Shown one piece after another: positions 1 to 51,312 of a stretch of 51,312 nt of DNA (positions are counted from its first letter, which is position 1; every line of letters begins with the position of its first letter). The stretch lies in the NCBI GenBank assembly GCA_002791545.1, contig PFXG01000061.1:1-51312 (forward strand), read 5' to 3'. The DNA is from Zetaproteobacteria bacterium CG_4_9_14_3_um_filter_49_83. Lineage in GTDB: Bacteria; Pseudomonadota; Zetaproteobacteria; Mariprofundales; Mariprofundaceae. The position numbers were made by a program, and so were the translations under genes. Below the pieces are notes generated by a model that was not told where the DNA came from, searched no databases, and saw nothing but the letters and a program-made list of their open reading frames with translations.

Positions 1-22
1 TTGCAAAATATGCAGGTGTTCA

Positions 23-579
23 CTACTCTCTGGTAAGTAAGATTATTAGGAATTGGAGGGGTGATGATTCAAGATTCAAGACCTGACACCTTTTTTCAGG
101 AATGGGTTCAATGGTCTGCTTCGGTCTGGCCTCAGATTCAATAATCGAAGCATCAATAATAGCTGCATGCGCTGCTTTCACCATGATGTTGTGTTCAGTC
201 AGTTGGCGGTTCAGCTCGGCAAAAAGGATGGAATCCGAACCTTGTTTAACAAGTCTATTGCGGAAACGACAGATGCTGGTTTCATCGGGAACAGATTCGG
301 ATGCATCAAAGTCTGTAAACCACATGAAATCCAATCGAACCTTCAACGCCTCTTCCATTTTAGCGTCACATTAAGCTGTGCCATGCCTGTAAAATCATCG
401 CGCGAAACATTTTTACCGGGTGGGTCGTATGGCTTAACACCAGCAACGGACTCCTGGCGTTTGTATACATCAGTAAGTAAATCGGTAAACCGATCCCAAT
501 CCAGCAGGTAATAAACTTTTACCAGTTGGTGGTCGCTACCAAGTCGTGATTCAGTCATATGAGCTGAAAATCCAGGCAT
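23..579 (-). pseudogene. IS5-family transposase, frameshifted and truncated
   Basis: Two overlapping minus-strand frames together resemble the N-terminal half of an IS5-group transposase. The first (579 to about 350) begins MPGFSAHMTESRLG. The second continues from MEEALKVRLDFMWF through VPDETSICRFRNRL and LNRQLTEHNIMVKAAHAAIIDAS, the region holding the first DDE aspartates. A frame change near 350 separates them. Recognisable homology ends near 93, where a REP-like motif begins, so the catalytic C-terminal half is absent. The element cannot encode an active enzyme. The exact IS subgroup is not resolved. Confidence 0.75.
73..90 (-). repeat. REP/RAYT-type repeat motif at transposase breakpoint
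   Basis: On the minus strand the bases read GGTGTCAGGTCTTGAATC, similar to the ends of REP-like elements mobilised by REP-associated tyrosine transposases and to the element ends at 2407 and 2864 (GGGTCAGGGCTTGATTC). It lies exactly where the IS5 transposase stops matching its family. Only one end is visible; the partner end may lie outside the window. Confidence 0.5.
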
Positions 580-622
580 ATTGCCTCCCTTATGTGATAC
601 TTGTTTTAATTAAAACAGTGAC

Positions 623-709
623 TTAGGGAAATATATAAGGCTCAATACGGTGCAGAGGTCTTTGATAGATGACATACCACTCCTGCTCACTAAAATGCGT
701 GTAGGACAT
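623..709 (-). pseudogene. IS30-family transposase N-terminal fragment
   Basis: A 28-codon minus-strand frame starts with MSYTHFSEQEWYVIYQ, close to the usual IS30 transposase start (MSYTHLTxxERxxI). An AGGAG motif sits about 8 bases before its ATG. After about 16 residues the sequence leaves the family and reaches a stop, so only the extreme N-terminus remains. The 710-966 stretch next to it has no convincing gene; its longer open frames show no recognisable family and no good ribosome site. The call rests on a short match. Confidence 0.45.
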
Positions 710-966
710 GGGAGGATACTCCTGATGGTGACGTTGTATAGTAACCTAACACTATCAGAACTCCTTCCATGTCTTCATGGCTCAGCTGGTGGTGCTCCGG
801 AACTTTCCCTGAATTTGTTTTTGAAATTTGGGAATGGCTTTTTAGCCTCTGCTTACACCATGAATGAACGCTTCTTTCCGGGCACAAATCAAGTAGAAGA
901 ACAGCCGTAGACGACATATTTAACACTTTTATGTTCAACCTCTTGCGAAAGATCAGAAATTTTAAC

Positions 967-995
967 TTGATCAGGTTCATCATTTCACATATTAT
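967..995 (+). promoter_or_regulatory. sigma70 promoter of methyltransferase-DsrE-ArsR operon
   Basis: TTGATC at 967-972 and TATTAT at 990-995 are separated by 17 bases, a good sigma70 layout. The start codon of the first gene lies 42 bases beyond the -10, with AAAGGAG (from 1022) as its ribosome site. Confidence 0.6.
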
Positions 996-1007
996 TATGC
1001 GAATATG
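988..1007. promoter_or_regulatory. Putative ArsR operator
   Basis: CATATT and AATATG form an inverted repeat with an 8-base centre that covers the -10 box. AT-rich dyads of this kind are typical ArsR/SmtB operators, and an ArsR-family gene is the third cistron downstream. Autoregulation is inferred from position and symmetry. Confidence 0.5.
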
Positions 1008-1036
1008 AGAATACGAAGGCACAAAGGAGCTGAGGA

Positions 1037-1627
1037 ATGAAAGGCCGAGAGAGCGGTATGCCAAAAGAAGATTACTGGGGTAGTTTTTTCGACGCCTACT
1101 GCCTTATCGATACACTGGTTGCCAGCCGTGTCGATCAGGGGGATGTTGCTGAGTTTGGGGTGGGTTACGGGACGTTCACTATTCCCGCTGCCCAAAAGAT
1201 CTCAGGGATTGTTCATGGCTTTGATATCGAGGCTGACCTCGTCGCCTTCGTGGATGAAAAATGTAACCGCCTAGGTCTCCAGAATGTTCGATTAGTGACA
1301 CGCGATTTCGTCGAGAACGGCACAGGGCTGCCCGATAGGAGCGTCGCGCATGTCATGATTTACAACATTTTGCATATCGAGCATCCAGTGGAACTGCTGA
1401 AGGAAGCTCACCGGATTCTGAAGCCTGGCGGGATGGCCTCGGTCATCCATTGGAGACGCGACATACCCACCCCTCGCGGACCATCCATGGAGATCAGACC
1501 CAGCCCTGAACAGTGCAAAGCCTGGGCGGAAGCCGCTGGATTCACGCCGCAGGAGCAAATCGATATTTCGACATGCTGCCCGTACCACTTTGGAATACTG
1601 CTGATCAGGCAGGAAACATCATTTTAA
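1037..1627 (+). CDS. Class I SAM-dependent methyltransferase
   Basis: The 196-residue protein has the class I methyltransferase fold: motif I EFGVGYGTF at residues 39-47, an acidic post-I residue in GFDIEADL, and the post-III signature RILKPGGMASVIHW. The substrate cannot be read from sequence. It lacks the spaced cysteines expected of an ArsM arsenite methyltransferase, although the third gene is an ArsR regulator. ATG 1037 is chosen because AAAGGAG lies about 8 bases upstream; an in-frame ATG at 1058 has no such site. It is the first gene of a three-gene operon, 13 bases before the DsrE-like gene, under an ArsR-type dyad. Its chemistry may concern a sulfur or metalloid compound, but that is inference from the neighbours. 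Confidence 0.8.
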   Translation: MKGRESGMPKEDYWGSFFDAYCLIDTLVASRVDQGDVAEFGVGYGTFTIPAAQKISGIVHGFDIEADLVAFVDEKCNRLGLQNVRLVTRDFVENGTGLPDRSVAHVMIYNILHIEHPVELLKEAHRILKPGGMASVIHWRRDIPTPRGPSMEIRPSPEQCKAWAEAAGFTPQEQIDISTCCPYHFGILLIRQETSF

Positions 1628-1640
1628 CCAGGAGAGAACC

Positions 1641-1997
1641 ATGAAGATCTTGATTATTTTCAACCGCGAACCCTATGACAACACGGACGTGACCTGGAAC
1701 GGCCTGCGTCTTGCCAGAAAACTACTGGAAACCGGCCAGAGCGTGCGGATTTTTTTAATGAACGATGCCGTGGACATGGCAAGGAATGTCTGTAAGCCGC
1801 CGGAAGGTTACGACCAGGATCTTTCGCAGATGCTGAAAGATCTTATCGGCGGAGGCGTTTCCGTTAAAGTTTGCGGCACCTGCATGACCCGTTGTGGGAT
1901 CTACAAAAAACACCCGTATTTTGAAGGGGCGGAGCAATCCACGATGGGCGCTCTTGCTGAATGGGTGGTGGACAGCGACAAGGTGCTCACCTTTTGA
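1641..1997 (+). CDS. DsrE-family sulfur-relay-like protein
   Basis: This 118-residue protein has the DsrE/DsrF-like fold: start MKILIIFNREPYD, central DVTWNGLRLARKLLETGQSVRIFLMNDAV, then a cysteine cluster CGTCMTRCG (Cys78, Cys81, Cys85) and a further Cys51. DsrE-family proteins carry sulfur as persulfide on conserved cysteines, so these are candidate active residues. An AGGAG-type site precedes the ATG. It is the middle cistron between the methyltransferase and ArsR. The grouping suggests handling of a thiol, sulfide or metalloid species. No dsrF or dsrH partner is next to it. Confidence 0.8.
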   Translation: MKILIIFNREPYDNTDVTWNGLRLARKLLETGQSVRIFLMNDAVDMARNVCKPPEGYDQDLSQMLKDLIGGGVSVKVCGTCMTRCGIYKKHPYFEGAEQSTMGALAEWVVDSDKVLTF

Positions 1998-2035
1998 ATG
2001 CCTCCCCGATTGGAAATGTCAGCGAGGACGTGACT

Positions 2036-2338
2036 GTGGAAACAATCAATTATGCCGAATGGGCGGAACTGCTACGCGTATTGGCTCATCCGACGCGACT
2101 TGCTATCCTAGATTCTTTGAAGGATGGCACGAAATGCGTCAGCGATGTCTGCGAGATTCTCAGCGTTCCGCAACCCAACCTGTCACAACACCTGTCGATT
2201 CTAAGGCGCGAGGGAGTTGTCAGTTTCACTGAAGACGGGAAAAAGCGGTGCTATTTCCTCACGAACCCGGCATTGATCAAGGCGTTGATGTGCGTGCTCA
2301 CCGGAGATTACGCAGGCAATAATTGTCAATCAGGGTAG
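2036..2338 (+). CDS. ArsR/SmtB-family transcriptional regulator
   Basis: The 100-residue product is a winged-helix ArsR repressor: LLRVLAHPTRLAILDSL (helix 1-2), then the recognition region VPQPNLSQHLSILRREGVV and a wing. KCVSDVC places Cys34 and Cys39 where E. coli-type ArsR has Cys32 and Cys37 of its CVCDLC site; the middle cysteine is replaced by serine. Thiol or metalloid sensing is therefore possible but not assured. GTG 2036 is preferred because GAGGA lies 7 bases before it; the open frame reaches back to 1961 inside the DsrE gene without a ribosome site. It probably represses its own operon through the dyad at 988-1007. Confidence 0.85.
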   Translation: METINYAEWAELLRVLAHPTRLAILDSLKDGTKCVSDVCEILSVPQPNLSQHLSILRREGVVSFTEDGKKRCYFLTNPALIKALMCVLTGDYAGNNCQSG

Positions 2339-2406
2339 AACCCGACATGGTCGGAAAAGTGATGGCGAAAATCACTATTCGATTATGACAGAAAGACGGA
2401 AAGACG

Positions 2407-2535
2407 AGGGGTCAGGGCTTGATTCGCGGATTTTGCCCCTCCTATATCCATTAGTGACTCGATGTAGAGTGATTTAAACTTTCAATATATACAATAGGTA
2501 AAAGGCTCGGGATCCTCGAATCAAGACCATTCCTC
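2407..2535 (+). repeat. REP/MITE-like element, copy A
   Basis: The element starts AGGGGTCAGGGCTTGATTCG and closes with a degraded inverted copy of that end (tcgaatcaagaccattcct). Its whole length matches the reverse complement of the element at 2864-2996, including gtgatttaaa in the interior and aaaggctcgggatcc near the end. The family resembles non-autonomous elements moved by RAYT enzymes. A RAYT remnant lies at 3955. Confidence 0.7.
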
Positions 2536-2545
2536 CTCATGCTTC

Positions 2546-2863
2546 TTAAAGTTCTTTTAAATCCTGATCAAAGAGTGTCACCAATAATAGTTCACCCTTT
2601 TCATCCACACGAAACTGGCCAAAGCGACCTGCTTGGAAATCCTGGGCGTGCCCTTCCTGAAAAAAGAACGCATTAGTCGCAAATTTAACCACCCCATTGC
2701 GCACCCGATAGCGCAGCAATAGCTCATCTTGCGCCAGCGCGGTATTTTCATGATGAAGCTGCTTAAACGTTGCAACCCTACGCTCATCCAAACCCACAAC
2801 TACAAAGCCATCCTCTGCAACAACCTGATGCCGCCAACGTCTGGATAAGGCATCATGTACACT
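2546..2863 (-). pseudogene. GDYXXLXY-family membrane protein, C-terminal fragment
   Basis: The frame is open from 2863 and reads through VVAEDGFVVVGLDERRV, DELLLRYRVRNGVVKFATNA and FFFQEGHAQDF to a stop at 2546. This looks like the periplasmic C-terminal end of GDYXXLXY-domain proteins, as remembered from the family. No start codon or N-terminal part exists: the upstream edge runs straight into repeat copy B. The fragment is boxed between the two inverted repeats, so it was either carried in by them or is the last piece of a gene they destroyed. Family function is unknown. Confidence 0.6.
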
Positions 2864-2996
2864 AGGGGTCAGGGCTTGATTCGCGGATCCCGAGCCTTTT
2901 ACTCATTGCATATATTGGAAATTTAAATCACTCTGCTACATGTTATTAATGGATATGGGAGGGGTAAAATCCGCGAATCAAGCCCTGCTGACCCCT
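2864..2996 (-). repeat. REP/MITE-like element, copy B
   Basis: This 133-bp element has ~25-bp terminal inverted repeats: AGGGGTCAGGGCTTGATTCG at the left end and its complement, with a 3-base insertion, at the right. It is an inverted copy of 2407-2535. Its left edge truncates the GDYXXLXY fragment. Its right edge abuts a toxin gene that has lost its N-terminus. Confidence 0.75.
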
Positions 2997-2998
2997 CA

Positions 2999-3172
2999 CC
3001 TCAGCACCCTAACACTTTAAAATATCCGAATCAGAAGATGTTTGTTGTTAGTATTGAAGGCTACGCTTATTTGGTTCCATTTATTGAAAATGAAAGCGAA
3101 ATTTTCTTGAAAACAATTATTCCAAGTCGAAAAGCAACCAAGAAATACCTGGAGGTATCAGATGACTCTTAA
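2999..3172 (+). pseudogene. Truncated toxin of a type II TA module (BrnT-like)
   Basis: The frame is open from the repeat edge and encodes the C-terminal ~57 residues of a small toxin: YPNQKMFVVSIEGYAYLVPF followed by FLKTIIPSRKATKKYL and a stop overlapping the antitoxin start. This C-terminus is characteristic of BrnT-like/RelE-fold toxins found directly before CopG-type antitoxins. The N-terminal half is missing because repeat copy B ends at 2996. An internal ATG at 3038 could at most give a 44-residue stub. The toxin is probably dead. Confidence 0.65.
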
Positions 3173-3434
3173 ACTTGATAACGAAGAAAAAGAGATTCTT
3201 CATTCTTATGAAAATGAAGAGTGGGAATCTGTTTCCAGTCCATCAGAAATCAGTAAATATAAAGCAGCTGCAAAAAGCACATTCAAGAAAGACAAGCGTG
3301 TGAATACTCGCATGTCGGAGAGGGATTTGGAGTTATTACAGGAAAGAGCGTTGATTGAAGGTCTTCCATACCAGACACTCATGTCCAGTGTGCTGCATAA
3401 GTATGTCATGAACCGCCTATCTGAAAAGGCCTGA
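3162..3434 (+). CDS. CopG-type antitoxin
   Basis: The 90-residue protein ends in a ribbon-helix-helix DNA-binding domain: KRVNTRMSERDLELLQERA (strand and helix 1) and EGLPYQTLMSSVLHKYVM (helix 2). Its acidic, flexible N-terminus (LDNEEKEILHSYENEEWESV) is the usual toxin-binding part. CTGGAGG sits about 8 bases before the ATG, and the start overlaps the toxin stop by 11 bases, the normal toxin-antitoxin coupling. Because the toxin is truncated, this is an orphan antitoxin that may still bind DNA or neutralise a related toxin elsewhere. Confidence 0.75.
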   Translation: MTLKLDNEEKEILHSYENEEWESVSSPSEISKYKAAAKSTFKKDKRVNTRMSERDLELLQERALIEGLPYQTLMSSVLHKYVMNRLSEKA

Positions 3435-3467
3435 CAACAAGTTTAGACAATAGTTAAGGGGCAAGAA

Positions 3468-3533
3468 GGGTCAAGTCTATCGTTGTATCATTATTTGGTG
3501 AAATCAAGTTGGTACAATGATAGATCGCACCCC
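3468..3533. repeat. Short palindromic REP element
   Basis: GGGTCAAGTCTATCGTTGTA at the left end pairs imperfectly with the complement of the right end (tacaatgatagatcgcacccc) over about 23 bases. This size and end sequence are typical of REP elements recognised by RAYT transposases. It differs from the 2407/2864 family, so two repeat families occur here. The rest of 3435-3726 shows no gene. Confidence 0.55.
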
Positions 3534-3726
3534 GATAGTTTCGCCTCACTGTTCAAGTCACCCTGGTTCAAAGGCCTCCGGAGCTGACAACTGATGCAGG
3601 TGAAGAATTTGATATATGGACTTCTTTATATCGAAAACATGGTGTTAACTTGATATATGGCTTAAACCTAAGTTTCTGACATAAAGAAAGAACTATGTCA
3701 GAAAAAGCATTGGTTTTGGATGTAAC

Positions 3727-3954
3727 ATGAATATCGACGACTATGTAGCTGGAACATACAAGCAACAATACGAATACAAGAGTTTTGTACCTGAAAGCAT
3801 CAATCATGCATGGGAAATTGCCGATGGTGAAATCCTGAATATACTCAGCGAGGCTGACCGGGCCCTGGGTGAGCTCAATGCCTTCTCTCAGCTTATCCCG
3901 AATGTGGATTTCTTTATCCAGATGCATATCACCAAGGAAGCCACCCAATCAAGC
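3727..3954 (+). pseudogene. Fic-family protein, N-terminal fragment
   Basis: The frame starts MNIDDYVAGTYKQQYEYKSF and continues through INHAWEIADGEILNILSEA, ALGELNAFSQLIPNVDFFI and HITKEATQSSR, the N-terminal part of Fic-domain adenylyltransferases, which normally goes on with SRIEGT. At that point the sequence changes to a transposase C-terminus, so the catalytic HPFxxGNGR motif is absent. It could still be translated as a short chimeric peptide to 4002 but cannot be an active AMPylator. Confidence 0.65.
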
Positions 3955-4234
3955 CGCATGAGCTGTATTTGGCTTTGGGTGCCAATGCTGCTGAGCTTGT
4001 GACGCTTATAAGGGACTATTTGCCAGCCATATTGAGTCAGACAAACTTGATGAGATAAGGCATGCCACGAACAAATCATGGGAGCCTGGCTCAGATAGAT
4101 TCAAAGAAAGAATAGAGGAACTGACGGCAAGGCAGGCTCATCCGAAGGGGCGGGGTGGTGACAGAAAATCAAAGAAATACAAGGAAAGTAAAATCAATCG
4201 AGACCCATTGATCCATGGTCAGCCCTTTTCATAA
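3955..4234 (+). pseudogene. REP-associated tyrosine transposase (RAYT), C-terminal remnant
   Basis: From 3955 the sequence reads PHELYLALGANAAELVTLI and then, after a frame change near 4050, LDEIRHATNKSWEPGSDRF, KERIEELTARQAHP and GRGGDRKSKKYKES before the stop at 4234. This is the C-terminal tail of Y1_Tnp/RAYT enzymes (their usual form is IRxATxxGWxLGxxRF ... GRGGDRRS). The HUH and tyrosine catalytic region is missing. It explains the surrounding REP-like repeats: an active RAYT once worked here or elsewhere in this genome. Confidence 0.65.
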
Positions 4235-4488
4235 TGATACTTGCAAGAAATTACCATGATATGCGTATCGGTAACTGCATAAACCAACCTGTGAGAATCA
4301 TCTATTCTGCGGGACCAAAAGCCAGCCAGATATTCTTTTAATGCTTCTGGTTTCCCAATGCCTGAAAATGGACTTTGCGTGGTATCACTGATTAATTTAT
4401 TGATTCTCCTGCCATCTGCTTTGCGCTGGAAAATATCTGAAGGAGTCAGGCTGGATAAATGGACATTTTGACTGCATCTAAAATGCAT
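4219..4488 (-). pseudogene. YoeB/Txe-like toxin with degenerate N-terminus
   Basis: The C-terminal ~55 residues match YoeB endoribonucleases closely: RRINKLISDTTQSPFSGIGK, PEALKEYLAGFWSRRIDDSH and RLVYAVTDTHIMVISCKYHY, with the Glu, Arg, His and terminal Tyr region of the active site. The first ~35 residues (MHFRCSQNVHLSSL...) do not align with the usual WEDYLYWQ start, so an internal frameshift or small rearrangement is likely. No recognisable YefM/Phd antitoxin precedes it. The 3' end overlaps the RAYT remnant by 16 bases on the other strand. Confidence 0.55.
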
Positions 4489-4589
4489 TTGTGCTTTTCT
4501 TGCAGGGATTTATCCTTTCTCATATGCGTAGCCTTGCTGCTGATTTACTCAGCGCTGACAGGTTACGTTTAAGCGCTTTGGCTTTTATA

Positions 4590-4646
4590 CTATGTGTTGG
4601 CTGGAAAGTCATTTGTTGATACGGTCATGTTTATTTTCACATTCAT
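4590..4646 (-). other. Short frame with strong ribosome site, possibly a broken antitoxin
   Basis: GGAGGTGATGCC directly precedes an ATG at 4646, giving an 18-residue peptide MNVKINMTVSTNDFPANT before a TAG. In another frame further residues (IKAKALKRNLSALSKSAARL) follow, ending just before the YoeB-like gene. The position is that of an antitoxin disrupted by frameshift, but no family is recognised. The remaining sequence to 4784 holds no other gene. Confidence 0.25.
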
Positions 4647-4784
4647 GGCATCACCTCCGGCAGTAAGTGCAACTTTGACACGGTTTAACGGGCACTTGTA
4701 AACAGGTCCTGTTCACCCGGATCGCCTTGAGGGGCCAAGAGTCCTTTTAAACACCCACGGCTTGCGCTTCACAGCAGGCGTGAA

Positions 4785-5699
4785 TCAGCCTGCGAATTCC
4801 CTGACTGAATAGCGCTCTTTTGCCGTGATATCCTTAAAGGTGAATGCCGGTGCCTTGCCGCGATAGACCGTGTCGGTAAGCCACTGTTGTTCGGCATCTA
4901 TATCGGCCTGGGCAACCGATTTGCTCCACACGCCTTTCTTCTGTTTGCCGTGATCGACATAGACGAAATCGGCCATCCAGCGGTAACCGCGCGCCTTGAG
5001 ATCATCCTTTCTGTCAAAGGGGGCAGCTATGGCAAAATAGCGTCGGCTGTTCTCTCGTGCATGCGTAAGCAGGGCGCTCATGGTCAGCGTGCCGGAGCAG
5101 GGCAGAGCCTTGGTCAGCAGGTGCAGCGTAGCCTGCGCATCATTCACTGCCCGATGGCCGTCGAAATAATAGCCAAGTTTATAAGCGATATAATCGAGTT
5201 TGAGGCTGGTGATATCTTCATCCTGCCAGGCTATATCACTGAAGGTGCAGGCCCAGTTGGCCTGAGCGGTGATCGGTAGCCGACGCTCAAGCATCGGGCG
5301 ATCAAAGGATGCGTTGTGAGCAATTATCAGATCTGCTTTTTCCAGCCAGAGATTGATCTGATTATCATCCAGCTTCTGACCTTTGACCATCTCATCGCTG
5401 ATGCCGGTGATCTGTTTGATGATATCCTGCAACGGTTCCAACGGGTCTTCAAAACCGCCATAGCTGTGCAGAATACGATAAATCAGACCGCTGTGCGCAT
5501 CATACGAAAACACAATAAAACCCAGTTCGATGATTTTATCATTGGCCGTATCCAGCCCTGTAGCCTCGACATCGATGACGATACCAATGCGGGCGGTGAC
5601 AGGTTCTCCCTGATTGTAACAGGCAGGTGCATTCAGTCGTTCAATGACCCTGTAACGGCCTGATGCTTCCAGTTGTTGAATTGCCTCAATATCGTTCAT
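4785..5699 (-). CDS. DEDDh-type 3'-5' exonuclease (DnaQ-like)
   Basis: The 304-residue protein has the DEDDh exonuclease domain at about residues 38-200. Asp43 and Glu45 lie in VIDVEATGLD, Asp133 in HNASFDRP, and His182 and Asp187 in HRAVNDAQA, giving all five catalytic residues. A ~100-residue tail (LKARGYRWMADFVYVDHGK...) is a separate unidentified extension. It should degrade single-stranded DNA or RNA 3' ends in the cytoplasm; it is longer than a proofreading epsilon subunit or RNase T. ATG 5699 is chosen because AGGATGG precedes it; the frame extends upstream to 5777 without a ribosome site. It is monocistronic, next to the mobile-element region. Confidence 0.85.
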   Translation of the reverse strand: MNDIEAIQQLEASGRYRVIERLNAPACYNQGEPVTARIGIVIDVEATGLDTANDKIIELGFIVFSYDAHSGLIYRILHSYGGFEDPLEPLQDIIKQITGISDEMVKGQKLDDNQINLWLEKADLIIAHNASFDRPMLERRLPITAQANWACTFSDIAWQDEDITSLKLDYIAYKLGYYFDGHRAVNDAQATLHLLTKALPCSGTLTMSALLTHARENSRRYFAIAAPFDRKDDLKARGYRWMADFVYVDHGKQKKGVWSKSVAQADIDAEQQWLTDTVYRGKAPAFTFKDITAKERYSVREFAG

Positions 5700-6318
5700 T
5701 GTTCCATCCTGTGCGCTTAAGATTAAAGGGTGGCCAACACTGCGCTTTGAACAGAGAATTGAAAACGGCGGTAACAATCCACGTGAAGTCGAACCGTAAA
5801 CAGTAAAAAAATTAATCTTGTTTATGTATTTAGGGGGTTGAACTCTGTATTTACATAGATTGCCCTGTGAGCATGTGTATTAAAAGGGAAACTATCCAAT
5901 CTTTACTATTATCGAGATAGTAATGGCAATGAGATTGATCCGCTTCTACAAAGCGGGAGACAAGATAAATCTGTGATATTAAGTCAGGGTCAACGTATCA
6001 CGCGGCACAATTTGCGCCTGTCGAGAGAATCCTACAGCGCACGGACCAGATCACAAACGCTGTATTGATCTATAACGGGCAGCGCAGAGCGCTGAGCAAA
6101 AACTGGAAGATGTTCTCTTTTGATCAGAGCGTATTGGCGGCGGAATAACCATCAATTGCATTAATAAATAAAAATAACTTCAGCAAGTATGCTTGGGTCA
6201 GGGTGGGGGTTGCAGTGCGGCCAAGCATGGTTTTGAAAGCTTCCGGATTTGATCCGTGCCGTTCAGCGTGAGGGTGATAGGCTTGCGCCGGTAAATTCTG
6301 ATGTAATGATGGGGCAAG
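5700..6318. other. Dyad-rich intergenic region between exonuclease and tsaD
   Basis: This 0.6-kb divergent interval has no convincing gene. It contains three consecutive dyads: TTACTAT/ATAGTAA at 5903-5923 (7-base arms, 7-base loop), CCGCTT/AAGCGG at 5940-5956, and GTGATA/TATCAC at 5973-6001. A start-less open stretch of ~59 codons ends at the TAA near 6148 and matches no family I know. The promoters for both flanking genes should lie here, but no clear -35/-10 pair stands out. Confidence 0.4.
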
Positions 6319-7365
6319 ATGATACGAATCCTTGGAATTGAAACATCCTGTGACGAAACGGCCGTGGCGCTGTATGAGGGTGATATGGCAAGCGGGCAGG
6401 GGCGAATTCTCGGTGAGTGTATTCGCAGCCAGATTGATATTCATGCACGTTTTGGCGGTGTGGTGCCGGAAATTGCTTCGCGCGAGCATTTAATCGTGCT
6501 TCCGGCCATGGTCGCGGATGTGATGGCGCAGGCGAATGTGGACTGGTCGACACTGAATGCGATTGCGGTGACTGCCGGGCCGGGGTTGATGGGCGGGTTG
6601 CTGGTGGGCGTGTCGTTTGCGCAGGCGGCCGGGCTGGCCAATGGCATCGAGGTGTTGCCTGTTCATCATATGGAAGGACATCTGCTGGCGCCGGGAATTG
6701 ATAGTGAATTACCAGAGTTTCCATTTGTTACCTTGCTGGTTTCCGGCGGACATACCTTGCTGGTGCGGGTGGATGGTATTGGTGAATATCAGGTGATTGG
6801 TCAAACCATTGATGATGCGGCCGGAGAGTGTTTTGACAAATCAGCGCGTATTCTTGGCTTGCCATATCCCGGTGGGCCTGAGATTTCACAATTGGCCAGA
6901 GACGGTCGCCCGGACGCATTTTCTTTGCCGCGACCTTTACTTAATCGGAATAATCTGGACTTCAGCTTTTCGGGCTTAAAAACAGCCGTGTTGTATGCCT
7001 CACAGGATGCGGACATGCATGATGCACAGACGCGACGCGATCTGGCGGCATCGGTGGAAACAGCCATCTGCGATGTGCTGGTGAAAAAGTCGCTGGCAGC
7101 CTGTGCACGTGAATCGGTGAGCGCACTGGTCATTGCCGGTGGTGTGGCGGCCAATCGAACACTGCGCAGCATGCTAGAAGTGCAGGGGAAAAAACAGGGC
7201 ATTCGGGCTGTATTGCCGGGGCAGAAATATTGTACTGATAATGCAGCGATGATTGCCTATGCCGGATTTCAGCGCATGCGACATGGCTTGCCTGCGGGCG
7301 AGGATGGCTGGGACGTTCGCTCGCGCTGGTCCCTGAGCGAATTGAGTCAGAGTAAAGCCGCATGA
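6319..7365 (+). CDS. tsaD: tRNA N6-threonylcarbamoyladenosine transferase TsaD
   Basis: The 348-residue protein is full length for TsaD, which transfers the threonylcarbamoyl group from TC-AMP to A37 of ANN-decoding tRNAs with TsaB and TsaE. Seen directly: start ILGIETSCDETAVALYEG, HARFGGVVPEIASREH, the metal-binding HMEGH (His117, His121), LVSGGHTLL, GECFDKSARILGLPYPGGP and the C-terminal CTDNAAMIAYAG with the ligand aspartate. ATG 6319 follows GGGGCAAG. The stop overlaps the next start by four bases (ATGA), so the symporter is translationally coupled. rpsU, a frequent neighbour of tsaD, is absent here. Confidence 0.97.
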   Translation: MIRILGIETSCDETAVALYEGDMASGQGRILGECIRSQIDIHARFGGVVPEIASREHLIVLPAMVADVMAQANVDWSTLNAIAVTAGPGLMGGLLVGVSFAQAAGLANGIEVLPVHHMEGHLLAPGIDSELPEFPFVTLLVSGGHTLLVRVDGIGEYQVIGQTIDDAAGECFDKSARILGLPYPGGPEISQLARDGRPDAFSLPRPLLNRNNLDFSFSGLKTAVLYASQDADMHDAQTRRDLAASVETAICDVLVKKSLAACARESVSALVIAGGVAANRTLRSMLEVQGKKQGIRAVLPGQKYCTDNAAMIAYAGFQRMRHGLPAGEDGWDVRSRWSLSELSQSKAA

Positions 7366-8573
7366 ATTTCGCCGGAGAGAAAACACTGCTGTGGTTGATG
7401 CTGTTCGGCATCGTTGCCGGTGGTGTCAGTGGTTATCTCTGGGGCGATGCCATGCAATCGGTGGCGTGGCTGGGAGAGTTGTTTTTGACGTCGCTGAAAA
7501 TGCTGATTGTGCCGCTGGTTGCGGCCAGCGTGATCACCGGTGTGGCAGGGCTGGGGGATGTGCGCAAGCTCGGTCGGCTTGGTGCTTATTCGGTGGCGTA
7601 TTATGCCTGTACAACCTTTATCGCTGTGTCGACAGGTTTGCTGATGGCCAATCTGTGGCAGCCCGGTGTGGGTGTTAACCTGCCACTGGATCTCAGCGCC
7701 CCCACGCCGAAAGCCGGTGATGTTGGCCTGAGTGATCTGATTTTGTCGCTGGTGCATCCGAATATTATCGGCGCTGCGGCCGAGATGAAGCTGTTGCCGA
7801 TCATTGTCTTCTGCATCTTTTTTGCAGCGGCGTTGTCGACGCTGGCAGAACAGGGCAAGCCGGTGATCCGCTTTTTTGAGGGCTTGAACGAAGCGATGAT
7901 GACGATGGTTGAATGGATTATGTGGTTTGCGCCGATTGGCGTGTTTGCTTTGATTGCATCCAAGCTGGGCAGCGCCGGAGGCGGCGAAGCATTTTTCAAT
8001 CAATTGGCAGGACTGGCTAAATATGCAGCCGCTGTAATTTCCGGTTTACTGACGCATGCTGTAGTGCTCAGCCTGATTCTGTTGCTGCTGGCCCGACGCT
8101 CCGTCATGGAATATTTAAGCCATATGGGCAGTGCACTGATGACAGCATTTTCCACCGCCTCCAGCAGTGCTACGCTGCCGATGACACTCGAAGGCGTAAA
8201 AAATGCCGGCGTTGATAACAATGCCCGCCGTTTTGTGTTGCCGCTCGGGGCAACGATCAACATGGACGGCACCGCACTGTATGAGGCGGTGGCAGTCTTG
8301 TTTATTGCTCAGGCTTATGGCATAGAATTGGGTTTTGGTCAGCAGATGGTGGTGCTGTTAACGGCCACGATGGCGGCGATCGGGGCGGCAGGCATTCCCG
8401 AAGCCGGTCTGGTGACAATGGTGATTGTGCTGGAGGCTGTCGGCTTGCCACTGGAAGGTATCGGGTTGATTCTGGCGATTGACTGGTTTCTGGATCGCTG
8501 TCGCACGACCATCAACGTGTATGGCGACGCGGTGGGAGCAGCGGTGGTGGGCAGGCTGGTTACTCCGAAGTGA
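7362..8573 (+). CDS. Dicarboxylate/amino acid:cation symporter (DAACS family)
   Basis: The 403-residue inner-membrane protein belongs to the SDF/DAACS family of sodium- or proton-coupled glutamate/aspartate and C4-dicarboxylate importers. It has the serine-rich re-entrant hairpin STASSSATLPM (residues 264-274), NMDGTALYE (300-308), GIPEAG (344-349) and DWFLDRCRTTINVYGDA (374-390). Arg381, equivalent to the arginine that binds the substrate side-chain carboxylate in Glt proteins, favours an acidic substrate over a neutral one. GltP/GltT and DctA cannot be told apart from sequence alone. It overlaps the tsaD stop by four bases. Confidence 0.92.
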   Translation: MNFAGEKTLLWLMLFGIVAGGVSGYLWGDAMQSVAWLGELFLTSLKMLIVPLVAASVITGVAGLGDVRKLGRLGAYSVAYYACTTFIAVSTGLLMANLWQPGVGVNLPLDLSAPTPKAGDVGLSDLILSLVHPNIIGAAAEMKLLPIIVFCIFFAAALSTLAEQGKPVIRFFEGLNEAMMTMVEWIMWFAPIGVFALIASKLGSAGGGEAFFNQLAGLAKYAAAVISGLLTHAVVLSLILLLLARRSVMEYLSHMGSALMTAFSTASSSATLPMTLEGVKNAGVDNNARRFVLPLGATINMDGTALYEAVAVLFIAQAYGIELGFGQQMVVLLTATMAAIGAAGIPEAGLVTMVIVLEAVGLPLEGIGLILAIDWFLDRCRTTINVYGDAVGAAVVGRLVTPK

Positions 8574-8606
8574 TGCAAGTTTGGAACATAGAGCAGAGGT
8601 GGAAAC

Positions 8607-9551
8607 ATGAATATCTACGGATTTAATCCGAATCTTAGCCGCAACAGTTTGTGGCAATTTGCAGCTTTTCTGCTGGTGGGTATCGGCGTGCTGTTGCTGT
8701 TTTCCGACACAGTGGCACAGATGTATACGAGCAATCAGCAAACCCATCTGGGTTTGATTTTGAATGGTTTCATTCTCGCCCTGTTTTCAGTGGCGGTGAT
8801 TCGATTACTGATATTGCTTTTCCATTATCGGCGCGAAGAACTGGCGCTGGCCAAGTTTCACCGGCATTTGCAGGACGGGGCTGCAGATCCGACCTACGGC
8901 GTTGATGAAGGCAGCATGGTGAATATTCGTTACCAGACCATTCTGCATCTGAAAAAGGAGCATGCCACGATTAACCATCAGGCGTTGGCTTCTGCGCTGG
9001 TGGCAGCTGAAAGTACGCGCGCGGGCAGCATCCGCTTTGTCCATCATGTGCTGATTTTATGCGGTGTGTTCGGCACGATCGTATCGCTGTCGATTGCCCT
9101 GTTCGGTGCATCGAGCCTGCTTGAGTCGGCCGTCTCATCCACCGGTATGGGCATGGTGATTCATGGCATGTCGACGGCATTATCAACGACCATGACGGCA
9201 ATTGTCTGCTATATCTTTCTGGGTTATTTCTTTACCGCCCTGCAACAGATCCAGACCGGCTTGTTAGGAGCACTGGAGCAGATTACCACCACCCGCTTGC
9301 TGGCGGAGGAAGCGGAATCTCCCGATGCGGTACACCGTAAGCTGTATGAACTCATGCAAACGCTGGCTAAACTGCTGCAAAGTATGGGGGGCTTAACCAA
9401 GCAGATGCAGGAGTCGCAGCAGCAAATGCCGGAAATGATGCAGGCGATGCAGCAACAGTTGCAGCAGGATGAGCGTGCCCATGCGCAGGTGATGCAGCAG
9501 CTGGAAGCAACTCAGGCTTTGCTGCGCGAAGGGTTCCGGTTGCAAGACTGA
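8607..9551 (+). CDS. MotA/TolQ/ExbB-family proton channel protein
   Basis: The 314-residue protein has about four membrane segments (roughly 16-38, 48-72, 141-166, 178-212). The last pair carries the MotA_ExbB signature: HHVLILCGVFGTIVSLSIAL and MVIHGMSTALSTTMTAIVCY, the Thr/Ser-rich helix that lines the proton path. A ~90-residue glutamine-rich coiled-coil tail (QMQESQQQMPEMMQAM...) extends into the cytoplasm. With the next gene, 1 base away, it should form a 5:2-type stator using proton flow. It is not flagellar MotA (no PomA/MotA torque-loop pattern seen) and no tolA, tonB or flagellar gene is nearby. ZorA of Zorya is another comparison, but no zorC, zorD or zorE is present. Confidence 0.8.
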   Translation: MNIYGFNPNLSRNSLWQFAAFLLVGIGVLLLFSDTVAQMYTSNQQTHLGLILNGFILALFSVAVIRLLILLFHYRREELALAKFHRHLQDGAADPTYGVDEGSMVNIRYQTILHLKKEHATINHQALASALVAAESTRAGSIRFVHHVLILCGVFGTIVSLSIALFGASSLLESAVSSTGMGMVIHGMSTALSTTMTAIVCYIFLGYFFTALQQIQTGLLGALEQITTTRLLAEEAESPDAVHRKLYELMQTLAKLLQSMGGLTKQMQESQQQMPEMMQAMQQQLQQDERAHAQVMQQLEATQALLREGFRLQD

Positions 9552-9552
9552 T

Positions 9553-10431
9553 ATGCCTATGCAGCAAAACGGATTTGTCGATTTAAGAATGCACCATCAA
9601 CAGCAGGGTGATGAGGGCTTCTGGCCTTCATTTACGGATATCATGACCGTCATTCTGATGATCTTTTTGCTGGCAATGCTGACGCTATTGATCCGCAATA
9701 TGGATTTGGTCAATCAGTTGCGCCAGGCGTTGCAGGCAGAGCAGCAGGCCAGCCAGGCATTGGCTTCCACATCGACTCAGAACTCCACGCTGAATCAGAA
9801 AATCGCTCGCCTTGAAAATGAAGTGGCGATGATGCGCATGCAGTTGATGGACGTGGGTGATGCAAAGGTGACGGCCGAGGCGAAGCTGAAAATTGCCCAG
9901 CAGGAGCTGAACCAGTTCAGGTTGGCGCAACAGCAATGGCAGCTGGCAGAAAATGCGCTGCGCCAGCAGTTGTCTGTTGCAGAACAACAACAGGTGTCAC
10001 TGAAACTTCAGAACGATGCATTGCAACAAAGCTTTAACGAGAAATCACAGGACTACATGCAGTTGATGCAGCAAACGGGTATGCAGAAAGAGCAATTGGA
10101 TCGATTGCAGCAGGAGTATGCCGATCTGGATGTGAAATATAAAAAGCTGATCAGGCCTGCCCGCAGCACGCTGGGTAAATTTGTGGTGATGGTTCGTTAT
10201 CAGAAAATCGATGGAAAATTACTCGTCGAGATGAAAGAGCCACAGGAAAATGCCTTCAGAGAAGTGGACGCTATTGAGATGCATAAACAACTGGCCGCAT
10301 TACAGGAAAAACACAATAAAGATTTATATGTGAAGATTGTTTTTCCCGATGAAAGCGGACTCTCTTATAATGAAGCATGGAATCTCACTGAGTCGCTGTT
10401 GAAGATGTATGACTATTATTATCAGGAATGA
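9553..10431 (+). CDS. MotB/ExbD-like stator partner with long coiled coil
   Basis: The 292-residue protein has one N-terminal membrane helix beginning FWPSFTDIMTVILMIFLLAM. Asp29 sits where MotB, ExbD and TolR have their proton-binding aspartate. Residues ~50-205 form a long glutamine-rich coiled coil. The last ~85 residues are globular (KFVVMVRYQKIDGKLLVEMK, then LAALQEKHNKDLYVKIVFPD) with a strand-helix pattern reminiscent of the ExbD/TolR periplasmic domain. No OmpA-like peptidoglycan-binding motif is present, unlike MotB and ZorB. It follows the MotA-like gene by one base with no separate ribosome site, so translation is coupled. Cargo or function is unknown. Confidence 0.75.
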   Translation: MPMQQNGFVDLRMHHQQQGDEGFWPSFTDIMTVILMIFLLAMLTLLIRNMDLVNQLRQALQAEQQASQALASTSTQNSTLNQKIARLENEVAMMRMQLMDVGDAKVTAEAKLKIAQQELNQFRLAQQQWQLAENALRQQLSVAEQQQVSLKLQNDALQQSFNEKSQDYMQLMQQTGMQKEQLDRLQQEYADLDVKYKKLIRPARSTLGKFVVMVRYQKIDGKLLVEMKEPQENAFREVDAIEMHKQLAALQEKHNKDLYVKIVFPDESGLSYNEAWNLTESLLKMYDYYYQE

Positions 10432-10482
10432 TAACGTAGTTGCAGCGTTACCGAATCTGCCGCAATAACGCAGCCCTTATGT

Positions 10483-11283
10483 TTATTTCTGATACAGGCA
10501 GTAAAGCCCCTTTCGCCAGTGTGGAACGATATCCCGAACGCGGGAAACAGCGATAGATAAGGCCGATTTAGTTTGCCTGTTTACCGGTGAATAATAGCCT
10601 TTTTGTTGAATGCTCAGGTTGAAGAAGTCGGCAATATCCAGAAAATCCTGCATGCAGTATTCATGATTATGGCGGTCATAATAAGGGATGCCATCGGTGA
10701 TAAACGGTTCCTGTTGCAGATAGTGTGTTTTTAAACTCCAGTGCACGCTTTTGCCGCGAATCAGACGTGAAATATTGTGGAAGGACGAAATGTTCGGCGC
10801 ATCAATCAGTAACCATCCGCCGGGTTTGATGATGCGTAAAATTTCTTCCAGGGGTTTCTTCGGTGAATACGTAAAGTGCTCAATGGTTTGCGATAAGACC
10901 ACCGCGTCAAAAAAAGCATCGGCATAAGGGGCTGCTTCAGCTTCCAGATTCCAGCGGGCATAGGCAATATCAAGCGGCTCGTAGACCGCTAAGGATTCAT
11001 AAATATCAGAAGCATAAGCATCGAATCCGGCTTGCTTAAACACGGCCGGTTGAATGCCATAACCGGCTCCGGCATCGAGAATTCTGGCACCTGCTGCTAA
11101 ATGCCGGCTGATGATGGCTAGTAATAAACTGAATCGATCAAGGCTACCATAAAAATACTGCTCGGTTTCAGCCATGCCAGGGATGTAATGATGAATCCAG
11201 CTGTCATCTGATGTCTGCTTTGCCTGCGTCAGCAGGGGCTTCAGGGATGCCCATGCCTGCTCAGTGATTTGTCTATGCTGCAT
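10483..11283 (-). CDS. Class I SAM-dependent methyltransferase of LPS cluster
   Basis: The 266-residue protein has motif I ILDAGAGYGIQPAVFKQAG, the acidic residue in DAYASDIYES, then DAVVLSQTIEHF and RIIKPGGWLLIDAPN. This is the family often found in polysaccharide clusters methylating a sugar or acting on a lipid-linked intermediate; the exact target is unknown. It is the last gene of the envelope operon. ATG 11283 overlaps the O-antigen ligase stop by 11 bases; a GTG at 11298 is possible. The 3' end converges with the stator gene. A weak dyad (GCGTTA/TAACGC, 10445-10471) lies between them without a T-run. Confidence 0.75.
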   Translation of the reverse strand: MQHRQITEQAWASLKPLLTQAKQTSDDSWIHHYIPGMAETEQYFYGSLDRFSLLLAIISRHLAAGARILDAGAGYGIQPAVFKQAGFDAYASDIYESLAVYEPLDIAYARWNLEAEAAPYADAFFDAVVLSQTIEHFTYSPKKPLEEILRIIKPGGWLLIDAPNISSFHNISRLIRGKSVHWSLKTHYLQQEPFITDGIPYYDRHNHEYCMQDFLDIADFFNLSIQQKGYYSPVNRQTKSALSIAVSRVRDIVPHWRKGLYCLYQK

Positions 11284-12553
11284 TGTTTGCACTTCCACTC
11301 ACATTTGATTGATAGGCAGCCAAGCCTACAGCAAGATAGATCGCTGCATAAATACTGCCGTAATACTCTTCCAGACTCGGTGCACTGAAACCATGCACGA
11401 ATAAAGCCATGGCAGAAATGCTGACGAGACAACCGTGCTGATAGGCCCATCCCCTGTTACGGTCCGTATGAAACCAGAACCAGAAAAGCAGCAGCAGCAG
11501 AATCAGACCGACTGGGCCCCATCGGGCCAGATCCATCAGATACATATTGTGCGGATGGGCAGGATAGGCGACGCCTTCATAAACCAGCGAGGGGTGTTGT
11601 AGCTGTACCTGATGTGCTGCAAGGGGGAAGCCGCCGGTGCCGACACCCAGAACAGGTGCCTGCTTCCAAGATTCCCAGGCGGCATACCAAATCGACCAGC
11701 GAACCTCGGCGTGTTGGAAATCACCTTGTGAAAAAGCCTCAACGCTTTGCATTGTTTCTGTGATGCGGTCCTTGCCGGGAAATACATTGGATATCCATGC
11801 AGCGGCCAAAATTGTGATGGCAACAATGCTTATGATGAGGCGAATCCTCAGTGAGATCGATTGAATGCCCAGCTTCCAGATCAGCAGCGCCAGCAAGGCC
11901 AGCGTGACCAGATAACCGCTTCTGCCCTGTACTGTGAAAATCATAATGATGGCAAAAACTGCCAGAGCCCACGGCAGGTAACGCCGCCAGTGCTGTTGCA
12001 GCCAGCCATAGTGAATGAGCCAGGCGGCCCACATACCATAGATCAGACCAAAGCCGATATGACCGATCAGGCCGGAAGGGTCATCGGCAGAGGAGCCGCC
12101 GGGCGCAGCAACGGGTAGCGGCACTCCCTGCGACTGAGCAACGCAGAGGAAAAGGTGTAAAGTCAGTCCGGCGGAAACACTGTAGAATAATCGTTCGCGC
12201 CAGATGTTCTGCGAAAAAGCGATAAAAAACACAGGTAGAATCAACCAGGACCATTGCTTGCTTAGGATAACCAGACCCCTTGCCATGTCAGAGCTCCACG
12301 CCATTCCAAGCACCAGCAAGGCCATATAGACAAGCCAGACTGTGATCAGGCTACGATGTTGCTGCCACAATGAACGGGCACCCAGCCACCAGTGAGCCGT
12401 GACGATGCTCAATAACAGCGCCATGCCAAGTAGCACGTTCGAAGCGGCGATTGAAAAGGGTAAGACGAAACCGGTCAGACATAGCAGGTACGGAATCGGA
12501 AGGATCAGGCTTTTTTTTATGCTTGATGCTGAGTTGATGGTGGGTTGATGCAT
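11273..12553 (-). CDS. O-antigen ligase family protein (WaaL-like)
   Basis: The 426-residue polytopic inner-membrane protein has ~11-12 hydrophobic segments and a large periplasmic loop with VLGVGTGGFPLAAH and AHPHNMYLMDLARWG, the Wzy_C/O-antigen ligase region including the conserved histidine. WaaL joins undecaprenyl-linked O-antigen to the lipid A-core on the periplasmic face. Family members can also be Wzy polymerases or protein O-oligosaccharyltransferases; core glycosyltransferases around it favour the ligase. Its start at 12553 abuts the acyltransferase stop. Confidence 0.8.
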   Translation of the reverse strand: MHQPTINSASSIKKSLILPIPYLLCLTGFVLPFSIAASNVLLGMALLLSIVTAHWWLGARSLWQQHRSLITVWLVYMALLVLGMAWSSDMARGLVILSKQWSWLILPVFFIAFSQNIWRERLFYSVSAGLTLHLFLCVAQSQGVPLPVAAPGGSSADDPSGLIGHIGFGLIYGMWAAWLIHYGWLQQHWRRYLPWALAVFAIIMIFTVQGRSGYLVTLALLALLIWKLGIQSISLRIRLIISIVAITILAAAWISNVFPGKDRITETMQSVEAFSQGDFQHAEVRWSIWYAAWESWKQAPVLGVGTGGFPLAAHQVQLQHPSLVYEGVAYPAHPHNMYLMDLARWGPVGLILLLLLFWFWFHTDRNRGWAYQHGCLVSISAMALFVHGFSAPSLEEYYGSIYAAIYLAVGLAAYQSNVSGSANNAA

Positions 12554-13227
12554 TATGCCTGCCAGTCTACAGAATGTTTTTTAACAGTCGCCGGATTTCC
12601 TGCCAGCAGGATATTGGCCTGATCAAAAGCTTTGGTGACCACCGCATGCGCTGCAACAATGCTGTGTTCGGCGATACTGCTGCCTTTTAACAGGCACGCA
12701 TGGCTGCCAATCCAGACATGCTCGCCAACGGATACGGCTTTGGCTGGATTGAGCGTTTGCGCCTGCGCATCGGTGATATGGTGGATGTCCGTATCCATCA
12801 CTTCAACATTCCATGAGATCAGCGTGTTGTTGCCAAAATGGACGTGTTCATCACAAAACAGAAGAAAACAATGCCCACATTCAAATTGATCGCCAATCTC
12901 CAGTGTGCCTTTGACATTGATAATGGGATGGCAGCCCAGGCGGGCTTTACCATGAAAGTGAACCGTGCCGGTGACGTTCCATAAACCATCGCCATGGCCG
13001 GTGGCAAAACTCAGGCTGTTAAAGCCGATTTGCACGATGCCGGGAGCAACCCGATCAAGCACAATCCGGCCACGAAGATCTTTCAGTTTGATGCGATAAG
13101 AAATAAGAATGGGCAGCCTCAGGGCTTGTTGAAGCGGCAGGTAACGGAGATTGAACAGTATGCTTTTGGGTAGACTGACGAACAGCGCAAGCGCTTTACT
13201 CAGTTCGTTCCAGAGAGAAATAAGCAT
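12553..13227 (-). CDS. Left-handed beta-helix (hexapeptide) acyltransferase
   Basis: The 224-residue protein has hexapeptide-repeat features: VWIGSHACLLKGSSIAEHSI, VAAHAVVTKAF and LLAGNPATVKK at the C-terminus, as in WbbJ/LacA/CysE-like acetyltransferases. An N-terminal ~60 residues (FNLRYLPLQQALRLPILI) may be membrane-associated. It probably O-acetylates a core or O-antigen sugar. ATG 13227 lies 4 bases after the GT2 stop and is preferred; the open frame continues upstream to 13356 inside that gene. Confidence 0.75.
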   Translation of the reverse strand: MLISLWNELSKALALFVSLPKSILFNLRYLPLQQALRLPILISYRIKLKDLRGRIVLDRVAPGIVQIGFNSLSFATGHGDGLWNVTGTVHFHGKARLGCHPIINVKGTLEIGDQFECGHCFLLFCDEHVHFGNNTLISWNVEVMDTDIHHITDAQAQTLNPAKAVSVGEHVWIGSHACLLKGSSIAEHSIVAAHAVVTKAFDQANILLAGNPATVKKHSVDWQA

Positions 13228-13231
13228 GGAT

Positions 13232-14002
13232 TCAGCGTTTGGGTGGCTGCGTATTCCAGCTGTGATCAATCTCGGCCGCTTTGGCGTAGCGATAAAAAGT
13301 ACCTTCAAAATTACCCAACGCGATAATAAAACCGGCCCGTCCGTCGAGAATACCAAGCTTCAGGACGTACAGGCGGAAAAATCCCCAAAAGCCGTGTAAT
13401 AAACCTTTGATGATGCCGCCGCCTTTTTGCTGACGGACGACCTTTTTCGCACCAAGCGTCGAATAACGCTGCATCTTATGCACCATCTGGGCGATATCCT
13501 TGAATGGAATCTGAATAATATCTTCTTTCAGAAACTCGACTTTGCCGTGAATGACATGGGCTTCATGCACCTCTTCCATGGCGTCAAAAGTCAGGGCGCC
13601 TTTTTTGAACAGTTGCGGCTGACGATAATCCGGATACCAGCCAGAATGGTTCACCCAGCGCCCGAGAAACCAGTTGCGCCGAGGCACGTAGTAAACGTCG
13701 GCTTGCGGGTTCTCAAGGGTTTTCATCATTTCGGCATGCGACTCGGCCGTGCAACGCTCATCGGCATCAAGGCTGAAGATCCAGTCATGGGTGCAGGCGG
13801 CAATGGCATCGTTGCGAATCTGGCCGAAAGTTTTAAAAGGAATCTGTACCACTTTAGCACCGAGGCTTTCAGCGATTTCGATGGTGCCATCGGTGCTGCT
13901 GGAGTCTGCAACGATAATTTCATCGGCCCACAGGACAGAGTTGATGGCATCGGCAATTTTATCCGCCTCATTGTACGTCATGATATAGGCTGAAATTTTC
14001 AT
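13232..14002 (-). CDS. Glycosyltransferase family 2 (WaaE/KdtX-like)
   Basis: The 256-residue GT-A enzyme begins ISAYIMTYNEADKIADAIN. It has ADEIIVADSSSTDGTIEIAE, the metal-binding SLDADER, and the WYPDYRQPQLFKKG segment typical of LPS-core GT2 enzymes such as WaaE/KdtX, which add a glucose or heptose to the inner core at the cytoplasmic membrane face. The C-terminal half has a hydrophobic, basic segment (GLLHGFWGFFRLYVLKLGIL) that may bind the membrane. It overlaps the previous GT4 gene by four bases. Confidence 0.85.
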   Translation of the reverse strand: MKISAYIMTYNEADKIADAINSVLWADEIIVADSSSTDGTIEIAESLGAKVVQIPFKTFGQIRNDAIAACTHDWIFSLDADERCTAESHAEMMKTLENPQADVYYVPRRNWFLGRWVNHSGWYPDYRQPQLFKKGALTFDAMEEVHEAHVIHGKVEFLKEDIIQIPFKDIAQMVHKMQRYSTLGAKKVVRQQKGGGIIKGLLHGFWGFFRLYVLKLGILDGRAGFIIALGNFEGTFYRYAKAAEIDHSWNTQPPKR

Positions 14003-15087
14003 GCCTGATCTCCTAAAATGGTTTCAAGTGTACGCAGCGGATGATGCCGTTCGCTCAGGGCCATCATGGCACGGACGCAGCCTTGCTGATAAAGCGGATA
14101 ATGATCAATCACCTGCCGAATGGCAGCCGTCCATTCTGCTACGTCCTGATTTTCACAAACAATGCCGGCCTGAAACTCATCCACCACTTCGGCGGGCCAG
14201 GTGCCTTTTTGAGCAATGCAAGGGCAGCCGCGTGTCAGGGCATCCAGCGTGATACCGCTTATTTTGCTGGCGTAGTCGCCGGTTTGATACGGTTGCAGGC
14301 AAATGCCGCCAGCAAATTGTTGCAAATAGTGATCACCAGCCAGTGAGCATTGCGGCATATCAAGATGCGCATAATTCAGCGCCTGAATATCGCTCAATAT
14401 CTTTCTGATGGTGTCGGAAAATATGCCATGATGATTGGGCCCGGCCTGAATCATCACTGGAATATTCGCATCGACAGCTTTCAAGTGACGCAGCAATTCA
14501 TGAATAAATGGCAGGTTTTTATCCACACGTGCTTCACCGGGGAAAATAAGCTGCTCAAAAGTCGTGTCTGAGAAAGCTTGCACTGGTGGTTCAAAGGGAC
14601 ACGGCTGCACACGGGCATTTTGGAAGCCGGCCTGTGCCAGCTTGTCGAGCAGGGAAGGATGGGTGCACAAAATATTGGCCTGCGGAATTTTTGTGGCGAG
14701 CATCGATAAACGTTTGGCGCGTGAGCCATCCATGCGCAGTTGATGCAGATAAAACCAGACATCGCCATGCTGCCGCCAGCGATGCGGAATCAGGCTGTAC
14801 AGCGCCAGCTCAGGCCTGCCAGCCGTCGGCAACAGCACAGTTTGCTCATCAGCGCATAGTTTCCTGAGTAATCCCCACAGCTGAAAACGACGGATTTTCC
14901 GATGGAAATAGGGGTGAATCTGCAAAGGCACATCAGCCATGCTCTCCGGGTCAAACTGCTTACCGGTCCATGCATGGACTTTTAAATCCGGCATTGCCGC
15001 ATGCGCCGCTTTGGCCAGCGCATGCACGATGGTAAAACAATGGCCTGACGGATGATTTAATGTCGGCTCGATAATGTGCAGTTGCAT
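13999..15087 (-). CDS. GT-B glycosyltransferase (family 4-like)
   Basis: This 362-residue protein has the two-domain GT-B layout. The N-terminal half contains PSGHCFTIVHALAKAAH; the C-terminal half contains LIFPGEARVDKNLPF, PVMIQAGPNHHG and YASKISGITLDALTRGCP, corresponding to the nucleotide-sugar binding region with the acidic residue of GT4 enzymes (here weakly conserved). The sugar donor cannot be predicted. Coupled to the carbamoyltransferase (shared base at 15087) and to the GT2 gene (4-base overlap). Confidence 0.7.
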   Translation of the reverse strand: MQLHIIEPTLNHPSGHCFTIVHALAKAAHAAMPDLKVHAWTGKQFDPESMADVPLQIHPYFHRKIRRFQLWGLLRKLCADEQTVLLPTAGRPELALYSLIPHRWRQHGDVWFYLHQLRMDGSRAKRLSMLATKIPQANILCTHPSLLDKLAQAGFQNARVQPCPFEPPVQAFSDTTFEQLIFPGEARVDKNLPFIHELLRHLKAVDANIPVMIQAGPNHHGIFSDTIRKILSDIQALNYAHLDMPQCSLAGDHYLQQFAGGICLQPYQTGDYASKISGITLDALTRGCPCIAQKGTWPAEVVDEFQAGIVCENQDVAEWTAAIRQVIDHYPLYQQGCVRAMMALSERHHPLRTLETILGDQA

Positions 15088-16820
15088 CAGACCTCGTCGC
15101 TGCTGTTAGCACGAGCCAGATGATTAGCGCAAATCAGCGCATCCAGATGGCCTTGCTGGAAAGCACGCACGGCATCCTCGGCACTGCACACAATGGGCTC
15201 CTCATGCATGTTAAAGCTGGTGTTGATCAGTGCGGCAATTCCGGTTCTGGCATGAAACGCTTTGAGAATGGCGTAAACCTCAGGGTTATCCTCCTCGCGC
15301 AGTACCTGCGGGCGGGCCGTGCCATCGACATGAATGGCGGCCGGAATATGTTGCTTGGCAAAATCAGTCGCATCATAGGTGATGGTCATGAAGCGGGCCG
15401 ACACATGCTCCGGCTTCCAGCCAATGAAATAGTCCTGCGCATACTCTTCCATGATGATGGGAGCGAAAGGCATGAATTCAGTGCGCTTCAGTTTTTCATT
15501 CAACCATGCATTGATGCTCGGATCGGAGCAGGATGCAAACAGGGTGCGATTTCCCAGAGCACGTGGCCCGTATTCCATACGTCCGGCAGCGCGTGCGACG
15601 ACCTTGCCCGCAGCAAGGATGTCGGCAACGCCGGCTGCCATTTGATCCGTCGTTGCAAATACTTCAGAGGCAAGCCCAGCTTTCTCCAGTGCCTGTGCGG
15701 CTTCTGCATTGGAAATATCCGGTCCGAGATACGCCGTATGCATGAATACAGGCCGCGCTGCCGGGCTATGCTCGCTATGGGCAACTTTCGCCGCACCCAA
15801 TGATAATCCGCCATCGCCCATATTCGGCTGGATATACAGGTTTTCCACTTCATCCAGATGCATAATGCGCTGATTCAACTTCACATTGGCAAATACGCCA
15901 CCGGCGACGGCCAGTTTGCCAATGCCGGTTTTGGCAACCCAGTTGCGGATAAAATCGAGTACGACGACTTCGGTGAAATGTTGCAGGCCCGCTGCAACCT
16001 CTTCGCGTTTGAGAGTGCCTGCCAGCCGTGCTGCAACGTCCGGTGAAAAGCGCTGATAAACCAGTTGCGCCAGATCGGTATCAAACTTCGGATAATCTTT
16101 CTCCAGCGTTACATGCGATAACAACAGCGCGGCAAACGGGCCGGGATCACCATAAGCCGCCAGCCCCAGTACCTTGCCCTCGTGACGGGTGGGCAGAAAA
16201 CCGAGGTGGCGGGTAAAGGCAGTGTAGACATTGCCAACCGAGTGCGGCGAAGGAATCCACAGCAGGTGTTGCATGCGTCCTTCACGGCCGATCCAGACGG
16301 AGCCGCAATGCGCATCGCCACTGCCATCCAGGGTAATGACCAGCACGTCTTCATCCGGCCACGGGCAGCAGTAATAGGCGCTGGCGGCATGGGCATGATG
16401 ATGGCGCACATTCTGGCGTGGCAGGTCGGCAATATGATCCGGCACCGCACCTTTGCCTGATAATTTCTCCGCCATGGCATTGGCCGGGAAGCTCAGCATG
16501 ACATTCAGAAAATGCAGCGTTTGTTTGAATTGGTCAGTGTGTCTGGCCCAGAAAGCGGCATTTTCCAGAACCTGCGACATCATCTCCAGTCGTGGAAAAC
16601 GGGCGACACCGATTTGATGGATGTCGGAGGCATGACCCTGCATCGTGTAATCGATGCAGCGAAAAGGATAGGTCGATTCCATTTTTACCCGGCTCAGTCG
16701 CTCTTCTTCAATGGCGGCGATGATATTGCCTTGTTCATCCAGCAGCGCTGTGCCGGAATTGTGCGTCCCGCCATGCGACGGGTTACGGGAACAATAGCCA
16801 TAGATTCCAAGGGTTGTCAT
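15087..16820 (-). CDS. Carbamoyltransferase, NodU/CmcH/WapO family
   Basis: The 577-residue protein is a complete two-domain carbamoyltransferase. The N-terminal TsaD-like domain has GIYGYCSRNPSHGGTHNSG, EEERLSRVKM, the metal-site RHHHAHAASAYY and VITLDGSGDAH. The C-terminal domain has GGVFANVKLNQRI, GRMEYGPRALGNRTL and ALINTSFNMHEEPIV. The family transfers carbamoyl from carbamoyl phosphate via carbamoyl-AMP to a hydroxyl group. In Pseudomonas the homologue WapO carbamoylates a core heptose of LPS. Sitting among heptosyltransferases, this copy most likely does the same. It overlaps the GT9 gene by four bases. Confidence 0.9.
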   Translation of the reverse strand: MTTLGIYGYCSRNPSHGGTHNSGTALLDEQGNIIAAIEEERLSRVKMESTYPFRCIDYTMQGHASDIHQIGVARFPRLEMMSQVLENAAFWARHTDQFKQTLHFLNVMLSFPANAMAEKLSGKGAVPDHIADLPRQNVRHHHAHAASAYYCCPWPDEDVLVITLDGSGDAHCGSVWIGREGRMQHLLWIPSPHSVGNVYTAFTRHLGFLPTRHEGKVLGLAAYGDPGPFAALLLSHVTLEKDYPKFDTDLAQLVYQRFSPDVAARLAGTLKREEVAAGLQHFTEVVVLDFIRNWVAKTGIGKLAVAGGVFANVKLNQRIMHLDEVENLYIQPNMGDGGLSLGAAKVAHSEHSPAARPVFMHTAYLGPDISNAEAAQALEKAGLASEVFATTDQMAAGVADILAAGKVVARAAGRMEYGPRALGNRTLFASCSDPSINAWLNEKLKRTEFMPFAPIIMEEYAQDYFIGWKPEHVSARFMTITYDATDFAKQHIPAAIHVDGTARPQVLREEDNPEVYAILKAFHARTGIAALINTSFNMHEEPIVCSAEDAVRAFQQGHLDALICANHLARANSSDEV

Positions 16821-17893
16821 AGATTCCTTCCTTGCTCAAGAATAGTCAGAGCTTGCTGTAAAACACGTTCAGGTGTCATGCTTTCCAGACACAAGCTGCG
16901 ACTCTGACGATGGCGCTCGCAACCTTCAAGCTGACAGGGCACACAATCCTGCGGGCCCTGGAGCAGTGTGACATTGCCGGCATGCTGACATCCGGATGCT
17001 GAAGAGGGCTGATAAGGATTATTCAGCGAAATCTCCTGATCCGGCCATGGTCCCCAAATGACCGGGTCGGTCGGCCCGAAAAGACTCAGGGTTGGAGTGC
17101 CGGTGCTGGCGGCCAGATGTGTATTGGCGGTGTCCATGCCGATGTACAGGGCGGCCCTGGAACAAAGGCAGGCCAATTGCGGCCAGGATAAAGTGCCGGC
17201 CAGCAGGTGACAGGACTCTGGCGGTAGCTGACGGGTTAAAGATGTGGCTGCTGCCAGATCAGCAGGGCCGGCGGTGAGCACAATATGAAAACCCTGCTCG
17301 ACCAGTTTCTGCATCAACCATTGCCATGATGTATCGAGCCAGTATTTGTACGGCCAGCGGGCGAAAGGGTGAATCAATATATAGGATGAAACAGCGGCAA
17401 GATGCTGTTGGACAATCTGCTGTTGGACAATCTGCTGATCGTGTTGCGTCCACTGGATGCCGATTTTGTGGTTGGGGTTCAGGCCAACGCTATGCGTGAG
17501 TCGGTAGACATTTTCGACGGCGTGACTCTCCAGTGTATGCGGCACCCAACTGTTGGCGAGGGCGCGTTTCCAGCCATCCTGCGAACGGGTGGGCAGCAGG
17601 GCATGGACACGCCTTGCCGCAGTTAAAGCAATCAGCATCGGACGGTCTGAACCGCTGATGACGCAGGCGATGTCGTATTTCTGCCACAATTTCCGAATAT
17701 GCCTGAAGGTATCGGATGCTGTTGCTTGCAACACATGAACATTGTTGGCAAAACTTTGCCCGCTGATCATCTGTTCGGTGCCGGGCGATACCAGCCAGTC
17801 GACGGCATAACCATCCTGTTGCAAGGCTTTAGCCAGAGGCGTTGCCAGCAAAACATCTCCCAGATATCGACAGACAACGACCAGAGCCCGCAT
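16817..17893 (-). CDS. Glycosyltransferase family 9, heptosyltransferase III-like
   Basis: The 358-residue GT-B enzyme begins RALVVVCRYLGDVLLATPLA, the ADP-heptose transferase start. Its C-terminal half holds YILIHPFARWPYKYWLD and ALYIGMDTANTHLAASTGTP followed by LSLFGPTDPVIWGPW, the GT9 donor site. It resembles WaaQ-type third heptosyltransferases and is distinct from the WaaC and WaaF in this operon. A cysteine-rich tail (CVPCQLEGCERH) is common in the family. Residues around 150 contain a doubled QQQIV encoded by a tandem 15-bp repeat at 17403-17432. Confidence 0.85.
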   Translation of the reverse strand: MRALVVVCRYLGDVLLATPLAKALQQDGYAVDWLVSPGTEQMISGQSFANNVHVLQATASDTFRHIRKLWQKYDIACVISGSDRPMLIALTAARRVHALLPTRSQDGWKRALANSWVPHTLESHAVENVYRLTHSVGLNPNHKIGIQWTQHDQQIVQQQIVQQHLAAVSSYILIHPFARWPYKYWLDTSWQWLMQKLVEQGFHIVLTAGPADLAAATSLTRQLPPESCHLLAGTLSWPQLACLCSRAALYIGMDTANTHLAASTGTPTLSLFGPTDPVIWGPWPDQEISLNNPYQPSSASGCQHAGNVTLLQGPQDCVPCQLEGCERHRQSRSLCLESMTPERVLQQALTILEQGRNL

Positions 17894-17910
17894 GTTAATT
17901 CAGGGGTGCC

Positions 17911-18462
17911 TTAGTTGTTGAACCAGTAAATTAAAACGAATAAGCCGATTCCGGCCAGCATGGCCAGGGCATTTTTATGTTCGCGATGTTGTATGACCAG
18001 CGCCCATGAATATTGCCCCTGCGCCGGATAGTTGGTCCAGGTTGGAAAAAACAGCGGTACCACGCTGGCCCAGTTCTCAAACTCATCACCGAATAATTGT
18101 TGCATATAAGCCGCTTCATTATGCAAGGCCGGACGGTAAATGACGGTAAAGGCAATCAGGCCGAAAAAAGCGGCCCAAGGGTTGGAGGCCATAGCGCAAT
18201 AGCCAATGAAAATCACCGTGTTGAAAAAATACAGGGGATTACGGGTAAAACGGTATGGCCCGGCTGTAGCCAGTCGCGCATTTTTATCAATGTAACCTGA
18301 AGCCCAGGTGCGTCCGGCTTCACCCAGAACAACGATCAGAGCGCCGATTGCCAGTGAAATCAGATTGGGTTGCGCCGCCAGCAGCAGCAGGACAATGACG
18401 GGAGCCGTGGCATAGATGCGGTGTCCGAAACACCATGATTCCAGTTTTTGATAGAGATTCAT
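17911..18462 (-). CDS. Isoprenylcysteine methyltransferase-like membrane protein
   Basis: The 183-residue protein has about four membrane helices. Between them is TAGPYRFTRNPLYFFNTVIF, the SAM-binding signature of ICMT/PEMT-type membrane methyltransferases (RxxRNPxY), followed by EAAYMQQLFGDEFENW with the EE/E-xxL motif. Such enzymes methylate lipids or lipid-linked groups; none of the known bacterial targets can be assigned here. ATG 18462 is chosen because it overlaps the preceding stop by four bases (ATGA); the open frame upstream to 18699 lies inside that gene. Confidence 0.75.
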   Translation of the reverse strand: MNLYQKLESWCFGHRIYATAPVIVLLLLAAQPNLISLAIGALIVVLGEAGRTWASGYIDKNARLATAGPYRFTRNPLYFFNTVIFIGYCAMASNPWAAFFGLIAFTVIYRPALHNEAAYMQQLFGDEFENWASVVPLFFPTWTNYPAQGQYSWALVIQHREHKNALAMLAGIGLFVLIYWFNN

Positions 18463-18965
18463 GGCATTGGCTCCTTGCGCAATTCGGCAATGATTTCTGA
18501 AATAGGGAAAAACTTGGCAAATGAGCGTTCGTAACGTTCTTGTCCGAACAGGGCTTTCATAGCTTTCGCAGTAATGGTGTGACAACGCAAATCCATGGAA
18601 ACCATTGAATAGTTGCACTTGTAGTAGACTGTACTCTGGTAGGTGAATTGGCGTAGCGCATGCGAACCGAAATGGTGGTAATGCGTCGGATCTCCCCAAC
18701 TGGTCCAGTGGGTGTAATGGGGCGTTTTGATCTGCACAGTGCCGCCTGCTTTCAGCACGCGCCAGATTTCTTCCATCAGACCGACAGGATAACGCATATG
18801 TTCAATCACATGACTGCAAATCACCCGATCAAATGAATTGTCGGCGAAGGGAAAGTATCCACCTTCAATATTGGCCAGAACGTCTGCATCAGAAGCCGGA
18901 TGGTGATCCAGCCCGATGGCACCCGCTGCCTTATTTGGGCCGCAGCCAAGATCAAGAATACGCAT
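18459..18965 (-). CDS. Class I SAM-dependent methyltransferase of LPS cluster
   Basis: The compact 168-residue protein opens directly with motif I, MRILDLGCGPNKAAGAIGLD. DRVICSHVIEHMRYP follows, then RVLKAGGTVQIKTPHYTHW. Similar short methyltransferases are common in O-antigen and core clusters; the histidine-rich stretch HYHHFGSHAL is typical of that group. Target unknown. It begins 8 bases after the DUF3108 gene and overlaps the ICMT-like start. Confidence 0.8.
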   Translation of the reverse strand: MRILDLGCGPNKAAGAIGLDHHPASDADVLANIEGGYFPFADNSFDRVICSHVIEHMRYPVGLMEEIWRVLKAGGTVQIKTPHYTHWTSWGDPTHYHHFGSHALRQFTYQSTVYYKCNYSMVSMDLRCHTITAKAMKALFGQERYERSFAKFFPISEIIAELRKEPMP

Positions 18966-18973
18966 GTATTTAG

Positions 18974-19744
18974 TTACTCCTGTGTATTGCTGAGGCCGGA
19001 GGCAGGTGGCTGGTAATCAGTCAGATATCCCATAATGCGGCCAATTTTAATTTTTGCGCTCAACTGAAGCGGGATATGTCTGTCATCATTTGTCATCCAG
19101 AGTTTGATTGTTCCCGCACTCGAAAAAATACCGGCTGTCTTCAGTTTTGGTTCCACAACAATGCACTCAACCATGTTTCCCCACGGTGCGATAAGTTTTA
19201 CTGTTTGATCTTCAACCGTGACGATCAGCTCATAGGTCTTTCTGGAATCAAAAATCGGAATAGTGACAGTTTGCCCCGGCTTCAAATCCAGCCCGCGCAC
19301 TCTAAAGAAGGCATCCATGACATTCAAATGTCCTGCCGGAACTTTGTAGTCGTCAGTTTTGTTGTTCTGGGTGTAATGCACGAGATTATTCTGCCAGTCG
19401 AAAACAGTGGTTTTGACGGCATGATAGCTTCGCTCATGCTGGTTCAATGCGAATAATGTGCTCTGCATATGCTGATCGATACACACACCGGAAGAATCGA
19501 TGGAGTCCCGTATTTTTTTGAAAATATCGAGAACTTTATTGGTGTTGGCCTGTGTTGAAACCTGATAAGTATCCACAGACGGTGTCGTGGCTTGCAAAAT
19601 TGCCGTGCCAGCGTTGACGAATTCCCAGCCGACATCAAAGCTCAGACGCTCACCGCCGAAAGGAAAACACCGGTGCGGGCTTACTGCCCATGCACTGTTC
19701 TGCCAGATACCCATACACAGCAGCAGCAACAGAATACGTTTCAT
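18974..19744 (-). CDS. DUF3108 domain protein, exported
   Basis: The 256-residue protein has a clear signal peptide (MKRILLLLLCMGIWQNSAWA, cleavage near residue 20). A DUF3108 domain follows: GERLSFDVGWEFVNAGTAIL, then FDWQNNLVHYTQN, DVMDAFFRVRGLD-like helix and WMTNDDRHIPLQLSAKI. DUF3108 proteins are periplasmic or outer-membrane-facing beta-rich proteins of unknown role. Its place between heptosyltransferases and methyltransferases, overlapping the waaC stop by four bases, ties it to envelope assembly. It is the only exported soluble protein of the operon. Confidence 0.8.
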   Translation of the reverse strand: MKRILLLLLCMGIWQNSAWAVSPHRCFPFGGERLSFDVGWEFVNAGTAILQATTPSVDTYQVSTQANTNKVLDIFKKIRDSIDSSGVCIDQHMQSTLFALNQHERSYHAVKTTVFDWQNNLVHYTQNNKTDDYKVPAGHLNVMDAFFRVRGLDLKPGQTVTIPIFDSRKTYELIVTVEDQTVKLIAPWGNMVECIVVEPKLKTAGIFSSAGTIKLWMTNDDRHIPLQLSAKIKIGRIMGYLTDYQPPASGLSNTQE

Positions 19745-20784
19745 CGGTGGATTTCCTGCCAGGCGCGGATAATGGCATCGGAAGCGATCGATGGCATACA
19801 GATGAAACGTTTACATTGCCGTGAAAAACAGGGTGCACATGCAATATGGGCGGATATATCGCGGCATTGCGGACCTTGCGGCCCCATGCGCCAGGGCGCT
19901 GTCGGGCCCCACAATGTAACACTGGGACAAGCACAGGCTGCGGCCAGATGCGTGACGCCGGTATCCTGACCGATGTAGGCCGATGCATGGCCGAACAATC
20001 CCGCCAGCGTTGACAGGGATAATACAGCATCGGCAACCAGCGTGTTGGACATATCATGGGCGATGCGTCTGGCGCGAAGCTGTTCCTCTTCCGAGCCCCA
20101 TAAAATCAGCAGTCGCGATTGCGGCGTCAGTTTTTCCAGCAGAACACGCCACTGCATATCATGCATGCGTTTGGTCGCATAACTGCCTCCCACATGAATG
20201 ATGGTTAGCGGTAGTCCAGGGCTTTCCCAGTTGCGCATTGCCAGCCACTGAGAGCCAAGCTGAACCATGTGCTTATCCACCCGGACGCTTGGCGGGCGAT
20301 ATTCGATGGCTGTTTCAGGAACAGCTGAAATGTTCTCTGCTTGCGTCATGGCGTGAACGATGCGACGGTAAATTTGTACCACGTGCTTTTCATCAGGGTG
20401 AAAGCTTACCGGCTCAACCAGCCAGCGGTTCGGGTATTCCGGTGATTGCGTTTTATCAAATCCCAGCAGGCGAGCGGGGGAAATAAGGCTGGCTCTTGCC
20501 ATCAGTCCGGATTTAATCAAACCCTGCAAATCAAAGATGTAGTCAAATTGTTCCTGTCTGAGCAACTGAATCATATCCCAGGCATGACGGAAAGGCTGAT
20601 CTCCTTTTAAGGCAACTTTATGCACCTTGACCTGTTCGGGAAAAATATCGCTGACAAAGCCGAAGCGACTGTCGATCAGCCAGTGCACCGAGCTCACCGC
20701 AGGGTTGTCCAATAAATCATCCAGGGCCGGCAGGGCATGAATGATATCGCCAAAAGCGGATAGTTTGACAATCAGGACTTTCAA
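19741..20784 (-). CDS. waaC: Lipopolysaccharide heptosyltransferase I (WaaC-like)
   Basis: The 347-residue GT9 enzyme starts LKVLIVKLSAFGDIIHALPA, the WaaC pattern. It has FDLQGLIKSGLMARA, the phosphate-binding IHVGGSYATKRM and YIGQDTGVTHLAAACACPSV. WaaC adds the first L-glycero-D-manno-heptose to Kdo of lipid A. The start is probably TTG at 20784, overlapping the waaF stop as TTGA: homology begins there, no ATG or GTG lies nearby, and the upstream frame is only waaF read out of phase. The C-terminal cysteine cluster (CAPCFSRQCKRFIC) is shared by related enzymes. Confidence 0.85.
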   Translation of the reverse strand: MKVLIVKLSAFGDIIHALPALDDLLDNPAVSSVHWLIDSRFGFVSDIFPEQVKVHKVALKGDQPFRHAWDMIQLLRQEQFDYIFDLQGLIKSGLMARASLISPARLLGFDKTQSPEYPNRWLVEPVSFHPDEKHVVQIYRRIVHAMTQAENISAVPETAIEYRPPSVRVDKHMVQLGSQWLAMRNWESPGLPLTIIHVGGSYATKRMHDMQWRVLLEKLTPQSRLLILWGSEEEQLRARRIAHDMSNTLVADAVLSLSTLAGLFGHASAYIGQDTGVTHLAAACACPSVTLWGPTAPWRMGPQGPQCRDISAHIACAPCFSRQCKRFICMPSIASDAIIRAWQEIHR

Positions 20785-21761
20785 TGGGTCAGCAACCGCA
20801 GGCAGTGTTGTATCACCGTTTCCGGTGTGATGTTTTGCATGCAGGGTTGTCCTTCTACGGCGCACTCGCGAGCCAGGCAGGGGCTGCAATCGGCCGGTTG
20901 GTAAAGCAGTGAAACGTGTTGACCACTGGGAGCGGTGCGCTCGGGTGAAGTGGCACCAAAAATGCCAATCGTCGGGCGGCCCAGGCCGGCAGCGACATGC
21001 ATCAGACCGGAGTCATTACACAGCATCAGGCGCGTGTTGGCGATGATTTGCAGGGCTTGCCGCAGTGAAGTTTTTCCCGCCGCATTCCAGCTTGCAGCGG
21101 CGACGTTTTGCAGACAATCCGTGCCGATGTTTCGTTCAGCATCGGTACCCAGAATCACCGGTTGCCAGCCTTGTTCGGCCAGCGCAGCGATAATTCGGGC
21201 GTAGGCATGGTGCGGGTAACGCTTGGCCCCGCCGAATTGTGCCCCCGGCGCAATACAAATCACTTTCTCCACATCAAGTCCGTGTTCCGTCAATAGCACT
21301 TCACCCAGCAGGCGCTCGACTTCGGGGGCATGCAGGTTTACCTGACGCTGGCTGACTGGAATGCCGGCCTGCTCAATCAGATCGAGGAAATATTCACGAT
21401 GATGCTCATTTTTCATGTTGATGCGTGCTTGCAAAGCGTGGTTCAATAAAATGCCACGTCCCTCATGGCGAAAACCATAGCGATTTGCGGCACGCATGCG
21501 CCAGGCTTGCCAGGCTGCATGAAAGCTGTTGCGCAAAATAAATGCCGCTTCACAGGGCGCAGGTGCTGCGCAAAACGATGCCTTTCCCAGATTCAGGAAC
21601 GGTGTGAGATCCTGTAACCATGCATGTCCGAAGAGCTCGATGCGGGCATCAGGAAAATGCTCGGCCAGGGCGCGCATCGCCGGTTGTGCCATCACTACAT
21701 CACCCAGCCAGTTCGGTGGCATCAGCAAAATAGAGGCGTAAGCATTTTTAGCTAACGGCAT
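20781..21761 (-). CDS. waaF: Lipopolysaccharide heptosyltransferase II (WaaF)
   Basis: The 326-residue protein has the WaaF N-terminus ILLMPPNWLGDVVMAQPAM. ICIAPGAQFGGAKRYPHHAY, ILGTDAERNIG, LMLCNDSGLMHVAAGLGRP and GIFGATSPERTAP follow; the last is characteristic of WaaF. It adds the second heptose to the inner core. Length agrees with the family. ATG 21761 shares bases with the previous methyltransferase stop (TGATG). Confidence 0.92.
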   Translation of the reverse strand: MPLAKNAYASILLMPPNWLGDVVMAQPAMRALAEHFPDARIELFGHAWLQDLTPFLNLGKASFCAAPAPCEAAFILRNSFHAAWQAWRMRAANRYGFRHEGRGILLNHALQARINMKNEHHREYFLDLIEQAGIPVSQRQVNLHAPEVERLLGEVLLTEHGLDVEKVICIAPGAQFGGAKRYPHHAYARIIAALAEQGWQPVILGTDAERNIGTDCLQNVAAASWNAAGKTSLRQALQIIANTRLMLCNDSGLMHVAAGLGRPTIGIFGATSPERTAPSGQHVSLLYQPADCSPCLARECAVEGQPCMQNITPETVIQHCLRLLTH

Positions 21762-22444
21762 CAGTCGTTTTCACCCATCGGTTTACAAACATAGAACCAT
21801 TCTTTGGACAATTGCCAAACGGGTTGATCGATCATTTGAGAAGACTGGATGTGGAAATGTCGTTTCAGTGAACGCTCAATGCCATGGCGCGTATAACAGT
21901 ATAAGCGCGTGCGCAGTATGCGTTGCGGGTAAATCCGGGCCGTAAAGTAGTGCAGACGCGCAAACAGCGAAGGCCAGGTGGTGACGCAGAGAATGACTGT
22001 GCCATCGGGTTTGAGTAAGCGCTCCATTTCATGCAGCACCAGTTCGGGGTTCTGGGTATGGCTGATGGCATTGATACAAAGGATTAAATCGTAACTCTGA
22101 TCGGACTTTTTGATCGCTTCAGCCACCGAAGGCATAAACTCACCCTGCGGCAACAGGCCGGGCCATTTCTTTTTGAAATCATCCAGCAGCGGGTCGAGGT
22201 AGGTTTTTTTTCCGAGCTCGATAAATTGTGCGATGCAGTTGATGCCACAGCCAATTTCAAGAATCTGTGAATCTTTTTCGAGATGTCTGGCAACAGGCAG
22301 AATCAAGGGCATGTATTTGTTGCGTAAGGGTTGCAAATCCTTTTTAACCTGAGCTGCTGAGAGGTCACTGGTGCGCATGGCTTCCAGTTCGATTTTTATC
22401 GAATCGAGCCAGCGATTTTGGCTGAACGGGTTATGTTTGGGCAT
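21761..22444 (-). CDS. SAM-dependent methyltransferase of LPS cluster
   Basis: The 227-residue protein has motif I ILEIGCGINCIAQFIELG, then YDLILCINAISHTQNPE and MERLLKPDGTVILCVTTWPS. The acceptor is unknown; context points to a core or O-antigen sugar or its lipid carrier. ATG 22444 overlaps the acyltransferase stop by 14 bases; the open frame further upstream to 22576 lies within that gene and has no homology. Confidence 0.75.
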   Translation of the reverse strand: MPKHNPFSQNRWLDSIKIELEAMRTSDLSAAQVKKDLQPLRNKYMPLILPVARHLEKDSQILEIGCGINCIAQFIELGKKTYLDPLLDDFKKKWPGLLPQGEFMPSVAEAIKKSDQSYDLILCINAISHTQNPELVLHEMERLLKPDGTVILCVTTWPSLFARLHYFTARIYPQRILRTRLYCYTRHGIERSLKRHFHIQSSQMIDQPVWQLSKEWFYVCKPMGEND

Positions 22445-23363
22445 AAATGACCTCGGCCAGTTCCTGATCCTGCTCCAGAATATACCATCGACGGTGAATC
22501 CATAGCCACAATTCCGCTCGCTCGTTGATGATAGGCGTAAAACTGGCGCAAACCTGTCGCATAATATGATAGGCATCGCGCTCTTTATTGTCGCTCAGGG
22601 CAGGCAGATCAACCGGATGAAACTCCAGTGTAAAATGGAAACTCGAACCTTTGCGTTTCAGTGACACGCCGATGATCGGTGTTTGCTGGCGGATATGAAA
22701 TGTTGCCGGTAAGGGGGTGGTGTTGGCCATATGTCCCATGAATGGCACTTGCAGTCCCTGACTCATATGTTGGTCGACCATAATCGCAATAGCAGAGCCG
22801 CGCTTCAGCGTTTTGGGTAACCAGCGCAGTCCTTCCCAGCGTGATTGCATGCTGGCACCGAAGCGTTCGCGGCATTGTTTCAGGTATCTTTCCAGCGCCG
22901 GATATTTGGCGGGCCGATAAATCACCGTAGTGTCGTAGCCGAGCAAAGACAACATCAGTCCACCCAGCTCCCAGTTACAATGATGGCAGGCGGCAACAAA
23001 AGCCCCTTCTCCGGAAGCCATGGCTTGCTGCATCAGATGTTCATTAACCACGTCGACGCGTGAGCGAAGAAATGCTCTGGAGCGCAGAAATACATGCGGC
23101 AACTCCAGACTGGTACGGCCCAGCTCGGCAAATGCACGACGTGCCATGTCTGCATGCCATGCTGGCGCTTGTTGCGGGTAAATACGTTTCAGGTTGGTGA
23201 TAGCAATAACGCGATGCCGGCGCAAAAGCGCAAAGCATAAGCGTCCGAGGCCAGCCCCCAGAGCACCGGCCCAGCGGGCGGGGAGCATGCGAAGCAGCCA
23301 GAATAAAGTTCGAATGCCCGCAGAAATCAGCATGTCCAGCATACGGGAGAAGGGAGTCGGCAA
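22431..23363 (-). CDS. Lipid A late acyltransferase (LpxL/LpxM family)
   Basis: The 310-residue inner-membrane-associated enzyme has an N-terminal hydrophobic anchor (LISAGIRTLFWLLRMLPARW). The HX4(D/E) catalytic motif is in CHHCNWELGG, then VIYRPAKYPALERYLKQCRE, IAIMVDQHMSQGLQVPFMG and WLWIHRRW. These features place it with LpxL/LpxM, which transfer secondary acyl chains to Kdo2-lipid IVA. LpxL and LpxM cannot be separated here. It follows the Trm112-like gene by 6 bases and leads the heptosyltransferase genes. Confidence 0.88.
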   Translation of the reverse strand: MPTPFSRMLDMLISAGIRTLFWLLRMLPARWAGALGAGLGRLCFALLRRHRVIAITNLKRIYPQQAPAWHADMARRAFAELGRTSLELPHVFLRSRAFLRSRVDVVNEHLMQQAMASGEGAFVAACHHCNWELGGLMLSLLGYDTTVIYRPAKYPALERYLKQCRERFGASMQSRWEGLRWLPKTLKRGSAIAIMVDQHMSQGLQVPFMGHMANTTPLPATFHIRQQTPIIGVSLKRKGSSFHFTLEFHPVDLPALSDNKERDAYHIMRQVCASFTPIINERAELWLWIHRRWYILEQDQELAEVIYAQT

Positions 23364-23369
23364 GCTGAC

Positions 23370-23540
23370 TCAGCTTTCCAGCGGTTTGGCTTCATCAATC
23401 AGCATCACAGGGATATCATCACGGATCGGGTAAGCCAACTGGCAACTCGGGCAATTCAGCGCATCTTTAGCTTCGTTATAGGCCACGGCCTGTTTGCATT
23501 TTGGGCATACGAGAATATCGAGCAAAGCCTGATCAATCAT
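23370..23540 (-). CDS. Trm112-family zinc-ribbon protein (YcaR-like)
   Basis: A 56-residue protein begins MIDQALLDILVCPKCKQAVA and ends with ALNCPSCQLAYPIRDDIPVM before a short acidic tail. The paired CPxC and CPSC knuckles and the AYPIRDGIPVML-type ending define the Trm112/UPF0434 family. In many proteobacteria this gene sits beside lpxK and kdsB, so an lpxL neighbour fits. Family members act as small activators of methyltransferases in eukaryotes; the four methyltransferases downstream make such a role worth testing. It is the first gene of the 15-gene operon. No convincing promoter was found upstream. Confidence 0.85.
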   Translation of the reverse strand: MIDQALLDILVCPKCKQAVAYNEAKDALNCPSCQLAYPIRDDIPVMLIDEAKPLES

Positions 23541-23750
23541 GGGAGTACCTCTGAGTATGAATTGTGCAGCAGGCTAGCATCAAGCGATTTGTGAATAAAA
23601 GGTTCTTGCACCGTTTCAGGAAGCCGTACATGGATTCAGGGTAAAAACAACTTGAGTTTACAAAGTGGTTTTGCCATATTCTGCTATGCATGAAAGTTAT
23701 AAAGGGTATATAGACTTTTGAAATAGATTTGTTCCTGGGAGGGGGTGGTC

Positions 23751-24611
23751 ATGGCTTCATGTACATTGAGAATGATAGGATTATTGCTCGCCATGACCGG
23801 CACTTTTGCAATACCGGCGGAAAGTGGCGAGCGGCCTGGTAACGCTTTGGTGATTAGCGGTGTTGTGCTGGAGCAGGGTAACAATCCATTGATTTCTCGC
23901 TTCGCTAACTGGTTGGCTATCAAGGCTGATTATCCTCTTACGCCAAACTTTGCTGAAAGCTACCAGCAACTCAGTGAGAGTTTGCATGACAACCCGCTGT
24001 CGCTGGCCTGGACTTGTGCCGTTCCTTATGTTGAAGATTATGCATCCGATCAGCAGCAGCTGATTGCTGTTCCGCTATTGCATGGTTCTGCCACCTATCA
24101 TTCTCTGGTGGTAAGCCGTGCCGGGCGAACAGAAAAAACACTGGCTGATTTTAAAGGTCAGGTTTTTGCCTATTCCGATCCTCGTTCGAACTCGGGTTAT
24201 GTGGCGCCTGCCTATGCTTTGAAACAGCTTGGCATCGATATCGAAAAGCATTTTCGTTATATGATGCATACCGGCTTACACGAATATTCGATGGAGGCGG
24301 TGTTGGCGGGGCAGGCGGATGTTGCTAATATTGATGAGTATGTTGTCATCGAATATTTCAAGGCGCATCCCGAAACCAGAAGCAAACTGGTGGTTTTGGA
24401 GCACTTTGGACCATATCCTTTTACGCCTGTCGTGGCAGGCAGCAAGGTTCCGGAAGAGGTGGTTGAGCGATTAAGGCATGCCTTAACAACGATGCATGAA
24501 GACCCGGAAGGCGAGGTTATACTCCGACAATTCGGCTTGGATGGCTTTGTCTCACGACCAGTCTCTTTTTACCAGCCGATAGTCGATATGCTTAACGATT
24601 TGCAACCATAA
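23751..24611 (+). CDS. PhnD-like periplasmic substrate-binding protein
   Basis: The 286-residue protein has a signal peptide (MIGLLLAMTGTFAIPAES). It has the PhnD/phosphite-binding fold: LAWTCAVPYVEDY, HSLVVSRAG, LADFKGQVFAYSDPRSNSGY and VANIDEYVVIEYF, matching the SxSGYxxP and VDsxxxexF regions of phosphate/phosphonate-type binding proteins. ATG 23751 is chosen for the GGGAGG 8 bases upstream. No ABC permease or ATPase follows; the next gene, 9 bases away, is a membrane hybrid kinase. It therefore more likely presents a ligand to that kinase than feeds a transporter. The ligand (phosphonate, phosphite or another oxyanion) is not determinable. Confidence 0.85.
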   Translation: MASCTLRMIGLLLAMTGTFAIPAESGERPGNALVISGVVLEQGNNPLISRFANWLAIKADYPLTPNFAESYQQLSESLHDNPLSLAWTCAVPYVEDYASDQQQLIAVPLLHGSATYHSLVVSRAGRTEKTLADFKGQVFAYSDPRSNSGYVAPAYALKQLGIDIEKHFRYMMHTGLHEYSMEAVLAGQADVANIDEYVVIEYFKAHPETRSKLVVLEHFGPYPFTPVVAGSKVPEEVVERLRHALTTMHEDPEGEVILRQFGLDGFVSRPVSFYQPIVDMLNDLQP

Positions 24612-24620
24612 GGCATTCAG

Positions 24621-26840
24621 ATGTTCAGCCGACTTTCTACTCAAACATCAATCATCTTCTTTCTGGGAAGCGGCCTCATTTTAGGGTTGTTTTCCATGCT
24701 GGAATACAAACAGGCTTCTGAAGCATTGCCGCTGGAAATTGAAAATGAGGCGGTGGAAGTGACAGAGCTTATCGCCTCAGGAATCAGTTATGATGTGTTT
24801 TTTCAGCGTTCCTTCCAGCTTTGGAAGCAGATGAGCCGCATACAGAAAGGCTTTGTAGCAAACAATCAAATCACCTTGCGCGAGTATGCTGTTCTTGATG
24901 CCCGCCATTTTGTGCTGACACATTCAGATCCGCTTACATATCCGGTGATGAAAAAGATGACGATTCATGATGCCGGTTCTTTCTGGGGCGGGGATGTGCT
25001 GCAGGTTGTGCGGGCTATTAATCACCCTTCAGACGGACGTATCATTGGTTATCTGGCGCTTACTTTTGATGTCACCTATATTCAGAACAAGCTTGAGGGA
25101 CTGAAAAATCGAATCTTCTTTTCATTTTTGATGGCACTGCTTTTTGCGGTTCTGATTTCCATAGGTATGAGTTTGCGCGTCTCCCGTCCCTTGAAAAAAC
25201 TATCGGTAATGGCGAGAAAAATTGGACTCGGCGATATTTCAATATCAGATTTTTCATCCGCCCCCACCGAGGTGCAGGCGCTGGCGCAAGCTCTTTTGCG
25301 GGCCGATCAAACAATCCTGGTGAATAATCGGGAGCTGGCCAAACTGGCTATGGTGATTGAGCAAACCGATGAAATCATCGTCATCACGGACAGGCAAGGC
25401 GTGATTGAATACGTGAACGCTTCATTTGAACGCATCAGTGGCTACAGCGCGGCTGAAGTGGTTGGCCAAAAGCCAAATATTCTTAAAAGCGGCAAGCACG
25501 CTGAAAAATATTATAAAATCATGTGGGATACACTCAATAGCGGCAAAACATGGCGAGGTGATTTCATCAACCGCAATAAAAGCGGTGAGTTTTATGAAGT
25601 GACCCAGTCGATTACTCCTATCTTCGATAGCAACAATGAAGTCACCGGATTTGCCTCGGTGCAACTGGATGTGACCCAGCAGCGCCAGATGCAGAGTAAA
25701 TTACAGCATTCAGATCGTGTTGAATCGCTGGGGGTGTTGGCTGGTGGTATTGCGCATGATTTTAATAATCTGCTGACAGCGATTCTCGGCAACGCCTCGC
25801 TGGCGATGACAAAGCTGGAAGCTGACTCCCCTGTGTTGAATAATATCAGTGCCATTGAGAAAGCCAGTTTCAGCGCGGCTGATCTGTGTAAACAGATGCT
25901 GGCCTATTCCGGAAAAGGACAGTTTGTCATTAAACCGGTCAACCTGTCGGAGCTGGTCGATAGCATGGGTAAATTGATTCATGTATCACTGGCAAAAAAT
26001 GTTGTGCTCAAACTCCGCCTGAATCAGCAATTACCGGCGATCGATGCTGATGTGGCTCAAATGCAACAGATTGTTTTGAATCTGATTACCAATGCATCGG
26101 AAGCTATTGAAGAAAATAACGGTGTCATCTCGATCACAACCGGCGTTATGCTGGCCGATGCTGATTATCTGAATGGTTGCATCAGTGCCGGTCCGCTTGA
26201 GCCGGGTCGCTTCGTTTTTCTGGAAGTGTCCGATACCGGCTGCGGCATGGATGCGGAAACACAAAAGAAAATTTTCGACCCGTTTTTCACCACGAAATTT
26301 ACCGGTCGTGGTTTAGGCATGAGCGCCATGCTGGGCATTGTCAAAGGCCATCGCGGAGGCTTGCGCATTTACTCCGAGCCGGGAGAGGGAACCACCATCA
26401 AAATTACTTTTCCGATATCGCATGAGGAAGTTGCAAGCCGCAACCTGCCGGAGGCAGTTACTTCGCAGTGGAAAGGCTCCGGCACTGCACTCGTGATTGA
26501 TGATGAAGAAACAGTGCGCGAAATTGCCAGCGCCATGCTTAAGGAACGCGGCTTTAGCGTAGTTACCGCCAATGACGGCGTGGAAGGTGTGGAGATGTTT
26601 CGCCAGTACAAGGAGCAAATTACCATCGTTCTGCTCGACATGACGATGCCGAGGATGAATGGTGAACAGTGTTTCAGCGAATTGCGTCGAATCTCGCCTG
26701 ATGTGCGAGTGCTTTTGTCATCAGGTTATAATGAACAGGATGCAACAGATCATTTTGCCGGAAAAGGTTTGGCCGGTTTTATCCAGAAGCCATATTCGGC
26801 CAATTTTCTAACAGAGAAAATTCAGTCGATTCTCGGATAG
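24621..26840 (+). CDS. Membrane hybrid histidine kinase (HAMP-PAS-HK-REC)
   Basis: The 739-residue protein has membrane helices at about 9-27 and 164-184 around a ~135-residue periplasmic sensor. A HAMP linker follows, then PAS (IIVITDRQGVIEYVNASFER), HisKA with His378 in [12 protein letters not shown], HATPase (QQIVLNLITNASEAI, DTGCGMD, GRGLGMSA) and a receiver with Asp673 in VLLDMTMPRMNG. It would autophosphorylate and pass phosphate to its own receiver. No output DNA-binding domain is present, so a partner is expected elsewhere. Its tight coupling to the PhnD-like protein suggests ligand input through the binding protein. Confidence 0.92.
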   Translation: MFSRLSTQTSIIFFLGSGLILGLFSMLEYKQASEALPLEIENEAVEVTELIASGISYDVFFQRSFQLWKQMSRIQKGFVANNQITLREYAVLDARHFVLTHSDPLTYPVMKKMTIHDAGSFWGGDVLQVVRAINHPSDGRIIGYLALTFDVTYIQNKLEGLKNRIFFSFLMALLFAVLISIGMSLRVSRPLKKLSVMARKIGLGDISISDFSSAPTEVQALAQALLRADQTILVNNRELAKLAMVIEQTDEIIVITDRQGVIEYVNASFERISGYSAAEVVGQKPNILKSGKHAEKYYKIMWDTLNSGKTWRGDFINRNKSGEFYEVTQSITPIFDSNNEVTGFASVQLDVTQQRQMQSKLQHSDRVESLGVLAGGIAHDFNNLLTAILGNASLAMTKLEADSPVLNNISAIEKASFSAADLCKQMLAYSGKGQFVIKPVNLSELVDSMGKLIHVSLAKNVVLKLRLNQQLPAIDADVAQMQQIVLNLITNASEAIEENNGVISITTGVMLADADYLNGCISAGPLEPGRFVFLEVSDTGCGMDAETQKKIFDPFFTTKFTGRGLGMSAMLGIVKGHRGGLRIYSEPGEGTTIKITFPISHEEVASRNLPEAVTSQWKGSGTALVIDDEETVREIASAMLKERGFSVVTANDGVEGVEMFRQYKEQITIVLLDMTMPRMNGEQCFSELRRISPDVRVLLSSGYNEQDATDHFAGKGLAGFIQKPYSANFLTEKIQSILG

Positions 26841-26957
26841 CCTCCCGGTAATTGAAACAGAGCAATTTGTGCTATTTGTCACGGTTGCAGCATGATGCTT
26901 GATAGCTCCAGCTTGTCAGCCACTGCGTCGATCAAGGCTAAATCAGGTTCTGATGAT

Positions 26958-26989
26958 CAGCCCGGATTATTCATGAATAATCCGGGCTG
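26958..26989. terminator. 32-bp perfect palindrome, bidirectional terminator
   Basis: The two 16-base halves are exact complements (left half CAGCCCGGATTATTCA), giving a stem with a GC-rich base and a CATG loop. It lies between convergent kinase genes, 118 bases past one stop and 6 bases past the other. It is a plausible terminator for both strands, though T-runs are poor. Confidence 0.6.
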
Positions 26990-26994
26990 GTTAT

Positions 26995-29733
26995 TTACGC
27001 ATCAAGTTGCTTCCTGATTAGTCTGCTTAGCGTTGCAATATTGTAGGGTTTGGAGAGCACCAGATATTTATCCGATGGCATGTTGCTCTTCAGTGTTTCC
27101 TCTTTGTCATAGCCGGTTGAAAAGATCACTTTGGCCCTGGCGTTGATTTCCCGGATCTGTTCAAAAGCTTTTACGCCACCCAGTCGCGGCATAATGATAT
27201 CCATGATGATCAGGCTGATGTTGTTCCGGTGTTCCGAGAACATCGAGATGGCCTGAAGCCCGTCCGAAGCCTGTAATACCCGGTAGCCCAGATTTTCCAA
27301 CACCTCTTTGTTGGTGCGTAACATTTCAGCATTGTCATCAACAATCAGTATCCATTCACCATGACCTGAGACCAGTTCAGCATTTCCATCATCATCGATG
27401 CTTAATGTTTTCTCTTCAATCAAAGGTAGATAAAGGTGAATGATCGTTCCGAGATGCTCATCACTCTCCACTTCAATAACGCCATCATGACTTTGCATCG
27501 CGCCGTAGGCCATTGGAAGCCCCAGGCCAGTGCCTTTGCCGACATCTTTGGTGGTGAAAAACGGCTCGAAGATGTGTTCTCTGTTGCCGGGGCTTATGCC
27601 GCAACCATTATCGCTGATGCTCAGGTGAGCAAACAGACTGCCTGTGATATCGGGATGTTTGTCGAAAAAGTCCGGGCCTGCCCTGAATGTTTCGAGTTTT
27701 ACCGTGATTTCAGGGGCAGAAACATTCATCAGCGCATCACGCGCATTATTGATTAAATTCATCAATACTTGCTGCAGCTGGGTGGCATCACCTTTGATGA
27801 CCAGCTCTTCCGGGCAGAGTTTTTTATGAATGGCGATATTTTCCGGAATGCTCGCAACGCACAGATTAAAGGACTCGTTCAGAAAAGTGGTTAAGCCAAA
27901 AGGTTTCATTTTAATGATACCTTTGCGGGCAAAGACCAGCAGTTGCTGAATCATCGCGGCTGCCCGAAAACTTAATTTTGTGACGTTATCAAGGTGCTCG
28001 ACCACATCGGGCAAGCCTTGAACTTTTTTGCTGGCCAGATACAGGTTGCCCGTCATGCCTGCGAGCATATTGTTGAAGTCATGCGCAATACCGCCCACCA
28101 GCGTTCCAAGGGCTTGCATCTTCTGAGCCTGATTAAATTTTTCTTCAAGCGCTTTATGTTCGGTCATATCCTGCTGGATGCCGACGTAGTGCGTGATCTC
28201 GCCATTCTCGTTTATAAGCGGCGAAATGGTCATCATGGCCGGGTATTCGCTACCATTTTTCCGCTTGTCAATCACCGCGCCATACCAGGTTTTTCCTTCG
28301 GAAATGGTGCTCCAGAGCTTGTTATAAAACTCCGATCCCTGACTCCCGCTTTTAAGAACTCGCGGGTTTTGCCCGATAACATCGGTGGCGGAGTAACCGG
28401 TTATTTTGGTGAATGAGAAGTTGACGTATTCGATGGTGCCTTGCTTATTGGTGATAATGACGGATTCACCGGCCTGTTCAACAGCCTGTGAAAGCTTGCG
28501 TAATTTTTCGTCAGAGCGCTTGCGTTCACTGATATCCTCAACAATGGACCAGATACAATCCCTGCCTTGGTGATCCTTGATTAACAAACCATTGAGTCGG
28601 ATTGGAATCAGCGAGCCATCCTGACGAATATATTCTTTTTCATATGGCCCGTAGCGACCGTGACTGTGTAGTGACGCCAGTTGTCTGGACTCATCATCAG
28701 CGTATTTCTTTGGCGTCAGCTGCCAGTAATCGAGCTTGTTCAGTTCTTCTCTGGAGTAGCCGCAAATGTTCTGAAAAGCCGGATTAAATTCAATGTATCG
28801 CCCCTTCATATCTGTTAAGGCGATGCCCAGTGGCGAGAGCTCATACAGGCCGCGCAGTTTGAGTTCACTTTCAGATAAGCGGGTTGTTGTACGCGAAAGC
28901 GCCAGAAATGGAATCAGGATCAGTATTCCGACACCCAGAAAGATGAGCCGAATTAGCCATATTTTGTCAGATTGAACCGGCCAACCACCTTTGGGAATAG
29001 CCGCAATTTGCCAGGAGCCATTGGGCAAGACGATGCTTGAAACAACCGGATCGGCCTTAAATATTTCTGCCTTGCCGAAAAAGACGGTACCTTCAGTACC
29101 CGTACTGCTCATGCCTCGAATCGCGATTTCAATCGGCAGATCAGGGTTGGTCAGACCGCTTTTTTCAAATAACTTTTCACTGTCCGTCACCGAGGAAAGC
29201 AATCCCCAAAAATGTTTATTGCCGTTTTCATCTTCGATGGAAACAGGAATCCTGCTGATAATGCCATGGCCTCCCTGAACAAGATTGATCGGTCCGGTTA
29301 AGACGATATTATCAGAGACGCGTGCTTTGTCGGCCATTTCGAATTGCGCATCATTTTGTCTGTAATCGAGTCCGATCACCGCTTCATTGCCAGCCAGTGG
29401 ATAGACATAGCGCACCACCATGTTTGGAGCTGCGCCGATATTCCGTAGCGTCGAGCTGGTTAAAAACAGAGATTTTGCAGCAGTTGAAAATTCATCCTCA
29501 GTGATATTGGGATGCGTGGAAATAAGACCGACCATACCCTTAATCAGTTGAATGTCGCTATAGAGGTTGCCCTCCAGATGTCCGTGAGAAATCAACATCT
29601 GGTTGTGCGTATCAGAGCGAATGTCAGAAATAAAATTGTGGTTTACTTGTTGTTCGCCGAGCATAGCAGCAAGTACCAGAGCTACAGCAAGCAAAGCGAT
29701 TCCCAGATGTTTGTGGGTGAGAAAGGTTAACAT
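26995..29733 (-). CDS. CHASE-domain hybrid histidine kinase (PAS-PAS-HK-REC)
   Basis: The 912-residue protein has membrane helices near 8-27 and 258-280 enclosing an extracellular CHASE-type sensor ([27 protein letters not shown]). Two PAS domains with PAC segments follow (about 290-535), then HisKA with His551 in [12 protein letters not shown], HATPase ([33 protein letters not shown]) and a receiver with Asp845 in [18 protein letters not shown] domains bind small extracellular ligands. Its ATG overlaps the lpxK stop by 7 bases, so it is probably translated with the lipid A genes, an unexpected partnership. Confidence 0.92.
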
Positions 29734-30755
29734 TTAAGGTCTCCATCAGTGTTGAGGGTACTTTCGATCTGGTGCAGCAGGCCGCTTTCGGCACCAAAGA
29801 TTTGTTTCAGAACCCACAGTGGCTTGTCCTGAGGCCAGAGGGTCTGGACTTTTACAGCATCCTTGGCAGTGAAAACGGGCGTAAGCTGAGATGATTCTAA
29901 AATACGCTGCATGTCGTGCGCCGTGTAACGGTGGTGATCGGGGAAAAAGCTGTGCTGGCCCACGTCAATGCCGATGTCTTGCAGGCTGTAAATGAAACGT
30001 TCGGGTTTGGCGATGCCGCAGACGGCATGCACGGTTGCTGGTGGAATCCTGGAAAGCAGATTCCAGTCGAGCAGTTGCGATGGCAGGGCATGCCAGGACC
30101 ATGTTTTTTTTTTGATGTCGACAAAATCGGCGTGGATTTCTAATTCTGACCGACTGCCACTCTGCACGATAATGTCAGCCCGTTGCAGGGCACTCAGGGG
30201 TTCTCGCAGAGGTCCGGCGGGTAACAACGCACCATTGCCTAAACCACCGGCAGGGAGCAGCACAATATCGCAATCACGGTGTAATTGGCGATACTGAAAA
30301 CCATCGTCGAGAATGATGATATCGCCGAGTGTCGCCGACATGCGGGCTCCGGCGACGCGATCCTGTGCGCTGACCACCGGGCAGCCTGATTCCCGGGCCA
30401 GTAACAATGCTTCATCACCGATTTCAGCCGCTGAATGTTCGGGCGTGATGTGTACGGCTTGCCGGGCGTTGCCGCCATCACCACGGCACAGGATGACCGG
30501 CTTGTTTCCTTGTGCGCGTAAGGCATCGGCCAGCCACAGCACAAATGGCGTTTTACCACTGCCTCCCACCGTAATATTGCCAATAGAAATAAGCGGCACA
30601 TCCACCCGGCTTTGCCTGGACTCACGGCGCTTCAGGTTGTGATCGTTGAGGGCTTGATAGATGGGCGAGAGTACTTGCAGCAGCAGATGCGGTGCGCGCC
30701 GCTGCCACCACATGTTTTCCACCTTGCGGACAAGTTTGCCGGAGCAGTCAGTCAT
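29727..30755 (-). CDS. lpxK: Tetraacyldisaccharide 4'-kinase LpxK
   Basis: The 342-residue protein is LpxK, which phosphorylates the 4' position of the lipid A disaccharide at the inner membrane. The P-loop is in GNITVGGSGKTPFVLWLAD. RGDGGNARQAV, IGDEALLLAR, the catalytic-site DDGFQYRQLHRD and LLPAGPLREPL follow, with GIAKPERF near the C-terminus. ATG 30755 is chosen because it overlaps the waaA stop by 8 bases and matches the usual start; the frame extends upstream within waaA. Coupled downstream to the CHASE kinase. Confidence 0.93.
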   Translation of the reverse strand: MTDCSGKLVRKVENMWWQRRAPHLLLQVLSPIYQALNDHNLKRRESRQSRVDVPLISIGNITVGGSGKTPFVLWLADALRAQGNKPVILCRGDGGNARQAVHITPEHSAAEIGDEALLLARESGCPVVSAQDRVAGARMSATLGDIIILDDGFQYRQLHRDCDIVLLPAGGLGNGALLPAGPLREPLSALQRADIIVQSGSRSELEIHADFVDIKKKTWSWHALPSQLLDWNLLSRIPPATVHAVCGIAKPERFIYSLQDIGIDVGQHSFFPDHHRYTAHDMQRILESSQLTPVFTAKDAVKVQTLWPQDKPLWVLKQIFGAESGLLHQIESTLNTDGDLKC

Positions 30756-31968
30756 GCCGCTGTGCTGTTGTTTGCTCTGAAGGCGTATTTGATGCAGGGG
30801 CCAGCCATGGCGCAATGGCTGCCAGCACACGATCCAGCACCCGATGCTGATCCTGCATCATCGATAACGCATGCGCATGTAGCGCCTGCAATTCGTCGGG
30901 GTGATGCAGCATTCGTGTCACGGCTTGTTCGAGAGCCGGGTCTGATTCACATACCACAGCAGCACCGTTGCGGCACATGTCCTGCATGATGGCACGGAAA
31001 TTCTGCACATGCGGTCCGGTGATGACGCCGCGACCGCAGACAGCCGCTTCCAACGGGTTGTGGCCGCCAACGGGAACCAGGCTGCCACCGATAATGACCA
31101 CATCGGCAATGGTATAAAATTGCTGCAAAATGCCCATAGCATCGATAAGTACAACATCGCTGCCTGCGTGTGGCGATTCATCCCGCTGTGACCATCGCCA
31201 TAGTGGCGTGCCCGATGCCGCGACGCTTTGCGCGACGATATCAAAGCGTTGCGGATGACGTGGAATGATGAGCAGTAATAATTCAGGACAATACGAGCGC
31301 CAGTTATTGAACATGCGCAACACGCGCATTTCTTCATCGTCATGGCTGCTGGCAAGCACCAGAATCGGCCGTGTCTGAGTCGGATCAAGCGTCTGGCGCA
31401 GGGCAGTGGCATCCACGTCGGGTGTGCTTGTCGCATACTTTAAATTTCCAACAGTCTGAATACGTGCCCGTTCAACGCCAATCTGCCGCAAGCGTTCGGC
31501 ATCGGTGTCGCTTTGCGCCAGAAATAAGGCCACCGGTTTCAGATAGCGGCGCCAGAAAAAATGGCTGGCTTTGTAGCGCGGAAATGAGCGGTCGGAAATA
31601 CGCGTGTTGATGCCGATGACCGGAATGTTGCGGCGTTGGCAGGCACCCAGCATGCCGGGCCAGAATTCGGTCTCTGCCAGCAGCAGCAGCGCAGGTTGCA
31701 TATGCTTCACCCAACGACGCATCAGACCCGGCAAATCCCACGGCAGGAATGATACAGAGGCGATACAGGATAAATGTTGCTGCGCATGGGCAAAGCCGGT
31801 GGCAGTGATAACGGTCAGGTGCAGGCTGTGCCCTTGCTGGTGTAAAGCGCTGAGCAGCGGAATCATCGAGGCGACTTCACCCACGGAGCAGGCATGCATC
31901 CAGACACAGCCGGGCTTAGCCTGCGGTAAATCGAGGGTCAGGTGCTGCTGTTTTTTTCGCGGGCTCAT
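30748..31968 (-). CDS. waaA: Kdo transferase WaaA with short N-terminus
   Basis: The 406-residue GT30 enzyme transfers Kdo from CMP-Kdo to lipid IVA. It has the catalytic glutamate in HACSVGEVASMIP, LAETEFWPGMLGAC, GINTRISDRSFPRY, LASSHDDEEM (usually SxHxGE), PRHPQRF and GGSLVPVGGHNPLEAAVCG. Typical WaaA proteins carry a ~20-residue membrane anchor and ~30 more residues before this. Here the protein begins MSPRKKQQHL only ~25 residues before SVGE, and an in-frame TGA lies 9 bases upstream of the ATG, so no longer start exists. It may associate with the membrane through basic surface patches. Confidence 0.9.
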   Translation of the reverse strand: MSPRKKQQHLTLDLPQAKPGCVWMHACSVGEVASMIPLLSALHQQGHSLHLTVITATGFAHAQQHLSCIASVSFLPWDLPGLMRRWVKHMQPALLLLAETEFWPGMLGACQRRNIPVIGINTRISDRSFPRYKASHFFWRRYLKPVALFLAQSDTDAERLRQIGVERARIQTVGNLKYATSTPDVDATALRQTLDPTQTRPILVLASSHDDEEMRVLRMFNNWRSYCPELLLLIIPRHPQRFDIVAQSVAASGTPLWRWSQRDESPHAGSDVVLIDAMGILQQFYTIADVVIIGGSLVPVGGHNPLEAAVCGRGVITGPHVQNFRAIMQDMCRNGAAVVCESDPALEQAVTRMLHHPDELQALHAHALSMMQDQHRVLDRVLAAIAPWLAPASNTPSEQTTAQRHD

Positions 31969-32008
31969 ATCAGCGAATCAAAGGTTTAAAAAATGGAAAA
32001 CTCACCAT

Positions 32009-32797
32009 CTATCCGTGCAACAGGCTGTGCAGAGCCAGACCCGGATCGGCCTGTCGCATCAGTGATTCGCCAACGAGAAAACCAAACACGCCCGCCACGT
32101 TCATGCGTTGAACATCGGCATGGCTGTGGATACCCGATTCAGTGATCACGGTATGATCGCCGGATATTTTCGGCAGCAGGGTAAGGGTAGTTTCAAGCGA
32201 TGTTTCAAAGTTGTGCAGGTTACGATTGTTGATACCCATCAGCGGCGTATTCAGTTTGAAGGCGCGTTCAAGCTCTTCGCCATTGTGTACCTCAACCAGA
32301 ATCGACAGCCCGAGCTCTTCTGCGGCGCTTGCCAGCTCCTGCGCCATGGCATCATCGAGCATGGCCATGATGATAAGAATAGCATCGGCACCCATCGCCC
32401 GCGCTTCGATAATCTGATACGGATCCAGCATAAAATCTTTGCGCAGAAGCGGTATGGCAACGTGCTCGCGGATGTTTTTTATATAATCATCCGAGCCCTG
32501 AAAATATTGTACATCAGTCAGCACCGACAAACAGCAGGCATCGGCCTGTTCATAGGCTTTGGCAATAGCAACAGGCTCGAAGTTTTGGCGAATAATACCC
32601 TTGGATGGCGAAGCTTTTTTAACCTCGGCAATCACCGCATTGCGTTGTTGGCTGATGCTGTTTTGCAACGCGGCGGTGAAGCCCCGCGGCTGATAGGCGC
32701 AGGCCGCCTGCATCAGTTCGCCTTCGGAAGTATGACGTTTGCAGCGCGCAACCCAGTCGCGTTTGTAGGCGGCGATGTCGTTAAGGATCGAGCTCAT
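32009..32797 (-). CDS. trpC: Indole-3-glycerol phosphate synthase TrpC
   Basis: The 262-residue TIM-barrel enzyme closes CdRP to indole-3-glycerol phosphate in tryptophan synthesis. Family marks are VIAEVKKASPSKGIIRQNF, CLSVLTDVQYFQGS, PLLRKDFMLDPYQI, GINNRNLHNFE and ITESGIHSHADV. It is monofunctional: no TrpF domain is fused. ATG 32797 overlaps the trpD stop by four bases. Forty bases separate its stop from waaA. Confidence 0.95.
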   Translation of the reverse strand: MSSILNDIAAYKRDWVARCKRHTSEGELMQAACAYQPRGFTAALQNSISQQRNAVIAEVKKASPSKGIIRQNFEPVAIAKAYEQADACCLSVLTDVQYFQGSDDYIKNIREHVAIPLLRKDFMLDPYQIIEARAMGADAILIIMAMLDDAMAQELASAAEELGLSILVEVHNGEELERAFKLNTPLMGINNRNLHNFETSLETTLTLLPKISGDHTVITESGIHSHADVQRMNVAGVFGFLVGESLMRQADPGLALHSLLHG

Positions 32798-33852
32798 ACG
32801 CTGGCCTTTTTAGTATTCTGCGAATGTTGCGTAAAAGCAATCAGTGCATCCAGTGTTTGCATGGCTTTGCCTGAATCAAGGGCATGGGCAGCGATGCTCA
32901 GCGCTTCGGCAATACTCGGGGTTTTACCTGCGACCCACAATGCCGCAGCGGCATTGAGCAACACGATGTCGCGCCCGGCACCTTTCATGCCAGTCAGAAT
33001 ATGCCGGATAATGGCTGCATTGGTCGCTGCATCGCCACCAGCCAGAGCTTGTGGTGCAGCATAGGGAATACCAAAGGCGGCCGGGTCGATCTCAAAACGG
33101 TGTGGTGCTTGTCCGGCCTCTACCCAGATCGCATCGGTGATGGTGGTGGTGGTGATTTCATCAAGCCCGTCGCGGCCATGTACCACCAGACCGCGTTGGC
33201 AGCCCAGTTGACTCAATGCCCCGGCGACCAGTTCCAGCTTGTCTTCGGCGAATACACCCAGCACCTGATAATCGGCATAAGCAGGATTGGTCAACGGTCC
33301 GAGCAGGTTAAATATCGAGCGCACACCCATCTCGCGGCGAACCGGTCCGGCGTATTTCATTGCCGGATGACATTGCGGTGCAAACAGGAAGCCGATACCC
33401 ACAGTATCGATGCAGGCGGCAACCTGTTCAGGAGAAATATCCAGCTTAACGCCCAGCGCTTCCAGCACATCGGCGCTACCGGATCTGGAGGAAATCGCCC
33501 GGTTGCCGTGTTTGGCAACGGGTACACCGCAAGCGGCAGTCAGCAGAGCCACAGTGGTTGAAATGTTAAAGGTTGAAGCGCCGTCGCCACCGGTACCGCA
33601 GGTGTCCAGCAGTTGCGTGGCGTCGGGTTTGATCATGGTGGCGGCACTACGCATGGCACGCGCTGCTCCGGCAACCAGATCGGGCGTTTCACCGCGAATA
33701 CTCAGGCCCATCAGCAAGGCGCCGATCTGGCCGGGTGTGGCCTGACCCTGCATGATTTGATTGAACACAAGCTCTGCCTGTTGCCCTGTCAGGGTGATAC
33801 CTTTCTGTACGTCGGCAATGGCATGCTGAATCGTGTAGTTAGCTTCAGACAT
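32794..33852 (-). CDS. trpD: Anthranilate phosphoribosyltransferase TrpD
   Basis: The 352-residue protein is full length for TrpD, which joins anthranilate to PRPP. The PRPP-binding loop is LDTCGTGGDGASTFNISTTV, then VAKHGNRAISSRSGSADVLE, the anthranilate-site segment FLFAPQCHPAMKYAGPVR and IFNLLGPLTNPA. Three bases separate the trpG stop from its start. It is a separate protein, not fused to TrpG. Confidence 0.96.
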   Translation of the reverse strand: MSEANYTIQHAIADVQKGITLTGQQAELVFNQIMQGQATPGQIGALLMGLSIRGETPDLVAGAARAMRSAATMIKPDATQLLDTCGTGGDGASTFNISTTVALLTAACGVPVAKHGNRAISSRSGSADVLEALGVKLDISPEQVAACIDTVGIGFLFAPQCHPAMKYAGPVRREMGVRSIFNLLGPLTNPAYADYQVLGVFAEDKLELVAGALSQLGCQRGLVVHGRDGLDEITTTTITDAIWVEAGQAPHRFEIDPAAFGIPYAAPQALAGGDAATNAAIIRHILTGMKGAGRDIVLLNAAAALWVAGKTPSIAEALSIAAHALDSGKAMQTLDALIAFTQHSQNTKKASV

Positions 33853-33855
33853 GCG

Positions 33856-34415
33856 TTAACACTCCAGAAAGTTTTTCAACATGGCATGGCCATGTTCGGT
33901 CAGGATGGATTCGGGGTGAAACTGCACGCCAAAGGTCGGGTGCTCGATGTGACGTAAGCCCATCAATTCGCCTTCAGCAGTCCAGGCGGTGCGCAGCAGC
34001 ACCGGCGGCAAAGGCTCTTCGACGATCAGTGAGTGATAGCGCGTGGCGGTGAACGGTGATGGCAGGCCTTTAAAAATGCCGCTGCCGTCGTGTTCAATCG
34101 GGCTGGTTTTGCCATGCATCAGACGCGGCGCACGCACCACCGAGCCACCGAACACCTGCGCCATCGACTGATGTCCCAGGCAAACGCCGAGAATCGGCAA
34201 TTGACCGGAAAAGGCTTCGATCAGCGGCATCGAAATGCCTGCTTCGTTGGGGGTGCACGGGCCGGGGGAAATTAGGATGCGCTGTGGATTTAAATCACGG
34301 ATTTCATCCAGAGTAATCTGGTCGTTACGATATACCAGCGGCGTGTCGTTTAATTCGCCCAAATATTGAACCAGATTAAAGGTAAAAGAATCGTAGTTGT
34401 CGATCACCAGTGTTG

Positions 34416-34419
<4 letters not shown>
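33856..34419 (-). CDS. trpG: Anthranilate synthase glutaminase subunit TrpG
   Basis: The 187-residue class I glutamine amidotransferase supplies ammonia to TrpE. It has [32 protein letters not shown], the nucleophile cysteine in [16 protein letters not shown] and the catalytic His-Glu in [14 protein letters not shown]. Such subunits are sometimes shared with PabB for folate synthesis; pairing with trpE (4-base overlap) makes tryptophan its main path. Confidence 0.96.
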
Positions 34420-35864
<1,445 letters not shown>

Positions 35865-35897
35865 TGGAATCCTTTGCTTGTTGAGATGTTTTGTGTG

Positions 35898-35926
35898 TTG
35901 ACAGGCTGCGGGTAGCATGGCTGAAT
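35898..35926 (+). promoter_or_regulatory. Promoter of tRNA-Ala
   Basis: TTGACA at 35898-35903 is a perfect -35 box. A weak -10 (CTGAAT, 35921-35926) follows after 17 bases. A GC-rich discriminator (cgcgccgc) precedes the tRNA, as is usual for stringently controlled stable-RNA promoters. The weak -10 lowers certainty. Confidence 0.45.
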
Positions 35927-35938
35927 TCGCGCCGCTTC

Positions 35939-36014
35939 GGGGCCATAGCTCAGCTGGGAGAGCGCTACGCTGGCAGCGTAGAGGTCGTCGGTTCGATCCC
36001 GTCTGGCTCCACCA
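35939..36014 (+). tRNA. tRNA-Ala (GGC anticodon)
   Basis: The 76-nt sequence folds as a cloverleaf. Acceptor stem GGGGCCA pairs with TGGCTCC (one G-U); the D-arm contains AGCTCAGCTGGGAGAGC; the anticodon stem CTACG/CGTAG has loop CTGGCAG, giving anticodon GGC; the T-arm contains GGTTCGATCCC. The CCA end is encoded. It is a single tRNA, divergent from trpE. Confidence 0.97.
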
Positions 36015-36021
36015 TATAAAG

Positions 36022-36049
36022 AAAAGCCCTGAGAAATCGGGGCTTTTTT
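36022..36049 (+). terminator. Rho-independent terminator of tRNA-Ala
   Basis: AAAAGCCC and GGGCTTTT form a stem around a ~10-base loop, followed by a run of T. It lies 8 bases after the CCA end. The remaining bases to 36241 contain no recognisable feature. Confidence 0.8.
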
Positions 36050-36241
36050 CTTTTCAGGCACAACGCATTGCCGAATATCTGCAACATCCAGGTAAAATCC
36101 GGGCAATAAATTCATTTCGGCGTGGCGCATTTTTTGACTCAACACTTTCATGGCTGCGAACAATACATTGACTGCTGGCGACGGGCTATAGGCTATTGCC
36201 AAAGTCGCTTGCAGCTGCCTATGCAATGTGTCGCTGAGCTC

Positions 36242-38932
36242 TCATTCCACGCGATCTTCCAAAGCCTGACGGATAGTGAGACTCAACAGATCCAGATCGA
36301 AGGGTTTGCTGATGACTATTTCATCGGCCAGTTGTTTTTTTGCGCTGATATTGCTGATGCGGTCGTAGCCGGTGGCGAAGATGGCACGTGCATCGGGCTT
36401 GAACTGGCGGATTTCCTGCATGGCCTCCAGACCGCCCATCTTCGGCATGACCACATCCAGGATCATAAGGTCAATGTCATCCACATGTTGACGGTAGAGC
36501 TCGACCGCCTGCTCGCCATCGACGGCGGTGAATACGGCGTAGCCCAGATATTGCAGAATTTCTTTGCCGGTTTCGAGCAGCATCTGGTTGTCATCGACCA
36601 GAAGAATGGTTTCACTCTTCCCCCTGACAGGCTCCTGTCGTTTTTTCGGCTTCACCACAGCCGGAGCGGCCTGCAACAGAGGCAGGTAGATGTGAAGGGT
36701 AGTGCCAGTCGGTTCGATCACTGAGGATTTAATGTCGATACTGCCGCCATGGCTGTGAATAGCGCCGTAAGCCATGGCCAGCCCCAGCCCACTGCCTTTG
36801 CCGGTTTCCTTGGTGGTGAAGAAGGGCTCGAAAATATGTTTCAGGTTACGCCTTTCGATGCCTTCACCATTATCCTCGACACTGATACAGGCATATTCCC
36901 CACCCTCGGCCAGCTGATGGCGGGTGATAAAAGAATCGTCGGCGGCAAAACGTGTCAGAGAAACCCGAATCGTTGGTTCGGCGACGTTTTGTACGGCATC
37001 GAAAGCGTTGTTGATCAGGTTCATCAGCACCTGCTGCAACTGGTTTACATCACCATTGATCTGCATATCCGAGTCGTTGACCACAAGTTGCAGCAAGATG
37101 TTTTCCGGCAGCGATATCTGGTGCAATTTGATGGTTTCGCGGATAAACGGAGCCAGCGCAAAAGGGTGCATTTGTACGACGCCCTTGCGTGAAAAGGCGA
37201 GCAGTTGCTGGATGATGGCGGCGGCACCGAAAGAGAGGCGTTCGATGCTGTCGAGCCGATTGGTCACTTCGGGCAAGGCAGTCGTCGCCAAACGGGCGAG
37301 GTAGGTGTTGCCGGTAATGCCCGCCAGCGTGTTGTTGAAATCATGGGCAATGCCGCCCACCAGCGTGCCGATCGCTTCCATTTTCTGCGCCTGCTGCAAT
37401 TGCGCCTCCAGAGCTGCGAACTGCTCCAGACTTTGCTGCTGGCCAACAAAGTGGGTGATTTGACCGTCGCTGCCCAGCAGTGGGGAGATGGTCAGCATGG
37501 CCGGGTAGAAGTCGCCATTTTTCTTTTTGTTGATCACTTTGCCTTGCCATGGCTGGCCGCTGAGCAGCGTTTGCCAGAGCTTTTCGTAGAAAGCTTTGTT
37601 CTGATTGCCGCTTTTGAGAATGCGTGGATTTTTGCCCAGAGCCTCTTCTTCGCTGAAGCCGGTGATCGTAGTGAAGGCGGGGTTGATGTGCTCAATTTTT
37701 CCCGACACATCGGTGATGATGACCGCTTCACTGGATTGCCGCATGGCGCGGGAAAACAGGCGGATTTTCTCTGCTGCCTGACGGCGCTCCGAGATGTTCC
37801 GCGCATGGGCCAATGCCATGCGCTCACCCTGTTGCACAATCAGGGTGATACGAACCTCCACCGGAAAATCTGACCCGTCCTTGCGGCGATGGCGTCCGTT
37901 TTTGGTCTCAATCTCACCAGGGTTGAGACGTACGAGCGTGGAGACAGCCCGCTCCGGTGTGAGTTCGTATTCGATGTCTGTGATGGGCATAGAGAGCAGT
38001 TCATCGCGGCTGTAACCGAGGCTTTCACAAGCCAGCAGGTTGACGTCGCGGATGCGCGCCCGCATGTCGATCAGGAAAAAAGCATCGGCACCGTTTTCCA
38101 GCAGGGAGTGGTAGCGGGCTTCACTTTCTCGCAGCGCCTGCTCCGCCTGGCGCAGTTGGGAGATGTCGGAAAAGGAGACGATGATGGTTTCAATCTTACC
38201 CGTCGCGTCGAATAACGGCTCTGCATCAACCAGCACCCAGTGTGGTTGATGCCGTTCCGGATGCCTGATGCCGAGGGTCAGATTTCGCAGTGGCTCTCCA
38301 TGACGCATGACCTGATTAACCGGATATTGTTCTGGCGGCATCCGCTGTCCGGATTGATCAAGGAAATACCAGTCGGGATCTGTGGCGGTTTTGCCCAGCA
38401 GTTGCGATTCACTCAGGCCGAGCGTCTGTTGCGCCATCGGGTTACAACTGATGATGGCGGTACTTGCATCGTGCACGATTACGCCGGCATGCACATTGGC
38501 GATTAGTGAGCGGAATTTCTGTTCACTTTGCTCAACGCGACGACGCAGCTGCCAGCGGTCGAGATTGAAGCGAATGGTCCGTTCGAGGGAAAGATCGGAT
38601 ATCTCACTTTTGGGCAGGCAATCCTCCGCCCCCTGATGGATGACATCGAGGATGGTTTCGCGATCATCCAGTGAAGTCAGCACAATCACCGGTGCGATGG
38701 CGTTGAGTGAGGCGATGGCGGCGAGAGTTTCCTGAATGTCGCTATCCTGCAACGACAGGTCGAGGAAGATGAGGTCAAAGGCAGTTGACGCCAGAAGTGA
38801 TCTTCCTTGTTGCAGTGATGAGGCGATCGCAAGGCGGGCGTTGGCGTAGGAGGTTAACGATAAAAAGTCACGAAACAGCGCCTGATGATCGGGATTGTCC
38901 TCCAGCAGCAGCAGCGAGATGACATCATTCAT
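36242..38932 (-). CDS. Cytoplasmic hybrid histidine kinase (REC-PAS3-HK-REC)
   Basis: The 896-residue protein has no membrane segment. An N-terminal receiver (Asp58 in LIFLDLSL) is followed by three PAS domains (about 140-510), HisKA with His530 in [12 protein letters not shown], HATPase ([33 protein letters not shown]) and a C-terminal receiver with Asp826 in LMILDVVMPKMGG. Two receivers around one kinase suggest it is both a target and a source of phosphate. It overlaps the response regulator gene by 8 bases and ends the binding-protein operon. It resembles the kinases at 24621 and 26995 in its kinase core, so the three may be paralogues. Confidence 0.92.
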   Translation of the reverse strand: MNDVISLLLLEDNPDHQALFRDFLSLTSYANARLAIASSLQQGRSLLASTAFDLIFLDLSLQDSDIQETLAAIASLNAIAPVIVLTSLDDRETILDVIHQGAEDCLPKSEISDLSLERTIRFNLDRWQLRRRVEQSEQKFRSLIANVHAGVIVHDASTAIISCNPMAQQTLGLSESQLLGKTATDPDWYFLDQSGQRMPPEQYPVNQVMRHGEPLRNLTLGIRHPERHQPHWVLVDAEPLFDATGKIETIIVSFSDISQLRQAEQALRESEARYHSLLENGADAFFLIDMRARIRDVNLLACESLGYSRDELLSMPITDIEYELTPERAVSTLVRLNPGEIETKNGRHRRKDGSDFPVEVRITLIVQQGERMALAHARNISERRQAAEKIRLFSRAMRQSSEAVIITDVSGKIEHINPAFTTITGFSEEEALGKNPRILKSGNQNKAFYEKLWQTLLSGQPWQGKVINKKKNGDFYPAMLTISPLLGSDGQITHFVGQQQSLEQFAALEAQLQQAQKMEAIGTLVGGIAHDFNNTLAGITGNTYLARLATTALPEVTNRLDSIERLSFGAAAIIQQLLAFSRKGVVQMHPFALAPFIRETIKLHQISLPENILLQLVVNDSDMQINGDVNQLQQVLMNLINNAFDAVQNVAEPTIRVSLTRFAADDSFITRHQLAEGGEYACISVEDNGEGIERRNLKHIFEPFFTTKETGKGSGLGLAMAYGAIHSHGGSIDIKSSVIEPTGTTLHIYLPLLQAAPAVVKPKKRQEPVRGKSETILLVDDNQMLLETGKEILQYLGYAVFTAVDGEQAVELYRQHVDDIDLMILDVVMPKMGGLEAMQEIRQFKPDARAIFATGYDRISNISAKKQLADEIVISKPFDLDLLSLTIRQALEDRVE

Positions 38933-39377
38933 GGCGGTTCAGTCCCTCAAGCAGCACGGCATGTTGATCCAGTGACCAGTAGTCGATCATTTTGGCAATA
39001 ACATCACTGAAACCGTCGATGGTGGCGGGTTTCTGAATGTAGCTGTTGGCACCGGCCAGGATTGCCCGGTCAATATCCGGTGTGGCATTGGAGGTGGTGA
39101 ACATGACCACCGGCACTTTGCGCATGAAGCTGTTGGCCTTGATGCGGGCCAGCACCTCATGACCGTCAAATTTGGGTAATTTGATATCCAGCAGAATCAA
39201 CCAGGGATAGGGATTATTTTCGCCAGTGCCATGATGTTCGATGTGATGGATGGCCATCTCTCCGTCGCGCAGCCAGGTGACCTTAATTTCAGGTGCATAT
39301 TCGGCAATGTGGAAACAGGCAATTTCCGCATGGTCGCAATTATCCTCTATCAATAAAATATTCTTTTTACAGCTCAT
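38925..39377 (-). CDS. Single-domain response regulator (Rcp1-like)
   Basis: The 150-residue protein is one receiver domain: acidic pocket ILLIEDNCDHAEIA, phosphoacceptor Asp64 in LILLDIKLPKFDG, VVMFTTSNATPDID and the lysine in YIQKPAT. Its pattern fits the Rcp1 type paired with phytochrome-like kinases. It has no output domain and may shuttle phosphate from the kinase at 39367 to the receiver of the kinase at 36242. ATG 39377, within the kinase gene's 3' end, is preferred for GAGGAG upstream. Confidence 0.9.
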   Translation of the reverse strand: MSCKKNILLIEDNCDHAEIACFHIAEYAPEIKVTWLRDGEMAIHHIEHHGTGENNPYPWLILLDIKLPKFDGHEVLARIKANSFMRKVPVVMFTTSNATPDIDRAILAGANSYIQKPATIDGFSDVIAKMIDYWSLDQHAVLLEGLNRHE

Positions 39378-41184
39378 CACTGCTCTCCTCTCCCTCTGCA
39401 ATCTTGTCAAACCTCAGCCAGAAGGTTGCCCCTTCACCGGGTGTTGACTCAACCCATATGCGACCATGATGAAATTTCATCACTTTCGCCGCTACCGCCA
39501 GGCCGATACCGGTTCCCTCTGAATCATTACTCAGGCGATAGAAGAGGTTGAATATCTTCTCATGATAATTGCTGTCAATGCCCGGGCCATTGTCGCTGAA
39601 ACGAAGCAGGGTGACGCCCGCCTCACGGCTGCCGTCGATGCTGATATGGCTGTTGCCATCGGCACGCTGGCCATACTTGAGGGCATTACTCAGCAGATTC
39701 TCGAACAGTTGTAAAATCCGGCTCTCGTTGGCGTAAATGGCAGGAAGCCTGTCAGCGATATCGAGGGTGATGCCCTTTTCCTGCAAGCGATAGGCATGGG
39801 TCTGGTGAAAATTGGCCAGTAAGCGGTTCAGATCGACCCACTTTTTATCCATGTCCGTGCGTCCAACCCGGCTCAGCTCCAGCAGATCATTTATCAGTTG
39901 CCCCATCCTCTCATTGGAGGCGATGACCCGATCCAGCTTGCTGATTGCTTCATCCGTTCGACCCTGTGCCGCCAGTTTCTGGATGATGCTGATAAATCCC
40001 ATACTGGTGACCAGCGGTGATTTCAGATCGTGCGAGACGGTGTAGACGAACTGCTCCATCTCATCATTGGATCGCTCCAGCTCCCGTTTTTTGTCGGCCA
40101 GATCATCGAGCAGGCGCTCGGTCTGCTTGTTTTTTTCGCGGAAGACATTGGCGGCATGGGTAAGTTGACCGATCTCATCGTCGATACGGTATGCAGGGAT
40201 CTCCGATCGGGCCGAGCCCTGAGCCAGAGCCTTGAAAGCGGTAGCAAGCCGCAGAATCGGGCGGGTAATGCTTTGACCGATTAACAGCGCCAATACCAGC
40301 ATCAACACCAGAGAGAAGAAAATGCCGAACATCATGGCGGAGCTGGCATGTTGCAGGGTTGAGAAGGTTTGTTTCTCAACATCATCCATATTAAGTCTGA
40401 TTTGCTCGGACATTTGTGAGGCGTGATAGACGATCTCAGCGGCCTCGGCAGACATCACAACATTAACCAGAAAAAGGTAGGCACGGGTTCGCTGTACCGC
40501 CTCCAGAATTACACGCTGATAGGCATCGACGGTGAGATGTTGCGTCATCCCGTCCGATCCGCCCTGCTGCAGCAACTGTTGCAGCCGCAGCCGAACGTCA
40601 TCCAGATTTTGCTTGGCTTCGGCGACATATTGCGGGTTGAGTGAATCAAAATAACGCATCGCATTTTTTTCAATCAGCAACAGAGTGTTGAGTGCTCGTT
40701 CATTCTCTACTTGTACCGTCTTATCCTGTTGCGTGGTTGCAAACCGGATGTATTCACGCAGATGTTGCTCTGCCTGGGAGGCGCGGATGCGAATATCGTA
40801 ATGCACCAGATTGTATTGCAGATCACGTTGCTGTTGCAGCTGGCGAAATGCGGCTATATAAGCTTCAAGATGTTGGCCGATGTTGTTGGCATAGGTGGAC
40901 GAGCTTTTCTTCTGGCGGATCAGTTGCGCCATGTGCTCATAAAGCTCATTAACCCGTTGCACCGCCGAAGGGTGGCCTTCATAGGTATAGATCAAGGCCT
41001 GCCGTTGAATTTCGGATACATCCCGCGCCAGTTCAAGGTCAATGCGGGCTGAATCGGAGAAATGAATGAAATGGGTAAAGTTTTCAGATAAATTCTTAAA
41101 CACGCTATAGGAGAGCCAGCTTATGCCAATGGTGATCAGACCGATCAACAGGTAGCTCAGGTATATTTTATGGGTAAGTTTCAT
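39367..41184 (-). CDS. Membrane sensor histidine kinase with HAMP
   Basis: The 605-residue protein has membrane helices near 8-28 and 285-308 around a ~255-residue, mostly helical periplasmic sensor. A HAMP linker (SITRPILRLATAFKALAQGS) and coiled coil lead to HisKA (His385 in YTVSHDLKSPLV) and HATPase (LFENLLSNALKYG, DNGPGID, GTGIGLAVAAKV). The kinase core is of the phytochrome/Rcp1-associated type. The upstream Tat-exported binding protein, 18 bases away, is the likely periplasmic partner of its sensor. It overlaps the response regulator by 11 bases. Confidence 0.92.
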   Translation of the reverse strand: MKLTHKIYLSYLLIGLITIGISWLSYSVFKNLSENFTHFIHFSDSARIDLELARDVSEIQRQALIYTYEGHPSAVQRVNELYEHMAQLIRQKKSSSTYANNIGQHLEAYIAAFRQLQQQRDLQYNLVHYDIRIRASQAEQHLREYIRFATTQQDKTVQVENERALNTLLLIEKNAMRYFDSLNPQYVAEAKQNLDDVRLRLQQLLQQGGSDGMTQHLTVDAYQRVILEAVQRTRAYLFLVNVVMSAEAAEIVYHASQMSEQIRLNMDDVEKQTFSTLQHASSAMMFGIFFSLVLMLVLALLIGQSITRPILRLATAFKALAQGSARSEIPAYRIDDEIGQLTHAANVFREKNKQTERLLDDLADKKRELERSNDEMEQFVYTVSHDLKSPLVTSMGFISIIQKLAAQGRTDEAISKLDRVIASNERMGQLINDLLELSRVGRTDMDKKWVDLNRLLANFHQTHAYRLQEKGITLDIADRLPAIYANESRILQLFENLLSNALKYGQRADGNSHISIDGSREAGVTLLRFSDNGPGIDSNYHEKIFNLFYRLSNDSEGTGIGLAVAAKVMKFHHGRIWVESTPGEGATFWLRFDKIAEGEESSDEL

Positions 41185-41202
41185 GGAAAAGGAGTGATCA
41201 CA

Positions 41203-42489
41203 TCAGGAGAGTACAAACTCATTCCATTTGAGCAGCGTATATTCATAACTGTCCATGACAGTGTTCCAGATGGCGATGTTTTCGAAGCGCTTGATGTAGG
41301 AACCGCCTGTGCGCACTTCACCGGGCTGAACGGAAATTTTGCCATCGGTGCCGCGCAGCGCCTCGGCCGCCGGTTGGCCCTCGTACCAGTAGTCCCACTC
41401 TGCTACTGACATCAAGCTGCGCGAACGCTGCGGGTTGGAGATGTAGTAGCCCTGGCGGGCGATGAAGGCTCCGGGCCAGCCGGAGAGCCACCAGTTCATA
41501 AAGGCGTAAGCCGCTTCCTGCTGCTCGTTTTTACAGTTGCGTGACAGGCACATCACGCCATGCCATGCACGGTAGCCTTCCTTCGGCGCGGCGTAAATGC
41601 AGGGTATACCCATACCGTTGAGCACGCTGACGCCCGGAGAGAACATGCTCTGGATGACCACCTGGCCGGATTGCATCAGCTCCACAGAGTTGGGCACTGA
41701 ACTCCAGACGCCGCGAAAATGTCCGCGTTTCTTGTAGTCCAGCAGGATGGCAAAGAGCTGATCCACCTCCGTGCGGCTCATGTTGCCCATGTCGGCAAAA
41801 TCCATCAGACCCTTCGCTTTGACCGCCAGTGCCGCATCGAACAGGCCGATGCTTGGCTCATTAACCAGTGCAACCTTGCCCCGATAACGATCATCCAGCA
41901 GCCAGCCCCAACTCTCGGTTTCGTAAGGGGTACCTCTGGGGATGACCGCCGAGTTGTAGCCAAAGGAGTCAACATTATGGACATAGGGTAGAAAGCTGAT
42001 GCTTTTGGCTTGCGTCGCACCAAGAGTGCCGTCGGGCTGCACGTAGAGCAGTTTGTAGGGGGCATCGCCAAGACCGATGCGGGCATCGGGGGATAACTTC
42101 CCTTTCTTGGTTAAATCGTTGACCTCATCCCAGTAGGTAAGGCGACTGATCTGAATCGGCTGAATGGTATTTGCCTGCCAGAGGGTGTTCAGACTGTTGG
42201 ACCATTGTTCGTAGAGATCAAAGGAGTCGGGGGCAGTGGAGGCTCGCAGCATCACCTCAGCGCTGCCACCGGGATAAAATTCAATGTTTATGCCCAGATC
42301 TTTTTCTGCTCTGCGCCGGATTTTCTCCTGCAAAGTGACATGCGTGCCGACAACCCTGAGCGTTGGGGTGCGTGACTGCGCCCGGATAATGGCCGGAAAA
42401 CCGGCAATCGCAGCTCCGGCTACAACCGCACTGCCACACGCTTTCAGCACGTTACGTCGATCAAGACTGATCACTTTTTTATCTGCCAT
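41203..42489 (-). CDS. Tat-exported substrate-binding protein (PotD-like)
   Basis: The 428-residue protein starts with a twin-arginine signal: LDRRNVLKACGSAVVAGAAI, cleavage probably after PAIIRA. The body is a type 2 periplasmic binding protein of the spermidine/putrescine (PotD) class: VVGTHVTLQEKIRRRAEKDL, GYNSAVIPRGTPYETESWGW, GKVALVNEPSIGLFDAAL, AYAFMNWWLSGWPGAFIARQ. ATG 42489 follows GAGGGT; the frame runs on to 42555. No permease or ATPase genes are adjacent; instead three signalling genes follow. A sensory role is inferred. Tat export suggests folding, or cofactor or metal loading, in the cytoplasm. Confidence 0.85.
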   Translation of the reverse strand: MADKKVISLDRRNVLKACGSAVVAGAAIAGFPAIIRAQSRTPTLRVVGTHVTLQEKIRRRAEKDLGINIEFYPGGSAEVMLRASTAPDSFDLYEQWSNSLNTLWQANTIQPIQISRLTYWDEVNDLTKKGKLSPDARIGLGDAPYKLLYVQPDGTLGATQAKSISFLPYVHNVDSFGYNSAVIPRGTPYETESWGWLLDDRYRGKVALVNEPSIGLFDAALAVKAKGLMDFADMGNMSRTEVDQLFAILLDYKKRGHFRGVWSSVPNSVELMQSGQVVIQSMFSPGVSVLNGMGIPCIYAAPKEGYRAWHGVMCLSRNCKNEQQEAAYAFMNWWLSGWPGAFIARQGYYISNPQRSRSLMSVAEWDYWYEGQPAAEALRGTDGKISVQPGEVRTGGSYIKRFENIAIWNTVMDSYEYTLLKWNEFVLS

Positions 42490-42779
42490 AGCTACCCTCA
42501 GTGCGCAGCATCTGCATTTCCGCTCTGCCTTGTGCTGTGGCATTGAATCATGCATCTGAGTATGAAAAACACAAATGACTCATGGTTACGTGCCTTGTTG
42601 ACTGGTTCGTGGCGAAGAGCGTTGCATCAACGGCGTTACCCGGGAGTTTAACCTAAACCGCAATAACAAGCATGCAATAGAAAATAAATGCCCCAATCAT
42701 CAATGTGGATGATGTAATGACCGCCGTTTACATTCAGTGTGGCGCATGGCTTGGGAAACCATGGTGATAAAGAGGGGGA

Positions 42780-42828
42780 TTGACGCGTATTCATTTGCAT
42801 ACTAATGTAGGCAAATGTAATAAAGGAG
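42780..42828 (+). promoter_or_regulatory. Promoter and operator-like dyad of RHH-PspA-YqiJK operon
   Basis: TTGACG at 42780-42785 and TAATGT at 42803-42808 are 17 bases apart. CATTTGC (42793) and GCAAATG (ending 42817) form an inverted repeat that straddles the -10 box, a natural operator for the RHH protein encoded first. AAAGGAG at 42822 is the ribosome site. Upstream, 42490-42779 shows no gene or other signal. Confidence 0.55.
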
Positions 42829-42834
42829 TTTCGC

Positions 42835-43356
42835 ATGTCTTCTAAAATGGTTCCGCTCAGTGTCAGGATTTCGCAGGAGGATGCCGCTTATATCGCCGGG
42901 CTTCATGTTGATGGTGCCCGGACGCCCAGTGAAAAGATCAGGGCACTGATCGCTGAAGCACGCCAGCGGGAGTATGAAGCGCACGAATTTGCGGCGGTGC
43001 TGCGTTTTGTTCAGGCTATGCTATCACCATCGGTGAATAAAATTCGCGAGCTGGAGCGGGCGCACCGGATGCATTCGGAGTTGATCAGCCGTTTGTCGGA
43101 GTGGTTGCCTGCAACGATTGCAGCGATTGCAACCGTACAGGCGGAGCAGAGCAGCGATGCGGAAATGCTGCTTGGCTTTGAGGCCGAGTTGGCGGGCAGG
43201 GTGATGTTGTTGATGGAGTCAATGTTGCAACTGGGGGTGACTGCCAATGCACCCTGTTACACATCCGGATTAATTAGTCAGCGGATTGCGCCGATTGCAG
43301 AGCTGGTGAAGATGGTTGAGAGTAAAACATTCAAAGAAGGAGAGAGTGATGAGTGA
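42835..43356 (+). CDS. Ribbon-helix-helix-like protein of PspA operon
   Basis: The 173-residue protein begins KMVPLSVRISQEDAAYIAGL and GARTPSEKIRALIAEARQRE, a strand-helix-helix pattern like RHH DNA-binding proteins. The rest is helical, with LERAHRMHSELISRLSEWLP and a long amphipathic C-terminus. No named family is recognised for the helical part. It could be a repressor sensing PspA or membrane state, given the dyad over its own promoter. The stop overlaps the PspA start by 8 bases. Confidence 0.6.
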   Translation: MSSKMVPLSVRISQEDAAYIAGLHVDGARTPSEKIRALIAEARQREYEAHEFAAVLRFVQAMLSPSVNKIRELERAHRMHSELISRLSEWLPATIAAIATVQAEQSSDAEMLLGFEAELAGRVMLLMESMLQLGVTANAPCYTSGLISQRIAPIAELVKMVESKTFKEGESDE

Positions 43357-44023
43357 AGGAATTGCAGCACGTGTCGGAAGAATAATCAGTGGAAGTGTCA
43401 ATGCCGTCATTGATGCAGTAGAAAATGCCGCGCCGGAAACAGTTATGGAGCAGGCGATCAGGGAAGTGGATTCAGCTACGGATGAAGTGCGTACAGAGCT
43501 GGGCCGCGTGCTGGCCAATCGACATCTGGCCAATCGTCGCCTGATGGAAGAGAACCGTAAACACGAGGAGTTGTCAGCGAATATCCAGTTGGCGGTAAAT
43601 GAAGGGCGTGATGATCTGGCTGAAGCGGCGGTGGCCAGACAGATTGATATTGAGGCACAGATTCCGGTACTGGAGAACGCTATCGCCGAGTCGGTGGAAA
43701 AAGAGCACGAGCTTGAGGGTTATGTTCAGGCATTGCAGGCGAAAAAGAGAGAGATGGCGGAAGAGTTAAGACAGTTTCGAGATTCGCGTGCTGAAACATC
43801 GCTGCCAACGGGTAGTGCCGCAGCAACTTCCGGTAGCATTTCAAACAAGGTGGAAAAAGCCAACGCAGCCTTCGACCGCATTCTCGCATCCAATGCCAAC
43901 CTGCCCGGAAGAAGTACAGCAGACATGGCGGATGCAGCAAAAATGGCAGAACTTGAAGCGCTATCACGTAAAAATCGGATTCAGGAACGATTGGCGGCGA
44001 TAAAAGCAGAAAATAAAAATTGA
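43349..44023 (+). CDS. PspA/IM30 family protein
   Basis: The 224-residue protein is almost entirely coiled coil: RIISGSVNAVIDAVENAAPE, VMEQAIREVDSATDEVRTEL, then alternating charged heptads to SRKNRIQERLAAIKAENKN. This is the PspA/IM30 (ESCRT-III-like) architecture, with the amphipathic N-terminal helix that binds stressed inner membrane. ATG 43349 follows AAGGAGAG. It is placed between an RHH-like regulator and the YqiJ/YqiK pair. It is not accompanied by pspB, pspC or pspF. Confidence 0.82.
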   Translation: MSEGIAARVGRIISGSVNAVIDAVENAAPETVMEQAIREVDSATDEVRTELGRVLANRHLANRRLMEENRKHEELSANIQLAVNEGRDDLAEAAVARQIDIEAQIPVLENAIAESVEKEHELEGYVQALQAKKREMAEELRQFRDSRAETSLPTGSAAATSGSISNKVEKANAAFDRILASNANLPGRSTADMADAAKMAELEALSRKNRIQERLAAIKAENKN

Positions 44024-44039
44024 TAACGGGCAAAAAACG

Positions 44040-44690
44040 ATGATTGAATTTGCGCTGGCTGACGAAAACCTGATTTTTATTGTGGCGCTCGTCGTTATGC
44101 TGGTGATTGCTATGCTGGAAGGGGTGGGGATGCTGCTCGGTATGGGAATATCGGAGCTCTTCGAGGCGATGTTGCCGGATGTGGATGTCAACAGCCCGGA
44201 AGTCGATGCTGGCAACAGTCTCAGCCGCTTGCTGGGCTGGCTGCGCTTCGGTGAGGTGCCGGTGCTGATGTTGCTGGTTGTATTTCTGACGGCATTCGGC
44301 CTGATCGGGCTGAGCTTACAAACCGTGGCAGTGTCAACGTTTGGTGTCATGGTGCCCGGCTATCTGATGGCTATACCGACATTGATGGTCGCCATGCCTG
44401 TCGTTCGTGTTTCCGGCGGCGTGCTGGCGCGGATCATGCCGAAGGATGAAACAGAGGCCGTTACTGAGCGTTCGTTTGTCGGACGCATTGCGGTTGTCAC
44501 ACTCGGTTGTGCGAAACCCGGTAGTCCGGCAGAAGCCAGACTTAGCGACCAGTTCGGTCAGTCTCACTACATCATGGTTGAGCCGGACGACGATGAATCA
44601 TTTCCGGCAGGTACGGAAGTGTTGCTCGTCTCGCAACAGGGGGCTCGCTTTCGTGGCATTCGCAACAGTAATCAAATGCTTAAACCATAG
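44040..44690 (+). CDS. yqiJ: YqiJ-like membrane protein (NfeD-type OB fold)
   Basis: The 216-residue protein has membrane helices near 12-36, 76-97 and 103-128. A soluble C-terminal OB-like domain follows (SFVGRIAVVTLGCAKPGSPA, LVSQQGARFRGIRNSN). YqiJ is the NfeD-like partner of the flotillin YqiK. Both genes occur in order here, 67 bases apart. Confidence 0.8.
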   Translation: MIEFALADENLIFIVALVVMLVIAMLEGVGMLLGMGISELFEAMLPDVDVNSPEVDAGNSLSRLLGWLRFGEVPVLMLLVVFLTAFGLIGLSLQTVAVSTFGVMVPGYLMAIPTLMVAMPVVRVSGGVLARIMPKDETEAVTERSFVGRIAVVTLGCAKPGSPAEARLSDQFGQSHYIMVEPDDDESFPAGTEVLLVSQQGARFRGIRNSNQMLKP

Positions 44691-44757
44691 CTGTTTGGCT
44701 ATTTTCAGGACTGGAATAAAAAAATAAAGCAGCACTGCTGCCAGGGAGGGAGAACGA

Positions 44758-46521
44758 ATGATAAGTGAATCACTTATACACATTGGTATCATATCCGGGG
44801 TCATCATTATTGCCCTGATCACGCTGGGTATGATTTTATCACGTCTGTACACGCGGGCATCAAAAGAGGTGTCGTTTGTGCGAACCGGTTTTGGTGGCCA
44901 GAAGGTGATCATGAACGGCGGCGCCCTGGTGTTGCCCGTCCTGCATGAAGTAATACCGGTGAATATGAATACATTGCGACTTGAGGTGCGGCGCGCCAAT
45001 GAGCAGGCGCTGATTACGCATGATCGGATGCGCGTTGATGTTACGGCAGAATTTTATGTGCGGGTGAAGCCGACCGAGGATTCGATTGCCAACTCTGCCC
45101 AGACACTGGGTATGAAAACAATGAATCCGGCTCTGCTTAAAGAACTTGTCGAAGGTAAGTTTGTAGATGCGCTACGTGCCGTGGCCGCAGAAATGAATAT
45201 GGAAGAGCTGCACGAAAAGCGGGTTGATTTTGTGCAGAAGGTACAGCAGGTGGTATCGGAAGATTTGTTGAAAAATGGTCTGGAGCTGGAAGCCGTATCA
45301 TTAACCGGTCTGGATCAGACAAGTTTTGAACATTTCAATCCGCAAAATGCATTTGATGCTGAAGGCTTGACCAAGCTGACCGAAGCCATTGAATCACGCC
45401 GCAAAAAACGCAATGATATCGAGCAGGATACGATGGTAGCCATCCAGCTGAAGAATCTGGAAGCTGAAAGACAGAAGCTGGATATTCTGCGTGAAGAGGA
45501 ATACGCCAAACTTCAGCAAACACGTGAAGTAGCCGTACGCAGAGCTGCACAAAAAGCAGAGATAGCCAGTCAGGAAGCCGAGAAAGAGCGTGAGGCGCAA
45601 GAGGCGCAAATTGTCGCCAAGCGGCAGGTCGATCTGGCGAATCTGGAAGCCAGGCGCTCTGTTGAGCAAGAGCGCATTGCCATGGAGCAGTTGGTCAACG
45701 AAAAGGAAATCGCCAAGAGCCGCGCTATTGAAACGGCAGAGATTGAGCGGAAGAAAACCGTTGAACTGTCGGAGCAGATACGTGCGATTGCCATAGCGGA
45801 AAAATCGAAGGAGCAATCAGAAGCACAGGCCGAAGCAGACCACGCCCGTGCTGAAGCCGTGAAAGCTGAGGAACAGGTGATCACCGTGCGTGAAACCGAA
45901 AAGGCTGAACGTCTCAAATCCATTGAAATCGTGCACGCGCGTCAGGCGGCGGAAAAGGATGCGATTACCATCACCGTCGCCGCCGATGCCGAGAAAATAG
46001 CGGCAGAAGATCGCGCCGAAGCTGTGAAAACACTGGCTGAGGCAACAGCAGCCAAACAAAGGATTGAAGCCGAGGGCGAAGCGGATGCCGAAATGAAACG
46101 GGTTGAGGCAGCAGCCAAACGCTATGTGGTGGAAGCTGCAGGCAAAAGGGCCTTGCATGAGGCTGATAATTTACTCTCTGAAGAACAAATTGCCATGCAG
46201 ATACGTCTGGCCCTGATTAAGCATCTGCCGGAAATCATCAAAGAAAGCGTTAAACCGATGGAGCAAATCGATGCCATCAAAATCTTTCAGGTTGATGGTC
46301 TGAATGTTGGTGCTTCAGGCGGTGGTCAGGAATCCGGGCAGGGTGGCAATCTTGCCGATCAGGTGGTGAACAGTGCGCTGCGCTACCGGGCGCAGGGCCC
46401 GTTGCTTGATTCTCTGATGCGTGAAATAGGGCTTGAGGGCGGCGATATCAACAAACTGGGTTCTGCCGCATCCACACACATTCAGAAAAAAACAGAGAAG
46501 CCAGCCGATAAAAAAGAATAA
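44758..46521 (+). CDS. yqiK: Flotillin-like SPFH protein YqiK
   Basis: The 587-residue protein has one N-terminal membrane helix (residues 8-28). An SPFH/band 7 domain follows (VSFVRTGFGGQKVIMNGGAL, RMRVDVTAEFYVRVKPTED, GLELEAVSLTGLDQTSFEHF), then a very long Glu/Ala-rich coiled coil (about 210-480) and a C-terminal oligomerisation region. Flotillins build membrane microdomain scaffolds. Length and domain order fit YqiK. The ribosome site GGGAGGG lies 8 bases upstream. It ends the PspA operon before a hairpin. Confidence 0.9.
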   Translation: MISESLIHIGIISGVIIIALITLGMILSRLYTRASKEVSFVRTGFGGQKVIMNGGALVLPVLHEVIPVNMNTLRLEVRRANEQALITHDRMRVDVTAEFYVRVKPTEDSIANSAQTLGMKTMNPALLKELVEGKFVDALRAVAAEMNMEELHEKRVDFVQKVQQVVSEDLLKNGLELEAVSLTGLDQTSFEHFNPQNAFDAEGLTKLTEAIESRRKKRNDIEQDTMVAIQLKNLEAERQKLDILREEEYAKLQQTREVAVRRAAQKAEIASQEAEKEREAQEAQIVAKRQVDLANLEARRSVEQERIAMEQLVNEKEIAKSRAIETAEIERKKTVELSEQIRAIAIAEKSKEQSEAQAEADHARAEAVKAEEQVITVRETEKAERLKSIEIVHARQAAEKDAITITVAADAEKIAAEDRAEAVKTLAEATAAKQRIEAEGEADAEMKRVEAAAKRYVVEAAGKRALHEADNLLSEEQIAMQIRLALIKHLPEIIKESVKPMEQIDAIKIFQVDGLNVGASGGGQESGQGGNLADQVVNSALRYRAQGPLLDSLMREIGLEGGDINKLGSAASTHIQKKTEKPADKKE

Positions 46522-46527
46522 TGATGT

Positions 46528-46560
46528 GGGCCATGCTGTAGTTGCATCATGGCCCGTTCA
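46528..46560 (+). terminator. Terminator after yqiK
   Basis: GGGCCATG and CATGGCCC form an 8-bp perfect stem with a 12-base loop, followed by gttcattttt. It sits 6 bases after the yqiK stop and may also serve the convergent methyltransferase. Confidence 0.65.
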
Positions 46561-46580
46561 TTTTTACGCTGGGTCTGGCG

Positions 46581-47246
46581 TTATAACGCTGCCCGCTTGT
46601 AGGTCATGATGCGGCCACGGTAGGGCTCGTCGTTGTGCAGGGTGATTTGGGTTCGTTCTTCATAGCAGCTAAAGCCCAGCTTCTTCATGCGGGTATTGAA
46701 TTTTCCTGCGTTGCCGCGATTGGGATCAATAATAATGATCTCAACACGTGGCTGGGCATGGCGAAGAATAAACGCAGAGAGCTGGGTAAAATGATCCTGT
46801 TCGTAGAGCAGGTCGGAGCCAATAATCAGGTCAAACAATTGGGGGCTATTAGCGATGCTGGTCCAGTCACAGGTGATGGTATCAATGTCATCGAGATGAT
46901 TGAGCATGGCGTTGACAGCCAAAAAAGGTGATGCAAGCGGATGATAATCGCTGCTGGTGATATCAGCGCCACGGTGTTTAAGCACCAGGCTGGCAAGCCC
47001 GAGTCCGCAACCGACTTCCAGAATACGAATGCCATCGATTGCCGGGCGCACGCTCATCAATTGTGCCAATACCTGCGACGAGGGCCAGACCACGCCGAAC
47101 AGCGACCATTGTGCCGAGCTGATGCCGGCTTGTTCGGCAATGCCTGCCCGATCAGAGAATTGCAGAACATCCTGAAGTGAGCGGATACGGTAATCGGTTC
47201 CACCAAAGGTGTAAGTCTCAAACCGAACTTTGTAACCTGGAAGCAT
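46581..47246 (-). CDS. Class I methyltransferase (METTL/lysine-methyltransferase-like)
   Basis: The 221-residue protein starts MLPGYKVRFETYTFGG. It has VVWPSSQVLAQLM, motif I ILEVGCGLGLASLVLKHRGA, TSSDYHPLASPFLAVNAM, the ITCDWTS and LIIGSDLLYEQDH segments and IIIDPNRGNAGKF, a layout shared with METTL21-like protein methyltransferases and nicotinamide N-methyltransferase-like enzymes. The target is unknown. ATG 47246 fits a GAGAGGG upstream; the open frame further upstream to 47420 is not supported. Monocistronic. Confidence 0.75.
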   Translation of the reverse strand: MLPGYKVRFETYTFGGTDYRIRSLQDVLQFSDRAGIAEQAGISSAQWSLFGVVWPSSQVLAQLMSVRPAIDGIRILEVGCGLGLASLVLKHRGADITSSDYHPLASPFLAVNAMLNHLDDIDTITCDWTSIANSPQLFDLIIGSDLLYEQDHFTQLSAFILRHAQPRVEIIIIDPNRGNAGKFNTRMKKLGFSCYEERTQITLHNDEPYRGRIMTYKRAAL

Positions 47247-47453
47247 CTGCTGCCCTCTCGTTTTTTCTACAGAAGAAAAAGTCAGTGCGGACGAAACAAC
47301 GTGTAAGGAAGCAGTCAGGGCTGAGATAAAAAAAACATGATGCCAGAAAGGCGATTCACAAGCGATGGAAATAAGCTGAATTGAAGGCAGGATCAATGCT
47401 TGCCGAGAAAAACGGCGCATGATTGTAGGATATCAAAGGGTTGGGGGTGGGGC

Positions 47454-47867
47454 ATGCAATTGACTGATCAAAAGAAGGTCTGGAGTAAAATAGCCGTGTT
47501 CGTCTGGGCTTCGTTGCTGTTTTCGAACCCGCTGATATGGGCCTTGCTTTATTTCGCTAAACAGGACTTGCAGATGGGGCTGCCACCCGACTATGCGTAT
47601 TTCATTCTGGTAGCAGGCATCACCGCTGGCGTGGCATCGATGGTGCTGCACAAGCGATTCGCGGCAGCTGTGAACGCACCAACGACTAAGTTGGATGAAT
47701 ATTTGAACAAGGTTCTGGCAAGCATGGTTATCGGCATGGCCGTGAGCGAGATTCCTTTCTTCATGGGCTTGCTCGGCTGGATGATCGGCGGCTTTGTGCA
47801 AACCGCTACGCTGCTGGCAATTATGAGCTTTCTACTGCAATTACGTTTCAAGCCTCCGAAGTTTTAA
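47454..47867 (+). CDS. Small multi-helix membrane protein
   Basis: The 137-residue protein has about four hydrophobic segments (near 14-36, 47-66, 87-108, 112-130). The segments ASMVIGMAVSEIPFFMGLLG and GFVQTATLLAIMSFLLQLRF recall the second half of F-type ATPase-like or DUF-type small membrane proteins, but no family is recognised with confidence. ATG 47454 follows a purine-rich GGGGGTGGGG stretch. It stands alone between a divergent methyltransferase and another small membrane protein. Confidence 0.65.
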   Translation: MQLTDQKKVWSKIAVFVWASLLFSNPLIWALLYFAKQDLQMGLPPDYAYFILVAGITAGVASMVLHKRFAAAVNAPTTKLDEYLNKVLASMVIGMAVSEIPFFMGLLGWMIGGFVQTATLLAIMSFLLQLRFKPPKF

Positions 47868-48063
47868 GTCTGGGAACGAAGCTGCAAAAAGGTTATCTGG
47901 AGCATGACCATGTGTTGCTGGTGACATTGAATATCCTCTTTCTGCTCATTTTCAAACTTCCCCCCATCTTGGGGATGTGCGAATGCTCGAATTGCTGAGA
48001 ATGGCGCATATTGAAAGACAAAACAGCGATACAATTGTTTATCGCTAAAAGTGAGGGAAAATC

Positions 48064-48285
48064 ATGGATCAGCATCAAAAGGAAGTATCGGTTATTATTG
48101 TTCTGGCTATATGTGGACCGCTGGCATGTGCTGTTGGCTTCGCATTTGATCATCTGTTTGAAGGGGTGTTACTTGCTCTGCTTTGTGCGGTTCTGGCCTT
48201 TTTCCGTGCAATTCGCATGGAAGACAGTTCAATGTTTGATGACGATAAAAATTCACATGAATTGCAGGATCATTTGCTTAATTAA
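48064..48285 (+). CDS. Small membrane protein of unknown function
   Basis: The 73-residue protein has two hydrophobic helices (VSVIIVLAICGPLACAVGFA and GVLLALLCAVLAFFRAI) and an acidic, polar tail. GTGAGGG lies about 8 bases before the ATG. No family is recognised. The 195 bases before it and after the preceding gene hold a small CCCC/GGGG hairpin near 47960 only. Confidence 0.5.
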   Translation: MDQHQKEVSVIIVLAICGPLACAVGFAFDHLFEGVLLALLCAVLAFFRAIRMEDSSMFDDDKNSHELQDHLLN

Positions 48286-48479
48286 TCTTTGCTAATTAAT
48301 TATTCCCATCCATTTATTTCTAACGGAAAGGATCAACAACTCTACATGGGGCATTTTGTCGACGGTTTAGCCTGTCGAATTAGCAAAAAAAATTGTTACA
48401 GGGTGTATTAGGGCTTAATGTCTGGGCACAGGTTCTTGTTGGTAGAGGTAAATTCAATGCTGAAGGGACGGGAGGATTT

Positions 48480-49394
48480 ATGCTGGATGTTGATCATAAA
48501 GAGCTGGATGGGATTTTGATTCAGATTGATCAGGCGATAGATAATCACGACCAGTGGTGCGCGCAACTTTCTCGAACCCTGATTTGTAAATTGCCACCGG
48601 ATCAGCGCGATCTTGAAAAAGGCGCACACAAATTATGCCGTTTTGGGCAGTGGTATTATCAGTATTCCAATCCGGCACTGCGCAGTCACCCCACCTTTGC
48701 TGCTATCGAGCACGAACATGAACTATTACATGAACAGGTTTCAAAACTGCTTAACGTTTCCATGGTGGAGTACCAGCACATAGACGTGCGCTCTTTTGAC
48801 GAGTTTGCCAATACGTTGCAACGTATGCGTTTGCAGCTTTTTTCCCTTAAGCATGAAATTGAAGGTGACCTGAATAATCTCGATCCGCTGACCAATACCT
48901 ATAACCGCTATGGCATGCTGGCCATGTTGCGTGAGCAACAGGAACTGGTTGCTCGCGGTGTAAGCAGTTGTTCGTTGGCTATGGTGGATATTGACTTCTT
49001 TAAACAGGTCAATGATCAGTATGGTCACAGGATGGGAGATCGCGTACTTGCAAGTATTGCGTCGATACTACTTAAGAGCCAGCGTCCTTACGATAAGTTG
49101 TTCCGTTACGGCGGAGAGGAGTTTGTCGCCATGTTTCCCAATACAACAGTGGAAGCGGCGCTATTGATTGCTGAGCGTTTACGAATAATTGTTGAAGAGA
49201 ATCATGTCGAAATTGAGAGGTTACCCGTCAGAATAACCATTTCGATGGGTATCTCTGCCATTGATGCTAATACCAGTGTCGAAAACTCAATTGAACAAGC
49301 CGATGCTGCCATGTATGCGGCGAAACAAAGTGGTCGCAATCAAGTGAAATTATGGTCTCCATCGCCGGGAATGACATGTCCCCCTGAATTTTGA
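48480..49394 (+). CDS. Diguanylate cyclase with zinc-binding CZB domain (DgcZ-like)
   Basis: The 304-residue cytoplasmic protein pairs a CZB domain (residues ~1-130) with a GGDEF domain. His23, Cys53, His80 and His84 match, one residue shifted, the zinc ligands of E. coli DgcZ (His22, Cys52, His79, His83). The cyclase domain has LTNTYNRYGML, MVDIDFFKQVNDQYGHRMGD and the active YGGEEF motif. An RxxD I-site (RPYD) lies five residues before it. It should make cyclic di-GMP, with zinc lowering activity as in DgcZ. ATG 48480 is chosen for the GGGAGGA upstream. Confidence 0.9.
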   Translation: MLDVDHKELDGILIQIDQAIDNHDQWCAQLSRTLICKLPPDQRDLEKGAHKLCRFGQWYYQYSNPALRSHPTFAAIEHEHELLHEQVSKLLNVSMVEYQHIDVRSFDEFANTLQRMRLQLFSLKHEIEGDLNNLDPLTNTYNRYGMLAMLREQQELVARGVSSCSLAMVDIDFFKQVNDQYGHRMGDRVLASIASILLKSQRPYDKLFRYGGEEFVAMFPNTTVEAALLIAERLRIIVEENHVEIERLPVRITISMGISAIDANTSVENSIEQADAAMYAAKQSGRNQVKLWSPSPGMTCPPEF

Positions 49395-49532
49395 AGTGAC
49401 GGCCTTTATCTTCCCCCCTCTATTTAAATTGGCAGCATCATGTTTTGATAGCATCCTCATAACCACGTGGTGCGCTGAAGCTGCAATCGGCTAGACTCCC
49501 GGCGAGGAAACATCGATGCGAGGCGAACCGAC

Positions 49533-49745
49533 ATGAGAGAAGTTGAAATTTCCAGAGAGCCGATCGAACTGAATAAACTGTTGAAGTTCGAGAATCTGGT
49601 GGCCAGCGGTGGCGAGGCGAATCAGGTGCTTGAAGAAGGTCTGGTTAGGGTCAACGGACAGGTAGAGACGCGGAAACGGAAAAAAATCATAGCCGGCGAT
49701 ATCATCGAGTTCGGTAACGAGAAGTTTATCATTCGAAAGTCATGA
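49533..49745 (+). CDS. S4-domain RNA-binding protein (YbcJ-like)
   Basis: The 70-residue protein is a single S4 domain: IELNKLLKFENLVASGGEAN, VLEEGLVRVNGQVETRKRKK and AGDIIEF. The RVNGxxExRKRKK stretch is the RNA-contact surface. Such proteins (YbcJ, YaaA-like) bind structured RNA, possibly ribosomal. GAGGCGA precedes the ATG. It lies 34 bases before the exporter gene and may be cotranscribed. Confidence 0.85.
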   Translation: MREVEISREPIELNKLLKFENLVASGGEANQVLEEGLVRVNGQVETRKRKKIIAGDIIEFGNEKFIIRKS

Positions 49746-49779
49746 ACAGCCTCCGCCACAAGGCGGTATTCAAATCATC

Positions 49780-51006
49780 ATGCAAGTAAAGCAACAAACG
49801 GGCATTCTCGTGCCGCTGTCACTGGTCGTGGCAGCTCTGGCAACGCTGGCGCCGTTCAGCATCGACACTTATCTGCCCTCATTTCCCGACATTGCCGCAG
49901 GACTGACTGCCAGCGATGCACAGATGCAACTTACTCTCAGTCTGTATCTGCTGGCATCGGCCATTTCGACACTGATTTACGGGCCGATTTCCGACGGTTT
50001 TGGCCGTCGCCGGGTGATCATGGTGGCGCTGGCTATCTACGTGCTTGCGTCCATCGGTTGCGCGCTGGCGGAGAGTATCGACCAGCTGATTTTGATGCGC
50101 ATCGGGCAGGGCTTGTCGGCAAGTGCCGGTATGGTCATCGGCCGGGCCATGGTTCGCGATGTTTATCAAGGCCCCGAGGCACAACGGGTGATGGCGCGAG
50201 TCATGTTGTTGTTTGCGATTGCTCCGGCCATAGCGCCGATTATCGGTGGCTGGTTGCATGATATTTTGGGTTGGCATTCGGTGTTTCTGTTTCTGGCGCT
50301 GGTGGCGCTGGCCTTGCTGCTGATGCTCTGGCTGGCTACGGCCGAGACGCTGGCTCCGGAGATGCGTTACAGTGTTCACCCCGTGGCCATTGCCAGAGCT
50401 TACGGCATGGCTTTGCGGCACAGGCATTATCTGGCGCTGGTTTTCTGTTTCGCCATGATGTTCAGTGGCTTTTTTATCTATGTCGCCGGTGCACCCAGCG
50501 TGATCTACGGTTTTCTCGGTCTCGGCGTGAATGATTTCTGGGTGATGTTCGTGCCCAGCGTGGCAGCGATTATGCTCGGTTCGCAGGTTTCAGGCTGGCT
50601 GGCCGGAAGGCTGTCACTCGAGAAAACCGTAGGGCTCGGCCTTGGCCTGCTGCTATTGGCCTCGCTGATCAATATCCTGCAAAGCCTGCTGTTATCACCA
50701 ACGCCGCTGAGCGTGGTTGCACCGCTGGCGCTGTATGTGCTCGGCATGGCTGTAAGCATGCCGGTGATTAATCTGATGGCACTGGACTGTTTTCCGCACA
50801 ATCGCGGCATGGCCTCGGCGATGCAGAACTTTGTGCAAATGGCGTTCACCGCACTGGTCGTGGGGGCTGTGGTGCCACTGGTGACGGTCTCCTTACCATG
50901 GATGACGCTGACGATGTTTGCTCTGAGCCTGTTGGGTGTGATGCTATGGATGCTGCGCGGCCGTAGCCCGCCGGAAGAGCGTATCGTCATCCGGCAAACA
51001 GAATGA
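49780..51006 (+). CDS. Bcr/CflA-type multidrug MFS exporter
   Basis: The 408-residue inner-membrane protein has 12 predicted helices. The N-terminal APFSIDTYLPSFPDIAAGL and the loop YGPISDGFGRRRVIM are signatures of the DHA1 Bcr/CflA subfamily, which expels drugs such as bicyclomycin or chloramphenicol by proton antiport. Motif C-like APAIAPIIGGWLHDILGWHS supports an antiporter. The actual substrate cannot be deduced. Confidence 0.9.
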   Translation: MQVKQQTGILVPLSLVVAALATLAPFSIDTYLPSFPDIAAGLTASDAQMQLTLSLYLLASAISTLIYGPISDGFGRRRVIMVALAIYVLASIGCALAESIDQLILMRIGQGLSASAGMVIGRAMVRDVYQGPEAQRVMARVMLLFAIAPAIAPIIGGWLHDILGWHSVFLFLALVALALLLMLWLATAETLAPEMRYSVHPVAIARAYGMALRHRHYLALVFCFAMMFSGFFIYVAGAPSVIYGFLGLGVNDFWVMFVPSVAAIMLGSQVSGWLAGRLSLEKTVGLGLGLLLLASLINILQSLLLSPTPLSVVAPLALYVLGMAVSMPVINLMALDCFPHNRGMASAMQNFVQMAFTALVVGAVVPLVTVSLPWMTLTMFALSLLGVMLWMLRGRSPPEERIVIRQTE

Positions 51007-51097
51007 CATTGCTATGCCCTTGAATTATTAAGGGAAGCGTCCCGTTTTCCCTCAATCATCGGCAAGGCAATAAAGAACAGGTTTATGCGCTGCCTGA

Positions 51098-51265
51098 GCA
51101 TGCAGCCGGAACATTCAAAAGCGAAACTATGCCAGCTATCAGTATGGCGATTCGCTACGGGCGCTCGAAGGGTTTGAACGAGCCCTGCAAGCGGATCGTG
51201 GCAACGGATTTGCCCATCTCCGACATTCCGCACCCATAATTTTTAATTTCAGGAATAACACCTGA
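51098..51265 (+). pseudogene. Possible TPR-protein remnant
   Basis: A start-less open stretch includes NYASYQYGDSLRALEGFERA and LQADRGN, which fits one tetratricopeptide repeat (the A-x-Y...G-D...A-L-x-x-F-x-x-A-L pattern), then ends at a TGA. There is no upstream coding context. Chance similarity is possible. The rest of 51007-51312 shows nothing recognisable. Confidence 0.25.
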
Positions 51266-51312
51266 GATAGCGAGTTCCCATTAGGCGCAACAGTTTCTCA
51301 TGTTGATTATTG

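Follow-up and report, generated by a model that had tools for sequence, protein, structure and literature searches.

A conserved MotA/ExbB-type gene pair whose candidate axle subunit carries a coiled-coil rod of heptad-quantised length

The window, that is, the whole stretch of 51,312 nucleotides that was analysed (contig PFXG01000061.1 of Zetaproteobacteria bacterium CG_4_9_14_3_um_filter_49_83), contains two adjacent intact open reading frames, both on the + strand and separated by 1 bp. Gene A (8607..9551) encodes a protein of 314 aa with four hydrophobic segments revealed by hydropathy analysis and was assigned as a putative outer-ring subunit of the MotA/TolQ/ExbB type. Gene B (9553..10431) encodes a protein of 292 aa which, from its alignment and AlphaFold model, was assigned as the candidate axle or rod subunit. 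The pair is preceded on the same strand by tsaD (PF00814) and a gene encoding a sodium:dicarboxylate symporter (SDF, PF00375), the position given for it in an earlier note on this DNA, and is followed on the opposite strand by genes encoding a methyltransferase, an O-antigen ligase and glycosyltransferases. No flagellar, Tol, Ton or Zorya genes were found among those flanking A-B in the window, in agreement with that note; a TonB or TolA gene is absent beside the pair in the window, and the relatives revealed no conserved neighbour either.

The AlphaFold model of protein A was obtained with a mean pLDDT of 79. When the model was searched with Foldseek, the top matches were all ExbB, TolQ, ZorA or MotA with a probability of ~1.0, the TM-scores being modest at 0.3-0.5 and the E-values no better than 0.002. 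The MotA_ExbB profile (PF01618) scored 11 bits against A, which is under the curated cut-off, and hhalign ranked ExbB/TolQ first and MotA second with every decoy family lower. As judged by predicted fold, hydropathy and hhalign, A is a divergent MotA/TolQ/ExbB-type subunit that belongs to the superfamily at the level of the fold, which bears out the channel helices that had been proposed for it. The predicted TM3 and TM4 core (residues 143-212; 9033..9242, + strand) contains GVFGT157 and GMGxVIHGMSTALSTT195 and was aligned by hhalign to the TM2-TM3 core of ExbB/TolQ. The two motifs, the latter as GMG-VIHGMS-AL-TT195, were essentially invariant in 22 homologues, and the polar core residues T157, S189, T194 and T195 were invariant. 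hhalign places GVFGT157 opposite GLFGT of ExbB, and Thr190 of A lies at the position of the ExbB pore glutamate, which we take to be Glu176.

The core is followed by a Gln-rich helical tail predicted to be cytoplasmic (residues 213-314; 9243..9548, + strand), as had been claimed from the sequence, and the AlphaFold model shows predicted helices at residues 178-236, 239-270 and 274-307. Near the C-terminus, G309-F310-R311-L312 (9531..9542, + strand) was invariant in 22 of 22 homologues, and GFR was found at the end of A in all 79 sequences of a larger set. The 22 homologues were gathered via B and not via motifs of A, and the ORF starts were set mechanically. Since the 79-sequence sets had been selected by motif (IHGM/GTI for A, FTD for B), conservation counts derived from them are in part circular; for these motifs the counts given here are from the unfiltered alignments of 22 A and 23 B proteins. 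At two further loci (L134:4579-5553 and L142:4923-5897) an A gene lies between proA and nadD with no adjoining B, and the encoded proteins end exactly in GFRL.

Protein B has a single hydrophobic segment by hydropathy (residues 29-47), contained in a putative transmembrane helix (residues 27-48; 9631..9696, + strand) that was delimited from hydropathy, invariant residues and N-terminal matches to ZorB1 and MotB_plug. The candidate ion-site residue Asp29 (9637-9639, + strand) is located within the motif FWPSFTD, and F23, W24, P25, F27, T28 and D29 were each invariant across all 23 homologues of a set that had not been selected for Asp29. The closest sequence matches of B were the membrane helices of ZorB-type proteins (ZorB1 models, E ~1e-6), confined to the N-terminal region, and hhalign likewise paired the B N-terminus with ZorB. 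The MotB_plug profile scored 13 bits, which is sub-threshold; neither A nor B passes any Pfam threshold. A conserved F-x-D-L motif is present in the N-terminus, which is predicted to be cytoplasmic. The sequence evidence points to an axle helix of MotB/ZorB type with an invariant Asp29, in accordance with the earlier reading.

The AlphaFold model of B predicted one continuous helix at residues 28-199. Beyond the membrane helix is an unbroken, proline-free coiled coil of 148 residues (residues 50-197; 9700..10143, + strand), identified from the model and the hydrophobicity spectrum. The earlier note had proposed a coiled coil of ~155 residues; its presence was confirmed, although the measured length is somewhat shorter. 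At 0.1485 nm per residue the rod in the window measures ~22 nm, which is about the width of the periplasm, and is thus long enough to span the gap between both membranes. The hydrophobicity spectrum of the rods showed a sharp peak at exactly 3.5 residues with a mean power of 11.6 versus 1 for white noise. Not one proline was found among 15,712 rod residues across the family, and the heptad phase was constant throughout rods of 370-414 residues. In three relatives (L106, L108 and L112) the B protein is 518-560 aa long, and its coiled coil, uninterrupted and in phase over ~370-414 residues, would measure 55-62 nm if straight.

Rod lengths were counted in 72 distinct B proteins from the transmembrane Asp, anchored at W-P-x-F-T-D, to the motif KLIRPAR, and ranged from 168 to 434 residues. 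Taken modulo 7, the lengths of 66 of the 72 proteins, and 15 of the 20 distinct lengths, fell in a single class; no comparable concentration was found in these proteins for other moduli. The six off-class rods comprise five shifted by +4 and one by +1, which are the stutter and the skip of coiled coils. In a tree built without the rod sequence at least 27 length changes were accompanied by only five phase changes, for which the odds are ~1e-14 by a binomial estimate with a 1-in-7 chance of keeping the phase; the tree is a quick one in which some long branches are unsure. The B rod is a continuous, in-phase coiled coil of heptad-quantised length, a property newly found here. Since the length changes almost only by whole heptads, the far domain stays in register with the ion site. 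Steps of a heptad would keep register in any functional dimeric coiled coil, and the results therefore indicate a continuous rigid coil and are no proof of torque. A precedent for heptad-quantised coiled-coil length is found in the linkers of PadC sensors (PMC9587094). DNA slippage was considered as a source of the heptad steps and rejected, based on the finding that the B genes of the window, L108 and L148 contain no heptad-size tandem repeats and that of L150 only two micro-repeats of 9-10 bp.

The rod of B is followed by a C-terminal domain of ~90 residues (KLIRPAR...YDYYYQE; 10144..10431, + strand) for which an alignment of 40 sequences and the model, with a pLDDT of ~85-90 over most residues of the domain, predict the order beta-beta-beta-alpha-beta-alpha. 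The spacing from KLIRPAR to YDYY was 88 residues in 58 of 60 B proteins and is fixed, unlike the length of the rod. An OmpA domain in B, which the earlier note had named as evidence against its proposal, was looked for by profile search and no match was obtained either with full-length B (E up to 1) or with six C-terminal domains (E up to 10). The domain also had no match in Pfam and, as a profile searched against PDB sequences, none in the PDB. ExbD/TolR (PF02472) gave no match to B even at a loose threshold, hhalign aligned most of the domain with ExbD at a score of 20.4 over 91 columns compared with 19.8 for the best decoy, and the 50 Foldseek matches listed for the full-length B model included no ExbD and no clear fold match to the domain, whose signal may have been masked by the long helix. 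Thus, of the proposal that this domain is ExbD/TolR-like and not OmpA-like, the second part stood, whereas the first was unsupported by sequence or by full-model Foldseek; the predicted element order is compatible with ExbD/TolR, and any resemblance is one of predicted topology. Domains that are not OmpA-like may nevertheless bind peptidoglycan, so that the lack of a peptidoglycan anchor proposed in the earlier note goes further than the lack of an OmpA domain.

Of the 78 genomes of the order, some of which are incomplete, 27 contain A, 28 contain B and 27 contain both; in the only genome with B alone (G170) the gene begins at a contig edge. In four genomes of the Mariprofundus type (G062, G070, G206 and G234) the full-length B is located away from A, both still being present. 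At the A loci of two of these genomes (Mariprofundus MAGs; L058:9210-9947 and L059:213-959) A is followed by a short second B (245-248 aa) that has the same membrane helix and a stretch resembling the rod but lacks the distal domain; it is conceivable that a short B beside A and a full-length B encoded elsewhere form a mixed axle. Among the 98 relatives identified by a genome-wide scan, the 80 best belong to Zetaproteobacteria and Gammaproteobacteria, the latter including Sedimenticola, Chromatiaceae, Thiolapillus and Olavius symbionts. These groups are iron and sulfur oxidisers. Clustering of the neighbourhoods of ~110 loci revealed no constant neighbour gene other than the pair itself, local synteny of close relatives aside. 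The survey of homologous pairs suggested in the earlier note thus established A-B as a conserved two-gene family of Zetaproteobacteria and Chromatiales/Sedimenticola-type Gammaproteobacteria. Its conservation in dozens of species indicates that the pair is not a product of chance. No relatives were found in viral contigs or in the phage and plasmid collections, and a mobile or phage origin was rejected on that basis.

Overall, we consider it reasonably probable that A-B is an ion-driven motor of the MotAB/ExbBD/TolQR/ZorAB superfamily in which the rod of B conveys energy or force to the outer envelope. This reading is based on the fold of A, its similarity to the ExbB/TolQ profile and its invariant core residues, on Asp29 and the continuous helix of B with its heptad-quantised, proline-free rod, on the inheritance of A together with B in 27 of 28 genomes even where the genes are unlinked, and on the presence in the window genome of its own separate ExbB/ExbD-type pairs. 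A and B would assemble as a motor complex, probably A5B2, in which ions, whether protons as in the earlier note or sodium, passing the A ring at the Asp29 site of B would set ring and axle rotating against one another. Outside the membrane the B dimer would form a rigid, two-stranded coiled-coil rod, phase-locked in its heptads to the membrane helix, with a predicted length of ~22 nm in the window and up to ~60 nm in relatives, and its far end, at the outer envelope or close to it, would bear the two orphan domains as a pair. The most likely role of such a complex would be to carry ion-motive energy through the periplasm to a partner in the outer membrane or cell wall whose gene lies elsewhere, in the manner of GldLM, TolQRA and TonB-ExbBD. 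We infer the 5:2 stoichiometry, ion flow, rotation, span of the periplasm, force transmission and the existence of the partner. The absence of a conserved partner gene beside A-B counts against a motor acting on such a partner, and the longest rods (~55-62 nm), if straight, would overshoot an ordinary periplasm, which counts against a span of the periplasm; the weak sequence similarity of A to known motors, as judged by the PF01618 score, also counts against a motor. A more specific form, namely a new trans-envelope rotary drive in which the proline-free, phase-locked shaft is fitted to the width of the envelope in 1-nm heptad steps and turns or pulls an outer-membrane machine of iron- and sulfur-oxidising bacteria, is possible and regarded by us as tentative.

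The opposite direction of work was also considered, in which the distal domain of the rod is fixed to peptidoglycan or the outer envelope as in Zorya or Mot motors, and the A ring turns so that its GFRL tail drives or releases a cytoplasmic partner. The helical tail of A with its absolutely conserved end and the F-x-D-L motif in the predicted cytoplasmic N-terminus of B would suit such a motor, and Zorya provides the precedent, since it depends on the tail of ZorA, on ion flow and on the binding of ZorB to peptidoglycan (PMC11890865). However, B has no OmpA domain, the tail comprises ~100 residues of a 314-aa protein compared with the 692-aa ZorA, and no conserved gene for a cytoplasmic effector was found near A-B, with the result that a cytoplasm-facing motor appears rather unlikely. 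Far less credit is given to a divergent Zorya-type defence module without linked effectors. The pairing of the B N-terminus with ZorB by the ZorB1 models and hhalign is its best argument, but the match is confined to the region of the membrane helix: PADLOC models gave no match to A and matched only residues 12-116 of B (27 bits), whereas a genuine ZorA/B/C set included in the same scan as a positive control scored 1e-261, 1e-107 and 1e-208. A ZorC query, in a search that yielded no positive hit by which to gauge it, gave no match in the 78 genomes of the order, ZorC/D/E adjoin A-B neither in the window nor in the loci of relatives, the neighbours are housekeeping genes, and the family is absent from the phage and plasmid collections and viral contigs. 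The identity of A-B as Zorya was rejected on the basis of the PADLOC results and the strong control. The control came from L244, a complete Zorya-like ZorA-ZorB-ZorC locus with a 1151-aa gene of ZorD size. At L243 and L249 a ZorB-like protein of 236 aa is followed by conserved genes of 361 and 112-115 aa and, at L243, by a 688-aa gene with an N-terminal hydrophobic segment, which is possibly another motor-linked system.

It is improbable, in our estimate, that A-B is an accessory regulator or ion channel for secretion or adhesion in the manner of SiiAB, with the rod sensing envelope geometry and not transducing force. Pairs of the MotAB kind are known next to genes for type 1 secretion, a distant pair lies within an RTX/ABC-transporter cluster, and a heptad-quantised length would suit a ruler or sensor; genes for secretion or adhesins are nevertheless not conserved around the A-B family. 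The distant pair (L060, G268:C23:86000-105000) comprises a MotB-like protein of 255 aa and a MotA-like protein of 563 aa, whose genes share a cluster with those for an ABC transporter, an HlyD-like protein and an RTX repeat protein, an arrangement that recalls SiiAB. An ordinary ExbBD/TolQR paralogue with an unusually long ExbD, serving an existing Ton or Tol system, would agree with the nearness of A to ExbB/TolQ by profile and fold and with the predicted topology of the C-terminal domain, yet it is very hard to accept given the absence of even a loose PF02472 match to B, the lack of a TonB or TolA gene nearby and the presence in the window genome of three further complete ExbB/ExbD-type pairs separate from A-B. 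That genome also encodes another MotA/ExbB-like protein of 345 aa (L066:1099-2136, contig C67). Close homology to characterised ExbBD, TolQR or Mot proteins, which had been named as contradicting the original proposal, was looked for and not found.

Returning to the trans-envelope motor, the known axles are anchored in peptidoglycan through OmpA (Mot, Zorya), end in short ExbD/TolR domains or form a multi-domain shaft (GldM); B differs in that its axle helix passes without a break into a rigid rod. The family provides a natural and testable series of motor shafts differing in length and, if the rod transmits torque or tension, a simple two-gene system in which to ask whether the axle or the ring turns. 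A-B may also mark an uncharacterised envelope function common to iron- and sulfur-oxidising bacteria.

Compared with ExbB-ExbD and TolQ-TolR, A-B shares the fold class and profile similarity of A, the single transmembrane helix of B with its putative ion-site Asp, and the adjacency of the genes. A differs from ExbB/TolQ in its four hydrophobic segments, its long tail and the presence of Thr190 at the presumed equivalent of Glu176, and B differs from ExbD/TolR in being about twice as long, in its coiled coil of 148 residues and in its terminal domain, for which no similarity to ExbD was detected. With respect to ZorA-ZorB, the membrane helix of B has its best sequence match there, FWPSFTD corresponding to YWMSFSD, and a cytoplasmic tail is predicted in A too; however, A-B lacks the OmpA-type domain and nearby ZorC/D/E genes, its tail is much shorter and its rod much longer, and it is located outside defence islands. 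The four-segment topology of A and the MotB_plug-like N-terminal helix of B resemble MotA-MotB, from which B differs by its sub-threshold MotB_plug match and by the lack of an OmpA domain. A role as flagellar stator was rejected, since no MotB_plug protein was found in the window genome (99% complete) and A-B occurs independently of MotB in the order, being present in five genomes without MotB while MotB is present in 32 genomes without A.

TPH-vWA proteins are a known case in which a motor ring has a periplasmic partner of non-canonical type that bears the ion-site Asp (PMC12204202); that partner contains a vWA domain whereas B consists of a coiled-coil rod and an orphan domain, and no description of the A-B family was found in the passages of that survey that were consulted. 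In a 2025 survey covering MotAB and homologues outside the flagellum, generic transporters are described as having shorter plug-linker regions and further domains whose function is unknown; the term "coiled" is absent from its text (PMC12505986). No genes for gliding or T9SS were found near A-B, and GldLM was absent among the Foldseek matches listed for A. By description, A-B nevertheless resembles GldL-GldM in combining a motor that has a long periplasmic shaft with a tailed outer subunit, the 18-nm periplasmic shaft of GldM being a precedent for a long motor shaft (PMC9389320); the two differ in that GldM is built of four folded domains whereas the shaft of B is a single uninterrupted coiled coil.
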